Shown here piece by piece: positions 1 through 50,068 of a stretch of DNA of 50,068 bases; positions within the stretch are counted from its first letter, which is position 1, and the number at the start of each line of letters is the position of its first letter. The notes below the pieces were generated by a model. The model ran no database searches. It saw only the letters and a program-made list of their open reading frames with translations, and was not told the origin of the DNA. Both the position numbers and the translations under genes were made by a program. The stretch covers positions 1-50,068 of the forward strand of contig JAYKJB010000102.1 in NCBI GenBank assembly GCA_035285325.1, in the 5' to 3' direction. Source of the DNA: Candidatus Sericytochromatia bacterium. GTDB taxonomy: Bacteria; Cyanobacteriota; Sericytochromatia; S15B-MN24; JAQBPE01.

Positions 1-1350
1 CGTTACCCGCTCGACTACTTTGAGGCCTGGGTCCGCAGCCTGGCCTGGCGAAGCGTGTCCCTGTTGGGTGGCTTGCTCTTCTCCCTGCAGCCGGCCGAGC
101 CCCTCTGGGCCGCCCCCACCTTGCTGGGCATGACCCTGGCGGCTGTGGCCATGGCCGAGGCCGCCCGCGCGTTCAGGCGGTGGCACTGGCCTCGGCAATG
201 GGCGGCCGCCCTGAGCCTCCTTTGCTTGGGGACTGGCGGTTCGCTGGCGCTGTCGGGGGCTGCGGTCGGCACGCTCCTGTTCCCCGGTTTCGTCGCGCTG
301 ACCTTGGCGCAAGCGCTGGTCGCCTGGGCGTTCTATCCCGCAGGTCAGGAAGAGCGGAGCCTTGGGCGGGCGCTGGTTTCCGCCTTTGCAGCCCTTTGGG
401 TGCTGGAGTCACTCAGTTATCCCCTGTTGATTCTTTACTTTCTGCCGGGGGTCGCCCCCCTGTTGCTCGCTTCCGGACTGCTGGTGCTGCTGGCAGGAAC
501 GGGCATGATCATCTGGCTGTTCGAGCAGTCCCTGTCCCGCGCCGAGCAACTGGGCCGGGAGCTTCAACAGCGCAATACCGAGATGTTCGCCGCCCTGCAG
601 GACCTGGCGGAAAGCCGCAGCCAGACCGCCATCTACACCACCATCGCTCGCGAACAAGCGGCGTTGGTGCGCCAGATCCTGCACGACCTGCGCAATGCGC
701 ACCAGGCGATGCAGTTCATCGCGGAGAGCCTGGCGGACGAGACGGCGTCGGAGCCCCGGGCCCAAACCTTGCTGCGGGCCCTGGAACGACAATTGACCTT
801 TGTCTCGAGCTTCCTCAAGGAAAAGCTGGGGCGCTTGATGGATCCGTCCGGGACCCGCTTGGTGGGGACGCCGCTGGCCCCCGTGTTCGAGTCGCTGGCG
901 GCGACCTTCGAGCCGATCCTGCGCACGAAGGGGCAACGCCTCGAGATCGACTTGCCGCAGACCCCCTGTCACCTGCGCCTCTCGGCGATCGAACTGGACC
1001 AGATCCTGGGCAACTTGATCCGCAACGCCCATCAGCACGCGGGGCCTGGCGTCTTGGTGCGGCTCTGGGTCGAGGCCGGAGACGGCTGGGCCACCCTCTA
1101 TGTGGAGGACGATGGCGTGGGCATGCCGTGGGAGGTCCAGGCGCGACTCGGACGTTCCGCGCCCCGACCGGACGGCTCCGGCATGGGCCTGTTGAATGTG
1201 GACGAACTGGTCACCCGGGCGGGAGGGGCCTTCGGGGTGGTCAGTGAGCCCGCCCGCGGTAGCACCTTCCACGTCCGCTTGCCGACGCTCACCTGGGGCG
1301 GTGCGGAACGGGAGGTTTCAGTGGAGAAGTCTGCCCCGAGTGGCAAGTGA
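1..1350 (+). CDS. Membrane-bound sensor histidine kinase (5' partial)
   Basis: The frame is open to the first base, so the gene probably starts upstream; a GTG at 55 is the first start-like codon inside the window. The N-terminal part is a run of hydrophobic segments (roughly nt 55-520), followed by a short helical linker. The phospho-acceptor region reads LVRQILHDLRNAHQAM, with the candidate histidine at nt 682-684. The C-terminal HATPase_c domain has an N box (NLIRNAHQH, nt ~1012-1040), a G1 box (DDGVGM) and a G2 box (GSGMGLLN). It should autophosphorylate in response to a membrane or cytoplasmic signal; no response regulator lies next to it here, so its partner is upstream or elsewhere. 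The HDLRN box is a variant of the usual HExxN/HDxxN. Confidence 0.85.
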   Translation, partial: RYPLDYFEAWVRSLAWRSVSLLGGLLFSLQPAEPLWAAPTLLGMTLAAVAMAEAARAFRRWHWPRQWAAALSLLCLGTGGSLALSGAAVGTLLFPGFVALTLAQALVAWAFYPAGQEERSLGRALVSAFAALWVLESLSYPLLILYFLPGVAPLLLASGLLVLLAGTGMIIWLFEQSLSRAEQLGRELQQRNTEMFAALQDLAESRSQTAIYTTIAREQAALVRQILHDLRNAHQAMQFIAESLADETASEPRAQTLLRALERQLTFVSSFLKEKLGRLMDPSGTRLVGTPLAPVFESLAATFEPILRTKGQRLEIDLPQTPCHLRLSAIELDQILGNLIRNAHQHAGPGVLVRLWVEAGDGWATLYVEDDGVGMPWEVQARLGRSAPRPDGSGMGLLNVDELVTRAGGAFGVVSEPARGSTFHVRLPTLTWGGAEREVSVEKSAPSGK

Positions 1351-1387
1351 TGATACGATGAAGTATCAAATAAGGGGGGCTGTATCA
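1351..1387 (+). promoter_or_regulatory. Operator-like inverted repeat before the small lipoprotein
   Basis: TGATAC (1351-1356) and GTATCA (1363-1368) form a perfect 6-bp inverted repeat with a 6-bp spacer. A further GTATCA copy lies at 1382-1387, 19 bp on, overlapping the ATG of the lipoprotein gene. This pattern is seen directly; a repressor-binding role is inference. Confidence 0.3.
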
Positions 1388-1683
1388 TGAGAACGACTAT
1401 CCTCGCCGTTGGCTTGCTCGTCTGCCTGATGGGCTGCCGAACCAAGACGATCGGTGCGGTGGACCCCTCCGTGGCAGGTGCTTACGCCGACTCGAGCCGT
1501 CTGATTGGCATGGATGCGGCGACTGCGACCCAAAAGACGGGCGATTCATTTGGCGCCTCTTCGGCAGCACCAAAGCCGAAGAGTTCCAGCCAGCCGTCAC
1601 CCGTCCCTGACCAGCCGGCCAGTGACACGGCCTGTGCGGATCAGGCAGCGGCGGACGCCAAGCGACCTGCGGCTTGTCGCTGA
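1387..1683 (+). CDS. Small lipoprotein of unknown function
   Basis: A 98-residue protein with an n-region (MRTT), a short hydrophobic stretch and a lipobox LMGC, giving a lipidated cysteine at residue 17. The mature part is rich in Ser, Ala, Pro and Lys and looks unstructured. The ATG follows a purine-rich AAGGGGGG ribosome-binding site and a repeated GTATCA element. It lies 36 bp after the histidine kinase and 18 bp before moeA, so it may be co-transcribed with either. No family is recognised. Confidence 0.6.
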   Translation: MRTTILAVGLLVCLMGCRTKTIGAVDPSVAGAYADSSRLIGMDAATATQKTGDSFGASSAAPKPKSSSQPSPVPDQPASDTACADQAAADAKRPAACR

Positions 1684-1701
1684 GCCGGCAGGGCGACTCT
1701 C

Positions 1702-2949
1702 GTGCGTCGCGTCGAGGAGGCTGTCACCGACATTTTGACGGCTCTGACGCCGCTGGCTGCCGAGGCTGTCGACCTTCGTGATGCGGTGGGCCGGGTCTCC
1801 GCCGAAGCGGTGCGAGCCCCGGGGGCCCTGCCCCCGTTCGACAATTCGGCCGTGGACGGTTACGCCGTATGCCTGGCCGACGTCGCCACGGCTCGGCCAG
1901 ACGCGCCGGTCCGGCTGACCTTGCTCGGAGAGTGTCCCGCGGGCCCCAGGCGGGAGGTGCCGTCCTTGGTGGCGGGAGCCGCCTACCGCATCATGACCGG
2001 AGCCCCGCTCCCGCCTGGTTGCGAGGCGGTCGTCATGCGCGAGGATACCCTGGAAGCCCCCGACCACGTGCAGATTCTCGCTTCCGCCGAGGGCGGCGAG
2101 AACCTCCGCCGGGCCGGGGAAGATGTGCAGCCGGGGCAACTGGTGATGCCCGTTGGCACCGCCGTGACGCCGGCTCATGTGGCCTTGCTTTCCGGACTGG
2201 GCCTCACCCGGGTGCAGGTGGTGAGGCGCCCGCGCGTGGCGCTGATCGCCACGGGGGACGAGCTGGTCTGGCCAGACCAACCTCTGCTGCCTGGCCAGAT
2301 TCGGGCTGCCAGTGCCTGGGCCTTGGAGGCGCTGGTGGTGGCGGCAGGTGGGGTGCCTTTGCAGTGGGGCATCGTCGGCGATCGCCCGGAGGACTTGCAA
2401 GCCCTCTTTGCACGCGCGGACGAGGTCGACCTGATCCTCACCACGGGGGGCGTCTCGGTGGGCGACCATGACCGGGTGCGCGAGGTGTTGGCCGCGGTGG
2501 GCCGTGTCGATTTCTGGCGGATCGATATGCAGCCGGGGAAGCCCCTGGCCTTCGGTCATCTCGGGAAGACCCCTGTGATCGGATTGCCGGGAAATCCGGT
2601 CAGCAGTTTGGTGGGGTTCAGTTTGTTCGCGCGTCCGGCCATTCGGTGTCTGGCGGGACAGCGGCAGTGCTTGCCCCCGCCCCTGCAGGCGCGCCTGCGG
2701 GAGGCCCATCGAAAAACCGCTTCGCGACGGCAATATCTGCGGGCGCGGGTGCAGTGGTCGTCCGAGGGGTTCCTGGTGGAACTGTCGACCCGACAGGGCT
2801 CCCACCAGCTGTCCGGCCTGGCCTGGGGCAACGCCCTCGCGGTGCTGCCGGAGGGCCCTCATGATTACCTGGCCGGCGAAGCGGTCGAGGTGTTGTTGAT
2901 GGAGGAACTGGAGGCTTATGCGGGTAGCGATCCTGACCCTCAGCGATAG
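1702..2949 (+). CDS. moeA: Molybdopterin molybdenumtransferase MoeA
   Basis: A 415-residue protein, normal length for MoeA, which inserts molybdate into adenylated molybdopterin to finish molybdenum cofactor. Family motifs are present in order: PPFDNSAVDGYAV near residue 50, TGAPLPPGCEAVVMREDT near 100, LIATGDELV, the MoCF_biosynth core DLILTTGGVSVGDHD near 245, and GLPGNPVSS near 295, followed by a C-terminal domain IV. The GTG start has only a weak upstream purine run, but the protein begins where MoeA proteins usually begin. Its 3' end overlaps mog by 32 bp, implying translational coupling. Confidence 0.95.
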   Translation: MRRVEEAVTDILTALTPLAAEAVDLRDAVGRVSAEAVRAPGALPPFDNSAVDGYAVCLADVATARPDAPVRLTLLGECPAGPRREVPSLVAGAAYRIMTGAPLPPGCEAVVMREDTLEAPDHVQILASAEGGENLRRAGEDVQPGQLVMPVGTAVTPAHVALLSGLGLTRVQVVRRPRVALIATGDELVWPDQPLLPGQIRAASAWALEALVVAAGGVPLQWGIVGDRPEDLQALFARADEVDLILTTGGVSVGDHDRVREVLAAVGRVDFWRIDMQPGKPLAFGHLGKTPVIGLPGNPVSSLVGFSLFARPAIRCLAGQRQCLPPPLQARLREAHRKTASRRQYLRARVQWSSEGFLVELSTRQGSHQLSGLAWGNALAVLPEGPHDYLAGEAVEVLLMEELEAYAGSDPDPQR

Positions 2950-3391
2950 CCGCAGCCTGGCTGAGGACCTGAGCGGGCAGGGGCTGGTCGACTACCTGGC
3001 CGCCTGGCCGGATGTCGAACTGGTGGAACGCGCCCTGTTGCCGGACGAACGCGACCAGATCGAGGCGGCGCTGATCCGCTGCGTGGACGACCTGGCCTGT
3101 GCGCTGGTGCTGACCACGGGGGGCACCGGCCTGGCACCTCGCGACGTCACGCCCGAGGCCACCGAGGCGGTCAGCGACCGCCTCGTTCCAGGCTTGGCCG
3201 AGCGGATGCGTCAGCTCAGCCTGCAGAAGACCCCGCTGGCGGCGCTCAGCCGGGCGGTGGTGGGGCAGCGAGGACGAAGCCTGATCGTCAACCTGCCGGG
3301 GAGCCCGCGGGGGGCCCGGGAGTGCCTCGAGGCGATCGCGGCGGTCTTGCCGCACGCTCTGGCGATCGCCGGGGGGGAACGTCCCCACTGA
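2918..3391 (+). CDS. mog: Molybdopterin adenylyltransferase (MogA/MoaB family)
   Basis: A 157-residue single-domain protein. It carries LTLSDSRS at the N-terminus, the molybdopterin-binding LTTGGTGLAPRDVTPEAT near residues 67-85, and a C-terminal NLPGSPRGA. The RDVTPEAT and MRQLSLQKTP segments resemble MogA more than MoaB. It should adenylate molybdopterin before MoeA acts. ATG 2918 has a GGAGG 4-5 nt upstream, inside the end of moeA. No molybdate transporter or moaA/C/D/E genes are in the window. Confidence 0.9.
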   Translation: MRVAILTLSDSRSLAEDLSGQGLVDYLAAWPDVELVERALLPDERDQIEAALIRCVDDLACALVLTTGGTGLAPRDVTPEATEAVSDRLVPGLAERMRQLSLQKTPLAALSRAVVGQRGRSLIVNLPGSPRGARECLEAIAAVLPHALAIAGGERPH

Positions 3392-3438
3392 ACCTGGGCC
3401 GCGCGGGCGCGCCGCGCAGCCTCAGAATCGGGGCGCCC

Positions 3439-3708
3439 TCAGGCCTGACGCAGGGCCGTGAACCCGAGGATGAGCGGGGTGTCGCGAAGTTCGCTCGACA
3501 GCGGCACTTCACTCAAGATCGGCCCAGCGGCCTGGAACAGGGACGCTGCACGCGCTTCGGCCACGTTCAGTGCGGTCGCTTCGCTGGCGGGCACAGCCAC
3601 GAAATGCAGGGGCACGGGGCGGGACGGCAATGCCCGAGGCGGCACGGCGGCGTTGGGCTTGACGATGCGCCAGGCGTGGGCGGCGTCGGAAGAGGTGGTG
3701 ATGGCCAT
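3439..3708 (-). CDS. Small hypothetical protein
   Basis: An 89-residue ORF beginning at ATG 3708-3706, preceded on the minus strand by CAAGGAG about 10 nt upstream. The frame stays open for another 60 codons upstream, but that part has atypical composition, so the internal ATG is preferred. The protein is Ala/Pro/Leu-rich with no recognisable domain or signal peptide. It lies between mog and the glycosyltransferase on the opposite strand to both. The good ribosome-binding site is the main reason to call it; it could be spurious. Confidence 0.45.
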   Translation of the reverse strand: MAITTSSDAAHAWRIVKPNAAVPPRALPSRPVPLHFVAVPASEATALNVAEARAASLFQAAGPILSEVPLSSELRDTPLILGFTALRQA

Positions 3709-3830
3709 TCCGCTTGGTTTCTCCTTGAGTGCAGCGTGGGACCCCCCCCTTGTACCCTGCCGGCTCCACGAATCCACCGTCAAGGATGTCGCGCACGACA
3801 CAGGCCTGCTGCGCGTGGTAAGGAAGCACC

Positions 3831-5669
3831 ATGATGAAACGTCTCCAGGAACACCGCCCGCCGGACCAGGCGCCACGGGTGCCTCCAATCGGTCGAACCG
3901 ACGCCCTCGTGCTGGGGCTGGCCGCCGTGTTTCTGCTTGCCTTTGTGGGCCTCACCTGGGGCCAATGGCCCTTGCTCACGGCCGATTCAGCCCGAGAACT
4001 GTACATCCCCTTCCAGGTGCGGCATGGCGCCCTGATCTATCAAGATTTTTACCATCTGTATGGCCCCCTGGCGCCTTGGACCTGGGCGACTCTGCTGGGC
4101 TTGTTGGGCGAACGTCTGGAGGTCCTGTATGGGGCTTCAGCCCTCCACCTGATGCTGATCAGCGGCTTGCTCTACGCCGTCGCGCGCCAGGTTTTGTCTG
4201 CGCTCCCCGCGGCCGCGGTGCTCGCGCTGTTTCTGAGTCACTTTGCCTTGGGACGTGATCTGGAGGGCTACCTGTGGCCCTACACCTTCGCCGCCACTTT
4301 CGGGGTGGCGCTCGGGCTGGGGACCTTGCTCGGCCTGCTCCGCCATCTGGTCACGGGGCGACGGCGCTGGTTGGCCCTGGCAGGGCTGTGCGTGGGCCTT
4401 TCCTGCGTGACCAAGCTGGAATTTGGTTTCGCCGCGGCGGCGGTAGCGCTGGTGTACGTGGGCCTCAGGACCTGGCTGGCGTGGTGGCGAGAACGTCCCT
4501 GGACCCTGGCCGACCTCCTCGCGGGCGTCGTCCCCGCTTTGCTGGTGGGGGGAGGCTTGCTGGCCTGGTTGCTTCATCAGGTGCCCCTCTCGGTGGTGCT
4601 GGAAAGTGTGTGGCCCCAGCGTTTGATGGCCCTCTGGAACAGTCGCGACGCCTGGCGGGGGAGCCTCGTGACGTGGCGCTTCAACCTGTTCTGGCTGATG
4701 GTAGACCTGGCCGCCCTGGCGCTTGCGCTGCTCGGGGGACGCTTCTGGGCCTGGGGACGCCAGCGTCCGTGGCGGATGGCTCTGGGCTTGTTGCCCCCCT
4801 TGCTGCTCGCCGGCGGCCTGGCCGCCCGTCCTGAACGGTGGCAGTTCTGGTGGGAATGGGCCCACCGCGTCTGGGTCAGTCCCAGTTTCTTGCTGCTCCT
4901 CGCCGTGGCATTGGGGGCCTGCTGGCAATGCCGTGCCCGCGGACGTTGGCACGACGTGACCTTGGCCTGGTTGCTGCTCTCGCTTTATGGCCTGCTGATC
5001 ACCACCCGCACGCTGTTTCACGGGATCAACGAGTACACCGGTTACCAGGCACCGGTCGCCCTGATCGCCTGGGTGGCGCTGGCCACGCAATGGGGGCCGC
5101 GCGCGCTCGGGTTGCGCTTGTCTACCTTGGGCCAGCGTCTGCCGCTCTGCCTTCTGCTCGCGGCTCTGATGGGGCGCCACGGCTTGGACCTGGCCAACAC
5201 CTATGCGGTGCGAATGGTCCGGGTCGATGGCCCGGCGGGGTCGGTGTGGGCCTTACCGGAACACGCGGAGCCGTTCAATGCGACGCTGCGCTTTTTGAAG
5301 GCTTCGCTCAAGCCCGGAGAGCGTTTCGTGGCGGCGCCCATGGAGCCCAGTCTCTACCTGTTCGCGGGGCAGGACAATCCGGTCAAGGAAAACCAGATTT
5401 TTTACGGATACCTGACCACCCCCGACGAGGAGCTGGACTTTCTGGCTCGCCTGAAGGCCGCGAGGGTCGCTTACTTTGTCCTGTCCAACTTCGGTGAGGA
5501 ACGCTGGAAGTTCGGCGTCGGCTACATGCCTACCCTGGGGGCCTGGCTGGCTAAAGACTGCCGGGTTGCGGCCGAATTCGGGCGAGGTGCCTATCGAATT
5601 CGCATCTTCGCGACGCCCTTCGGGCAGGCGGGCGTGCCGCCTCAAGGGGGACTGGACGGGGGCGGATAG
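3831..5669 (+). CDS. Polytopic GT-C type glycosyltransferase (GT39/ArnT-like)
   Basis: A 612-residue protein with about ten or more hydrophobic segments. The first external loop holds an acidic residue in WPLLTADSARELYIPFQV (D52), followed by GALIYQDFYHLYGPL, the arrangement seen in undecaprenyl/dolichyl-phosphate-sugar dependent GT-C enzymes such as ArnT and PMT families. The soluble C-terminal part (about residues 440-600) is periplasmic-like. It probably moves a sugar from a polyprenyl-phosphate donor to a cell-surface acceptor; the substrate cannot be told. ATGATG at 3831 follows an AAGGAAG site. Its last 28 bp overlap the 3' end of the convergent GH1 gene. Confidence 0.75.
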   Translation: MMKRLQEHRPPDQAPRVPPIGRTDALVLGLAAVFLLAFVGLTWGQWPLLTADSARELYIPFQVRHGALIYQDFYHLYGPLAPWTWATLLGLLGERLEVLYGASALHLMLISGLLYAVARQVLSALPAAAVLALFLSHFALGRDLEGYLWPYTFAATFGVALGLGTLLGLLRHLVTGRRRWLALAGLCVGLSCVTKLEFGFAAAAVALVYVGLRTWLAWWRERPWTLADLLAGVVPALLVGGGLLAWLLHQVPLSVVLESVWPQRLMALWNSRDAWRGSLVTWRFNLFWLMVDLAALALALLGGRFWAWGRQRPWRMALGLLPPLLLAGGLAARPERWQFWWEWAHRVWVSPSFLLLLAVALGACWQCRARGRWHDVTLAWLLLSLYGLLITTRTLFHGINEYTGYQAPVALIAWVALATQWGPRALGLRLSTLGQRLPLCLLLAALMGRHGLDLANTYAVRMVRVDGPAGSVWALPEHAEPFNATLRFLKASLKPGERFVAAPMEPSLYLFAGQDNPVKENQIFYGYLTTPDEELDFLARLKAARVAYFVLSNFGEERWKFGVGYMPTLGAWLAKDCRVAAEFGRGAYRIRIFATPFGQAGVPPQGGLDGGG

Positions 5670-6985
5670 CGCATCCGCAAGGTGGGGGTCACACCACCTG
5701 CCCGGATGATCTCCCGGTAGACTTCCACCGCGGGCGTCGGATGCCGGGTCAGGTCCTTGTTGCGAATGTCGATTCGCCACAGCCCGAAGCGCGGGTCAAA
5801 GGAGCCCCATTCGTAATTGTCGGTCAGGGTCCAGTACATGTAGCCGAGAATCGGCAGTCCCTCGTCTTTCAATTTTCGCAGGGCGTCAATGTGGGCCACG
5901 AGGTAGGCCTCACGGGTCCATCCATCCGAGCGAGGTTCGCGATTGCGGGTCGCGAATCCATTTTCCGCGAGCAGGATCGGCAGGCGGAAGGCCTCGTGGT
6001 ACGCACGAATGATCCGGTCCATGTGTTCCGGGCGCACGCCCCAGCGCCAGGGTTGAACCGGGAAGGAGGTGGCCGCGCCGGCATCGACGGCCCCGTAGTA
6101 ATGAAGCGCCAGATAGTCCAGATAGCGGACCCGCGGTCGCCCATCCCAGCCGCGGTGCTTGTCCAGCACCAGATTGAGCAATTGACTCGGCATGTAGTGA
6201 ATCCCCCCATCTGCGATCGGAAAGAGGGCGTTGTATTCGGCCAGCGAGACGCGAGCGTTGCCATCGAGTCGATGGATGGTCTTGTAAGCCTCCACGTGGG
6301 CCGTGACCAAATTGGCCGTCGCGCGCACGGTCGAAACAGGCCCCATTCGGTGGGGGAGGGTCCAACCCATCATGTAGCCACCCAGAATCAAGGTGGCTGG
6401 CTCGTTAAACGTGATGTACCAGTCGATCTTTTTGCCGAATTCCCGGGTGACAAAAGCGACGTAACGATTGTATCGTTCGACGATGCGGGGATTCTCCCAG
6501 CCGGCCAGACCGTCGGCGCTCGCTTCCATCGCCCAGCGGGGCGTGGCGAAGTGGTGAAGCGCGATCACGGGGGTCATCTTGCGTTTGCGGATGCCGTCCA
6601 GCAGGCGATGGAGGTGGGCGACCTCGGCCCGGTCGAATTGGCCTTCGACCGGTTCGATCCGACTCCATTCGATGCTGGTGCGAAACGCATTCAGGCCCAG
6701 TGAGGCCGCGCGGTCGAGGTCGGCCTGCATGTGGCCCCGGAAGTTGGCGCTCAGTCCGCTGCGTTCAGGCAAGCGTCCCGACCGCTCCAGTTCAGCCCAA
6801 TCCATGGCGGGATGGGCCCCATCGTTCTGATAATCCGACAGCGTCACGCCCCACAGGAAAGGGGTCTGGCCCACCGGGGCTGGCGGCAACTCATCGGCGC
6901 CTTGGGCCCGGGCCGTGGGGGCCGGCAGGTGAAGGCCCACCGTGACACCGAGGAACAACGAAACCAGCCAGCGGAATGAGGCCAC
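5642..6985 (-). CDS. Secreted family 1 glycoside hydrolase (beta-glucosidase-like)
   Basis: A 447-residue protein with a signal peptide (short basic start, hydrophobic core, cleavage near TARAQG at residues 25-28). The GH1 TIM barrel is complete: FLWGVTLSDYQNDG, RTSIEWSRIEP, HHFATPRW, the acid/base motif ITFNEPA (E near residue 194), and the nucleophile motif LLAENGF (E near residue 340), then GYMYWTLTDNYEW and GLWRID. Most bacterial GH1 enzymes are cytoplasmic, so export is unusual. A GTG start is used after GGGGAAG. It is convergent with and overlaps the glycosyltransferase, and diverges from the zinc-finger pair across a 210-bp gap in which I see no confident motif. Confidence 0.9.
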   Translation of the reverse strand: MASFRWLVSLFLGVTVGLHLPAPTARAQGADELPPAPVGQTPFLWGVTLSDYQNDGAHPAMDWAELERSGRLPERSGLSANFRGHMQADLDRAASLGLNAFRTSIEWSRIEPVEGQFDRAEVAHLHRLLDGIRKRKMTPVIALHHFATPRWAMEASADGLAGWENPRIVERYNRYVAFVTREFGKKIDWYITFNEPATLILGGYMMGWTLPHRMGPVSTVRATANLVTAHVEAYKTIHRLDGNARVSLAEYNALFPIADGGIHYMPSQLLNLVLDKHRGWDGRPRVRYLDYLALHYYGAVDAGAATSFPVQPWRWGVRPEHMDRIIRAYHEAFRLPILLAENGFATRNREPRSDGWTREAYLVAHIDALRKLKDEGLPILGYMYWTLTDNYEWGSFDPRFGLWRIDIRNKDLTRHPTPAVEVYREIIRAGGVTPTLRMRYPPPSSPP

Positions 6986-7195
6986 GGTGCTTCCCCGAGA
7001 CGGACCTTTGCGACACCTTCGTCATGATGCCGGAAGCGGGCATCGATGTCACGATCAGGCGGGCCGCCGCTTGGATCGCCGACGGGGGAGAGCCAGACGG
7101 CAAGGCCAACCTTGGTCCGTGATGAAGGCGGGTGATGGTGGTTCGAAATGCGGCTGAAAAGGGAATGAACCAGACATCCCCCCTCGGTTCTGTGC

Positions 7196-8383
7196 ATGGC
7201 CACCTGTTTCTACCACCCCGAAGCCAAAGCCAAATTCGTCTGTCCGGATTGCGGACAGGACGTGTGTGATAACTGCCGAATCGAAGGCGGATTGCAGCGC
7301 TGTGGACATTGCGCGACGCATGGGCCGCCGGCGCGTCCTGAAGAAGCCGGTGCGGAAGGGTTCGCTGCCGACTATTCGGGGGGGAGTTTCGCAGCAGGCG
7401 ATGAATTGGACGCCGCTTTCTCCTTCGCCGAGGGGGGAGTGGCAGTGGCCAGTGAACCACCCGGCGCCTCGCATGGCTTCGACGGTGCGCTGGTGGATGA
7501 CCTCAGCTTTGGTGCCACGGATTTCGCTGGTGAGCCATCCAGCAGTGGGTTCGACGATTTCATGGCGGGCGTCACGGAGGCCATGCCATCCTCCTTCGGG
7601 GCTGGCGTGGCGGCGCAGCCTGTGACCGAGGACCTGGTGATGTGCTCGTACCACGGCGATGTCGTGGCGGAGATCCAGTGCCTGAATTGCTATCAACCCT
7701 ACTGCCTGGCCTGCTTGCCCTCCGGGACCCAGTGCGCGCCTTGCAAGGCCGACCCTAGCGGCCGGGCCTTGCAAGCCGAATCCTTCGGGCCATCGTCCGT
7801 GACCGAAGTGGGCTACGAACCCGGAATGGACTTCGCGGCCAGCTACGCCGATCGCGGTGGGATTCACGAAGGGCTCGAGGTGGCCGCGCAGGCGGCTGAG
7901 GTAGCGGCCGCGCGGCCTCGAAAACCGAAAAAATCGGCCAAGAAGGGCCAGGCTGTGGCACCCAAAAAGGCGGCCAAGAAGTTCAAAGGCCCACGCCTGT
8001 CCCCGAAGCTGCTGGTCGGGGGCCTGGCTGCCCTGGCCCTGGTGGGAGGGGTTGCCTGGTGGGTCACCGTCGGGCAGCAGCGATTCTTCCCGCCTCCTCC
8101 GCCTTTCAAAGGGCCGACCAAAGTGGCCATCGTGTCACCCAAGGCGGCAACCATCCGAGGCGTGCAGCAAATCCAGCTTCAAGTGGCGTCGCCGCAGCAG
8201 GTGGAACTCGTGCTGGTGACCATCGACAAGAAACATTGGGCCAAGTTTAAAAAGCCTCCCTTCAAGAGCGAGTGGCCGACCAACGTCCACAAGCCCGGCA
8301 AGCACGAGGTGGAAGCCAAGGCGACCTACAAGCACGGGGTGACGGTCACCCACAAGAAGACCTACGTGGTCAAATCAAAGTAG
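7196..8383 (+). CDS. Double B-box-like zinc-finger, transmembrane and Ig-like domain protein (paralog 1)
   Basis: A 395-residue protein of unrecognised family. Residues 4-39 form a zinc finger with spacing C-x2-H-x8-C-x2-C-x4-C-x2-C-x8-C-x2-C; a second copy of the pattern begins CSYHGDVVAEIQCLNC near residue 148. Between them is an acidic, Gly/Ser-rich linker. A very Lys-rich stretch (about 242-265) precedes one transmembrane segment (LLVGGLAALALVGGVAWWV), then a proline stalk and a C-terminal beta-rich domain like those of bacterial Ig-like families (TKVAIVSPKAATIRGVQQI...). The predicted topology puts the fingers inside and the Ig-like domain outside. No clear ribosome-binding site precedes the ATG. 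It is followed 9 bp later by a paralog. Confidence 0.75.
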   Translation: MATCFYHPEAKAKFVCPDCGQDVCDNCRIEGGLQRCGHCATHGPPARPEEAGAEGFAADYSGGSFAAGDELDAAFSFAEGGVAVASEPPGASHGFDGALVDDLSFGATDFAGEPSSSGFDDFMAGVTEAMPSSFGAGVAAQPVTEDLVMCSYHGDVVAEIQCLNCYQPYCLACLPSGTQCAPCKADPSGRALQAESFGPSSVTEVGYEPGMDFAASYADRGGIHEGLEVAAQAAEVAAARPRKPKKSAKKGQAVAPKKAAKKFKGPRLSPKLLVGGLAALALVGGVAWWVTVGQQRFFPPPPPFKGPTKVAIVSPKAATIRGVQQIQLQVASPQQVELVLVTIDKKHWAKFKKPPFKSEWPTNVHKPGKHEVEAKATYKHGVTVTHKKTYVVKSK

Positions 8384-8392
8384 AGGTAACGC

Positions 8393-9193
8393 TTGGCGCA
8401 GTGCCATTACCACCCGGAGTCGAGAGCCTCGGCCTCCTGTGCCCATTGTCGCCAGCAGATTTGCGACCGCTGTCGGCTGAATGGCGCCGTCGGCCGCTGC
8501 ATGAACTGCCACAGTCAGGCCGCCAAAGGCGGGGGGGATGCCGCCGGCAAGCCCAAGCGTCTGTTCTGCACCAATCACGATGGCGTGCCGGTGGATCGGC
8601 GCTGCAAGAGTTGCAACAAACCTCATTGCCCAGCCTGTCTCAATGGGGCACAGCATTGCTTTCGCTGTGCCCTGGAACCACGGGCTCGGGGCACCGGGAG
8701 CCTGGCTCGGCGGGGCACCGGGAAACTCACTGGCGCGACGGGTGCGCTGCAGGCGATGGAGGACATGGCCCGGCCTCTCCCACCGGCCGTACGGGCCGGC
8801 CTCGCCGCCGCCGGTGCGCTGGTGGTCGTCGTGGTGCTCTTGGTGGGGTATGTGAAAGTGAAGGCCGCGCTGACGCCGCCGCCGCCGCCACCCCCCTACA
8901 CTGGAGTGGCCAAGGTTGCGTTTTCCCAGCCGACGGGCGCCAGGCCGCTGTCGGGGAACCAGGTCATCAAGCTGTCAGTTGCGGCACCCCAGCATCTGTC
9001 TTATGTGGAGCTGTCGGTCGACGGCAAGCACTGGGAGCGCTTCACCCGGCCGCCCTTCCAGACCGAATGGCCCACTCCTATCGTCAAGAACGGTCGCCAC
9101 GTGCTGGAGGCCAAGGCTGTCTATCGCGGCGGCAAGCGCGTCGCTTTGGCGCGTCGGGTTTGCGTGACGCGCAATCGCTTCACCGCCCGCTGA
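8393..9193 (+). CDS. Double B-box-like zinc-finger, transmembrane and Ig-like domain protein (paralog 2)
   Basis: A 266-residue paralog of the preceding gene with the same layout in shorter form. Finger 1 is CHYHPESRASASCAHC...CDRCRLNG...CMNC; finger 2 is CTNHDGVPVDRRCKSC...CPACLNG...CFRC. One transmembrane helix (LAAAGALVVVVVLLVGYV) follows, then a run of seven prolines, then an Ig-like domain whose VELSVDGKHWERFTRPPFQTEW segment mirrors paralog 1. TTG 8393 is taken as the start because AGAGGT lies 7 nt upstream and the next family residues begin immediately. The linker between finger 2 and the helix is far shorter than in paralog 1. The 3' end overlaps the convergent glycosidase gene by 14 bp. 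Confidence 0.75.
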   Translation: MAQCHYHPESRASASCAHCRQQICDRCRLNGAVGRCMNCHSQAAKGGGDAAGKPKRLFCTNHDGVPVDRRCKSCNKPHCPACLNGAQHCFRCALEPRARGTGSLARRGTGKLTGATGALQAMEDMARPLPPAVRAGLAAAGALVVVVVLLVGYVKVKAALTPPPPPPPYTGVAKVAFSQPTGARPLSGNQVIKLSVAAPQHLSYVELSVDGKHWERFTRPPFQTEWPTPIVKNGRHVLEAKAVYRGGKRVALARRVCVTRNRFTAR

Positions 9194-10889
9194 GTCCCCT
9201 GGTCGTCATGGGCGGCGCGACCAGGAAGGTCACTGACGCCGCGGGAAAGGAGATCCCCCCGGCCAGGTCGAGCTCATCGGCTTCCAGGCGCTCGACCTCG
9301 TTCCAGGCGGCATTCCAGGGGTCAGTCAGTCCCGGTCGCGGCTGGAGCGTGTAACGCCGTCCGCGCGTCTCCGGCCGTGAGCTTCCCTTCAGCACGAGCT
9401 GGGCTTGGACAGGCTGGCGACTTCGGTTGACGACGAGCAGCGTGACCCCTCCATCCTGGCGCTGGGCGGCAGCCACGTGAAGCAAGCTGACTCGGGTGCG
9501 GCTGCCATCGGCTCCGACGTCCTCCCAAAAGCCGACATTCTGTACCTGAGAGGTCACGATCGTGTCGCCCCAATGATGTGCCAGCCAGCGGCGAAACGTG
9601 TAGATGGGAGAGGGCTGGGCGACCTGGTTTTCGGGAAAATAGAGCGAATCGGAGGCGCCACCACGGCCCGCATGCCAGGCGGCAAAGTCGGTGGTGATGG
9701 GCATAAGCTGGCGACCGTTCCGGCTCAGGTTGAAGGCCGTCACCACCGCATCGGCCGCATAGAGGGCACCGTACATCCCGGTGTTGCGAGGCAGGCCGCT
9801 GGCGGCGTGGAACTCGTCGTTCCAGATCTCGATGGGGTAGGGGGCCTGCGCAAGGGCTGGCATGATCTCGCGCGCCATCAACTCGGCCAGATAAGCATTC
9901 CCGGCCAGTTTTTCCCCGACCGGGTAACTGGGGTATCCGTGTAATTGCAGGGCATCGAAGCGGATTCCCTCGCGCTGAGCGGCCTGGATGAAATCGCGCA
10001 CCATCTGCCCTTGCTGGCTCCAGAAGGTGTCGCGCAGAGGGTCGTGAGGCCCCCCCCAGAACACGTTGACCGCCGCCGCCAGCGCGACCTTGACCGGATG
10101 AGGACTGGCCTGCCGGACCTGCCTGACATAGGGAGCGGCGTTGGCCACGTAGCGCGCGATGTCCCGGGCCTTTTCGTGCCCTCGCACCACGCGCAACTGA
10201 ACCTCGTTGCCAATTTCGAACAAGAAGGCCCCATCGGGCGGCGCGCTCTGCGCCCCGGAAAACGGGGGCCATTGCACGCGCAGCTCTGACCGCGCGCCAT
10301 TCAGCCAGGCGGCCAGGTTGCCCGCGGCCTCTGGCGTGTCCGTGCCGAAATTGATGGTGACCAGCGGCTCGGCCTCCGCCTCGGTCGCTTCCTGCAGGCT
10401 GTAGCGGAGGTCGTCATAGGGATAGCCGTCCCAGGTGCTGTCCTGCCCATCGCGTCCCCAGTTTTCCAGGAAACGATAGCCGGTCAGGTACCAGTAGTCG
10501 TGCCGTCCATCGGTCGGCCCGTGTCCCGTGCGGTAGAGCCCCCGTCGCTGGGAGCGGGCGGGATAGCCGGCTTGCTGCAGTTCCGCCTGGTAGCGTTGGC
10601 CCCAGCGGGGCGCCAGTGCCTGTAACGCTTGCAGAAAGGCCTGGCGGTCGAACCCATGCACCCGGAACTGCCGATGGTTGTGGTTTCGATTGTATCCGTT
10701 GACGTAGGGACTGGCGGCGTGCAGAGGACGCGTCAGATCGATTTCGATGCGCGCGGTCGGCCGCGCGCGTGAACCCGCCAGTGGCGCAGGCGCTTGGACC
10801 GCCGACAGTGCGCCACGCCAGTTGGGCACCTGGCTACCACACGCGGCCAGAATGGCCAGACCGACGCCCGTGAAAATGGTCCATCGCAC
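9180..10889 (-). CDS. GH51-like glycosidase lipoprotein
   Basis: A 569-residue protein with a lipobox (LAILAACGS, Cys at residue 17). The fold is inferred to be a clan GH-A barrel: TINFGTDTPEAAGNLAAWLNG near residues 180-200 resembles alpha-L-arabinofuranosidase-like families, FEIGNEVQ gives the acid/base Glu near residue 229, and IEIWNDEFHA gives the likely nucleophile near residue 357. A beta-rich C-terminal domain (after about 430) follows. It probably acts on arabinose- or glucuronate-type polysaccharides outside the cell; the substrate is not determinable. GTG 10889 follows GGGAGGGG with a 9-nt spacer. An alternative is another GH-A family such as GH39 or GH79. Confidence 0.7.
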   Translation of the reverse strand: MRWTIFTGVGLAILAACGSQVPNWRGALSAVQAPAPLAGSRARPTARIEIDLTRPLHAASPYVNGYNRNHNHRQFRVHGFDRQAFLQALQALAPRWGQRYQAELQQAGYPARSQRRGLYRTGHGPTDGRHDYWYLTGYRFLENWGRDGQDSTWDGYPYDDLRYSLQEATEAEAEPLVTINFGTDTPEAAGNLAAWLNGARSELRVQWPPFSGAQSAPPDGAFLFEIGNEVQLRVVRGHEKARDIARYVANAAPYVRQVRQASPHPVKVALAAAVNVFWGGPHDPLRDTFWSQQGQMVRDFIQAAQREGIRFDALQLHGYPSYPVGEKLAGNAYLAELMAREIMPALAQAPYPIEIWNDEFHAASGLPRNTGMYGALYAADAVVTAFNLSRNGRQLMPITTDFAAWHAGRGGASDSLYFPENQVAQPSPIYTFRRWLAHHWGDTIVTSQVQNVGFWEDVGADGSRTRVSLLHVAAAQRQDGGVTLLVVNRSRQPVQAQLVLKGSSRPETRGRRYTLQPRPGLTDPWNAAWNEVERLEADELDLAGGISFPAASVTFLVAPPMTTRGLSGR

Positions 10890-11072
10890 GATATGCTACC
10901 CCTCCCTGTCTGGCAGCTTAATCGAACAAGGTCCCATCACCAACAAAGAAGCATCGCCGTGCGTCTGCCACGCCGCCGGTAAGCGCCGCGCATGAGGGTG
11001 TCCGGGCGATCGCCCCCAGAGAAGAGGTGGACCTGCTTCGAACGCCATGAGCGCCGGGCCCCCTGTCCCTGG

Positions 11073-12431
11073 CTAACCTTGATTCAAATAGGGATGAAAG
11101 ATCGCCAGCAGAGCCGCTTGGGCCTGCTCCAGGCTGATATTTTCCTCGACGCTCTGTCGCAGGAAGGCCTTGATCGGCTCGTTGAGGTCAATCGCCAGAT
11201 CGATCTGGGGGTTGCTGCCGCGCTGGTAGGCGCCAATGTTGATCAGGTCCTGCGCGTTCTTATGAGTCGCCAGCGCTTCGCGCAAATAGCCGGCGGCCTG
11301 ACGGTGGGACTCGTTCGTGATCTCCGGCATGACGCGGCTGACAGACTGCAGCACGTCGATGGCAGGGTAATGATTCTGAGCCGCGAGTTCGCGACTGAGG
11401 ATCACGTGGCCGTCCAGAATGCCGCGCACCGCGTCGCTGATGGGTTCATTGAAGTCGTCGGCCTCGACCAGCACGGTGTAAAGTCCTGTGATGGAGCCTT
11501 GGGAGCCCGTCCCGGCCCGTTCCAGCAATTTCGGCAGGATGGCGAACACGGAGGGGGTGTAGCCCTTGGTGGCCGGAGGTTCCCCGATCGCCAGACCGAC
11601 CTCGCGCTGGGCCATGGCAAAGCGCGTGACGGAATCCATCATGAGCATCACGTCTCGTCCCTGATCGCGGAAATGCTCGGCAATGGCTGTGGCGACCAGC
11701 GCGCACTTGATCCGCTGCAAGGCCGGCTGGTCGGAGGTCGCCACCACGACAATGGAGCGGGCCAGGCCCTCAGGGCCCAGATCGCGCTCGAGAAATTCAC
11801 GCACTTCCCGGCCCCGTTCCCCCACCAGGCAGATGACATTCAACTCCGCCGCGGTGTTCCGTGCGATCATGCCGAGCGTGGTCGATTTGCCGACGCCGGA
11901 TCCGGCAAAGATTCCCAGGCGTTGACCGCGACCGCAGGTCAGCAGCCCATCGAGGGCGCGCACGCCGAGGGAGAGGGGCTGCTTGATGCGGGCCCGCATC
12001 AGAGGATTGGGGGGGGCGCTGTCCACCGGGATCCGGCTCAGCTGGCGCAGCGGAGGGCCGCCATCGATCGGGCGCCCGAGGCCATCGAGGACCCGCCCCA
12101 GCAACGCGTCGCCCACCGGGACACTGAGCGGGCGTCCCGTGGCCACCACCTCGGAGCCAGGACGAATGCCTGCCATCTCGCCCAACGGCATGAGCAGCAG
12201 GCGATCGCCTCGAAAACCGACCACTTCAGCGGCCAGGGGGGGGCTGCTCGCCTCGGTGGCAATCAGGCAGATTTCGCCCATGCGTGCCGAGGGTCCATCG
12301 GATTCCACCACGAGGCCCACAATCTGGGCCACACGTCCCTCGACCCGGATCGGGTCAAGTTTTCCGAGGATGCGAAACTGACGGCCAAGCAGGCCGCCAC
12401 CGGGAGAGTCCGATTGGTCCAGTCCGGCCAT
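11073..12431 (-). CDS. fliI: Flagellar export ATPase FliI
   Basis: A 452-residue F1-like ATPase that energises export of flagellar subunits with FliH and FliJ. The Walker A motif is AGSGVGKST near residue 177 and the Walker B region is VMLMMDSVTRF near 262; VGERGREVREF and GSITGLYTVLVEADDFNEP are FliI hallmarks. The frame extends upstream into fliH, but GTG 12434 or ATG 12431, just after the fliH stop (12439-12441), gives the standard length. It is the last gene of the minus-strand operon; its usual neighbour fliJ is 20 kb away on the other strand. Confidence 0.97.
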   Translation of the reverse strand: MAGLDQSDSPGGGLLGRQFRILGKLDPIRVEGRVAQIVGLVVESDGPSARMGEICLIATEASSPPLAAEVVGFRGDRLLLMPLGEMAGIRPGSEVVATGRPLSVPVGDALLGRVLDGLGRPIDGGPPLRQLSRIPVDSAPPNPLMRARIKQPLSLGVRALDGLLTCGRGQRLGIFAGSGVGKSTTLGMIARNTAAELNVICLVGERGREVREFLERDLGPEGLARSIVVVATSDQPALQRIKCALVATAIAEHFRDQGRDVMLMMDSVTRFAMAQREVGLAIGEPPATKGYTPSVFAILPKLLERAGTGSQGSITGLYTVLVEADDFNEPISDAVRGILDGHVILSRELAAQNHYPAIDVLQSVSRVMPEITNESHRQAAGYLREALATHKNAQDLINIGAYQRGSNPQIDLAIDLNEPIKAFLRQSVEENISLEQAQAALLAIFHPYLNQG

Positions 12432-12438
12432 CACGCGA

Positions 12439-13737
12439 TCACCAGCCTCGGCCTGACTTGGTCTTCTTTTTGCCCAGCATGCGGGCCAGCGAATCGGTGG
12501 CCTGCTCCAGATTGGGTTCCTGGTTGCGGTTGCTGGCGACATTGGGCAGCAACTGGTCGGCGGGAATCCGAGATTCCACGCCGCTGAGCAACTCGTCGAT
12601 GGCCTGGTCCCCGAGCGGGGCTTCCAGGTGTTCTCGCTTGGCCGCTATCGGCGGTGGCGCGGGAGGCACGGGAGCAGGCGCGGGGGTGGCTCGCGGGGTA
12701 GGTGCCGGGGGAGGAGGGGCGGCTGGGGCTGCCGGGGGAGGCACGCTAGGCAGGGGTTGCGCGGACATGGCCAGGGCGCGCGCCTGAGCTTGGGCCTGGG
12801 CCAGCACGGCGGCGGCCTCGGCCTGAGCCGCCTGCACGACTTGCCGGGCTCGGGCCTCGGCCTCCGCTTGCGTCGCGGCGTCCCGCCGCATCAGGGCTTC
12901 CATGTGCGCGGCCGGATTGGCAGACGAGGAATCAATGGTCGACAGCATCGCGCTATGACCGAGCGCCTGCACCGCCGCGGCCACCATGGGATCGACGCCA
13001 CTGCCCTCGTCGACCCCCAGCTGAACATCGAGCAGGCTGGTGGCGACCTCGGCCAGCTGGGTGGACAGCCGGGCATCGATCAGGCCGGAGCGACTTTCCA
13101 CCAGGCAGCCTCCCAGCCCGACGTTGCTGTCCGGCACGATATCGAGCTGATTGAGCCCATCGATGCTGAGCATCAGCTGCTGCTTCACCGCCACGATCTG
13201 GTCCATGTCCAGGGGATGGACGCGCAAGCGCACCTGGGTCTTGTCGATCAGATGTTGGATGGCCACCCGCGCCAAGGGAAGCGCCGCTTCCCGTCCGTGC
13301 GCGAGTTCGATCGGCAGAAGTTTGGCCGCGATGGCGATCGACAATTTGCTGAGTTCCTGAATCAGGTTGTCTTCCCGCTGAGCCATCTCGGCGTGGAATT
13401 GCGCGATCGCCTGAGACAGGGCCCCCAGGATCTGACCGTACTCCTGAACCACCGTGCGTTTGGCTTCCTCCAGACCCATCGCGTAGCCCTCGGCGTGGCC
13501 GCGTGCGCGTCCCTCATCGAGGGCTACCTGCCGGATCTGTTCGGCGTCCTCTTCGGCCAGCGCGATGATGGCGCTGGCCTTGTCCTGAGCGGCCGAAACC
13601 TGGGGTTCGGGGCTGCGCGACGCGGCGGGACCGAAGGGGCGTTCGGCACTGCGGCCCGGGGTGCGAATCGTGTAGGTGCCATCCTCGAAGGCCGAGACCT
13701 TGATGATTTTCGGACGGATGGGCGGCACGCTCGACAT
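12439..13737 (-). CDS. fliH: Flagellar assembly protein FliH with a long C-terminal extension
   Basis: Residues 1-245 look like FliH, the regulator that docks FliI to the C-ring: a coiled-coil with GHAEGYAMGLEEAKR near 80-93 and a C-terminal globular region ending VGLGGCLVESRSGLIDARLSTQLAEV. Ordinary FliH proteins end about there (230-270 residues). This one continues to residue 432 with an Ala/Gln-rich helix (about 285-335), a Pro/Ala linker (about 336-372) and a final segment ending MLGKKKTKSGRGW. The reading frame is intact and continuous. It lies 1 bp after fliG and 4 bp before fliI. Confidence 0.9.
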   Translation of the reverse strand: MSSVPPIRPKIIKVSAFEDGTYTIRTPGRSAERPFGPAASRSPEPQVSAAQDKASAIIALAEEDAEQIRQVALDEGRARGHAEGYAMGLEEAKRTVVQEYGQILGALSQAIAQFHAEMAQREDNLIQELSKLSIAIAAKLLPIELAHGREAALPLARVAIQHLIDKTQVRLRVHPLDMDQIVAVKQQLMLSIDGLNQLDIVPDSNVGLGGCLVESRSGLIDARLSTQLAEVATSLLDVQLGVDEGSGVDPMVAAAVQALGHSAMLSTIDSSSANPAAHMEALMRRDAATQAEAEARARQVVQAAQAEAAAVLAQAQAQARALAMSAQPLPSVPPPAAPAAPPPPAPTPRATPAPAPVPPAPPPIAAKREHLEAPLGDQAIDELLSGVESRIPADQLLPNVASNRNQEPNLEQATDSLARMLGKKKTKSGRGW

Positions 13738-13738
13738 G

Positions 13739-14764
13739 TCAGTACACCAGGTCGTCCTGACCCGCCCGGCTGATCATGATTTCGCCCGCCTCTTCGAGCT
13801 TGCGAATCACGGCCACGATCTTCTGTTGGACTTCTTCGATATCCTTCAGGCGCACCGGGCCCATGTAGCCCAGTTCGTCCTGGATCATGCCGGACATGCG
13901 TTCGGACATATTTCTGAAGATCTTGGCCTTGACCTCGTCGTTGGAGCCTTTTAGCGCGAGGGCGAGGTCCTTCGATTCGACGTCCTTGAGCACGCGCTGA
14001 ATCGAGCGGTCGTCGAGCAAGACGATGTCCTCGAAGACGAACATGAGCTTCTTGATCTCGTCCGCGAGCTCGGGGTTCTGCTCTTCCAGCGATTCGATGA
14101 TCGTCTTTTCGGTCGAGCGGTCGGCGCGGTTGAGCACCTCGACCAGATTCTTCACGCCGCCCGCGTTGAAGAAGTCCTGTGACACGACGGCGCTGAATTT
14201 ACGTTCCAAGATGCGTTCGACCTCGCGAATGATGGCAGGACTGGTGCGATCCATCAGGGCGATGCGGGCGGCCACATCACTCTGAGCCTCGGGGCTCAAC
14301 CCGCCGATGATGGTGGCACTCTGCTCCGGCTTCAGGTAGGCGCAAATCAGGGCGATCGTCTGGGGATGTTCGTTTTGAATGAAGTTGAGCAGCTGGTTGG
14401 CTTCGATCCGCCGCATGAATTCGAAGGGAATGGTCGCGAGCTGGTCCGTCAGCCGGCCGAGCAATTCCGCTGCGCGGTCTGCGCCCAGCGCCTTGCTGAG
14501 CAGGTCTCGAGCGGTTTCCACCCCGCCCATGGCGGTGGAGCGGGACGCCTGGTACAGCGCGTAGAACTCTTCGAGCACCGCCCGCGAGACGTCGCCGTCG
14601 ACCCGCCCCATGTTGGCGATTTCCATCGTGAGCTGTTCGAGGTCGTCCTGGTCGGTGACGTTGCGCAGGAGTTCGCTGGCCACATCTTCGCCCAGGCTGA
14701 CGAGCAGGATCGCCGCTTTCTCCCGCCCGCTCAGCTCGTTGACGGTCTTTTTCTTGGTGGCCAT
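13739..14764 (-). CDS. fliG: Flagellar motor switch protein FliG
   Basis: A 341-residue FliG of normal length, the C-ring component that contacts MotA and generates torque. The middle-domain motif EHPQTIALI is present near residues 132-140, and the C-terminal torque helix contains the charged series DDRSIQRVLKDVESKDLALALK. The ATG lies 13 bp after the fliF stop, with GAGGTTGAGCG upstream (revcomp). It is part of the flgB-fliI operon. Confidence 0.98.
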   Translation of the reverse strand: MATKKKTVNELSGREKAAILLVSLGEDVASELLRNVTDQDDLEQLTMEIANMGRVDGDVSRAVLEEFYALYQASRSTAMGGVETARDLLSKALGADRAAELLGRLTDQLATIPFEFMRRIEANQLLNFIQNEHPQTIALICAYLKPEQSATIIGGLSPEAQSDVAARIALMDRTSPAIIREVERILERKFSAVVSQDFFNAGGVKNLVEVLNRADRSTEKTIIESLEEQNPELADEIKKLMFVFEDIVLLDDRSIQRVLKDVESKDLALALKGSNDEVKAKIFRNMSERMSGMIQDELGYMGPVRLKDIEEVQQKIVAVIRKLEEAGEIMISRAGQDDLVY

Positions 14765-14776
14765 CGCTCAACCTCC

Positions 14777-16432
14777 TCAGTCGTCTGCGTTGACCCAGGT
14801 CTTGACGAGCTGGACCGCGTCCTTGGGGTTCTGCTTGATATATTGCGCGAGTTCGCGCTGCATGTTCAAGAGCTTGGCGTCATCGGGCCCCGGTGGATTG
14901 CCAACCCGCGCGCCGACGGCTCCCAGCAGGGCCTGGCTCACTTCCTCGGCGCTCATGCCCTGCATCGCGTTCGCACCCAGTTCATCCATGACGGCCTGGC
15001 GGCGGCGGAAGGCCGTCGAGAACATCAGGAAGACGATCAGCGCCAGGACGATGCTGGTGACCAGCGTGGCGATCCGGATGCCACGCGACCACATCGCGTC
15101 GCTGGCCGCCTGCGCCTCTCTTGCCTTCAGGTCGACGCCCTTGAAGATCATGGGGTTCACGACCACCTTGGTCGAATTTTGAGGGTCGGGGATGCCCGCC
15201 GCGGCACCGACCATCTGCTTGATCATGGGCGTGAGGTCCGGCGGCGGTGCGGCGTTGGCCGCGGCCTGCTGGGCCGCACGGCCCCGTGGGGCGGGCGGGG
15301 GCGTGACGTCGTAGGCCACCGAGACGAGCGTGTCGCGCAGCACGGCCGGTTCTTTGATGCGGCGCTGCACCTCTTTGTTGGTGTTGTAGTTGCGGGTGTA
15401 TTCGTTGTTGCTATAGAGCCCGTTCTGCCCGCTCCCGCCGCCCGGGTAGCTGTTCGGTTGAACATTTTCGGTCGAACCGGGTACGCCGCCGTCGGTGGCG
15501 GCTTGCCCGTTGTACTGCTCGGTCTTGCCGCGCTCCGAAACGAGCAAGCCGCCGGTTCCCCCTGGCAAGGAAGGCGCATAAGACTCACTGTTGGTCTCGA
15601 TCTGGGCGAAATCCCAGACGGTGCTGACGCGCACGACCGACTTTTCCGGGCCCAGCACGTCATCCAGCATGGCCTGAATGCGGCGCTCCAGGTCGCGTTC
15701 GTACTTGCGCTTGAGTTCGAGCTGACGGGCCGACAGGTCCGTTCCGCTGACGTCAATGCCGCCGGTGCTTTCGGTGTAATCGCGGCCCGACGTATCGGTC
15801 ACGAACACGTTCTGCTGCTTCAGGCGGGGCACGGCCTTCGCGACGAGATGCTGGATCGTGCGCACCTGGCCCGGTTCGAGTTGATTGCCTGTGCCCATCG
15901 AGAGCATGACGGAGGCGGTGGTGGGTTGCTCGTCCGCCACGAACAGCGATTCCTTGGGAATCACGATGTGGACGCGGGCCTTGTCGACGCCCTCGAGGGC
16001 CTCGATCGTGCGGGATAGCTCTCCTTCGAGCCCGCGCTGATAGTTGAGGTTGCGCTCGAAGTCCGTCGCAGTCCAGTTGGCGTTGCCATTGAACAGGTCC
16101 TGAAATCCGACCGTCCCCCCGCTGGGCAGGCCCTCGGAGGCCAGGGCCAGCCGAATGTCGTGAACCTGGCCACTCGGGACCCCGATCGCCCCGCCACTCA
16201 GCTGGTAGGGGATGTTGCGCTCCTTGAGTTTTTCAACGATCGCACCCGCATCCTTATCTGAGAGCCGCGTATAGAGGGTCACGTAGGCTGGTTGCTGCGC
16301 CCACATCACGAGGATGCCGAACAGCAGCACGACGGCCACGCTCACCCCGACCAACATCAAGCGCTGACCGGCGCTCATCTGATTCCAGAGGCGCCCGAGG
16401 TCTTCGCTCAATTGTTGAAAGAAGCTGTTCAT
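14777..16432 (-). CDS. fliF: Flagellar MS-ring protein FliF
   Basis: About 551 residues from ATG 16432. The N-terminal transmembrane helix (LMLVGVSVAVVLLFGILVMW) precedes YscJ/FliF ring-building domains (AGAIVEKLKERNIPYQLSGG; GLEGELSRTIEALEGVDKARVHI). A low-complexity Gly/Asn/Tyr-rich periplasmic loop lies around residues 310-345. A second helix near residue 465 leads to the cytoplasmic C-terminus (LLNMQRELAQYIKQNPKDAVQLVKTWV) that binds FliG. An in-frame TTG at 16447 would add five residues; neither start has a strong ribosome-binding site. Confidence 0.97.
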   Translation of the reverse strand: MNSFFQQLSEDLGRLWNQMSAGQRLMLVGVSVAVVLLFGILVMWAQQPAYVTLYTRLSDKDAGAIVEKLKERNIPYQLSGGAIGVPSGQVHDIRLALASEGLPSGGTVGFQDLFNGNANWTATDFERNLNYQRGLEGELSRTIEALEGVDKARVHIVIPKESLFVADEQPTTASVMLSMGTGNQLEPGQVRTIQHLVAKAVPRLKQQNVFVTDTSGRDYTESTGGIDVSGTDLSARQLELKRKYERDLERRIQAMLDDVLGPEKSVVRVSTVWDFAQIETNSESYAPSLPGGTGGLLVSERGKTEQYNGQAATDGGVPGSTENVQPNSYPGGGSGQNGLYSNNEYTRNYNTNKEVQRRIKEPAVLRDTLVSVAYDVTPPPAPRGRAAQQAAANAAPPPDLTPMIKQMVGAAAGIPDPQNSTKVVVNPMIFKGVDLKAREAQAASDAMWSRGIRIATLVTSIVLALIVFLMFSTAFRRRQAVMDELGANAMQGMSAEEVSQALLGAVGARVGNPPGPDDAKLLNMQRELAQYIKQNPKDAVQLVKTWVNADD

Positions 16433-16465
16433 GCCGTCCGCAGCCAACGCCTGAGTGCGCTGAAA

Positions 16466-16987
16466 CTAGATCTGCATCCGCATGACATCCTGGTAGACTT
16501 CCACCAGTTTGTTACGCACCTGCAGCGTGAGTTGCATGGCCACGCTGGCCTTCTCCGCCGCGATCATCACGTCGTGAAGGTCGACATCGCCCCCAATGGC
16601 CGCTTCGTTTGCCAGTTTCTCCGCGCCCTGATTGAGGCGCGTGACCTCAGCCAGTCCCGACTTCAGAGGCGTCAGGAATTCGAACGGATTTCCGCCTTGG
16701 GCCGGGTCCTTCAGAATCGCGGAGCCTTCCGGCAGCTTCAAGCCATCGGCCCCGACCGCTTGCGGGAATTCCACAAAGGGCTGGGAAAGCTGGCTGACTG
16801 GCGCAATCGGGGGACGCATCTCCATGCTGGTGGGCAGGCCCACCGGTCCCGCTTCACTGCGGGAGGCCCCCAGGGCGCGCTCATAGGCCTGGCTGAAGGG
16901 CACCTTGCTGGGGCCACTCGGCAGGGGCTGAGGGGGCAGGTTAGGGAGGGCGATCCGGTCAAGGCCGGGAGCGGGTATTGGCAGCAT
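16466..16987 (-). CDS. fliE: Flagellar hook-basal body protein FliE, N-terminally extended
   Basis: The C-terminal part (about residues 100-173) is typical FliE, the adaptor between MS ring and rod: DVDLHDVMIAAEKASVAMQL and QVRNKLVEVYQDVMRMQI at the end. FliE is normally about 100 residues; here a Pro-rich, probably disordered N-terminal stretch of around 70 residues is added. The ATG is 4 bp after the flgC stop. A shorter start is possible at an internal ATG, but the spacing to flgC favours the long form. Confidence 0.93.
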   Translation of the reverse strand: MLPIPAPGLDRIALPNLPPQPLPSGPSKVPFSQAYERALGASRSEAGPVGLPTSMEMRPPIAPVSQLSQPFVEFPQAVGADGLKLPEGSAILKDPAQGGNPFEFLTPLKSGLAEVTRLNQGAEKLANEAAIGGDVDLHDVMIAAEKASVAMQLTLQVRNKLVEVYQDVMRMQI

Positions 16988-16991
16988 TCAA

Positions 16992-17414
16992 TCAGATCTC
17001 CAGTGCTTTTGCGGCCATGCCCTTGACTGCGTTGATGACCGTGACGTTCGCCTCGTAGGAGCGGGTGGCCGAGATCATGTCGGTCATCTCCTGGACCACG
17101 TTCACGTTCGGGAAGGCGACGTATCCGTCGGGATTGGCATCCGGATGTTGGGGGTCATAGACCATCCGAAGTGGACTTTCGTCCTCGAAAATCTTGGTCA
17201 CGCGGACCCCGAGCGGCGTGCCCTTGGTCTGCCCTTCGATGTCGCGTTGCTGAACCTCTCGCGATTCAAGCGCCACCAGTTGTCGGCGGTAGGCCTTGCC
17301 ATCCTTGCCGCGGGTGGAGTTCGCGTTGGCGATGTTATTCGAAATCACGTCCATGCGCAGGCGTTGGGCCGTCAGGCCGGACGCACTGGCGTGCAGGCTA
17401 TCGAAAAAGCTCAT
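16992..17414 (-). CDS. flgC: Flagellar basal-body rod protein FlgC
   Basis: A 140-residue rod protein. The N-terminal rod motif ASGLTAQRLRMDVISNNIANANST and the C-terminal ATRSYEANVTVINAVKGMAAKALEI are both complete. Its ATG overlaps the flgB stop (TGATG), so the two are translationally coupled. Confidence 0.98.
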   Translation of the reverse strand: MSFFDSLHASASGLTAQRLRMDVISNNIANANSTRGKDGKAYRRQLVALESREVQQRDIEGQTKGTPLGVRVTKIFEDESPLRMVYDPQHPDANPDGYVAFPNVNVVQEMTDMISATRSYEANVTVINAVKGMAAKALEI

Positions 17415-17845
17415 CAGCGTGCCTCTCTCAGCATGGTCTTCAGCCCTTCGAACTTGTTACGGGCCAGGGTGGCCATCGTGTTGTAGCGCATGTTGGTTTC
17501 GGCCAGTTTGGCCATTTCGGCGTCGATGTCTACGTTGTTGCCGTCGTTGCGCTGGACCTCGTCCGATACCGTCGTCAGCACGGTGCGAACATCTTCGACG
17601 CGTTCGGCCATCGGGCCGAGACTGAAATGAAGGGGGTTGCTGGTTTGCATGGGCAGCTCTTCGCGACCTGCTGAGCCCTTCACGGCCATTCTCAGCTGGG
17701 CCTCGTAGGCCACCTCCAGGCGCTTGAAGCGGGGGGTGTCGACATTGGCGATGTTTTCGCCGAGCGCCCGCTGGCGCGCCGACAGCCCGTTCAGGGCCCG
17801 TTCGATGATGGGGATATTTCCGTAGAGCGATTCCAGCAAGGGCAT
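17414..17845 (-). CDS. flgB: Flagellar basal-body rod protein FlgB
   Basis: About 143 residues; the rod motif LSARQRALGENIANVDTPRFKR and the C-terminal MAKLAETNMRYNTMATLARNKFEGLKTM identify FlgB, the proximal rod subunit. The start is uncertain: ATG 17845 has AGGAGG only 1-2 nt upstream, GTG 17860 has no clear site, while TTG 17839 sits 7 nt after that AGGAGG and may be the real start. It is first in the operon; a sigma-70-like promoter lies about 60 bp upstream. Confidence 0.96.
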   Translation of the reverse strand: MPLLESLYGNIPIIERALNGLSARQRALGENIANVDTPRFKRLEVAYEAQLRMAVKGSAGREELPMQTSNPLHFSLGPMAERVEDVRTVLTTVSDEVQRNDGNNVDIDAEMAKLAETNMRYNTMATLARNKFEGLKTMLREAR

Positions 17846-17902
17846 TCCTCCTGGCCACACCTCGGCCCACAGACCACGGCGCTGCTCATCGTAACAACCG
17901 GG

Positions 17903-17932
17903 ATTATGTGAATAATAGGAAACGCGTCACAA
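17903..17932 (-). promoter_or_regulatory. Sigma-70-like promoter of the flgB-fliI operon
   Basis: On the minus strand TTGTGA (17932-17927) and CATAAT (17908-17903) are separated by 18 bp, in an AT-richer stretch about 60 bp upstream of flgB. Spacing and hexamers fit a housekeeping promoter, consistent with an early flagellar operon. Confidence 0.5.
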
Positions 17933-18008
17933 ATCCGCCCAAGCTGCATATACCCAGGCCATTTCAGGCATCTGGAGCAACATAATGGCCATTTGTAAAG
18001 ATTTAAGA

Positions 18009-18032
18009 AGCCGGCCCTTGGGGGGGCCGGCT
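18009..18032 (-). terminator. Rho-independent terminator of the flaG-fliS-fliT operon
   Basis: A perfect 9-bp inverted repeat, AGCCGGCCC (18009-18017) and GGGCCGGCT (18024-18032), is followed on the minus strand by TTCTTAAATCTTT. It lies about 10 bp after the fliT-like stop codon. Confidence 0.8.
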
Positions 18033-18041
18033 GCGGGGCGA

Positions 18042-18410
18042 TCAGCGACTGTGGTCGATGTAGTAGGCGGGAGGGCTGCCTTCAATGCCGTAGGTATGGA
18101 GGGCTTGGAGTCCCATCTGGATGGTCTGGAGCTCCTCCAAGGTGCGGGCGGAGGCGGAGGCTAGCGCCGCTTGAAGTCGCTCGTCGGTGGCCAGCAGACT
18201 CTGGATCACTTCCCGAATCTGCGCGCGGGTTCTGGCTCCCAAGCTGCCCAGTTCGGACTCGCGGGCCCTGATCCCGGCGAACAGGCGTTCCCGTTCCGCG
18301 GTGGCGGCCTGGAACCCTTCCGAGTCATCCGCCTGGATCGTGTTCAGTTGCGCCTCGCCGGCCCGACGCAGAGCTTCATAGAGGGCCGGGAGGTCAGGCA
18401 GCGACATCAT
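18042..18410 (-). CDS. FliT-like flagellar chaperone
   Basis: A 122-residue, mostly helical protein starting at ATGATG (18410), which overlaps the fliS stop as TGATGATG. The frame is open further upstream inside fliS but that is a shadow. The sequence (LYEALRRAGEAQLNTIQADDSEGFQAATAERERLFAGI) has the size, position and heptad-rich character of FliT, the FliD chaperone that commonly follows fliS. Primary sequence identity to FliT is low by nature, so the call rests partly on position. Confidence 0.6.
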   Translation of the reverse strand: MMSLPDLPALYEALRRAGEAQLNTIQADDSEGFQAATAERERLFAGIRARESELGSLGARTRAQIREVIQSLLATDERLQAALASASARTLEELQTIQMGLQALHTYGIEGSPPAYYIDHSR

Positions 18411-18805
18411 CACGCCGCGCCTGCGCCCAGCATGGTGGGCTGTGTCTTCACCACTTCGACCCAGGCCTCGCGCAGTTCGCGCAAGAGGCTGATGATCTCC
18501 CTGACGCCGGCCACGTCCCGTCGGATGTTCGACTGCACCAGGCGCCAGTTCATGTAGTCGTAGAGGCGGTAGAGGTTGTTGGCAATCTCGCCCGTCTCCA
18601 TGTTCAGACAAAGCATCAGCTCGGTCACGATGTCCTGCGCGCGCAGGTTGGCTGTGTGGGCATCATTCCAGCGTTGTTGCTCCAGCGCGAATTGCGAGGT
18701 CAGCAGAAAGCGGATGGCTCCGTCGTAGAGCATGAGCAACAGTTTGCCCTGGCTGGCGGTCTCCAGGTTTGACTCTTGGTACTGCGTGTAGGGGTTGGAA
18801 AGCAT
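18410..18805 (-). CDS. fliS: Flagellin export chaperone FliS
   Basis: A 131-residue FliS: it begins MLSNPYTQYQESNLETASQGKLLLMLYDGAIRFL, the family hallmark, and continues with RAQDIVTELMLCLNMETGEIANNLYRLYDYMNWRL. FliS binds flagellin in the cytosol before export. ATG 18805 has CGAGG 6 nt upstream. It sits between flaG and the fliT-like gene; fliD, often placed between flaG and fliS, is absent. Confidence 0.96.
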   Translation of the reverse strand: MLSNPYTQYQESNLETASQGKLLLMLYDGAIRFLLTSQFALEQQRWNDAHTANLRAQDIVTELMLCLNMETGEIANNLYRLYDYMNWRLVQSNIRRDVAGVREIISLLRELREAWVEVVKTQPTMLGAGAA

Positions 18806-18849
18806 GGGGGGCCTCGTGTACGGGGAAGGGCGGGCCTGATTCGACGGGT

Positions 18850-19263
18850 TCAGCGTTTCAGGTCGACATTGAGACCAGACAGTTCCTGTAGTTTCGCGAC
18901 CATGTCCAACAGTTCCGAGTTGGGAAACTCCCGGATAATTTCCATGCTCTTGGGGTCCACCAGGCGCACCACGACCCGGTTGCTGCCTTCGTGGACGGCA
19001 AATTCGACGTTGCCGCCACCGCGCAATTTCTCGTTGGCGCGTTCGATCTCCGAGCGGAGTTGCTCGCTGCCGAGGGAGCCGCCCCGTCCGCCGCTGGCGT
19101 CCCCATCCGACCCGGTCTGCGTGGCAGGGGCGGGCTGAGGGGTCGACCCGAGCGCGGCGCCCACGGGGGCCATGCTGGGGGCTTCCTGGTTGGCTTGGGG
19201 CGCCACGCCGGGCATCTGCAGCGCGGGCGAGGCCATCAAGGGCGTGCTCGTCGTGATGTTCAT
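18850..19263 (-). CDS. flaG: FlaG family protein
   Basis: A 137-residue protein. The C-terminal half (NEKLRGGGNVEFAVHEGSN, VVVRLVDPKSMEIIREFPNSELLDM) is the FlaG domain, linked with control of filament length. The N-terminal half is Pro/Ala/Gly-rich and likely disordered. ATG 19263 follows AGAGGAATT. A sigma-28-like promoter lies about 60 bp upstream, marking it as a late flagellar gene. Confidence 0.9.
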   Translation of the reverse strand: MNITTSTPLMASPALQMPGVAPQANQEAPSMAPVGAALGSTPQPAPATQTGSDGDASGGRGGSLGSEQLRSEIERANEKLRGGGNVEFAVHEGSNRVVVRLVDPKSMEIIREFPNSELLDMVAKLQELSGLNVDLKR

Positions 19264-19323
19264 GGCAAATTCCTCTGTGTGGTGGCCCCGGAGGGCCTGG
19301 CTCCTTCCTTGGTTCCACTCAGG

Positions 19324-19351
19324 TTATCGGCCATCGAGCAGGCCTGCTTTA
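19324..19351 (-). promoter_or_regulatory. Sigma-28 (FliA)-like promoter of flaG-fliS-fliT
   Basis: Minus strand: TAAA (19351-19348), 16 bp, then GCCGATAA (19331-19324), a perfect match to the FliA -10 consensus. The consensus spacing between these blocks is 15 bp, so it is one base long. The site lies 61 bp before the flaG start codon. Confidence 0.65.
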
Positions 19352-19388
19352 GGTTGTTTGATCGGATTTTGCGATCCTGATCACGGTC

Positions 19389-19419
19389 GCGCGGGGCCTG
19401 CCCCCGTCAGGCCCCGCGC
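19389..19419 (-). terminator. Strong stem-loop after polA (terminator-like)
   Basis: A perfect 12-bp GC-rich inverted repeat, 19389-19400 and 19408-19419, with a 7-base loop, lies just beyond the polA stop. No T-run follows on the minus strand, so termination or 3'-end protection is inferred from position and stability. Confidence 0.5.
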
Positions 19420-19425
19420 CACGGC

Positions 19426-22254
19426 TCATTTGGCGTCCATCCAGGTGGCCCCGCTGTGGATGTCGACGCGCAGCGGGACATCCAGGGCGAAGGCCCCCTC
19501 CATTTCCTGGCGAATCAGCGCGGTGACCTCCGGCAAGACCTGCGGCGCCACCTCGAACACCAGTTCGTCGTGAACCTGCAAGAGCATCACGGCCGGGAGG
19601 CCGGTGAGGCGGGGAGCCAGGCGCACCATGGCCAGCTTGATGATGTCGGCGGCCGTTCCCTGGATCGGCGCGTTGATGGCCATGCGTTCGCCGAAGTCGC
19701 GCACCTGGCGGTTGCTGGCATGGATTTCCGGGATGTAACGGCGGCGCCCTGACAGCGTCTCCACAAATCCGTCGCGCTTGGCCTGGGCGATCGTCCGGAT
19801 CATGTAGTGCTGGATGCCCGGGTAACGGGCATTGAATCGTTCGATGAACTCGCGGGCCTCTTTGCGTGGGATTCCAAGGGCCTTCGACAGGCCGAAGTCC
19901 GACTGGCCATAGACGATGCCGAAGTTGGTGGTCTTGGCGCGGCGCCGCATCTCGGATGTGACCTCGGCGAGCGGCACGTTGAAGATCTCGGAGGCGGTCA
20001 CGGCATGGATGTCGCGATCCTCCCGGAAGGCCTGAATGAACGTTGGATCGGCCGTGACGTGGGCCAGGATCCGCAGCTCGATCTGTGAGTAGTCCGCTGA
20101 CACGATCACGCGGTTCGGCTCGCTCGGGATGAAGGCCCGGCGAATTTCTCGGCCCAGTTCCGTGCGAATGGGGATGTTCTGGAGATTCGGCTCCTGGGAA
20201 CTGAGCCGGCCCGTCGCGGCGATCGTCTGGTTGAAGCTCGTATGCACCCGGCCCGTCGCCGGGTTCACCATGGTGGGCAGGGCGTCCACGTAGGTGTTTT
20301 TGAGCTTCACCAGCTGGCGGTATTCCAGGATTCGCCGCACCACCTCGTGGCTGTCGGAGAGTTCTTCAAGGACCTCGGCATCGGTGCTGGGACCGGTTTT
20401 GGTGCGCTTGATGACGGGCAGTTGTAGCTTCTCGAACAGCACCACCGCCAGTTGCTTGGGGGAGTTGATGTTGAAGCCGCCGCCCGCCAAGGTGTGGATC
20501 TCGCTCTCCGCTGCTGCGATGCGCGAGCCCAACGTCTCACTCAGGGAGGCCAGCCACGCGAGGTCCAGCTTGACGCCGTGTCGCTCCATCGCGGCCAGCA
20601 CCGGCACCAGCGGCAACTCCACCTGGTCGAACAGGGCACGTTGTCCCCGTGCGTCAAGCAATGGATCGAGAAAATGACGCAGTTCGGCCGTGACGGCCAC
20701 ATCCGCAGCGGCATAGGGAGCCGCCTTGTCCAGCGGGACCTCTGCCATCGTGATCGCCTTCTGCCCTGTCCCGATCAGGGCCTTGATCTCGGTCATTTCG
20801 TAGCGCAGGTGTTCCCAGGCCAGTTCCTTCAGCGCATGGCTTTGCCGCCCGGATTCGACCAGGTAATCCGCGATCATCGTGTCGTAAGTGGGGGGAGCGA
20901 TCACGAGCCCGTGCCGCGTCAGCACCTGCAGGTCGAACTTCTCGTTGTGGGCGACCTTGAGTTTGTGGGGGTCGGCAAAGGCGGGAGCCAGCGCGGTGCG
21001 CACCGCTTCCCATTCCAAGTTGGTCGCGCCCGCGTGTCCGAGGGGGATGTAAAAGGTGCGGCAGGCGGCGACGTCAGGACCGCCCACGGCGATCGCCAGC
21101 CCCACCAGATCGCAGCGCAGGGCCTGCAGCCCCGTCGTCTCGACGTCGTAGACGAAGGTCTCGGACTGGGTCAAGGTATCGACCAGCTGCGCCAGCGCCG
21201 TCGGGGTGTCCACCAGGGTCAGGTTCAGGGCCAGCGGCCGGGCCACCTGCACCACCGGCTCGGGGGTCATCGGCAGCGCGTCGAACAGGCCCGCCTGGCC
21301 TGCCTGGTTGAGTGGCGCTGCGCCCACGCCCGCGCTGACGACCGACGGCACGGTGGCACCGGCCGGGGCAAAAGCGGCCAGCGATTGTGGCAACTGCCGA
21401 ATGATGCTGGTGAATTCCAGTGCTTCGAGGGTCTGCGTCAGACGGCCGAGATCGGGCATGGTCAGATGGCAGCGCGCGGCATCGAAGCGAATCGGGGCAT
21501 CCCGATCGATCGTGGCCAGTCGCAGGCTGAGCTGAGCCAGTTCGGTGTGGTCCCGAAGTTTCTCACCGAGCTTACCGGGGACCTCCCCCAAGTGCTCATA
21601 CAGGTTGGCAATCGTGCCGTAGGCCTGCAGCAGCTTGACGGCGCTTTTCTCCCCTACCCCGGGGACTCCCGGAATGTTATCGGAGGCATCCCCCATCAGG
21701 CCCTTCAGGTCCGGGATCTGGGCCGGCGTGACCCCCATCTTGGCCAGCACGGCGTCGGGACCGAAGACCTCCAGGTCCCCCACCCCGGAACGCGGCAGCA
21801 ACACGCTGGTGCGCTCGCTGACCAGTTGGAAGGCGTCGCGATCGCCCGTCAGGATCTCGACGTCGAATCCCTCGGCCTCGGCTTGGCGGGAAAGCGTGCC
21901 GATCAGGTCGTCTGCTTCAAAACCGTCCAGTTCGTACATCGGCACGTCAAAGGCGGCCACCACCTCCCGCAAGGGAGCCATTTGCGCGATCATGTCGTCG
22001 TCCATCCTGGCCCGGTGTGCCTTGTAACGGTCATAGGCCTCGTGCCGGAAGGTCGGCGCCGCGCGGTCAAAGGCCACTGCCAGGCAGGTTGGCCGCAGGT
22101 TGCCGACGGCCTCGAGCATCATCTTCACGAAGCCGAAGATGGCCCCGGTGGGACGCCCATCGCGGGTGGCGAAGCCCCGTCGCATCAAGGCGAAGTAGGC
22201 CCGGTAGGCCAGGGCATGACCGTCGATCAGCAGCAGACGAGGCGGGGTGGGCAT
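19426..22254 (-). CDS. polA: DNA polymerase I
   Basis: A 942-residue three-domain Pol I. Residues 1-290: 5' nuclease (LLIDGHALAYRAYFAL, ILTGDRDAFQLV, GDASDNIPGVPGVGEKSA). Residues about 355-550: 3'-5' exonuclease with intact acidic motifs (VYDVETTGL near 368, HNEKFDLQ, YAAADVAV), so proofreading looks active. Residues about 580-942: polymerase with motif A SADYSQIELRI, motif B RRRAKTTNFGIVYGQS and motif C LQVHDELVFEV near 896. ATG 22254 follows CGGAGG. It lies 58 bp after rmlB, with a possible TACAAT -10 in the gap. Confidence 0.98.
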   Translation of the reverse strand: MPTPPRLLLIDGHALAYRAYFALMRRGFATRDGRPTGAIFGFVKMMLEAVGNLRPTCLAVAFDRAAPTFRHEAYDRYKAHRARMDDDMIAQMAPLREVVAAFDVPMYELDGFEADDLIGTLSRQAEAEGFDVEILTGDRDAFQLVSERTSVLLPRSGVGDLEVFGPDAVLAKMGVTPAQIPDLKGLMGDASDNIPGVPGVGEKSAVKLLQAYGTIANLYEHLGEVPGKLGEKLRDHTELAQLSLRLATIDRDAPIRFDAARCHLTMPDLGRLTQTLEALEFTSIIRQLPQSLAAFAPAGATVPSVVSAGVGAAPLNQAGQAGLFDALPMTPEPVVQVARPLALNLTLVDTPTALAQLVDTLTQSETFVYDVETTGLQALRCDLVGLAIAVGGPDVAACRTFYIPLGHAGATNLEWEAVRTALAPAFADPHKLKVAHNEKFDLQVLTRHGLVIAPPTYDTMIADYLVESGRQSHALKELAWEHLRYEMTEIKALIGTGQKAITMAEVPLDKAAPYAAADVAVTAELRHFLDPLLDARGQRALFDQVELPLVPVLAAMERHGVKLDLAWLASLSETLGSRIAAAESEIHTLAGGGFNINSPKQLAVVLFEKLQLPVIKRTKTGPSTDAEVLEELSDSHEVVRRILEYRQLVKLKNTYVDALPTMVNPATGRVHTSFNQTIAATGRLSSQEPNLQNIPIRTELGREIRRAFIPSEPNRVIVSADYSQIELRILAHVTADPTFIQAFREDRDIHAVTASEIFNVPLAEVTSEMRRRAKTTNFGIVYGQSDFGLSKALGIPRKEAREFIERFNARYPGIQHYMIRTIAQAKRDGFVETLSGRRRYIPEIHASNRQVRDFGERMAINAPIQGTAADIIKLAMVRLAPRLTGLPAVMLLQVHDELVFEVAPQVLPEVTALIRQEMEGAFALDVPLRVDIHSGATWMDAK

Positions 22255-22278
22255 GGAACCTCCGGGCAGGGACGGCCC

Positions 22279-22284
22279 ATTGTA
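22279..22284 (-). promoter_or_regulatory. Possible -10 element for polA
   Basis: Minus strand TACAAT stands out in a GC-rich 58-bp gap about 25 bp before the polA ATG. No convincing -35 is seen 17 bp upstream, so read-through from rmlB is equally possible. Confidence 0.3.
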
Positions 22285-22311
22285 CCCCAGGCCCTTCCGC
22301 CTCGGCTTCGC

Positions 22312-23325
22312 TCAGTGACCGGCGCCGATGCGGTTGGCTGCCGCCCGCTGCGCCTCGACGGCGCGGGCACGCAGCGGCTCCCACCAGGCTGCGTTGGCCT
22401 GGTACCAGGCGATCGTCTCGGCCAGGCCTTGGGCGAAGTCGAAGCGGGGACGCCAGCCCAACTCGCGTTCGATCTTGCTGGCGTCGATGGCGTAGCGGCG
22501 ATCGTGCCCCGGACGGTCCTGCACGTGCCGCACCAGGCTGTCCGGTTTGCCGAGGGCGCGCAGGATCAGGGCGGTGATGGCCTGGTTGGTCTGCTCGTTG
22601 TGCCCCCCGATGTTGTAGACCTCGCCGGCTTGCCCCGCTTCCAGCACGCGGGCGATCGCCCGGCAGTGGTCCTCCACGTGCAGCCAGTCGCGGACGTTCA
22701 GCCCGTCGCCGTACAGGGGCAACGGCTCATCGTGCATGGCGTTGGTGATGAAGAGCGGAATCAGCTTCTCCGGAAATTGATAGGGGCCATAGTTGTTGCT
22801 GCAGCGCGTGATCACGGTGTGCAGGCCGAAGGTCTCGTGGTAACTGCGCACCAGCAGGTCCGAGGCCGCCTTGCTGGCCGCGTAGGGGCTGTTGGGGGCC
22901 AGGGGCGAGTTCTCACTGAACAGCCCGGTCGGCCCCAAGGAGCCGTAGACCTCGTCGGTGCTGATGTGAACGAAGCGGGACACGCCCAGGCGCCGGGCTG
23001 CATCCAGCAGCACCACGGTTCCTTCCACATTGGTCTGCACGAAGGCGGTCGGGTCGCTGATCGAGCGGTCGACGTGGCTCTCGGCCGCGAAGTGCACGAC
23101 AGCGTCATGGCCCGCCAGCAAGCTGTTCACCAGTCGGCTGTCGCGGATGTCACCGTGCTCGAAGCGGAAGCGCGGCTGGCTTTGCAGATCGCGCAGGCTG
23201 TTGAGGTTACCGGCATAGGTCAGCGCATCGAGGACCGTGATGCGGCAGTTGGGCTGCGCCTGCAGGAGCAGGCGCACGAAGTTGCTGCCGATGAATCCGG
23301 CCCCGCCGGTGACGAAAACTTTCAT
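22312..23325 (-). CDS. rmlB: dTDP-glucose 4,6-dehydratase RmlB
   Basis: A 337-residue short-chain dehydrogenase starting MKVFVTGGAGFIGSNFV, with the NAD-binding GGAGFIG, the catalytic region STDEVYGSLG, and the active-site SPYAASKAASD (Tyr/Lys pair). It converts dTDP-glucose to dTDP-4-keto-6-deoxyglucose. The frame is open upstream, but ATG 23325 has AAGGAGAGGACC directly before it. It is third in rmlA-rmlC-rmlB, 56 bp after rmlC. Confidence 0.96.
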   Translation of the reverse strand: MKVFVTGGAGFIGSNFVRLLLQAQPNCRITVLDALTYAGNLNSLRDLQSQPRFRFEHGDIRDSRLVNSLLAGHDAVVHFAAESHVDRSISDPTAFVQTNVEGTVVLLDAARRLGVSRFVHISTDEVYGSLGPTGLFSENSPLAPNSPYAASKAASDLLVRSYHETFGLHTVITRCSNNYGPYQFPEKLIPLFITNAMHDEPLPLYGDGLNVRDWLHVEDHCRAIARVLEAGQAGEVYNIGGHNEQTNQAITALILRALGKPDSLVRHVQDRPGHDRRYAIDASKIERELGWRPRFDFAQGLAETIAWYQANAAWWEPLRARAVEAQRAAANRIGAGH

Positions 23326-23381
23326 GGTCCTCTCCTTCTGGGGGGGGCGCCTCGCCGACGGCCTGAGCGACGGCCCTCGAT

Positions 23382-23966
23382 TCAGGGCACGCGGAGGCTG
23401 GGCTCGACGACTGGCGGGAATTCCGGCAGGTATAGCTGGTCCGGCAGCGCCGGCAAATGACGGTCTTTGTCTGACAGCACCACTTCTCCAGCATCGACGG
23501 GCCAGGCGATGCCCAGACTGGCATCGTCCCAACGCACGCCCTGTTCCGCAGCCGGATCGTAGGGAGCGGTGCACTTGTACACCACGTCGGCTTGCTCGGA
23601 CAGCACCAGGAAACCGTGCGCGAAGCCGGGCGGAATCCACAGTTGCTGGTGCCGATCGGCATCGAGTTCGACCCCCACCCACAGCCCGAAATGGGGAGAG
23701 CCCCGGCGGACATCGACGGCCACATCGAAGATGCGCCCGCGCTTGACCTCGATCAGCTTGCCCTGGGCGTTGCGCAGTTGATAATGCAGCCCCCTCAGGA
23801 CGTGGCGTCGCGAATGGCTGTGGTTGTCCTGCACGAAGGGGGCTGTGATGCCTGCCTGCCGATAGCGTTCGGCGTGAAAGGTTTCCAGAAAGAATCCCCG
23901 CTCATCGTGAAACAGCCGGGGCTCGATCAGCGTCACCTCCGGATGGCGCGTGGGAACCAGCTTCAT
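23382..23966 (-). CDS. rmlC: dTDP-4-dehydrorhamnose 3,5-epimerase RmlC
   Basis: A 194-residue cupin epimerase. It has [16 protein letters not shown] near residues 15-30, HVLRGLHYQ with the catalytic base H61, and [15 protein letters not shown] near 130-145. It inverts C3 and C5 of the keto-sugar. Its ATG (23966) overlaps the rmlA stop, indicating translational coupling. The C-terminal tail ([17 protein letters not shown]) is slightly long for the family. Confidence 0.95.
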
Positions 23967-24880
23967 TCGGCCGTCCTCGCAACACTCAGGGCCAGATTGG
24001 GTGGCAAGCCGGCCTCCAGCAAGCGCAAGAGGTAGGCTCCGTAACCATTGCGGGCCAGGGGGGCTGCCAGCCGCGCCAGTTGCCGATCGTCGATCCAGCC
24101 CATGCGCCAGGCGACCTCCTCCGGACAGCCGATTTTCAGCCCCTGGCGCTCCTCGATCACCTGGATGAACTGGGAGGCCTGCAGCAGCGCGTCGACGGTG
24201 CCCGTATCCAACCATGCGAATCCGCGGCGAAGAATCTCCACCTGCAGCGCCCCGTGGGTGAGGTAGTGGCGATTGACGTCGGTGATCTCCAGTTCTCCGC
24301 GCGCAGAGGGTTTCAGGGCGCGGGCCACCTCGATCACGCTGTTGTCGTAAAAATACAGTCCGGTGACCGCGTAGTGGCTGCGGGGGCGGCTGGGTTTCTC
24401 TTCGATGTCCACCGCCCGCCCCGCGGGGTCAAAGCTCACCACACCATAGCGTTCCGGGTCCTGCACCCAGTATCCGAAGACCGTCGCCCCGGAGGGCCGG
24501 GCGCTGGCGGATTGTAGCAATTTGGAGAAGCCGTCACCGTAGAACAGGTTGTCCCCGAGGACCAGGGCCACCGGCGCCTCACCCAGAAAGGGGGCCCCGA
24601 TCGTGAAGGCCTGAGCCAGACCGTCCGGCGATGGCTGCACGGCATACTGCAGCGAGAGGCCCCAGCGACTGCCGTCGCCGAGCAAGGCCTGGAATGCTTC
24701 CTGGTCGCGCGGGGTGGTGATGATCAGGATCTCTCGGATGCCTGCCAGCATCAGCGTGCTCAGCGGATAGTAAATCATCGGTTTGTCGTAGACGCCGAGC
24801 AGTTGCTTGGAGGTCGCGACCGTCAGAGGATGCAGGCGGGTGCCTGACCCCCCTGCCAGAATGATGCCTTTGCGTTGCAT
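23963..24880 (-). CDS. rmlA: Glucose-1-phosphate thymidylyltransferase RmlA
   Basis: A 305-residue nucleotidyltransferase. The N-terminal signature [25 protein letters not shown] is followed by [39 protein letters not shown] and the C-terminal [13 protein letters not shown]. It makes dTDP-glucose from dTTP and glucose-1-phosphate. ATG 24880 is preferred over GTG 24886 because GGGGAGG lies about 5 nt before the ATG. First gene of the rml cluster. Confidence 0.97.
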
Positions 24881-25003
24881 AGTCACCTCCCCGCCTGACC
24901 CCTTGGACCAGTTTACCCGTCAGCTGCCTTCTCCATCTTCGGTCGATTTGCACGAACTCCTAAGGGCGTATCGCTGAGGCGGTAGGGTTGGCCTCTCGTC
25001 GCC

Positions 25004-26053
25004 TCAACGCGGCGCCGGTTGGGTCGGTGCGGGGCGCAGGGTGATGTCCAGCACCACGCGGGCGCCTTCGCGCAGCACTTCCACGCGCACCACCGTCCCG
25101 GCCGGCTTGGCATTCAGGTAGGCCAGAAGGTCCCGGGCCGAGCGCATCGCTTGCTGGTCCACCTTGATGATGACATCGCCCGGCAAGACCCCCCCCAGCT
25201 TGGCGGGGCCATCGGGGGCGGTGTTGACCACCAGCACGCCCGCCTGGTCGTCCGCGCGGACATCGCGGATGGAGACCCCCAGCCAGGTGCGCTCCACCCG
25301 TCCGCGCTGTTTCAATTGCTCGATCACGGCCCGGGCGGTCCAGGCCGGAATCGCAAAACCGATCCCCTGGCCACGCGCCGCGACCGCAGTGTTGACGCCC
25401 ACCACCTCGCCGGACAGGTTCAGCAGGGGGCCTCCGCTGTTGCCGGGGTTGATGGCGGCATCGGTCTGGATGAAGTTGACCCGCTCATTGATGGCAATGC
25501 CGCGATTGATCGCGCTGATGATGCCGGCCGAAACGGTGTGGGAGAGCCCCAAAGGGGAGCCGATCGCGACCACCCACTCGCCCACGCGGAGGTGGTCGCC
25601 CGGGATGAACTTCAGGGCCTGCAGGCCCCTGGCGTTGACCTTGATCAGGGCCAGGTCGGTGGCAGGGTCCGCCCCCAGAATGCGCCCCCGATACTGCTGT
25701 CCGGTGTGGGTGGTGACGCGAATGTCTGCCGCCCCGCGCACGACGTGATAGTTCGTCACCACCAGCCCACCGGGATCGATCACGAAGCCCGAACCCACGC
25801 CTTTTTGCTCCGGGGGCGCCGGCATTTCCTCGAAAAACATCTCGAACAGCGGATCACGGGCGGGGCGGGCGATCGTGTCGATGTTCACCACCGCCCCGTC
25901 CACCTGCTCCACCAGATCGGCGATCGCCGGGGCACCCCAGGGGGTGCCAGCTGCCAGCGCTCGCTGCGGTTTGCCGGGCTCGGTCAGGCCCGCCAAACTC
26001 CCCAGAAAGACGAGCCCGGCGAACAGCAGGCGGCAGGGAGGGAACCATCGCAT
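25004..26053 (-). CDS. htrA: HtrA/DegP-type serine protease with one PDZ domain
   Basis: A 349-residue envelope protease. ATG 26053 gives a clean signal peptide (MRWFPPCRLLFAGLVFLGSLAGL...ALAAG) and has AGGA 8 nt upstream; an upstream ATG at 26062 abuts the site. The catalytic triad is intact: H103 in NYHVVRG, D133 in ATDLALIK, S206 in NPGNSGGPL. One PDZ domain follows (about residues 255-345), so the layout is DegS-like, though without evidence of membrane retention. It is divergent from the SRP RNA gene. Confidence 0.94.
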   Translation of the reverse strand: MRWFPPCRLLFAGLVFLGSLAGLTEPGKPQRALAAGTPWGAPAIADLVEQVDGAVVNIDTIARPARDPLFEMFFEEMPAPPEQKGVGSGFVIDPGGLVVTNYHVVRGAADIRVTTHTGQQYRGRILGADPATDLALIKVNARGLQALKFIPGDHLRVGEWVVAIGSPLGLSHTVSAGIISAINRGIAINERVNFIQTDAAINPGNSGGPLLNLSGEVVGVNTAVAARGQGIGFAIPAWTARAVIEQLKQRGRVERTWLGVSIRDVRADDQAGVLVVNTAPDGPAKLGGVLPGDVIIKVDQQAMRSARDLLAYLNAKPAGTVVRVEVLREGARVVLDITLRPAPTQPAPR

Positions 26054-26129
26054 GGCAGACATCCTTTCAGGAAACAGGTTCAGAACAGGGGGCCGGGAGG
26101 CGTCGCCGAAGCGCGCGGTCACGATATGT

Positions 26130-26135
26130 TACAAT
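26130..26135 (+). promoter_or_regulatory. -10 element of the SRP RNA gene
   Basis: TACAAT lies 6-7 bp before the inferred 5' end of the RNA. The -35 region is poorly conserved. Confidence 0.5.
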
Positions 26136-26141
26136 GATGCC

Positions 26142-26240
26142 AGACCGGGTCCCATGCGGCGCGGCCCGTGAACCTCGCTAGGCCCGGAAGGGAGCAACGA
26201 TAAGCGGTTCACCGCGGGTGTTGTGGGGGTGCCCGGTCGC
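26142..26240 (+). ncRNA. ffs: Signal recognition particle RNA (bacterial small type, 4.5S)
   Basis: About 98 nt. The apical domain has the Ffh-binding signature GGCCCGGAAGGGAGCAACG around 26180-26198, matching the conserved GGAAGGnAGCA loop. The ends pair: GACCGGG near 26143 with CCCGGTC ending at 26238. A TACAAT box precedes it and CGCCTTTTT follows it. There is no Alu domain, so it is the short form. The exact ends are estimated from the closing stem. Confidence 0.92.
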
Positions 26241-26250
26241 CTTTTTGGCC
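26239..26250 (+). terminator. T-tract after the SRP RNA
   Basis: GCCTTTTTGG directly follows the terminal stem of the SRP RNA, which may itself serve as the terminator hairpin. Confidence 0.5.
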
Positions 26251-26305
26251 TGGCCGTGACGCGGGTCCGCGCCTCTGCTGTCCCGCAGGAGCGAGAAACG
26301 CACCG

Positions 26306-27193
26306 ATGAAGGATTTCTACAAGATTCTCGGGGTGTCGCGTAGCGCCACGGATGAGCAAATTCGCAAGGCCTACCGTCGCCTGGCCCGTCGCTTTCATCC
26401 GGACCTCTCGCCGGATGATCCGGCCGCGCTCGAGCGCTTCAAGGAACTGGCCGAGGCCTACGAGACCTTGGGGGACGCGGCCAAGCGGCGGCGCTACGAT
26501 GCCTCCGCCGCAGGCTGGCCTTTTTCTCGCTCCCAGCCCTCCGCCCAGCCTGGCGCGCCCTCGGCTTTCTCGGGCATCGAAGACCTGCTGACCGGGATTT
26601 TCGGCCAGCCCCTCGGGCCAAGACCGGGCCGACCGCGCAAGGGGGCCGACCTGCAGGCCGAAGCCAACATCACGCTCGAGGAGGTGAATCAGGGCACCAC
26701 GCTCACCCTGTCCCTCACGCCGCCGTCGGGTGAGACGCGGCGGTTGCGGGTCAAGGTGCCGATGGGGATCGCGTCGAATACCCGCATTCGCGTGGCCGGC
26801 GAGGGAGACCCCGGGGATTTCGGGGGCCAGCCGGGGGACCTGTACGTCCGGGTCAATGTCAAACCTCATCCGGTATTTCGTCGCGAGGGCCTCGACCTGC
26901 ACACCGATCTGCCGGTCTCGGTCTTCGACGCCGTGCTGGGGGCGCGATTGATGGTGCCGACCTTGACCGAGCCCGTCGAGCTGTCGCTCGAACCGGGCAC
27001 CCAGGGCGACACGGTGCTGCGGTTGCGCGGGAAGGGCCTCAATGCGGCCCAGGGGGCGGCACACGGCGACTTGTTCGTGCACGTCGTGATCCGGGTGCCC
27101 AACCCGCTCTCGCCCCGAGACCGTGCCGACTGGGAGGCCCTGGCGGCGCGGGCCACCGACGCGCGCTCTGAGCGTCCCGTCTCGCCTGTCTAA
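26306..27193 (+). CDS. CbpA-like DnaJ family co-chaperone
   Basis: A 295-residue protein. Residues 1-66 are a J domain with the HPD motif at 31-33 (RRFHPDLSPDD), followed by a Ser/Pro/Gly linker and a DnaJ C-terminal peptide-binding region (about 110-270: ADLQAEANITLEEVNQG, FGGQPGDLYVRVNVKPHPVF). The Cys-rich zinc-finger of full DnaJ is absent, so it belongs to the CbpA/DjlA-like class II. It should stimulate DnaK ATPase. A short perfect hairpin (GCACGC/GCGTGC, 27197-27210) follows the stop. Confidence 0.92.
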   Translation: MKDFYKILGVSRSATDEQIRKAYRRLARRFHPDLSPDDPAALERFKELAEAYETLGDAAKRRRYDASAAGWPFSRSQPSAQPGAPSAFSGIEDLLTGIFGQPLGPRPGRPRKGADLQAEANITLEEVNQGTTLTLSLTPPSGETRRLRVKVPMGIASNTRIRVAGEGDPGDFGGQPGDLYVRVNVKPHPVFRREGLDLHTDLPVSVFDAVLGARLMVPTLTEPVELSLEPGTQGDTVLRLRGKGLNAAQGAAHGDLFVHVVIRVPNPLSPRDRADWEALAARATDARSERPVSPV

Positions 27194-27278
27194 CGCGCAC
27201 GCGGGCGTGCTACCATAAGCGAGCCTGCGCGTCGCTGGCTGTCCGCTGGGGGGCACCGAAGCCGCGTGAGGTGTGTTG

Positions 27279-27992
27279 ATGGGGTCCCGTGTCACCATGG
27301 CGACAAGAACTCCGGACATCAAAAAACTGCTTCAGCACGTTCCCCTGTTCAGGGACCTGGACACGCCGGAACTGGAACAGCTCGCCTCATTGGCCCGGCA
27401 CCGGGTGCTGGGCAAAGGCAACGTCATCTTTTACGAGGATGACCCGGGCACCAGTTGCTACCTGATCGTCAAGGGCAAGGTGAAGATTGTCGTCAATGCC
27501 GACGATGGTCGGGAGCACATCCTGGGGGTGCTGCAGGACGGGGACTTCTTTGGCGAGATGTCGCTGATTGACGGAGAGTCGCGCTCGGCCTCGGCGATCG
27601 CCGTGGACGAGGTCCAGATGGTCACGGTCCAGCGAGACGAATTTCTGAAGTTGCTGCGCTCGAACCCCGAAATCTCGCTCAAGCTGCTGGTGACGCTGTC
27701 CCAACGCCTGCGGGCCGCAGACCGGAACATGGAAAGCCTGGCGTTCCTGTCGGCTCCCGGACGGGTGGCCCGACTGCTGCTCGAACTGGCCAAGGAGCAT
27801 GGGGAAGCCTCGCCGGAGGGTGTCGTGTTCACGCACACCATGACGCGGCAGGAACTGGCGAGCCTGGCGGGCACCAGTCGCGAGACGCTCACGCGGGTGC
27901 TCATGGACTATCAAGACCGTGGCATCATCTTGCTCGACAAGAACCGACTGGTCCTGCGCAATGAAGGTAAGTTGCGGGATATGATGGTCTGA
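27279..27992 (+). CDS. Crp/Fnr family transcription regulator
   Basis: A 237-residue regulator. The N-terminal cyclic-nucleotide-binding fold (about 10-125) holds GDFFGEMSLIDGESRSASAIA, which keeps the Glu and Arg-Ser of the CRP phosphate-binding cassette, so cAMP or another nucleotide may bind. A dimerisation helix follows and the C-terminal HTH (TRQELASLAGTSRETLTRVLMDY) is complete. No N-terminal cysteines for an Fnr iron-sulfur cluster are seen. ATG 27279 has TGAGGTG upstream; GTG 27273 and ATG 27297 are alternatives. The target genes are unknown. Confidence 0.92.
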   Translation: MGSRVTMATRTPDIKKLLQHVPLFRDLDTPELEQLASLARHRVLGKGNVIFYEDDPGTSCYLIVKGKVKIVVNADDGREHILGVLQDGDFFGEMSLIDGESRSASAIAVDEVQMVTVQRDEFLKLLRSNPEISLKLLVTLSQRLRAADRNMESLAFLSAPGRVARLLLELAKEHGEASPEGVVFTHTMTRQELASLAGTSRETLTRVLMDYQDRGIILLDKNRLVLRNEGKLRDMMV

Positions 27993-28034
27993 CGGCCTGG
28001 CGGTGCATCACAGCCGCTCGCCACGGAGGGCCCT

Positions 28035-28817
28035 ATGCTGAGGACCGATCGGGAGGCTGAATCCGTGTTTCGTCGAAGCTTGTTCACCCTGGCATGGCTG
28101 CTGAGCGCTTGCACGCTGCCCGGTGCCCCCGCTGTCCCGGTCGCCTCGTCAGGGGCATGGAACCTGGACGTCTTGGCCGTGACGACCATGGACGTCGAAA
28201 CCCAGAACCCGAAATATCGTGTTCACCTGCGCTGGCCGTCGGCTCCCAATGCGCGAATTTACGAGGTGGTGCGCAAGCTGGACGGCAAGCCGGCCAACGT
28301 CAAGGCCACCCTGACCACGCCGGGCTGGTTGGACGATGCGCTGGGGGCGGGGCAAAGCGCCAGCTACAAGGTGCATACGCTGTCAGGCGAGAGCAAGTTG
28401 CTGACGGCCTCGGATGAGCGCCCCGTGACGGTCCTCAAGAACGAGGTGCCGGCGCCTGTGGGGCTCAAACCGGCAGACAATGCCGTGCTGGGCGTGGGGG
28501 AATTGCCCCTGCTGAGCTGGGACCGCGTGGAGAATGCTGACTGGTACTACGTCCAGGTCAGCCGAGCCGACGATGACCGGATGGTCTATTCGGCGCTGAC
28601 CACCAGCACCTCCCTGAAATTTGGCGATCGCAGTCCGCTGCAACTGGACAAGTTTCCCGACATCCTGCCCGTTCAGGCCAATGCCGGGATCGCCCGCGGG
28701 GTGGTCCACCGCTGGACCGTCTCGTCGGTCCGGACCACGGGCGGCTCGGATCCGGCACGGGTGACCGCCGTCGACATCCGTTCCTCCGAGGTGCATCGCT
28801 TCAGTCCGGGGGGCTGA
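28035..28817 (+). CDS. Lipoprotein with fibronectin type III-like domains
   Basis: Up to 260 residues. A hydrophobic segment ends in the lipobox LLSAC. Two beta-rich repeats follow, each with FN3-like features: VHLRWPSAPNARIYEVVRK (about 65-115) and PLLSWDRVENADWYYVQVSR (about 155-240). Two starts are plausible: ATG 28035 with GGAGG 5 nt upstream, or GTG 28065 with GGGAGG 8 nt upstream, which gives a tighter signal peptide (MFRRSLFTLAWLLSAC). Function unknown, probably extracytoplasmic binding. Confidence 0.75.
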   Translation: MLRTDREAESVFRRSLFTLAWLLSACTLPGAPAVPVASSGAWNLDVLAVTTMDVETQNPKYRVHLRWPSAPNARIYEVVRKLDGKPANVKATLTTPGWLDDALGAGQSASYKVHTLSGESKLLTASDERPVTVLKNEVPAPVGLKPADNAVLGVGELPLLSWDRVENADWYYVQVSRADDDRMVYSALTTSTSLKFGDRSPLQLDKFPDILPVQANAGIARGVVHRWTVSSVRTTGGSDPARVTAVDIRSSEVHRFSPGG

Positions 28818-28954
28818 TGCCTGACCGGCCGCGCGTGGCGCTGTAGGCGCCCGTTTGCTGGCTGCTTTGCCCAGCCGGCTGGGACGAGTCTCACGAAGAC
28901 CCCGGCCTCCGCATCCCTTACGCTGGCGGGCCCAGGGGACAAGGAGGCACGCCG

Positions 28955-29914
28955 ATGACCATGCATGTGGACGAGGTGGATGAAGCCACCTGGCAGGCCG
29001 CCTGGCTGGCCTGTCCCGCCGCCACCTTCTTTCACTCGCCGGCCTGGTATCGCCTGGCGTGCGAGTTGGAGGGTGGCCGGGCGACAGCGCACCGATTTCG
29101 CTTTGCCGATGGCCGGGAGGCCGTGCTACCGATGCGTCTGAGCCGCTCTTTTCGGGGCCTGGTGTCGCGGGTGGAATGTGGCGTTCAGAACGGGTATGGG
29201 GGCTTGCTGGAAGCGCGTCCCCTGGACGGCGCGCAGCGACGGGCGATCGCCGCCTGGCTGACTTCGCGCTGGCAAGACGTCGTCTGGACGGGCAATCCCC
29301 ACGATCCGTCGGAACCCTTCTGGGGCGCGGGGGTGGCGGCTCAGGATGAAACCCGCGTGGTCGACTTGCAGCCTTTCGCTGACCAGCTGGCCGCCTGTCA
29401 CGCCACGCGACGTCGACATTGGCGCCGAGCGGAACAAGACCACCTCTCCGTGCGCCTGGTCGACGCGCCCGACGGTGCCTTGCTGCAGGCCATTTATTCG
29501 CTCTACCGCGACCACGCGACGCGCTGGCAGTACACTCGCTGGTTGCGCGAGGCATCTTATTTTCGTCAGCTGTTTGCCTGGGGCGGGCCGCACGTCCAGC
29601 TCGTCGTGATGTATCGCGAGGCCCATTTGCTGGGCTTTCAGATGGTGGCGACAGGCCCTGCGGCGGCCTTGCAGCTCAACCTGGCCACCGACCCGGAGGC
29701 GGCGGAGGCTCATGCCGGGACCTACCTGGCGCTGGAAACCATGCGACTCTTGCAGGCGCGCGCGGTGGCGCGGGTCGACTTGTTGCCGAGTGGACGCCTC
29801 ACGACGGTCCGCCAGTACAAGGAGTCCCTGGGGGCCCGCCCGCTGCCCTTTCTGCGAGAAAGGGTCATGGGCCCTTGGGCCTCCGCGCTGAGGTCCCTGC
29901 GTCGCGGCGCCTGA
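28955..29914 (+). CDS. FemAB/GNAT-like acyltransferase
   Basis: A 319-residue protein resembling the FemAB-like group of GNAT enzymes: an N-terminal half starting DEVDEATWQAAW..CPAATFFHSPAWYRL and a C-terminal half with RRRHWRRAEQDHLSVRLVD, YSLYRDHATRW and an acceptor-type core LLGFQMVATGPAAALQLNLA. Such proteins transfer aminoacyl or acyl groups to cell-wall or surface polysaccharide precursors. ATG 28955 has AAGGAGG 9 nt upstream. It is convergent with the methyltransferase gene. The substrate is unknown. Confidence 0.75.
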   Translation: MTMHVDEVDEATWQAAWLACPAATFFHSPAWYRLACELEGGRATAHRFRFADGREAVLPMRLSRSFRGLVSRVECGVQNGYGGLLEARPLDGAQRRAIAAWLTSRWQDVVWTGNPHDPSEPFWGAGVAAQDETRVVDLQPFADQLAACHATRRRHWRRAEQDHLSVRLVDAPDGALLQAIYSLYRDHATRWQYTRWLREASYFRQLFAWGGPHVQLVVMYREAHLLGFQMVATGPAAALQLNLATDPEAAEAHAGTYLALETMRLLQARAVARVDLLPSGRLTTVRQYKESLGARPLPFLRERVMGPWASALRSLRRGA

Positions 29915-29965
29915 ACGGCTCTCGTTAGCAGGGACGACCCGCTTCGCGGCCGCTGGCCAGGCCGT

Positions 29966-31147
29966 TCATCCCACTTGCAGGTAGAACAGGAACTCCTCCA
30001 CCTCGTCGTGGGGATAGTGTCGCTCGGCATGGTTGCGGTCCGCGCGGAAGCGTTTGTAGGGAATCCGCTTGTATTCGCGCACACCCGAAGGGCTTTTGGC
30101 GTCGAGCATGGCGATCAGGTCGGCCTCCGAAATCAGACCCTCGTTGCTGTAAGACAGCAGCAGATGGCGGCAACGCGCTTGGCTGATGAGGGTCGCCATG
30201 GCCTGGGTGGCCTGGCTGCCCCGGGTGAACGCCGAGGGGGCCTCTGCATCTGCGCGGAGCCCGGTCACGCCGACGGGTTCGAAGGCGTCGAGGTCCCAGC
30301 GGGCGATCGTCTCCAGCAGGTGGTAGTTGGTGTGATACTGGCGCCGGTTGTAAGGCGGGTCGACATACAGCACGCCGAGCTCACCCTCGCTGGCCAGCTC
30401 TTGCAACAACGCGACGGCGTCGCGCTGATAGGCGCGCTGGGGCAGGGACGAAGGCAGCAAAACGGGCAACTTCAGGCGGAGCGTCTGCCGGGCGCTGCGC
30501 TTGAGGCGCTTCAAGAAGGCCCCGTAGACGCTGGCTGTGTTGGCCACCGCGTCCATGGATTCGAGCAGTGACGCCAGCAGCACGTGGAACTCCTCGTCGG
30601 ACAGCCAGCCCGCCTGTTGCCAGCGGCCAAGGGCGTCCCGCACCGCCTGGCAGGCCTGCCCATTCTCTCGGCTGAAATACTGGCGACCGGCCTCTCCTCC
30701 TTCGCAATACTGCTCGAAGAATCGGCCCTTGCTCGGCGGCAGGCGCTCCAGGAATCGCAGGACCGCCAGCAGGGGCAGGGCCTCACGCGGCAGGTCCGAC
30801 GGGTTCCCGCTGGCCAGTCCGAAGGTCGGTCCCACCTGAACGGCCTCCGGACCGCTCGCGTGTGCTGCGCGCAGCGCTTCCAGCCCCTGCGCGATCACCG
30901 GTTCGTGGCGTCGCAGCTTGGCGAAGTCAGGCCAGGCGTTGGTCGCCACAAAGGCCATCTGCAGGGCATAAGAGTAACCCTGCATGTCGTTCGAGATGAC
31001 CTGAAAACCTTGTTGCTTGGCCCACTGCGCCACGATGCTGGTGCCGGAGAACACGTCACAGAAGGTCTGGTCCCGGCGTACCTGATGTCGCCCGAGGATG
31101 GCCTCGATCTCACCCAGGAGTTTGAACTTGCTGCCGATGTAGTTCAT
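29966..31147 (-). CDS. D12-class adenine-specific DNA methyltransferase (orphan)
   Basis: A 393-residue N6-adenine methyltransferase. Motif X is NYIGSKFKLLGEI at residues 2-14; motif I is FCDVFSGTSIVAQW at 29-42 with ND near 53; motif IV is LYVDPPYNRRQYHTNY near 260-275. The order X-I-IV is the alpha-type order found in Dam. ATG 31147 is chosen because motif X starts right after it; GTG 31192 would add 15 residues. No restriction endonuclease is nearby, so it looks solitary. It is divergent from fliJ across about 105 bp. Confidence 0.9.
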   Translation of the reverse strand: MNYIGSKFKLLGEIEAILGRHQVRRDQTFCDVFSGTSIVAQWAKQQGFQVISNDMQGYSYALQMAFVATNAWPDFAKLRRHEPVIAQGLEALRAAHASGPEAVQVGPTFGLASGNPSDLPREALPLLAVLRFLERLPPSKGRFFEQYCEGGEAGRQYFSRENGQACQAVRDALGRWQQAGWLSDEEFHVLLASLLESMDAVANTASVYGAFLKRLKRSARQTLRLKLPVLLPSSLPQRAYQRDAVALLQELASEGELGVLYVDPPYNRRQYHTNYHLLETIARWDLDAFEPVGVTGLRADAEAPSAFTRGSQATQAMATLISQARCRHLLLSYSNEGLISEADLIAMLDAKSPSGVREYKRIPYKRFRADRNHAERHYPHDEVEEFLFYLQVG

Positions 31148-31251
31148 GTGCCTAGCAGGGTACACCAAAATGCCCAGGCGCGGCGCCGGCACGCCCCTTG
31201 ACCCGGGAGACGGTCACAGCGCCAGGAGCCGCCGCGTGTTACGAGGGAGAC

Positions 31252-31698
31252 ATGAAGCGTTTTGTCTTTCGATACCAGACCTTGCTGGAGGTGCGGGAGC
31301 GCCAGCAGGCCAAGGAGGAGGAAGTCCTTCAACGCCTGCTAGGTGCCCAGGAGCAGGAGCGCCTGGCCGTGTTGCGCCTGGAGGCCGAAGCGGAGGAGCA
31401 GCGAGCCGCCTTCAGCGGGGTGGTTCAGGGGCGTGTGGACGTGGATACGGTGCTGACCATGCACGACTGCCTGGCGGCCAAGGAACGGGAGATTCTCCGA
31501 CAGCGCCAGGCCCACGACCTGGCCTGTGCACGGAGCGAAAACCAGCGTGAAATCTTGCTGGCGGCACTTCAGGCGGCGGAGGTGCTGCGCAAGCTGAAAG
31601 AGCGGGACTGGAACGCCTGGCGGCAAGCCTTGGAACGAGCCGAAACCGCCCAGCTGGATGAGCTGGCCACGCTGCGTCACACCCGGCGGGCACTCTGA
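31252..31698 (+). CDS. fliJ: Flagellar export protein FliJ
   Basis: A 148-residue, almost wholly coiled-coil protein beginning MKRFVFRYQTLLEVRERQQ, the usual FliJ opening, and rich in Glu, Gln, Arg and Leu heptads. FliJ links the FliI ATPase ring with the FlhA gate. ATG 31252 follows CGAGGGAGAC. The normal upstream partner fliI is at 11073-12431 on the other strand. Confidence 0.9.
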   Translation: MKRFVFRYQTLLEVRERQQAKEEEVLQRLLGAQEQERLAVLRLEAEAEEQRAAFSGVVQGRVDVDTVLTMHDCLAAKEREILRQRQAHDLACARSENQREILLAALQAAEVLRKLKERDWNAWRQALERAETAQLDELATLRHTRRAL

Positions 31699-31783
31699 CC
31701 GTAGCGTTCTGAGCCGACGTCGGCGTCGACTCCGGCCCTTCGATGGAAGCCCGAAACGGGCCAGGCGGTAAGGGGCGGAACCC

Positions 31784-31810
31784 TCAACTTTCCGCTCTGG
31801 CCGCCGATAG
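31784..31810 (+). promoter_or_regulatory. Sigma-28 (FliA)-like promoter of fliK
   Basis: TCAACTTT (31784-31791), 11 bp, GCCGATAG (31803-31810). The FliA consensus is TAAAGTTT-N11-GCCGATAA: 6 of 8 and 7 of 8 bases match with the exact spacing. The site lies in the 167-bp fliJ-fliK gap, 55 bp before the fliK start. Confidence 0.65.
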
Positions 31811-31865
31811 ATCCGAGGTGACCCGTTCTGCGCCCGTGCGCGATCCCAGAAAGAGGTGACCCTCC

Positions 31866-33488
31866 GTGCCGTTCACTCCCCCGATTGAACTGGGGGCATT
31901 GGCCGCAAGGCCAGCTCCCCGGCCCTCGGGCCCACCCAAGTCCGGCGCCGATTTCGGTGCGGCGCTGTTCGCAGCCGACCGACGTGACCCGGTTGCGCCA
32001 GTCCAGACTCCCGTCAGCCGACAGGTCGACTCCCCGGCGCGCGAGCCGGACAGAGAGAACAGCTTCTCCCCGCAGGCGGATGACGCCACCCAGGCGGCTG
32101 CTACCCCGGTGGAGCACGGCTCGGTCGAGGAATCCGGTCCCGACCAGCCTCAAACGAAGGCCGAGGCGGCTGCCGGCGGCGAGGCGGGTAAACCCGCCAG
32201 CGATACCTCCTCCGAATCGGCTGACCAGGCCTCCAAGCCCGACCAGGAGCAAGGGGCCGAGGGCCCGCCCGCTGCTGCTCCCAGTCTGGAAGATCTCGTG
32301 CTGGCTGGACCGGCCTTTCCGGTTGGGGTAGACCCCAACCTGGCGGTGGCCCCCGGTTTGATCGTCTCGTGGCTCAACGCGCCCACTCAGACGGTGGGGG
32401 GGACCACGGAGACGCTCTCCGGCGAATTTCCCCAGGCCTTGCTCACGGCTCCTGGCATCGCGGTGGAAGGCGGGGCGCAGGCGGCCGGCGCAACCGCGGG
32501 ACTGACCTCCCTGCCACCAGCGACCGCTGATGCCCCGGACGCGGCGGAGTTTGCGGCCTGGTTGACCTCCACGCCTGAGGGCACCGCCGCGCAGCAATCG
32601 CTCAGGTCGACAGGCGCCCAGCGGGGGAGCGGTGAATGGCAGGCGATGGCCCAGGCCCTCGGTGTGACCCAGCTTCAGACCGAAACGAGCACCCCGGAGG
32701 GTGCCACGCCTGCCCAGGTCAGCGCTGGCGAGCCCGCGGCCATGATGATCAACTGGGCTCAGGCCGCCGAAGCGCCGGCCGAAGCCCCAGTCGCGGAAGG
32801 GTCGAATACCCTGGCGGCGTCGTTGGACGAGGGCCCCGCCCTCGAAACGGCCTCCCCCGCGATGCCCCAGGTCGACGTGGCTCTCGAGTCCGAGACGGAG
32901 CAGGTTGTCTCGACCGCCGCTCCGGAGGCCCGCCCCGAGACGGTCGGCCTGAATGCGCCCTCCGGCGACAAGGCCCTGGGGGACACCACCCGGACGGGGG
33001 CCGCGCCCGCGGCGCCTCAGACCCCGGTCCGGGCCGAGGAGGTGCTGCCTCAGATCTTGAAGCAGGCCGAATTGATGAAGGCCCAGCAGCAAAATACGCT
33101 CAAGCTCCAGCTCTACCCCGAGCATCTGGGCAAGCTTGAGATCAAGGTGGTATCCCATCAAGGGGTATTGAGTGCGCAGTTGACCGCCGACTCCACCCAG
33201 GTCAAGGGCTTGCTCGAAAACCAGGTGGTGGCGCTGCAACGCAGCCTCCAGGAACTGGGCCTGAAGGTCGACCGCGTCGAGGTCGCGCTGAACAGCGCAG
33301 GCTTGGGCGGCTTTGACATGGGCAGTTCCCCCTTCGCTGACCAGCAGCAACAGCAGCAGGGCCAGCGAACGGCCTCAGGGGGGCGCCAGGTGAATGACTA
33401 CGGCACCTGGAACGGCAACGACGAGACCCTGGCGGAACTGGTGGCCACGCCTGGCGACCGGGCGCAAGGCATCGACTTCGTCGCGTGA
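31866..33488 (+). CDS. fliK: Flagellar hook-length control protein FliK
   Basis: A 540-residue protein. Residues 1-380 are Pro/Ala/Glu-rich and probably extended, as expected for a molecular ruler. The C-terminal Flg_hook domain (about 390-480) holds NTLKLQLYPEHLGKLEIKVV and LLENQVVALQRSLQELGLKV, followed by a Gln-rich tail. It measures the hook and triggers the FlhB specificity switch. GTG 31866 has AGAGGTGA 7 nt upstream. A second FliK-like gene lies downstream at 36124. Confidence 0.92.
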   Translation: MPFTPPIELGALAARPAPRPSGPPKSGADFGAALFAADRRDPVAPVQTPVSRQVDSPAREPDRENSFSPQADDATQAAATPVEHGSVEESGPDQPQTKAEAAAGGEAGKPASDTSSESADQASKPDQEQGAEGPPAAAPSLEDLVLAGPAFPVGVDPNLAVAPGLIVSWLNAPTQTVGGTTETLSGEFPQALLTAPGIAVEGGAQAAGATAGLTSLPPATADAPDAAEFAAWLTSTPEGTAAQQSLRSTGAQRGSGEWQAMAQALGVTQLQTETSTPEGATPAQVSAGEPAAMMINWAQAAEAPAEAPVAEGSNTLAASLDEGPALETASPAMPQVDVALESETEQVVSTAAPEARPETVGLNAPSGDKALGDTTRTGAAPAAPQTPVRAEEVLPQILKQAELMKAQQQNTLKLQLYPEHLGKLEIKVVSHQGVLSAQLTADSTQVKGLLENQVVALQRSLQELGLKVDRVEVALNSAGLGGFDMGSSPFADQQQQQQGQRTASGGRQVNDYGTWNGNDETLAELVATPGDRAQGIDFVA

Positions 33489-33494
33489 GGGGGG

Positions 33495-33512
33495 GGGCCG
33501 CTCGAGCGGCCC
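33495..33512 (+). terminator. Palindromic stem-loop after fliK
   Basis: GGGCCGCTCGAGCGGCCC is a perfect 18-bp palindrome 7 bp after the fliK stop. No T-tract follows, so it may be an attenuating or processing hairpin rather than a full terminator. Confidence 0.45.
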
Positions 33513-33607
33513 TGCCCATTCAAGTCGACGGCACGCTTGGCCGACTATTGAACTGACAGCGCCGTGCGCGCTCGGTTCCGGTCAGCCCGGCAGAAAGGAA
33601 CGCCACA

Positions 33608-34078
33608 ATGGCCAATGACACTGCCCTGGTGGGCACCCTGAAGGACCTGATGGGCCAGGCTGAGACCCGCAGCAAGGCCAAGGCGGTCAGCAAAGAACTC
33701 GGCAAGGATGCCTTTCTGAACTTGCTGGTCGCGCAGCTCAAAAACCAGGATCCACTCAAGCCGATGGAAGACCAGCAGTTCATCGCGGAGATGGCGCAGT
33801 TTTCTTCCTTGGAACAGATGCAGAACCTCAACAAGCTGATGGCCAGCCAATCTCAGTTTTCCGCCTTGAGTCAGGCCAGCGGCCTGATCGGCAAGGAGGT
33901 CAAGCTGGTTTCCCCGGAAGCGGATGGCAAGGTCGTGACCGGGGTGGTCTCGGAGGTCCGGCAGATCGAGGGCGCCGTCAAGCTGGTGGTCAACGGCCAG
34001 GCTTACGACACGTCCTGGATCAGCACCGTCGCCCAACCCGGGGCCCAGCCCCCTGCGCCAGCGGCTCCCAAGGGCTGA
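33608..34078 (+). CDS. flgD: Flagellar hook assembly protein FlgD
   Basis: A 156-residue FlgD. The conserved N-terminal scaffold LGKDAFLNLLVAQLKNQDPLKPMEDQQFIAEMAQFSSLEQM (residues about 31-72) is complete, followed by a short domain (LIGKEVKLVSPEADGKVVTGVV). The Ig/FN3-like parts of enterobacterial FlgD are missing, as in the short type of Firmicutes. It acts as the hook cap. ATG 33608 has AAAGGAA upstream. Confidence 0.95.
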   Translation: MANDTALVGTLKDLMGQAETRSKAKAVSKELGKDAFLNLLVAQLKNQDPLKPMEDQQFIAEMAQFSSLEQMQNLNKLMASQSQFSALSQASGLIGKEVKLVSPEADGKVVTGVVSEVRQIEGAVKLVVNGQAYDTSWISTVAQPGAQPPAPAAPKG

Positions 34079-34093
34079 TTCGGGGAACACACG

Positions 34094-34477
34094 GTGGACG
34101 AGATCTATCTCAATCAGGCGCTGGGGCCCGTGGGGCCCCTGGGACCCGGGAGCAGTGCCCGCAAGCCTGCCCCGACCACCGGGCCGAGTTTCGGCAGCGT
34201 CCTGGCGGACAAGCTGGCGGCCCCCCCTCTCAAGCTCAGTGCGCACGCTCAGCAGCGCTTACAGTCGCGTCGCATTGACCTCGACGCCCAGGATTGGGCT
34301 CGCATCCATGACGGCGTGGAGCGGGCGGCGGCCAAAGGGGCGCGGGAGGCATTGGTTCTGAGTGACAAGGCGGCCCTGGTGGTGAGTGTGAAGAATCGCA
34401 CCGTGATCACGGCCGTCGACCCGGCCGGTATGAAGGAGAACGTGTTCACCAACATCGACAGCGCCGTCATCATCTGA
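34094..34477 (+). CDS. Flagellar operon protein (TIGR02530-type)
   Basis: A 127-residue protein. The C-terminal two thirds (LKLSAHAQQRLQSRRIDL..., ALVLSDKAALVVSVKNRTVITAVD, KENVFTNIDSAVII) match the small family found between flgD and flgE in Firmicutes-type operons. Its biochemical role is not established. GTG 34094 is 15 bp after flgD. Confidence 0.85.
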   Translation: MDEIYLNQALGPVGPLGPGSSARKPAPTTGPSFGSVLADKLAAPPLKLSAHAQQRLQSRRIDLDAQDWARIHDGVERAAAKGAREALVLSDKAALVVSVKNRTVITAVDPAGMKENVFTNIDSAVII

Positions 34478-34516
34478 AACGAAACAACCGAGCAGGAATG
34501 CGATGGCTGGACCGAC

Positions 34517-34570
34517 GCTTCACCGACCGTGAAGCCAGGAGGCCCTCTCGAGCGCCGAATGTGGCTCGAG
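34517..34570 (+). promoter_or_regulatory. Two stem-loops in the flgE leader
   Basis: GCTTCAC (34517-34523)/GTGAAGC (34529-34535) with a 5-base loop, then CTCGAGC (34547-34553)/GCTCGAG (34564-34570) with a 10-base loop. Both are perfect 7-bp repeats, in the 143-bp gap before flgE. No T-tract follows either. Confidence 0.5.
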
Positions 34571-34620
34571 CCTGCTCACCATCAACGGTATTCGCTTGCA
34601 GGTAACAGGAGGAAGTCCCC

Positions 34621-36015
34621 ATGATTCGGTCCATATTCACCGGCGTGAGCGGGATGCGGAACCATCAAGCCCGCATGGACGTGATCGGTAACAACATCGC
34701 CAACGTCAACACATCCGGCTTCAAGTACAGTCGCGTCGCCTTCGCCGACAAGGTCTCGCAACTCATCAGCCCCTCGACGGCGCCTGGCGGTTCGATCGAC
34801 CGCGGGGGCGTGAACCTCAAGCAGGTGGGCCTCGGCATGTCGGTGGCGACGGTGGACACCGTCAACACGCAGGGCACGATCCAGACGACGGGCAAGGTGA
34901 CGGACCTGGCCTTGCAGGGCAACGGCTATTTCGTCATGCAGGATGGCCCACAGCGCTACTATACGCGCAACGGCGGGTTCGATTTCGACCGCAACGGCAA
35001 CCTGGTGGCGCCGGGGAGTGGTCTGAAGGTCATGGGCTACCAGTCGGTCGAACGCAAGGACCAGGCGGGTGAGCCTTACCGGGAGATTGACCAGGCCGCG
35101 CCGATCCGGGAGGTCAAGGTGCCCAGCGGTTCCTTCATTCCGCCGCGCAAGACCACCGAGGTGGTGTTCAGCGGGAACCTCGATCAGCGCATCACGACCA
35201 CGGCTCCGGTCAATGCCAACGACCCGCCGAACTACTTCGAGACCAGCACCGACGTGTTCGATTCGCTCGGCACCTCGCATGTGGTCACCTTCCGTTTCAC
35301 CCACACGGCGGCTGGCGAGTGGACCTGGAACGTCATCAACAATGACCCGACCTATGTCGACCCGGCCTCTGGTAACCCTCGTGCGCCCTTGATGAAGCCG
35401 GCCACTGCGCCCAATCCCAGCGACAACAAGCTGGTCTTCGGGGCCAACGGCTTGCTGGTGGACCGTCCGCCGCCGTCGGCGACGCCCGGCATCCGTTACG
35501 ACGCGGGCAGTGTCGAGATCGGCTGGAAGCTTCCGAGCGGCGACATCGCCAGCACCACGATCATTCCCAACTTCGGTTCTGAGGGCAAACCTGAGGGCGT
35601 GACCCAATTCGCGACGGCGTCCACCGCTGTGTCCACCGACCAGAACGGCTTTCCGCGCGGCGACCTGACGGGCATCACGATCGACAAGAGCGGGCTGGTC
35701 AGTGGTGTCTATTCCAACGGTCGGCAGCAGTTGCTGGCCCAGATGGCGATCGCCACCTTCGCCAACCCCGGCGGCTTGCAGAAGGAAGGTGACAACATCT
35801 TCATCAAATCCAACAACAGCGGCGACGCGGTGGTGCGTCCGCCCGGCCTGGGCGATGCCGGCACGCTGATTTCCGGTGCATTGGAGAATTCCAACGTCGA
35901 CCTGGCCGAGCAGTTCGCCGACATGATCACCACGCAACGCGGATTTCAGGCCTCTTCGCGGGTGATCACCACCAGTGACGAGGTCCTGCAAGAACTGCTC
36001 AATCTGAAGCGCTGA
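34621..36015 (+). CDS. flgE: Flagellar hook protein FlgE
   Basis: A 464-residue hook protein. The N-terminal rod/hook motif IFTGVSGMRNHQARMDVIGNNIANVNTSGFKYSR, the QTTGKVTDLALQGNGYFV segment, the central D1/D2 region and the C-terminal ISGALENSNVDLAEQFADMITTQRGFQASSRVI are complete. ATG 34621 has AGGAGGA 6-7 nt upstream, one of the strongest sites in the window. It is preceded by two hairpins and followed by a stable stem-loop, consistent with high expression. Confidence 0.97.
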   Translation: MIRSIFTGVSGMRNHQARMDVIGNNIANVNTSGFKYSRVAFADKVSQLISPSTAPGGSIDRGGVNLKQVGLGMSVATVDTVNTQGTIQTTGKVTDLALQGNGYFVMQDGPQRYYTRNGGFDFDRNGNLVAPGSGLKVMGYQSVERKDQAGEPYREIDQAAPIREVKVPSGSFIPPRKTTEVVFSGNLDQRITTTAPVNANDPPNYFETSTDVFDSLGTSHVVTFRFTHTAAGEWTWNVINNDPTYVDPASGNPRAPLMKPATAPNPSDNKLVFGANGLLVDRPPPSATPGIRYDAGSVEIGWKLPSGDIASTTIIPNFGSEGKPEGVTQFATASTAVSTDQNGFPRGDLTGITIDKSGLVSGVYSNGRQQLLAQMAIATFANPGGLQKEGDNIFIKSNNSGDAVVRPPGLGDAGTLISGALENSNVDLAEQFADMITTQRGFQASSRVITTSDEVLQELLNLKR

Positions 36016-36022
36016 TCCAGGT

Positions 36023-36051
36023 GGGGGCGCGTCGCACCAGCGCGCGCCCCC
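36023..36051 (+). terminator. GC-rich stem-loop after flgE
   Basis: GGGGGCGCG (36023-36031) and CGCGCCCCC (36043-36051) form a perfect 9-bp stem with an 11-base loop directly after the flgE stop. No T-tract follows, so partial termination or mRNA 3' protection is inferred. Confidence 0.5.
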
Positions 36052-36123
36052 CCGCCACCCAGATGACGGAATGCCTTGGCCGTGAGGCTTTCAGGCTGCT
36101 CGTCGGAAGTTCGGGGGTGAGCC

Positions 36124-37638
36124 GTGTTCATCCGCGGCATCGATTTTTCCAGACACAGCGTCGTGGTGGGGAGCCAGGCCGAGCAACCCACCCCGACCAC
36201 GACCAACCCCAACACCCTGCAGAACAATCAGGTCGTCGAGGCGCGCGTGATCGCCGCCGCCGGCGGCGAGGCGACGCTGGACATTGCGGGCGAGCGAGTC
36301 GTGGCGGAAGCCCACACGGCATTGAATGTCGGCGACAAGCTGTTCGTGCGGGTCGAGATGCTGAAAGACGGCATGATCCGGCTGGCCATCCAGGCCAGCG
36401 CGCCGCAGGACGGCCACACGCCCAAGCTCCCCGAGGCAGCCATCGACACGTTTCTGCGGGAAGCCGGCTTGCCGGTCGACGACCGCAGTCGCCTGGTGGC
36501 ACGGATCCTGATTGCCCGCGATGGCTCCCTCGACCGCGCCTCGGCCCTGCGCCTGCTGGCCGCGCTGAGGCCATTTGAACAGGCTGGGCCCAGAGAAACG
36601 GCCGCCGCGGCGCTGTTGCAGCGAGCCGGGGTGGCCCTGACGCCACCGACCATCGCCCTGCTGGCCGCCCGCGAAATGCCGGAGGCTCCGCCCAGGCTCG
36701 GCGCCATCTTGAGGGACCTGCTGCCGGCCGTGGCGGCCCGTGCGGCTGCACCGCGTGCCCCGGAGGCCGAGGCGGCGCGTGCCTTGCTGGTGTTGCTGCG
36801 TGGCTCGGCCCCCAGTGCCCCGGTGTCCGAGTTTCGGAAAAATTTCGAAGCCTGGATCAAGGCCCTCGTTCCTCAGGTCTACCCGTTCCGCGCCGGGGAC
36901 GGCGGCAAGGCCGAGCCCGCCCGTCCGGAGGTGAGGCCGGCGGCTGCCGGTGCGGCGGCAACCGCTTCCGACGCGGTCGCGGAACCAAGCGTCTCAGAGG
37001 TCGAACGGCCACCAGCGGCGCCGGTGCGGGTACCCGCATCACAGTCCGGGGCGCCGGTACCGACGCATACTGAGACCAGAGCGGGCGGGCCCGCGCCCCG
37101 TGTTCCAGACCTCGCCAGCTTGCTTGAAGGCCTGGCCCGTGCGCTGGGCCCAGAGCACAAGGGGCTCAAGCAACGGCTGAACGAGGCCGTTGCGGAAGTT
37201 CGTTACATCCAGCTCATGCACACTGCCGCGCCCACGCCCTCTCAGCCCGAGCAACCGCTCGCCTTGCCTTTGTGGCTGCCTCAACTGGGGGGGCAGCAGG
37301 GCGAATCGGAATTGCAGGTGCACGCCAGGGCACAGGAGAACGCGCGCCCCGAGCCCTCGGACGTGAGCCGTCTGGTCTTCGTGCTGGACACCGAGCACCT
37401 GGGCACGGTGCAAGCGGACCTGGCGCTGTCCGACGGGGTCCTCAACCTGTCCCTCGGCCTGGCGGACCAGGCCGACCGTTTGTTCGTCGAGCAGCAGCTG
37501 GAGGAGTTCAAGGCGGCGATCGCCCGATTGGGCCTTTCGCCCGGCCGGGTCGGCACGCGCCTGGCTCGCTCCCTCCCGCCTGGCAGCCCGCGGGTGGCTG
37601 GCCTGGGGGATGTGTTGCAGTTCGACCGGAAGGTGTGA
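36124..37638 (+). CDS. Second FliK-like hook-length control protein
   Basis: A 504-residue protein. An N-terminal beta-rich part (about 30-95: VVEARVIAAAGGEATLDIAGERVVAEAHTALNVGDKLFVRVE) is followed by an Ala/Pro-rich middle. The C-terminal region (about 415-480: LVFVLDTEHLGTVQADLALSDGVLNLSLGLADQADRLFVEQQLEEF) matches the Flg_hook fold of FliK. It overlaps nothing but is 2 bp from a short FlhB-like gene. The arrangement resembles the ylqG-ylqH pair of Bacillus. It may be an accessory ruler or a regulator of the FlhX partner. Confidence 0.75.
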   Translation: MFIRGIDFSRHSVVVGSQAEQPTPTTTNPNTLQNNQVVEARVIAAAGGEATLDIAGERVVAEAHTALNVGDKLFVRVEMLKDGMIRLAIQASAPQDGHTPKLPEAAIDTFLREAGLPVDDRSRLVARILIARDGSLDRASALRLLAALRPFEQAGPRETAAAALLQRAGVALTPPTIALLAAREMPEAPPRLGAILRDLLPAVAARAAAPRAPEAEAARALLVLLRGSAPSAPVSEFRKNFEAWIKALVPQVYPFRAGDGGKAEPARPEVRPAAAGAAATASDAVAEPSVSEVERPPAAPVRVPASQSGAPVPTHTETRAGGPAPRVPDLASLLEGLARALGPEHKGLKQRLNEAVAEVRYIQLMHTAAPTPSQPEQPLALPLWLPQLGGQQGESELQVHARAQENARPEPSDVSRLVFVLDTEHLGTVQADLALSDGVLNLSLGLADQADRLFVEQQLEEFKAAIARLGLSPGRVGTRLARSLPPGSPRVAGLGDVLQFDRKV

Positions 37639-37640
37639 CC

Positions 37641-37946
37641 ATGGCTCCGTCCGATGACGCGACAGACGCCAAAATTCGCGCCGTGGCCCTGCGTTACGAG
37701 CACGGCATCGACGAGGCCCCCACCGTCGTGGCCCGCGGCGAAGGCCTGATAGCCGACCGGATCGTGGCGTTGGCGCGCGAGGCCGGGGTGCCGGTCGAGT
37801 CCAATCCTGAGCTGGCAGAAGCCCTCTCCCTGGTTGAAATCGGCACGGCCATCCCGGAAGACCTCTATCCGGTGGTGGCGGAACTCTTGGTTTTCATCAC
37901 ACGCGTCAATGCGCGGCGTGCCGCCGCAAAGGGAGGAATGCCGTGA
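37641..37946 (+). CDS. FlhB C-terminal-like protein (FlhX/YlqH type)
   Basis: A 101-residue protein equivalent to the cytoplasmic autocleaved half of FlhB: AVALRYEHGIDEAPTVVARG, LIADRIVALAREAGVPVESNPELAEAL and IPEDLYPVVAELLVFITRV align with the end of the full FlhB at 46127. It starts after where the NPTH cleavage site would be, so no membrane part and no NPTH. ATG 37641 has GGAAGG upstream. Such proteins can stand in for the FlhB C-terminal fragment. Its stop overlaps the flbD start. Confidence 0.85.
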   Translation: MAPSDDATDAKIRAVALRYEHGIDEAPTVVARGEGLIADRIVALAREAGVPVESNPELAEALSLVEIGTAIPEDLYPVVAELLVFITRVNARRAAAKGGMP

Positions 37947-38152
37947 TCAACTTGACCCGCCTGACCGGGGCACCGTTCATTCTCAACTCGGATCTCATCA
38001 GCACCATCGAGGCCACGCCCGACACGGTGTTGAGCCTGACGACCGACCACAAGCTGGTCGTCAAGGAAAGTCCGGATGAGGTTGTGGCCCGGATTGTCGC
38101 CTACAAGCGTTCCATTTATCTGAATGGCCCGGAGGCCATCGCCAATCGTTAG
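37943..38152 (+). CDS. flbD: Flagellar protein FlbD
   Basis: A 69-residue FlbD-family protein: MINLTRLTGAPFILNSDLISTIEATPDTV then LVVKESPDEVVARIVAYKR. GTG 37943 overlaps the preceding stop (GTGA). It lies just before motA as in Firmicutes operons. The function in the family is unclear; this is not the Caulobacter sigma-54 activator of the same name. Confidence 0.92.
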   Translation: MINLTRLTGAPFILNSDLISTIEATPDTVLSLTTDHKLVVKESPDEVVARIVAYKRSIYLNGPEAIANR

Positions 38153-38199
38153 CCAATGCGGGCGGCTGGTTCGCTCGTTGAACAAGGGGTTGAACGTCC

Positions 38200-38991
38200 A
38201 TGGAAATTTCGACCGCACTGGGGTTGCTCGTCGGCTTCGGATCGATGCTGGTGGCCCACATCTGGGAAAACGGCTGGGACGTGATGGCCGTGTTGAGCTT
38301 GCTCAATCCATCCGCGGCCCTGATCGTGCTGGGCGGCACCCTAGGCTGCGCCTTGCTGGGTTTCCCGATGCACGAGTTGAAGAATCTGCCCACCTGTATG
38401 GGGATGTCCTTCAAGAAAAACGGCTTTGAAGAGACGGATATCGTCAACAAACTGGTTCGGTTTGCAGAAAAGGCTCGCCGCGAGGGCCTGCTGTCGCTGG
38501 AATCCGAGGTGCAGGCGGCCGGTGACCCCTTCCTCCAGAAAGGCATCCAGCTGGTGGCAGACGGTCTTGACCAGGACACCATCAAGGAAATGTTGGAGAC
38601 CGAATTGGACTTCCTGGCGTCTCGTCACGCCGTTCCGGCCGCCATTCTGGACGGTCTGGGAGGCTTCGCCCCGACCATGGGCATCATCGGTACCGTGATG
38701 GGCCTGATCTCGTTGCTGGGCAACCTGGGTGGCTCGATTGAACAGATGGGCGCCGGGATTGCGGTCGCCTTCACGGCCACGCTCTACGGCGTGTGGACGG
38801 CCAACCTGCTCTGGCTGCCGATGGCGCAGAAGCTCAAACGCCGCAGTGAAGAAGAGATGCACGTGCGTGAGATTATGATCGCTGGTATCATCGCCATTCA
38901 GGCGGGTGACAATCCGCAGATTGTCGAGGAGAAGCTGAAGAGCTACCTGTCCCCCTCGCACCGCAAGCACATCGGCAAAGACAAGCATTGA
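38200..38991 (+). CDS. motA: Flagellar motor stator protein MotA
   Basis: A 263-residue MotA with four hydrophobic segments. The signatures PSAALIVLGGTLGCALLGFP, the cytoplasmic loop with charged residues (EKARREGLL), and GGFAPTMGIIGTVMGLISLLGNLGG are present. With MotB it forms the ion channel that drives rotation. AAGGGG precedes the ATG. motB follows after 18 bp. Confidence 0.97.
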   Translation: MEISTALGLLVGFGSMLVAHIWENGWDVMAVLSLLNPSAALIVLGGTLGCALLGFPMHELKNLPTCMGMSFKKNGFEETDIVNKLVRFAEKARREGLLSLESEVQAAGDPFLQKGIQLVADGLDQDTIKEMLETELDFLASRHAVPAAILDGLGGFAPTMGIIGTVMGLISLLGNLGGSIEQMGAGIAVAFTATLYGVWTANLLWLPMAQKLKRRSEEEMHVREIMIAGIIAIQAGDNPQIVEEKLKSYLSPSHRKHIGKDKH

Positions 38992-39009
38992 GGAGCGCCT
39001 CCCCGGTCC

Positions 39010-39753
39010 ATGAGCAGAAAGAAAAAGCACGGAGGACATGCCAACCACGAACGCTGGTTGCTCACTTACGCCGACCTCATCACGCTGCTGATGGCCTTTT
39101 TCGTGATCCTCTACGCGCTGTCGGTGACGGAACATCGGAAGGTGTCCGAACTTCAAAACGCCCTGCGCAATGCCTTTCATATCACCTCAGGGGCGGGTGA
39201 AGCGCCTATCAATGGCTCACCCAACGTGTTGGTCGGGGGCGCTACCCCGATGGACTTCGCGCTCATCGAGATGCAAAAACAAATTGAAAAGGCCTCCCGT
39301 GAAGAGGGGGCGCGTGGCGAGGACGGGGAACTCGCCATTTCAACCAAAATGACCGAGCGAGGGTTGGTCGTATCACTCGCGAGTAGCGCCTTCTTTGACG
39401 CCGGCGACGCCTATCTCAAGCCGGAAGCGGTACGTATCATGCACCGCGTGGCGGGTTTGCTGAAGCAGAGCAAGCGCAACATCCTGGTCGAGGGCCACAC
39501 CGATAACACGCCCATCCGCACGCGGCAGTACCCGAGCAACTGGGAACTCTCCACCGCCCGCGCGACCAGCGTGGTGCGCTACTTCGTCGAGGCCCATCGA
39601 ATCCCGCCGAACTGGTTATCAGCAGCGGGTTACGGGGAATACAAACCGATAGTCTCCAATGACAGCCCCGCGAATCGCGCCAAGAATCGCCGCGTCGACA
39701 TCGTCATCCTGAAGACCGATTTCAAAGGCCAGCGCCCCGCGGGCCAGCTGTAG
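39010..39753 (+). CDS. motB: Flagellar motor stator protein MotB
   Basis: A 247-residue MotB. The single transmembrane helix contains the ion-binding Asp (D22 in LTYADLITLLMAFFVILYA). The C-terminal OmpA-like peptidoglycan-binding domain (about 115-240) holds FFDAGDAYLKPEA, LVEGHTDNTPIRT and NWELSTARATSVVRYF. ATG 39010 starts MSRKKKH. Its stop codon overlaps the first GTTATGTT element. Confidence 0.97.
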   Translation: MSRKKKHGGHANHERWLLTYADLITLLMAFFVILYALSVTEHRKVSELQNALRNAFHITSGAGEAPINGSPNVLVGGATPMDFALIEMQKQIEKASREEGARGEDGELAISTKMTERGLVVSLASSAFFDAGDAYLKPEAVRIMHRVAGLLKQSKRNILVEGHTDNTPIRTRQYPSNWELSTARATSVVRYFVEAHRIPPNWLSAAGYGEYKPIVSNDSPANRAKNRRVDIVILKTDFKGQRPAGQL

Positions 39754-39760
39754 TTATGTT
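39753..39760 (+). promoter_or_regulatory. GTTATGTT element upstream of fliL
   Basis: The octamer starts in the motB stop codon, 85 bp before the fliL ATG. The same octamer precedes fliO and flhA. It could be part of an extended -10 (TATGTT). Confidence 0.35.
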
Positions 39761-39844
39761 GCAGGTGTGAGGCACCCCACTGACTGGCGCCGCTTCCCGG
39801 GCGACGATGGGAGGGCGCTGGGCGTTTGACGAGGCCGGAATGCG

Positions 39845-40549
39845 ATGGCAGAAAACCTGAAAAAAGACGGAAAAGACGAGAAGAAGAAGGGCGGGATGTC
39901 TCCCGACCTGAAGTGGATCGCGTTGGGCTTGGGATTCGCGCTGACCACGGTGGGGGCGACCTTTCTTGGCGTCCACTTTTATGTCTCGCGCTTCATGCTG
40001 GCAAAGTCCCAGATGGACGCCCAGGCCGTGGCCGCGATGCACAAGCACAAAGCGCGCATGCCCGGTCCGACCGTGCCGATCCTGACCTCTCAGATCGTCA
40101 ATCTGAAGGGCGGACGCTTTCTGAAGTTCTCGGTGAGCTTCCAGTTCCTCGCCGACGAGGCGCTGTGGCCGACGGGGGGCGGCGGCAGCCACGGCGCCAA
40201 GGCCGTCAACCCGCTGGAGAAGTTTGAGGCGTTCTTCAAGGACACGGCCATCGAGACGATTGCGGGTTACTCCGCCGAGGAACTCAAAACCGATGCCGGT
40301 CGCATCGGGCTACGCAAGAAGCTCAAGGACAACATCAATCAGGGCTTGAAGCGGATGTATCCGCCGCCGCCCGACCCCCACGCGGCGCCCCATACCCCTC
40401 CCGAACCGGAAAAGAAACCGGCCGCGGAGGAAGAACCGCCTGCCGAGGAGGCCGGTGGGGGTGGTGGCGACGCTGCGGCTGATCCGCACGCGCCGAAGCC
40501 ATTGCCGGAAGTCATGAACGTGTTCTTCACGGAGTTCGTCGTCTCTTAA
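39845..40549 (+). CDS. fliL: Flagellar basal body-associated protein FliL with an inserted Pro/Glu-rich segment
   Basis: A 234-residue FliL. A basic N-terminus precedes one transmembrane helix (residues 24-47). The periplasmic domain has IVNLKGGRFLKFSVSFQF and RKKLKDNINQGLKRMY, and ends with the expected last strand EVMNVFFTEFVVS. Between these (residues 173-220) lies a Pro, Glu, Ala, Gly-rich insertion not found in typical FliL of 140-180 residues. FliL stabilises the stator. The frame is continuous. Confidence 0.92.
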   Translation: MAENLKKDGKDEKKKGGMSPDLKWIALGLGFALTTVGATFLGVHFYVSRFMLAKSQMDAQAVAAMHKHKARMPGPTVPILTSQIVNLKGGRFLKFSVSFQFLADEALWPTGGGGSHGAKAVNPLEKFEAFFKDTAIETIAGYSAEELKTDAGRIGLRKKLKDNINQGLKRMYPPPPDPHAAPHTPPEPEKKPAAEEEPPAEEAGGGGGDAAADPHAPKPLPEVMNVFFTEFVVS

Positions 40550-40607
40550 TCGACGAAGCCTGAACTCCCTCCGCGACGCTCTCCCCTCGCTGGAACCTGC
40601 GGCCCCC

Positions 40608-41609
40608 ATGGCAGAAATTCTCTCGCAAAATGAGATCGATGCCCTTCTGTCGGCTTTGTCGACGGGAGAACTCACGGCCGAGAAGATGAACGAGGAGACG
40701 GGCGCGCGCGAGCGAAACGTCCGGGCCTACGACTTCAAGCGGCAGAACAAGTTTTCCAAGGAACACATTCGCACCCTGTCGATGATGCACGAGAACTTCG
40801 CGCGCATCCTCAGCACGGTGCTGTCGGCCCATCTGCGCATGGTGGTGCAGATCGAGGTGGCGTCGGTCGAGCAGCTGACCTACGACGAGTTCATTCGCTC
40901 GGTGCCGTCTCCTACCATTGTCAACATCTTCTCCATCGCCCCGCTGGTGGGAAACTGCATCTTCGAGATCAACCTCGATATCGCCTCGGCCATCATCGAC
41001 CGGATGCTGGGGGGGCCGGGCAAGGTCAGTCGCATGCGACGCGACCTCACGGAGATCGAGCGGGCGCTGGTGGGCACCATCTTGCTGCGCGCCCTGGAAG
41101 CGTTCAAGGAAGCCTGGAGCACCGTGGTGAAGGTGCAGCCCAAACAGGAGTCCATGGAGACCAACCCCCGCTTCATCCAGATTGTGCCACCGACCGACGT
41201 GGTGGTGCTGATCACCTTCGAAGCCAAATTCGGCGAGTCCGCCGGACCGCTCTCCATCTGTATTCCTTACGTGGTGCTTGAACCGGTCATCAACATGATC
41301 AGTTCGCAAATGATGTTCACGCTCGCCAAGCAGCAACAGAGCCCCGAGCATGCGCGTGACATTCGACAGAAGGTTGAACAGGCGAAAATCCCGTTTCAGG
41401 TGTTGCTGGGCACCGCTGACCTGACGGTGGGCGATATTCTCAAGGTGGGGGTAGGCGACGTGGTGCCGCTCAATTCATACGTGGATGACGATCTGCCTGT
41501 CCTGGTGGCGGACAAGCTGAAATTCAAAGGGCGCCCTGGCCTGATTCGCAACAAGATGGCCGTGCAACTGACCCGCGTGATTGCCGACAGAGAACTGGAT
41601 GACGAATGA
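40608..41609 (+). CDS. fliM: Flagellar motor switch protein FliM
   Basis: A 333-residue FliM. The N-terminal CheY-P binding peptide [13 protein letters not shown] is intact (residues 5-17). The middle CheC-like domain has the GGPGK loop near 142, and the C-terminal SpoA domain (about 255-325: [24 protein letters not shown]) is complete. Its stop overlaps the fliY start. Confidence 0.98.
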
Positions 41610-42829
41610 CTGAAAGCACCAACCCGACCCCGCTGGGCCCGCTGGAAGAGGCCGAACGGGCCTCCTTCTCGGATCTCAGCAATTACGCGCTCGGGGCAAG
41701 CGCGTCGACGATGTCCATGCTGCTGAACAAGACGGTTCAGTTTGCCGTGGCGGAGGTGCGTGCCGGCGCCTGGGAGTCCGTCGTCCAGGAACACGGCGAA
41801 CCCATGTTGCTGGTCTCGCTCGATTTCCAGATCGGGCGTTCCTTCCCCCACCTGTTCTTGCTGAAACCGACTGACGCGGCCATCCTCTGCGACCTGATGA
41901 TGGGAGGCGATGGCACGACCCCTCCCGCGGAGCTGGGAGATGAACACCTCTCGGCCGTGGGCGAGGCCTTCAACCAGGGATTGGGCAATGCCGCCAATAC
42001 CTTGAGCACCTTGATGCTTCGTCGCGTCGGCATTTCGGCCCCGCGCATTGCCGTTGAGATGCCAGCGATGTTTGCCGCTGCCGCCACGCTCTTTCCGGAC
42101 GGCGCCCTGACCTTGGTGCGGCATCAGTTCAAGATCGAAAACCTGCTCGACAGCGAGCTGCTCGAGCTGGTGCCGGACCAGGCCGCTCGTGAGATGGTCC
42201 AGATTCTCCAGCTGGCTGCCGACGACCCCGAGGCGGCCAAAGCAGCGGCCGAACGGGATGAGGCCGCCGCTGCAGGCGTGGCAGAAGCCACCGTGCCTCA
42301 AGCCTTTGCGGACGATCTGGCCGCCTCCGCGGTGTCGGGGGGCATGGCCGCAGGGCTCGCCGATCTGCCTGGCGGGCTTCCGCCGGGGGGCTTGCCGCCA
42401 GGGCTGTCGGACCTGCCTGGGGGGCTCGCGCCTGCCGGCTTGACGGCGGCCGCACCCGGGGCGCTGGAACTGGCCATGGCGGCGGGGGCCTTTCCCCAGC
42501 AGGACGCGGTGGCCGTCAAGCAGGCTCAGTTTGCGCCTCTCACGCGCCAGCCAAGCGGCGAGGGCATCAGCGGCCTCGACCTGATTCTCGACGTGGCGCT
42601 CAAGGTCACGGTTGAACTGGGCCGTACGCGCCTGCCCATTCGGGACATCCTCGACCTCGGCAAGGGCTCGGTCGTCGAACTTGACAAGCTGGCTGGAGAA
42701 CCGGTAGACATGCTAGTGAACGGCAAGTTGATCGCCAAGGGCGAGGTCGTCGTGATCGACGAGAGCTTTGGCATTCGTCTCACCGAAATCGTGAGCCCGC
42801 AGGAACGCTTCAACCATCTCAAGTTGTAG
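41606..42829 (+). CDS. fliY: FliY-type motor switch phosphatase (CheC-like plus SpoA domains)
   Basis: A 407-residue protein, far longer than FliN. Residues 15-200 are CheC-like and carry one phosphatase-type motif, S116-x3-E120-x2-N123-x3-G127, matching [DS]xxxExxNxxxG. Residues 205-320 are a low-complexity linker, including LPGG and LPPG repeats at 253-275. The SpoA/FliN domain (about 325-400) ends [12 protein letters not shown]. It should cap the C-ring with FliM and may dephosphorylate CheY-P. The N-terminal CheY-binding peptide of Bacillus FliY is not seen. ATGA overlap with fliM. Confidence 0.92.
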
Positions 42830-42875
42830 CGGCGGCGCGGGTGAGCTTCCCTCAGAGAGTGCTCCGCCCGCCCCC

Positions 42876-43310
42876 ATGAAAATTCTCATCGCCGATGATG
42901 CCGCCTTCATGCGGATGATGATCAAGGACATCCTGTTCAAACATGGCTTCGAGGTCTGTGCGGAGGCTGCCACGGGACTGGAGGCGGTCCAGCGCTTTCG
43001 TGAGCAAGAGCCGGACCTGGTGTTGATGGACATCACCATGCCGGAGATGGACGGCATCACGGCCTTGAAGGCGATCCGCCGCACCCATCCCGCGGCCAGC
43101 GTGATCATGTGCAGCGCCATGGGGCAGCAAAACATGGTGATCGAAGCCATTCGAGAGGGCGCACGCGATTTCGTGGTGAAGCCCTTTGAGGCGATCCGGG
43201 TGGTCGACGCGGTGCGCAAGATCTTGCCGCAATCGCAGGCGTCGCAGTCTGAACCTGCGCCCGCTGAAACCCCCGCGAACGACGCGGTGGCGGAAGAGAC
43301 TGCTTCCTGA
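42876..43310 (+). CDS. cheY: Chemotaxis response regulator CheY
   Basis: A 144-residue single receiver domain. D7, D8, the phospho-acceptor D52 (LMDITMPEMDG), S80 and K102 (VVKPFE) are present. A 20-25 residue Ala/Glu/Pro-rich tail follows the last helix. Placed directly after fliY, as in Bacillus, it should switch rotation by binding FliM. No cheA or receptor is in the window. Confidence 0.95.
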   Translation: MKILIADDAAFMRMMIKDILFKHGFEVCAEAATGLEAVQRFREQEPDLVLMDITMPEMDGITALKAIRRTHPAASVIMCSAMGQQNMVIEAIREGARDFVVKPFEAIRVVDAVRKILPQSQASQSEPAPAETPANDAVAEETAS

Positions 43311-43356
43311 CCTCCCCACGTCCGTGTATCCGTCACAAGTTTCTCAGGGCGGATTT

Positions 43357-43386
43357 GTTATGTTGATGAGCGTTATGTCGCTCATC
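43357..43386 (+). promoter_or_regulatory. GTTATGTT element and adjoining inverted repeat upstream of fliO
   Basis: GTTATGTT (43357-43364) is followed at once by GATGAGCG (43365-43372), a 6-base loop and CGCTCATC (43379-43386), a perfect 8-bp inverted repeat. It lies in the 158-bp cheY-fliO gap, 105 bp before fliO. CACAAGTTT upstream (43334-43342) could be part of a -35 region. Confidence 0.4.
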
Positions 43387-43468
43387 AGCCCGGTGGACCC
43401 AGGCTTGGCCCGCGTCAAACCGGCCACGGGAGGGTAAGCGGCACCCGGCCCCCTTTGTCGAACGTGTC

Positions 43469-44269
43469 GTGCTGAGTCGTCTGCGAACGCTTCTTGTCAG
43501 CTTGCTGCTCCCCCTGCTGTGGGGAGCGTTGGGGGCTGCCTCTCCGGTCTGTGCCCAGACGCCCGCGGACGGGGGCGAAGGCTGGAAGGTCATGGCCCCG
43601 GTGGAATTGCAGCAGGCGGCCGAGGCCGGCCTGAAGCAAGCGCCACTGCCTCCGAGCGGCCTGGCGCCTCCCCCGGGCGCGGCTCCGCCGGCGGAGCCGC
43701 CTGCTCCGATGAACCCGCCCCCCGCCGCCGTCGCGCCGGCCGTTACCCCGCCCGTGGCCAAGGCCAAACCCGCGGGGCCTGCTTACATGCAGGAGGACCA
43801 GCCCTTCAAGCTGAGGGATTACGAGGAGCCCAAGTTGAATGCCGATGCCCCGTGGTGGGATCGCACCGGTGGGATGCTACTGAAACTCGCGCTGGTGGTG
43901 GGAATGTTGCTGGCTGCCCTGTTTGCGTTGCGCAAGCTTACTGCCGGCGGCGGCCCCCTGGGCCTGTCGCTCGCCAAGGGGCGCAACCTGGTGGTGCTGG
44001 AAACCACCACCCTCGGCCCCGGGCAGGCGATGCATCTGGTGAGTGTCGGGGGCGACCGCTTGCTGGTCGTGGGGGCCTCGCCCCAGGGGCTGACCACGCT
44101 GGCGTGCATCGATGAGCCGGGACAGGTCCAGCTGTTGCTGGCTGCCAGTCGGGGGCAGAGCACGGGGTTCAACCAGGTCTATGATCTGGAAAGCGTGGTG
44201 CAAGGCCAGGGGGGCGACATGTTCCGCGGGGCCCTCAGTGACTTGAATCGCCGGGGCGGGTGGGACTGA
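43469..44269 (+). CDS. fliO: Flagellar biosynthetic protein FliO (FliZ-like, with signal peptide)
   Basis: A 266-residue protein. A signal peptide ([23 protein letters not shown]) is followed by a Pro/Ala-rich periplasmic stretch (about 50-110), one transmembrane helix ([19 protein letters not shown], about 138-156) and a cytoplasmic FliO domain (about 165-240: [35 protein letters not shown]). This long, signal-bearing form is the Firmicutes/Thermotoga type. It helps assemble the FliP ring. GTG start without an obvious ribosome-binding site. Overlaps fliP. Confidence 0.9.
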
Positions 44270-45021
44270 TGTGGCGCTGGGCCGCAGCGGCCGTGGCCGC
44301 CACCTTGTTGTTTGCGATGGGGGCGCCGGCGCTGGCGGCACCCGTGCCGGTGCCCAACGTCAACATCGGCTTGAGTGGCTCGGAATCGCCTCAAGACATT
44401 TCCGTGACCTTGCAGGTCCTGGCCATGCTCACGATCCTGAGCCTGGCGCCCGCCATCCTGGTGTTGATGACGGCGTTCACGCGCATCGTGATCGTGTTGT
44501 CGTTCGTGCGTCAGGCGATCGGGACGCAGGTGATGCCCCCCAACCAGGTGGTCATCGGGCTGGCGCTGTTTCTGACCTTTTTCGTGATGGCGCCCGTGGC
44601 CAATGACATCTACACCAACGCGTGGAAGCCGCTGTCGGACAAGGCCATTTCCCAGGATGTCGCGTTTGCGCGGGCTGAGGCGCCGATCCGGCAGTTCATG
44701 TTCCGTCAGACCCGGGAAAAAGACCTGGCCCTGTTCGTGAAGATGGCCAACATCAAGCGTCCCAAGCTGGCGAAGGAAGTGCCCACGTACGTGCTCATCC
44801 CTGCCTTCGTGACCAGCGAACTCAAGACCGCTTTTCAGATCGGTTTCGTGATCTATCTGCCGTTTCTGGTCATCGATATGGTCGTGGCCAGCATCTTGAT
44901 GTCGATGGGCATGATGATGCTCCCCCCAGTGGTGATCTCCTTGCCCTTCAAGATCATCCTGTTCGTGCTGGTGGACGGCTGGCATCTGCTCAGCCGTGCC
45001 CTGGTCACGAGCTTCATGTGA
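44269..45021 (+). CDS. fliP: Flagellar export gate protein FliP
   Basis: A 250-residue FliP with a signal peptide ([23 protein letters not shown]) and core helices. [43 protein letters not shown] and the C-terminal [22 protein letters not shown] and [18 protein letters not shown] are signatures. ATG 44269 overlaps the fliO stop; GTG 44260 is a less likely start. FliP, FliQ and FliR form the export channel. Confidence 0.97.
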
Positions 45022-45037
45022 TCGGGAGGCGCGCGTC

Positions 45038-45307
45038 ATGACACAGGCCATCGTGCTGGAACTGACCCAGCGGGGACTCTGGATCCTGCTGCAACTGGCC
45101 ATGCCCACCCTGGTGTTGAGCCTGATCATCGGTCTGGCGGTGTCGGTCTTCCAGGCCGTCACGCAGATCAACGAGATGACCCTGACCTTCATTCCCAAGA
45201 TCGTCACGGTGTTTGCGGCGCTGGCTTTTTTCGGGCCCTGGATGCTCAACGTGACGATCGACTACACCACCTCCCTGCTCGTGAACCTGCCCACCTACGC
45301 GCGCTGA
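45038..45307 (+). CDS. fliQ: Flagellar export gate protein FliQ
   Basis: An 89-residue, two-helix FliQ: GLWILLQLAMPTLVLSLIIGLAVSVFQAVTQINEMTLTFIPKI is the family core. ATG 45038 has CGGGAGG about 8 nt upstream; the upstream open frame from 44996 lies in fliP and is not used. Confidence 0.96.
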   Translation: MTQAIVLELTQRGLWILLQLAMPTLVLSLIIGLAVSVFQAVTQINEMTLTFIPKIVTVFAALAFFGPWMLNVTIDYTTSLLVNLPTYAR

Positions 45308-45320
45308 AGGACCTCATTCG

Positions 45321-46106
45321 ATGAACCTCGCCGCGTGGATGCAGATGCCCCCTCAAGGACTGGCCGTGTTTTTGTTGGTGCTGGTCCGGGCCTCTGCGAT
45401 CTTCCTGGTGGCTCCGGTGCTGGGCAATGCCAATGTTCCGCCGCGCGTGAAGATTGGCCTGGCGGCCTTGCTTGCGCTGATGCTCTCGCCCCTGGTCGCC
45501 CAGGTTCCCATTCGTGGAGACACCGAGTCCATCTGGGGCATCCTGCCGCTGGTCCTGTCGGAAATGATGCTGGGCCTGTTGATTGGCTTCCTGTGCCAGC
45601 TTTTCTTCGTGGCCGTTCAGTTTGCCGGGCAACTGGTCGGCTTGCAAATGGGCTTCAGCATGGCCAGTGTTTTCGACCCGACAGCGGGCGGTCAGATTTC
45701 CGTGGTGGCCCAGTTCTATCTGCTCTTGGGGGTGCTGATTTTTCTGTTGCTGGATGGCCATCACTGGCTGTTGATCGCCTTGCAGAAAAGCTTCCAATCG
45801 GTTCCCTTGGGCTCTTTCCTGTTCGATGAGCAGGCCTTGTCGGTGTTACTCAAGTCGGCCAGCGATCTGTTCTGGATTTCCATGATGATTTCAGCCCCGG
45901 TGCTGGGGGTGCTGGCCTTGGGGGAAGTGGCGATGGCCATCGTGGCGCGCATTCTGCCCCAGATGAACATCTTCGTGGCCTCGTTCCCCGTGAAGATCGT
46001 CCTCGGCATCATGACCATGGCGCTCTCGTTCCCCTTGATTGCCGGCTACCTGGCCACGGAAACCGAGCGGACCTTTGGCGGGATTTTGAAGTTTTTGGCG
46101 CCCTAG
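45321..46106 (+). CDS. fliR: Flagellar export gate protein FliR
   Basis: A 261-residue polytopic FliR. RASAIFLVAPVLGNANVPPRVKIGLAALLAL near the N-terminus, QFAGQLVGLQMGFSMASVFDP in the middle and ILPQMNIFVASFPVKIVLG near the end are hallmarks. Spaced 13 bp from fliQ and 20 bp from flhB. Confidence 0.97.
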   Translation: MNLAAWMQMPPQGLAVFLLVLVRASAIFLVAPVLGNANVPPRVKIGLAALLALMLSPLVAQVPIRGDTESIWGILPLVLSEMMLGLLIGFLCQLFFVAVQFAGQLVGLQMGFSMASVFDPTAGGQISVVAQFYLLLGVLIFLLLDGHHWLLIALQKSFQSVPLGSFLFDEQALSVLLKSASDLFWISMMISAPVLGVLALGEVAMAIVARILPQMNIFVASFPVKIVLGIMTMALSFPLIAGYLATETERTFGGILKFLAP

Positions 46107-46126
46107 AAGGGAGGTGATGGCGAACC

Positions 46127-47263
46127 GTGGCTGAATCCGGGGGGCAAGAACGCACCGAAAAGCCCACTCCACGAAGGCTGCAGGAGGCGCGCAAGAAGGG
46201 CAACATTGCCCGCAGCATGGACGTGAACACAGCGGTGGTGCTGCTGGCGGCCATCACGGGGATTCGCCTGCAGTTCGACGATATGGGCACGCGCCTGCTC
46301 GATCTGGCACGGGAAGCCTTCTCGGTCTTTCCGAGGGACGACATGACGGTGGGGATGTTGCACCGGGTGTTCGTCACGCTGGGCTGGGAATTCTTCCTGA
46401 TCGTGGGACCGTGCCTGCTCATGCTCATGGGAGCCGGTCTCGTGGCCAATTACCTTCAGGTGGGCGTCATCTTCACGACCGAGCCGTTGCGGCCGTCGCT
46501 CGAGAAAATCAATCCGATTGCCGGGTTCAAGCGGATCCTCTCGCTTCGCTCGGTGGTGGAGGTTCTCAAGGCGATCGTGAAGATGATCGTGGTTGCCATC
46601 ATCGCTTACAGGACGATCGAGGACCGCTACGACCAGCTGGTCGCCACGGTCCTGATGGACCGCGAGGGCGTGGCCTGGTTGTACGGGGACCTGGCCTGGA
46701 CGATCGGCTGGCGGGCCGTTCTGGCGCTGGTTTTCTTTGCCGCCCTGGACTTCTTCTACCAGCGCTGGGAGTACGAACGTGGCCTGCGCATGACCAAGCA
46801 AGAAATCAAGGACGAGGCCAAGCAGAGTGAAGGTGATCCGATCGTGCGGGGCCGGATCCGCCGTGCGCAGCGAGAGGCAGCGCGGCGTCGGATGATGGCC
46901 GATGTGCCCTCCGCGACCGTGGTCGTGACCAACCCGACCCACGTGGCGGTCGCGCTGAAGTATGACCGTGACAGTATGGTGGCGCCGGTGGTGGTGGCGA
47001 AGGGGCTCGACCTGATCGCGCAACGCATCAAGACCATCGCCGCCGAAGCGGGTGTTCCGATGATTGAAAATGTCCCACTGGCCCGTGAACTGTACCGACG
47101 ACTCGAGATTCAAGACGAGATTCCAGAAGATCTCTACGCCGCAGTGGCCGAAATTCTGGTGATGGTGCAGAAGCTCAATTCCCGTGGGCACGCCCTGCCG
47201 ACGGCAGGCAGTGGCCTGCAGATGCCGGCGGATCTGTTCGAAACGACGGCTCAGGGACGTTGA
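46127..47263 (+). CDS. flhB: Flagellar export switch protein FlhB
   Basis: A 378-residue FlhB. The N-terminal ERTEKPTPRRLQEARKKGNIARS leads into four transmembrane helices; the cytoplasmic domain contains the autocleavage site N269-P270-T271-H272 (VVVTNPTHVAVALKY). The C-terminus has IPEDLYAAVAEILVMVQKL. It switches export from hook to filament substrates in response to FliK. GTG 46127 is used; GGGAGGTGA lies a rather long 11-12 nt upstream. Confidence 0.98.
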   Translation: MAESGGQERTEKPTPRRLQEARKKGNIARSMDVNTAVVLLAAITGIRLQFDDMGTRLLDLAREAFSVFPRDDMTVGMLHRVFVTLGWEFFLIVGPCLLMLMGAGLVANYLQVGVIFTTEPLRPSLEKINPIAGFKRILSLRSVVEVLKAIVKMIVVAIIAYRTIEDRYDQLVATVLMDREGVAWLYGDLAWTIGWRAVLALVFFAALDFFYQRWEYERGLRMTKQEIKDEAKQSEGDPIVRGRIRRAQREAARRRMMADVPSATVVVTNPTHVAVALKYDRDSMVAPVVVAKGLDLIAQRIKTIAAEAGVPMIENVPLARELYRRLEIQDEIPEDLYAAVAEILVMVQKLNSRGHALPTAGSGLQMPADLFETTAQGR

Positions 47264-47312
47264 GGCCCCGCGAGGTGGCGAGGTGACTGTAATTGTAGGC
47301 CAGCGGCGGCGT

Positions 47313-47738
47313 TCAGCCCGTGCCCTCGCTGGGCGTGAAGCGCGGAATCGAGACTTCGCCCACCTCCGCGTGAAACCGGCTGGCGAAGGCCGTCTCGAAT
47401 CGCGTGACCGCGAAATCGAGCACCTTCAATTTGCCCAGCAGTTCGGCTTCCAGGCGCCGCCACTCCCGTTCGGTCGCCTCTTCCGCCGGGACGGGTTCAA
47501 GTTCGGGCCGGGGCGGCAGGGTCAGGCGAGAGGGGATGCGGGTAGTCAGCTTTTCGGCGTCACGCCCCAGAGCCTCTGCGGAGAAGCGGACCTGGTCTTG
47601 CGAGGCTGCGCCCGGCGCGGGGGCCTCCGGCTCCTCTTCCTCCTGATTTTCGCCGTCCTTCTGGCCGCGGCCGAAATAAAAGCCTCCCTGGCCCCCGCCC
47701 GAAGAATTGAACAGGGTCCCGCTGATTTTCAGGTCCAT
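47313..47738 (-). CDS. Hypothetical protein in the flhB-flhA gap
   Basis: A 141-residue ORF on the opposite strand to the operon. The N-terminus is Gly/Ser-rich (NSSGGGQGGFYFGRGQKDG), then an acidic run (EEEEPEAPAP), a Pro-rich part, and a helical C-terminal half (REWRRLEAELLGKLKVLDFAVTRFETAF). No domain is recognised. GAGG lies about 12 nt before the ATG. It is convergent with flhB (50-bp gap) and divergent from the LIM/peptidase gene. Confidence 0.55.
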   Translation of the reverse strand: MDLKISGTLFNSSGGGQGGFYFGRGQKDGENQEEEEPEAPAPGAASQDQVRFSAEALGRDAEKLTTRIPSRLTLPPRPELEPVPAEEATEREWRRLEAELLGKLKVLDFAVTRFETAFASRFHAEVGEVSIPRFTPSEGTG

Positions 47739-47816
47739 CTCTGCTATGTCCTCTGTGTGGGCAGCAGGGGCTCCAGCGCCGGGCGCGGGCGGCTTCGACA
47801 GAACGGAACGAGCAGA

Positions 47817-47828
47817 TGAGACGTCTCA
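47817..47828 (+). promoter_or_regulatory. 12-bp palindrome before the LIM/DA1-like gene
   Basis: TGAGACGTCTCA is a perfect palindrome ending 9 bp before the ATG, between two divergent genes. An operator or translational role is possible; no protein can be named. Confidence 0.3.
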
Positions 47829-47837
47829 GGGGCGGCC

Positions 47838-48845
47838 ATGATTTGCGCTGATTGTCGCGAGCCCATTCAGGGACGCTACCTTCGCGTCGGGCGCCTGACC
47901 TTTCATCCCGAACATTTTCGCTGTCGCCATTGTCGCGCGGTCATCATCGGTCAGTATCACGCTCACGAGGGGACGTTTCTGGACCCGACCTGCTTTGCGG
48001 CCCATTACGCCCCGCGCTGTGAGATCTGTACCCAGCCCGTGCTCGATCGCTACGTGGAACACCGTGGCAAGCCGGTGCATGTCGCCTGTTACGGCAAGCA
48101 TCTTGCCCAGCACTGTGTGGTGTGTCGCCGAGCGATCGTCGGGACGTGGGTCAAGGACCACTGGGGTCACGTCTATCACGCGGAGCACACACGGGAATAC
48201 GCCACCTGCCAGTATTGCAGCCGGCTCTGCCACGATGCGATCGGCGGCGGAGGCGTGCGCTATCCCGATGGGCGCGCGATCTGTCGCCAGTGTCATCGCA
48301 CGGCCGTGCAGCGCGAGGGCGACGTTCAACGCGTGGTCGAGGGGATGAAGGGCCGCATGGCTGGCTGGGGCATCGATCTGCGTGACGTGGCGGTTCCCGT
48401 CGGGATGGTGGATCGCCATCGCCTGGGCCAGTTGCTCGGGCGCAGTCACGCGGGCATCAAGAGCGTCAGTGGGGTGGCCCAGATGCACTGGGAGCGTCAT
48501 GGACGTGAAACACGTCATCGCAGGGCCTCGATCTTCCTGCTTCACGGACTTCCGCTGCACTGGCTCGAGGCCACGGCCGCGCACGAGTTGATGCACGTGT
48601 GGAACTTTCACCGCTGTCCACCCCACAGCTTTGAACTGGAGGAGGGAGCCTGCAACTACATGAGCTACCGTGTTCATCTGGAGAAAAATGACGCCCTCGC
48701 GCAATACCATATCGAAGCCCTCATGCGGGACCCGCATCCCGCTTACGGTCAGGGCTTTCGACGGGTCAAGCGGCTGGTCGACAGCAAGGGCTTCGACACC
48801 CTGCTCACGGTCTTGCAGCGCAGTCGCGACTTTCCCTGGTTTTGA
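47838..48845 (+). CDS. LIM-domain protein with DA1-like zinc metallopeptidase domain
   Basis: A 335-residue protein. Residues 3-56 form a full LIM zinc-binding pattern (C3, C6, H23, H26, C29, C32, C52, H56). Further LIM-like ligands follow: C61, C64, H81, C84, then C93, C96, H114, H117, C124, C127, C149, C152. The C-terminal half resembles the DA1-like peptidase: AAHELMHVW (HExxH at 249-253) and, 15 residues on, LEEGACNYMSY giving a third-ligand Glu (E268/E269). In plants DA1 is a ubiquitin-activated peptidase; here the substrate is unknown. No signal peptide or transmembrane segment is seen, so it is probably cytosolic. ATG follows AGGGGCGG. Confidence 0.8.
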   Translation: MICADCREPIQGRYLRVGRLTFHPEHFRCRHCRAVIIGQYHAHEGTFLDPTCFAAHYAPRCEICTQPVLDRYVEHRGKPVHVACYGKHLAQHCVVCRRAIVGTWVKDHWGHVYHAEHTREYATCQYCSRLCHDAIGGGGVRYPDGRAICRQCHRTAVQREGDVQRVVEGMKGRMAGWGIDLRDVAVPVGMVDRHRLGQLLGRSHAGIKSVSGVAQMHWERHGRETRHRRASIFLLHGLPLHWLEATAAHELMHVWNFHRCPPHSFELEEGACNYMSYRVHLEKNDALAQYHIEALMRDPHPAYGQGFRRVKRLVDSKGFDTLLTVLQRSRDFPWF

Positions 48846-48897
48846 GCGCGACGCCCGGCGGCTGGACTTTGCTCACAGTTTGCGTGGGGGGGGCCGT

Positions 48898-48905
48898 GTT
48901 ATGTT
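48898..48905 (+). promoter_or_regulatory. GTTATGTT element upstream of flhA
   Basis: The same octamer as before fliL and fliO, here 71 bp before the flhA ATG. TCACAGTTT lies upstream (48873-48881), resembling TCACAAGTTT before fliO, but the spacing to the octamer is 2 bp longer. Confidence 0.4.
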
Positions 48906-48975
48906 CCTCTCGGGCAGGCCTGGAAAAGGCCTGGAAGCCCCGTGCTGATTGAACGCTGAAGGGTACACCTCCACC

Positions 48976-50068
48976 ATGGCCGCGAACATCAACCCGGCAC
49001 AACCTGTCGGGCTTGCCCAGTTCCTGAGGTCCGGCGACTTCGTGCTCGCCGTCGCGATGGTGCTGGTGGTGGGCATGATGGTGGTGCCACTGCCATCGCC
49101 GCTGCTCGACCTGCTGCTGGTCACCAACATCACCCTGGCGCTGACCATGCTCATGGTCAGCCTGTACGTGCAGCGTCCCCTCGAATTCAGCACGTTTCCG
49201 TCCTTATTGCTGATCCTGACGCTTTTCCGCCTGGCTTTGAACGTGGCCACCACCCGTCTCGTGCTGCTGAACGCCGAGGCCGGTCGCGTGATCGAGGCCT
49301 TCGGCACCTTCGTGGTGGGGGGCAACTATGCGGTGGGCGTGGTCATCTTCATCATTCTGATCGTGATCCAGTTCATCGTGGTGACGAGCGGCGCGGGGCG
49401 CATTTCCGAAGTCGCCGCCCGCTTCACCTTGGACGCCATGCCCGGCAAGCAGATGGCCGTCGACGCCGACCTCAACGCCGGCATCATCGACGAAGCCGAA
49501 GCCAAGAAGCGCCGTTCCGACATCGCCCGCGAATCCGATTTCTTCGGAGCCATGGACGGTGCCTCCAAGTTCGTGCGGGGCGATGCCGTGGCCGGCATCG
49601 TGATCACGCTGGTGAACATCGTGGGCGGGTTCGTGGTGGGCATGCTGATGCTCGACATGGACGCCCTCACGAGTCTGGAGACCTTCACCCACCTCACCAT
49701 CGGTGACGGCCTGGTGGGACAGATCCCGTCGCTCATGATCTCGACGGCAGCAGGCATCATCGTGACACGGGCGGCCTCGAAAGCCAACCTGGGCGAAGAA
49801 ATCACGGGCCAGCTCACCCAGTCGCCTTCGGCCTTGTATGTGTCGGCGGTGGTCATGGGCGGGTTGGCGCTGGTGCCGGGGCTGCCGCACCTGCCCTTCT
49901 TCCTGCTGGCAGTGGGAACGGCAGCGGTGGCCTACGGCAAGACCCGGGCGCAGCAGCAAGAAAAGCTGGAGGCCGAGACCCCCAAGCCCCAGGCGGCCCG
50001 TGCTCCTGAGGAGGACCGCATCGAGAACTACCTGGCCATCGACCAGATGGAACTCGAGATCGGCTACG
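48976..50068 (+). CDS. flhA: Flagellar export gate protein FlhA (3' partial)
   Basis: The first 364 residues of FlhA, running off the window. The multi-helix membrane domain begins GDFVLAVAMVLVVGMMVVPLPSPLLDLLL. The FHIPEP signature is present around residues 150-200: RFTLDAMPGKQMAVDADLNAG, IIDEAEAKKRRSDIARESDFFGAMDG and KFVRGDAVAGI. The start of the cytoplasmic domain (EEDRIENYLAIDQMELEIGY) is at the edge. FlhA uses proton flow for export and docks chaperone-substrate complexes. ATG 48976 is preceded by a GTTATGTT element. Confidence 0.97.
   Translation, partial: MAANINPAQPVGLAQFLRSGDFVLAVAMVLVVGMMVVPLPSPLLDLLLVTNITLALTMLMVSLYVQRPLEFSTFPSLLLILTLFRLALNVATTRLVLLNAEAGRVIEAFGTFVVGGNYAVGVVIFIILIVIQFIVVTSGAGRISEVAARFTLDAMPGKQMAVDADLNAGIIDEAEAKKRRSDIARESDFFGAMDGASKFVRGDAVAGIVITLVNIVGGFVVGMLMLDMDALTSLETFTHLTIGDGLVGQIPSLMISTAAGIIVTRAASKANLGEEITGQLTQSPSALYVSAVVMGGLALVPGLPHLPFFLLAVGTAAVAYGKTRAQQQEKLEAETPKPQAARAPEEDRIENYLAIDQMELEIGY

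Follow-up and report, generated by a model that had tools for sequence, protein, structure and literature searches.

A gene for a probable bacterial LIM-DA1-like zinc metallopeptidase located between flhB and flhA in a Sericytochromatia genome

A gene located between flhB and flhA in the genome of a Candidatus Sericytochromatia bacterium (GCA_035285325.1, contig JAYKJB010000102.1, positions 1 to 50,068; this whole stretch of 50,068 nucleotides is what we refer to as the window) very probably encodes a bacterial zinc peptidase of the LIM-DA1 family. The reading we favour, to which we give a probability of about 80%, is that the product is a cytosolic enzyme which cuts a protein partner, encoded by a long-standing gene of the class that was rearranged to its present place. 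That the gene sits between flagellar ones seems to be a local accident and not a sign of a motility function, which corrects the idea that this location is meaningful.

Domain anatomy of the protein

An earlier note on this DNA had described LIM domains joined to a DA1-like metallopeptidase, and profile searches of the 335-aa open-reading frame bear this out. LIM (PF00412) matched residues 3-53 with 37.1 bits (E = 3.9e-9, curated cut-off 22.9), and DA1-like (PF12315) matched in two stretches with 43.4 bits (E = 3.2e-11, curated cut-off 25), the coverage of this 213-position profile being partial (63-129 plus the second stretch). NCBIfam held no model matching the protein. The open-reading frame begins directly with the LIM domain and no signal peptide was seen.

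The complete LIM ligand set that had been proposed is indeed there, with all eight ligands present in the front LIM domain (residues 3-56), which carries HxxH where HxxC is usual. Of the two further LIM-like modules in the same proposal, one is a full eight-ligand module (C93-C152), whilst the other is half a module, with ligands for one zinc only (Table 1); the nearest relative (L003, which has the same genes as contig G001:C118 of the same-family genome) carries additional half modules at the position of the latter. The full module, at residues 93-152, follows the pattern CX2CX17HX2HX6CX2CX21CX2C, giving four CxxC/H pairs ahead of the peptidase, and its halves are joined by a longer link than in a normal LIM domain.

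In 20,000 composition-preserving shuffles of the protein, the LIM pattern did not occur once and HExxHx(14-16)EE occurred 16 times. Raw coding statistics were weak across the LIM part, probably owing to its Cys/His-rich composition; its conservation in relatives establishes that this part is coding. Scans for promoters and terminators found nothing.

Table 1 Position and supporting evidence of the peptidase gene, its modules, its neighbours and its paralogue.
Feature	Position	Strand	Evidence and remarks
flhB	46127..47263	+	PF01312, 1.8e-128
Small gene, 141 aa, divergent from the peptidase gene	47313..47738	-	Coding score and GC3; no family match
LIM-DA1-like zinc metallopeptidase gene	47838..48845	+	ATG start, 335 aa; Pfam matches, 22-protein alignment
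Canonical LIM domain (ligands C3, C6, H23, H26, C29, C32, C52, H56)	47844..48005	+	PF00412, 37.1 bits; sequence and model both match LIM domains of PINCH/paxillin
Half LIM module (C61, C64, H81, C84; one zinc set)	48018..48089	+	Sequence; alignment of 22 proteins
LIM-like module (C93, C96, H114, H117, C124, C127, C149, C152)	48114..48293	+	Invariant in 22/22 aligned proteins
Best DA1-like stretch, containing HELMH (249-253) and E269, the probable third ligand of the zinc	48474..48671	+	Pfam, alignment, shuffles
flhA, runs off contig	48949..50067	+	PF00771, 3.3e-159
Second DA1-like gene of the window genome (G000:C38)	L071 9670-10506		LIM-like module and HELMH-x15-EE peptidase

Predicted structure and active site

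Two structures were predicted, one full-length and one of the peptidase only, each from a two-row alignment and with a mean pLDDT of about 59. The full-length model reached good confidence only over roughly residues 1-80 (with pLDDT above 80 for residues 1-70), and in a PDB fold search it matched the LIM pairs of PINCH and LIM-homeodomain proteins. The models thereby support the predicted LIM fold of the front part, a support that does not extend to the geometry of the active site. The peptidase-only model is of low confidence (mean pLDDT 58.8) and returned no significant PDB match in the fold search; in it, strands precede the HExxH helix, which is followed by a helix with E269, and this low-confidence order of elements would be the one expected for a gluzincin.

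Relatives were compared in an alignment of 22 proteins from 13 genomes, the window genome's own pair being counted among them. The ligands of the LIM-like module are invariant in all 22, as are H249, E250, H253, E269, G270, Y303 and R308. Of the HELMH motif and downstream EEG of the earlier description, the HExxH residues, E269 and G270 hold throughout the aligned family, and the first glutamate, E268, does not; as E268 is not invariant and E269 is, the latter is the likely third zinc ligand. The zinc site in the window is of gluzincin type, HELMH-x14-EE, one residue below most relatives: the spacing from HExxH to EE/xE is x15 in 19 of the 22 proteins, x14 in the window protein and its nearest relative, and x16 in one. 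DA1-like was matched in Pfam by 17/17 aligned members and LIM by 15/17. The front LIM domain is optional, and since some of the 22 relatives lack it, the conserved core is the LIM-like module plus the peptidase.

The shortened x14 spacing, shared by the window protein and its nearest relative, and the want of a confident active-site model would both suit a protein that has lost its activity, in which the HExxH fold serves as a scaffold carrying LIM domains. We consider such a pseudo-peptidase unlikely, however, as all 22 divergent proteins keep H249, E250, H253 and E269 unchanged, a conservation one would not usually expect of a dead enzyme.

Distribution and descent

The family is present in 14 of 18 sampled genomes of the class, often in at least two copies per genome, and is absent from all 274 genomes sampled elsewhere in the phylum Cyanobacteriota. 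The window genome itself has two DA1-like genes. The product of the second shares about 36% identity with the window protein over 250 residues but differs at the front, where it resembles a signal peptide and carries no canonical LIM domain. In the gene tree, the window gene groups with the copy of the same-family genome at 100/99 support, whilst the second copies that these two genomes carry pair with each other at 98/96, within a set of second-type genes that includes another family of the order. Divergence within the class is deep, and the paralogues are older than the split of the two f1 genera. The tree fits an old duplication followed by inheritance in the class and speaks against recent transfer. 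Given their signal-peptide-like N-termini, the second-type proteins of the window and same-family genomes may be exported. The second gene lies upstream of an imidazolonepropionase-like gene, and the same pair is found in G001 (L070).

Most LIM domains occur in eukaryotes, and in the PDB it is animal LIM proteins that match the protein best; either point might suggest that the gene was acquired recently from a plant or another eukaryote. Such an origin appears extremely improbable given the spread through 14 of the 18 class genomes, the depth of divergence, the age of the paralogues and the lack of ubiquitin-interacting motifs (UIMs). As for a recent transfer from a plant into the window genome in particular, this is unlikely because the gene, when compared among bacteria, is consistent with descent within its class.

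No relatives were found in phages, plasmids or viral contigs, leaving carriage on mobile elements unsupported, and an anti-phage reading is likewise unsupported, PADLOC having given nothing.

The flagellar neighbourhood

The peptidase gene had been placed inside the flagellar operon. It does lie between flhB and flhA, the latter being on the same strand 103 bp downstream, but a minus-strand gene missed earlier separates it from flhB. This 141-aa gene has a coding score of 35.5 vs. -22.6 for the overlapping plus-strand open-reading frame, and a gap of 99 bp divides it from the peptidase gene. Because an opposite-strand gene intervenes, the peptidase gene is not simply in one flagellar transcription unit. 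Beside the nearest relative, a 119-aa gene (L061 10170-10526) occupies the same divergent position; its product aligns to the 141-aa protein better than 500 of 500 shuffles, with a genome-wide E of only 0.5, and may at most be taken as a weak lead to a counterpart.

Near flhA the family recurs only in the same-family genome. There the peptidase gene and flhA share a strand, flhA being the downstream one, and some 6 kb separate them; this interval contains genes that resemble CAP, gnd, zwf, opcA and pgl (identified by sequence inspection, not profiles). The flhB gene of that genome is on another contig, followed by unrelated genes. Direct adjacency to flhA is confined to the window. In four relatives (G006, G004, G002 and G010) flhB and flhA are adjacent with nothing between them, a different gene is inserted between them in G005, and a chemotaxis-like cluster is found there in G003; as the last two carry other genes at this position, the flhB-flhA junction is one that takes insertions. 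In other genomes the family members are near neither flhA nor flhB, and their neighbours differ between genera, with none common across the class. In family f4 (L062, L063, L064, L066 and L069), the gene immediately upstream of the peptidase gene, in the same orientation, is RidA-like, as judged by inspection.

FlhA-family matches were found in 17 of the 18 class genomes. The window genome has additional FlhA-family genes, these complete, besides the truncated one of the window, namely L124 (G000:C54) and G000:C61:35222-37216; G000:C54 also carries fliP/fliQ/fliR-like genes, an indication of another export set, either flagellar or type III.

The close, same-strand position upstream of flhA, and its looser recurrence about 6 kb from flhA in the same-family relative, could be explained by a protease dedicated to the flagellum, one that is produced together with flhA and tunes assembly through cleavage of FlhA, FlhB or a different part of the export apparatus. 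We hold this to be very unlikely. The junction is closed without the gene in the four relatives above and family members elsewhere are away from flhA and flhB, whilst three of the 17 genomes with FlhA-family matches lack the peptidase family altogether; moreover, FlhB retains its own NPTH autocleavage motif (46931-46942), and the opposite-strand gene stands between flhB and the peptidase. There is a slight chance that a LIM-DA1 peptidase was recruited to flagellar export in this family-level lineage, cutting FlhA or a partner, with the protein encoded at 47313-47738 as its regulator or substrate. If true, this would be the first case of an enzyme of DA1 type acting on a substrate from bacteria. 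The earlier suggestion of a partner linked to motility is nevertheless not upheld by the comparison with relatives, in which the neighbours are not conserved: the flagellar setting is weak evidence, and the linkage to flhA recurs in one family only.

Proposed mode of action

Under the favoured reading of a partner-cutting LIM-DA1 peptidase, the protein very probably cuts other proteins as enzymes of the plant DA1 type do, its proteolytic activity being predicted from the sequence. The peptidase domain would hold one catalytic zinc by H249, H253 and E269, with E250 acting as the general base, whilst the LIM, half-LIM and LIM-like modules would be structural zinc modules. Of these, the array at the front would bind the partner and provide specificity, and the LIM-like module would belong to the enzyme core as an indispensable part that probably gates or supports activity. 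As in plant DA1, to judge by analogy, the enzyme would make limited cuts in the protein partner bound by its LIM domains, presumably in the cytosol. Its gene would have been moved by rearrangement to between flhB and flhA.

Comparison with known DA1 proteins

In plants, DA1 governs how large seeds and organs become, by means of a cleavage that ubiquitin triggers. The window protein shares with plant DA1/DAR proteins the order of LIM, LIM-like module and clan MA peptidase, the four CxxC/H pairs in the LIM-like module, and the HExxH-x14/15-EE motif. The zinc motif of Arabidopsis DA1 is HEMMHX15EE (PMC5322733), so that HELMH-x14-EE in the window is one residue shorter. Mutation of the HEMMH histidines abolished cleavage by plant DA1, and a C274Y substitution in the LIM-like module abolished activity (PMC5322733); in yeast, interaction was seen between a LIM fragment of DA1 and its substrate WUS (PMC11143343).

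The window protein differs from plant DA1 in its additional half-LIM module and in having no UIM match in Pfam. As it lacks ubiquitin-interacting motifs, the plant route of activation by ubiquitin is probably not shared; a search of its own genome for ubiquitin-conjugating (E2) enzymes gave no match, with the controls equally silent.

Roseiflexus belongs to a phylum other than that of the window organism. Bacterial DA1-related proteins with LIM-like CxxC/H pairs are attributed to it in PMC5322733 (citing Burroughs et al. 2011), and by that paper's description they resemble the window protein in being bacterial, in being DA1-related and in their LIM-like pairs. Bacterial LIM-DA1 proteins were already known, and what is added here is a new member, its additional half module and the spread of the family through the class; we found no description of the latter two in the literature searched, which took in few subscription papers. 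The divergent bacterial relatives, including a window member without UIMs, define a minimal enzyme consisting of the LIM-like module and the peptidase, in which E269 is probably the third ligand. They also offer simple proteins for biochemistry and structure.
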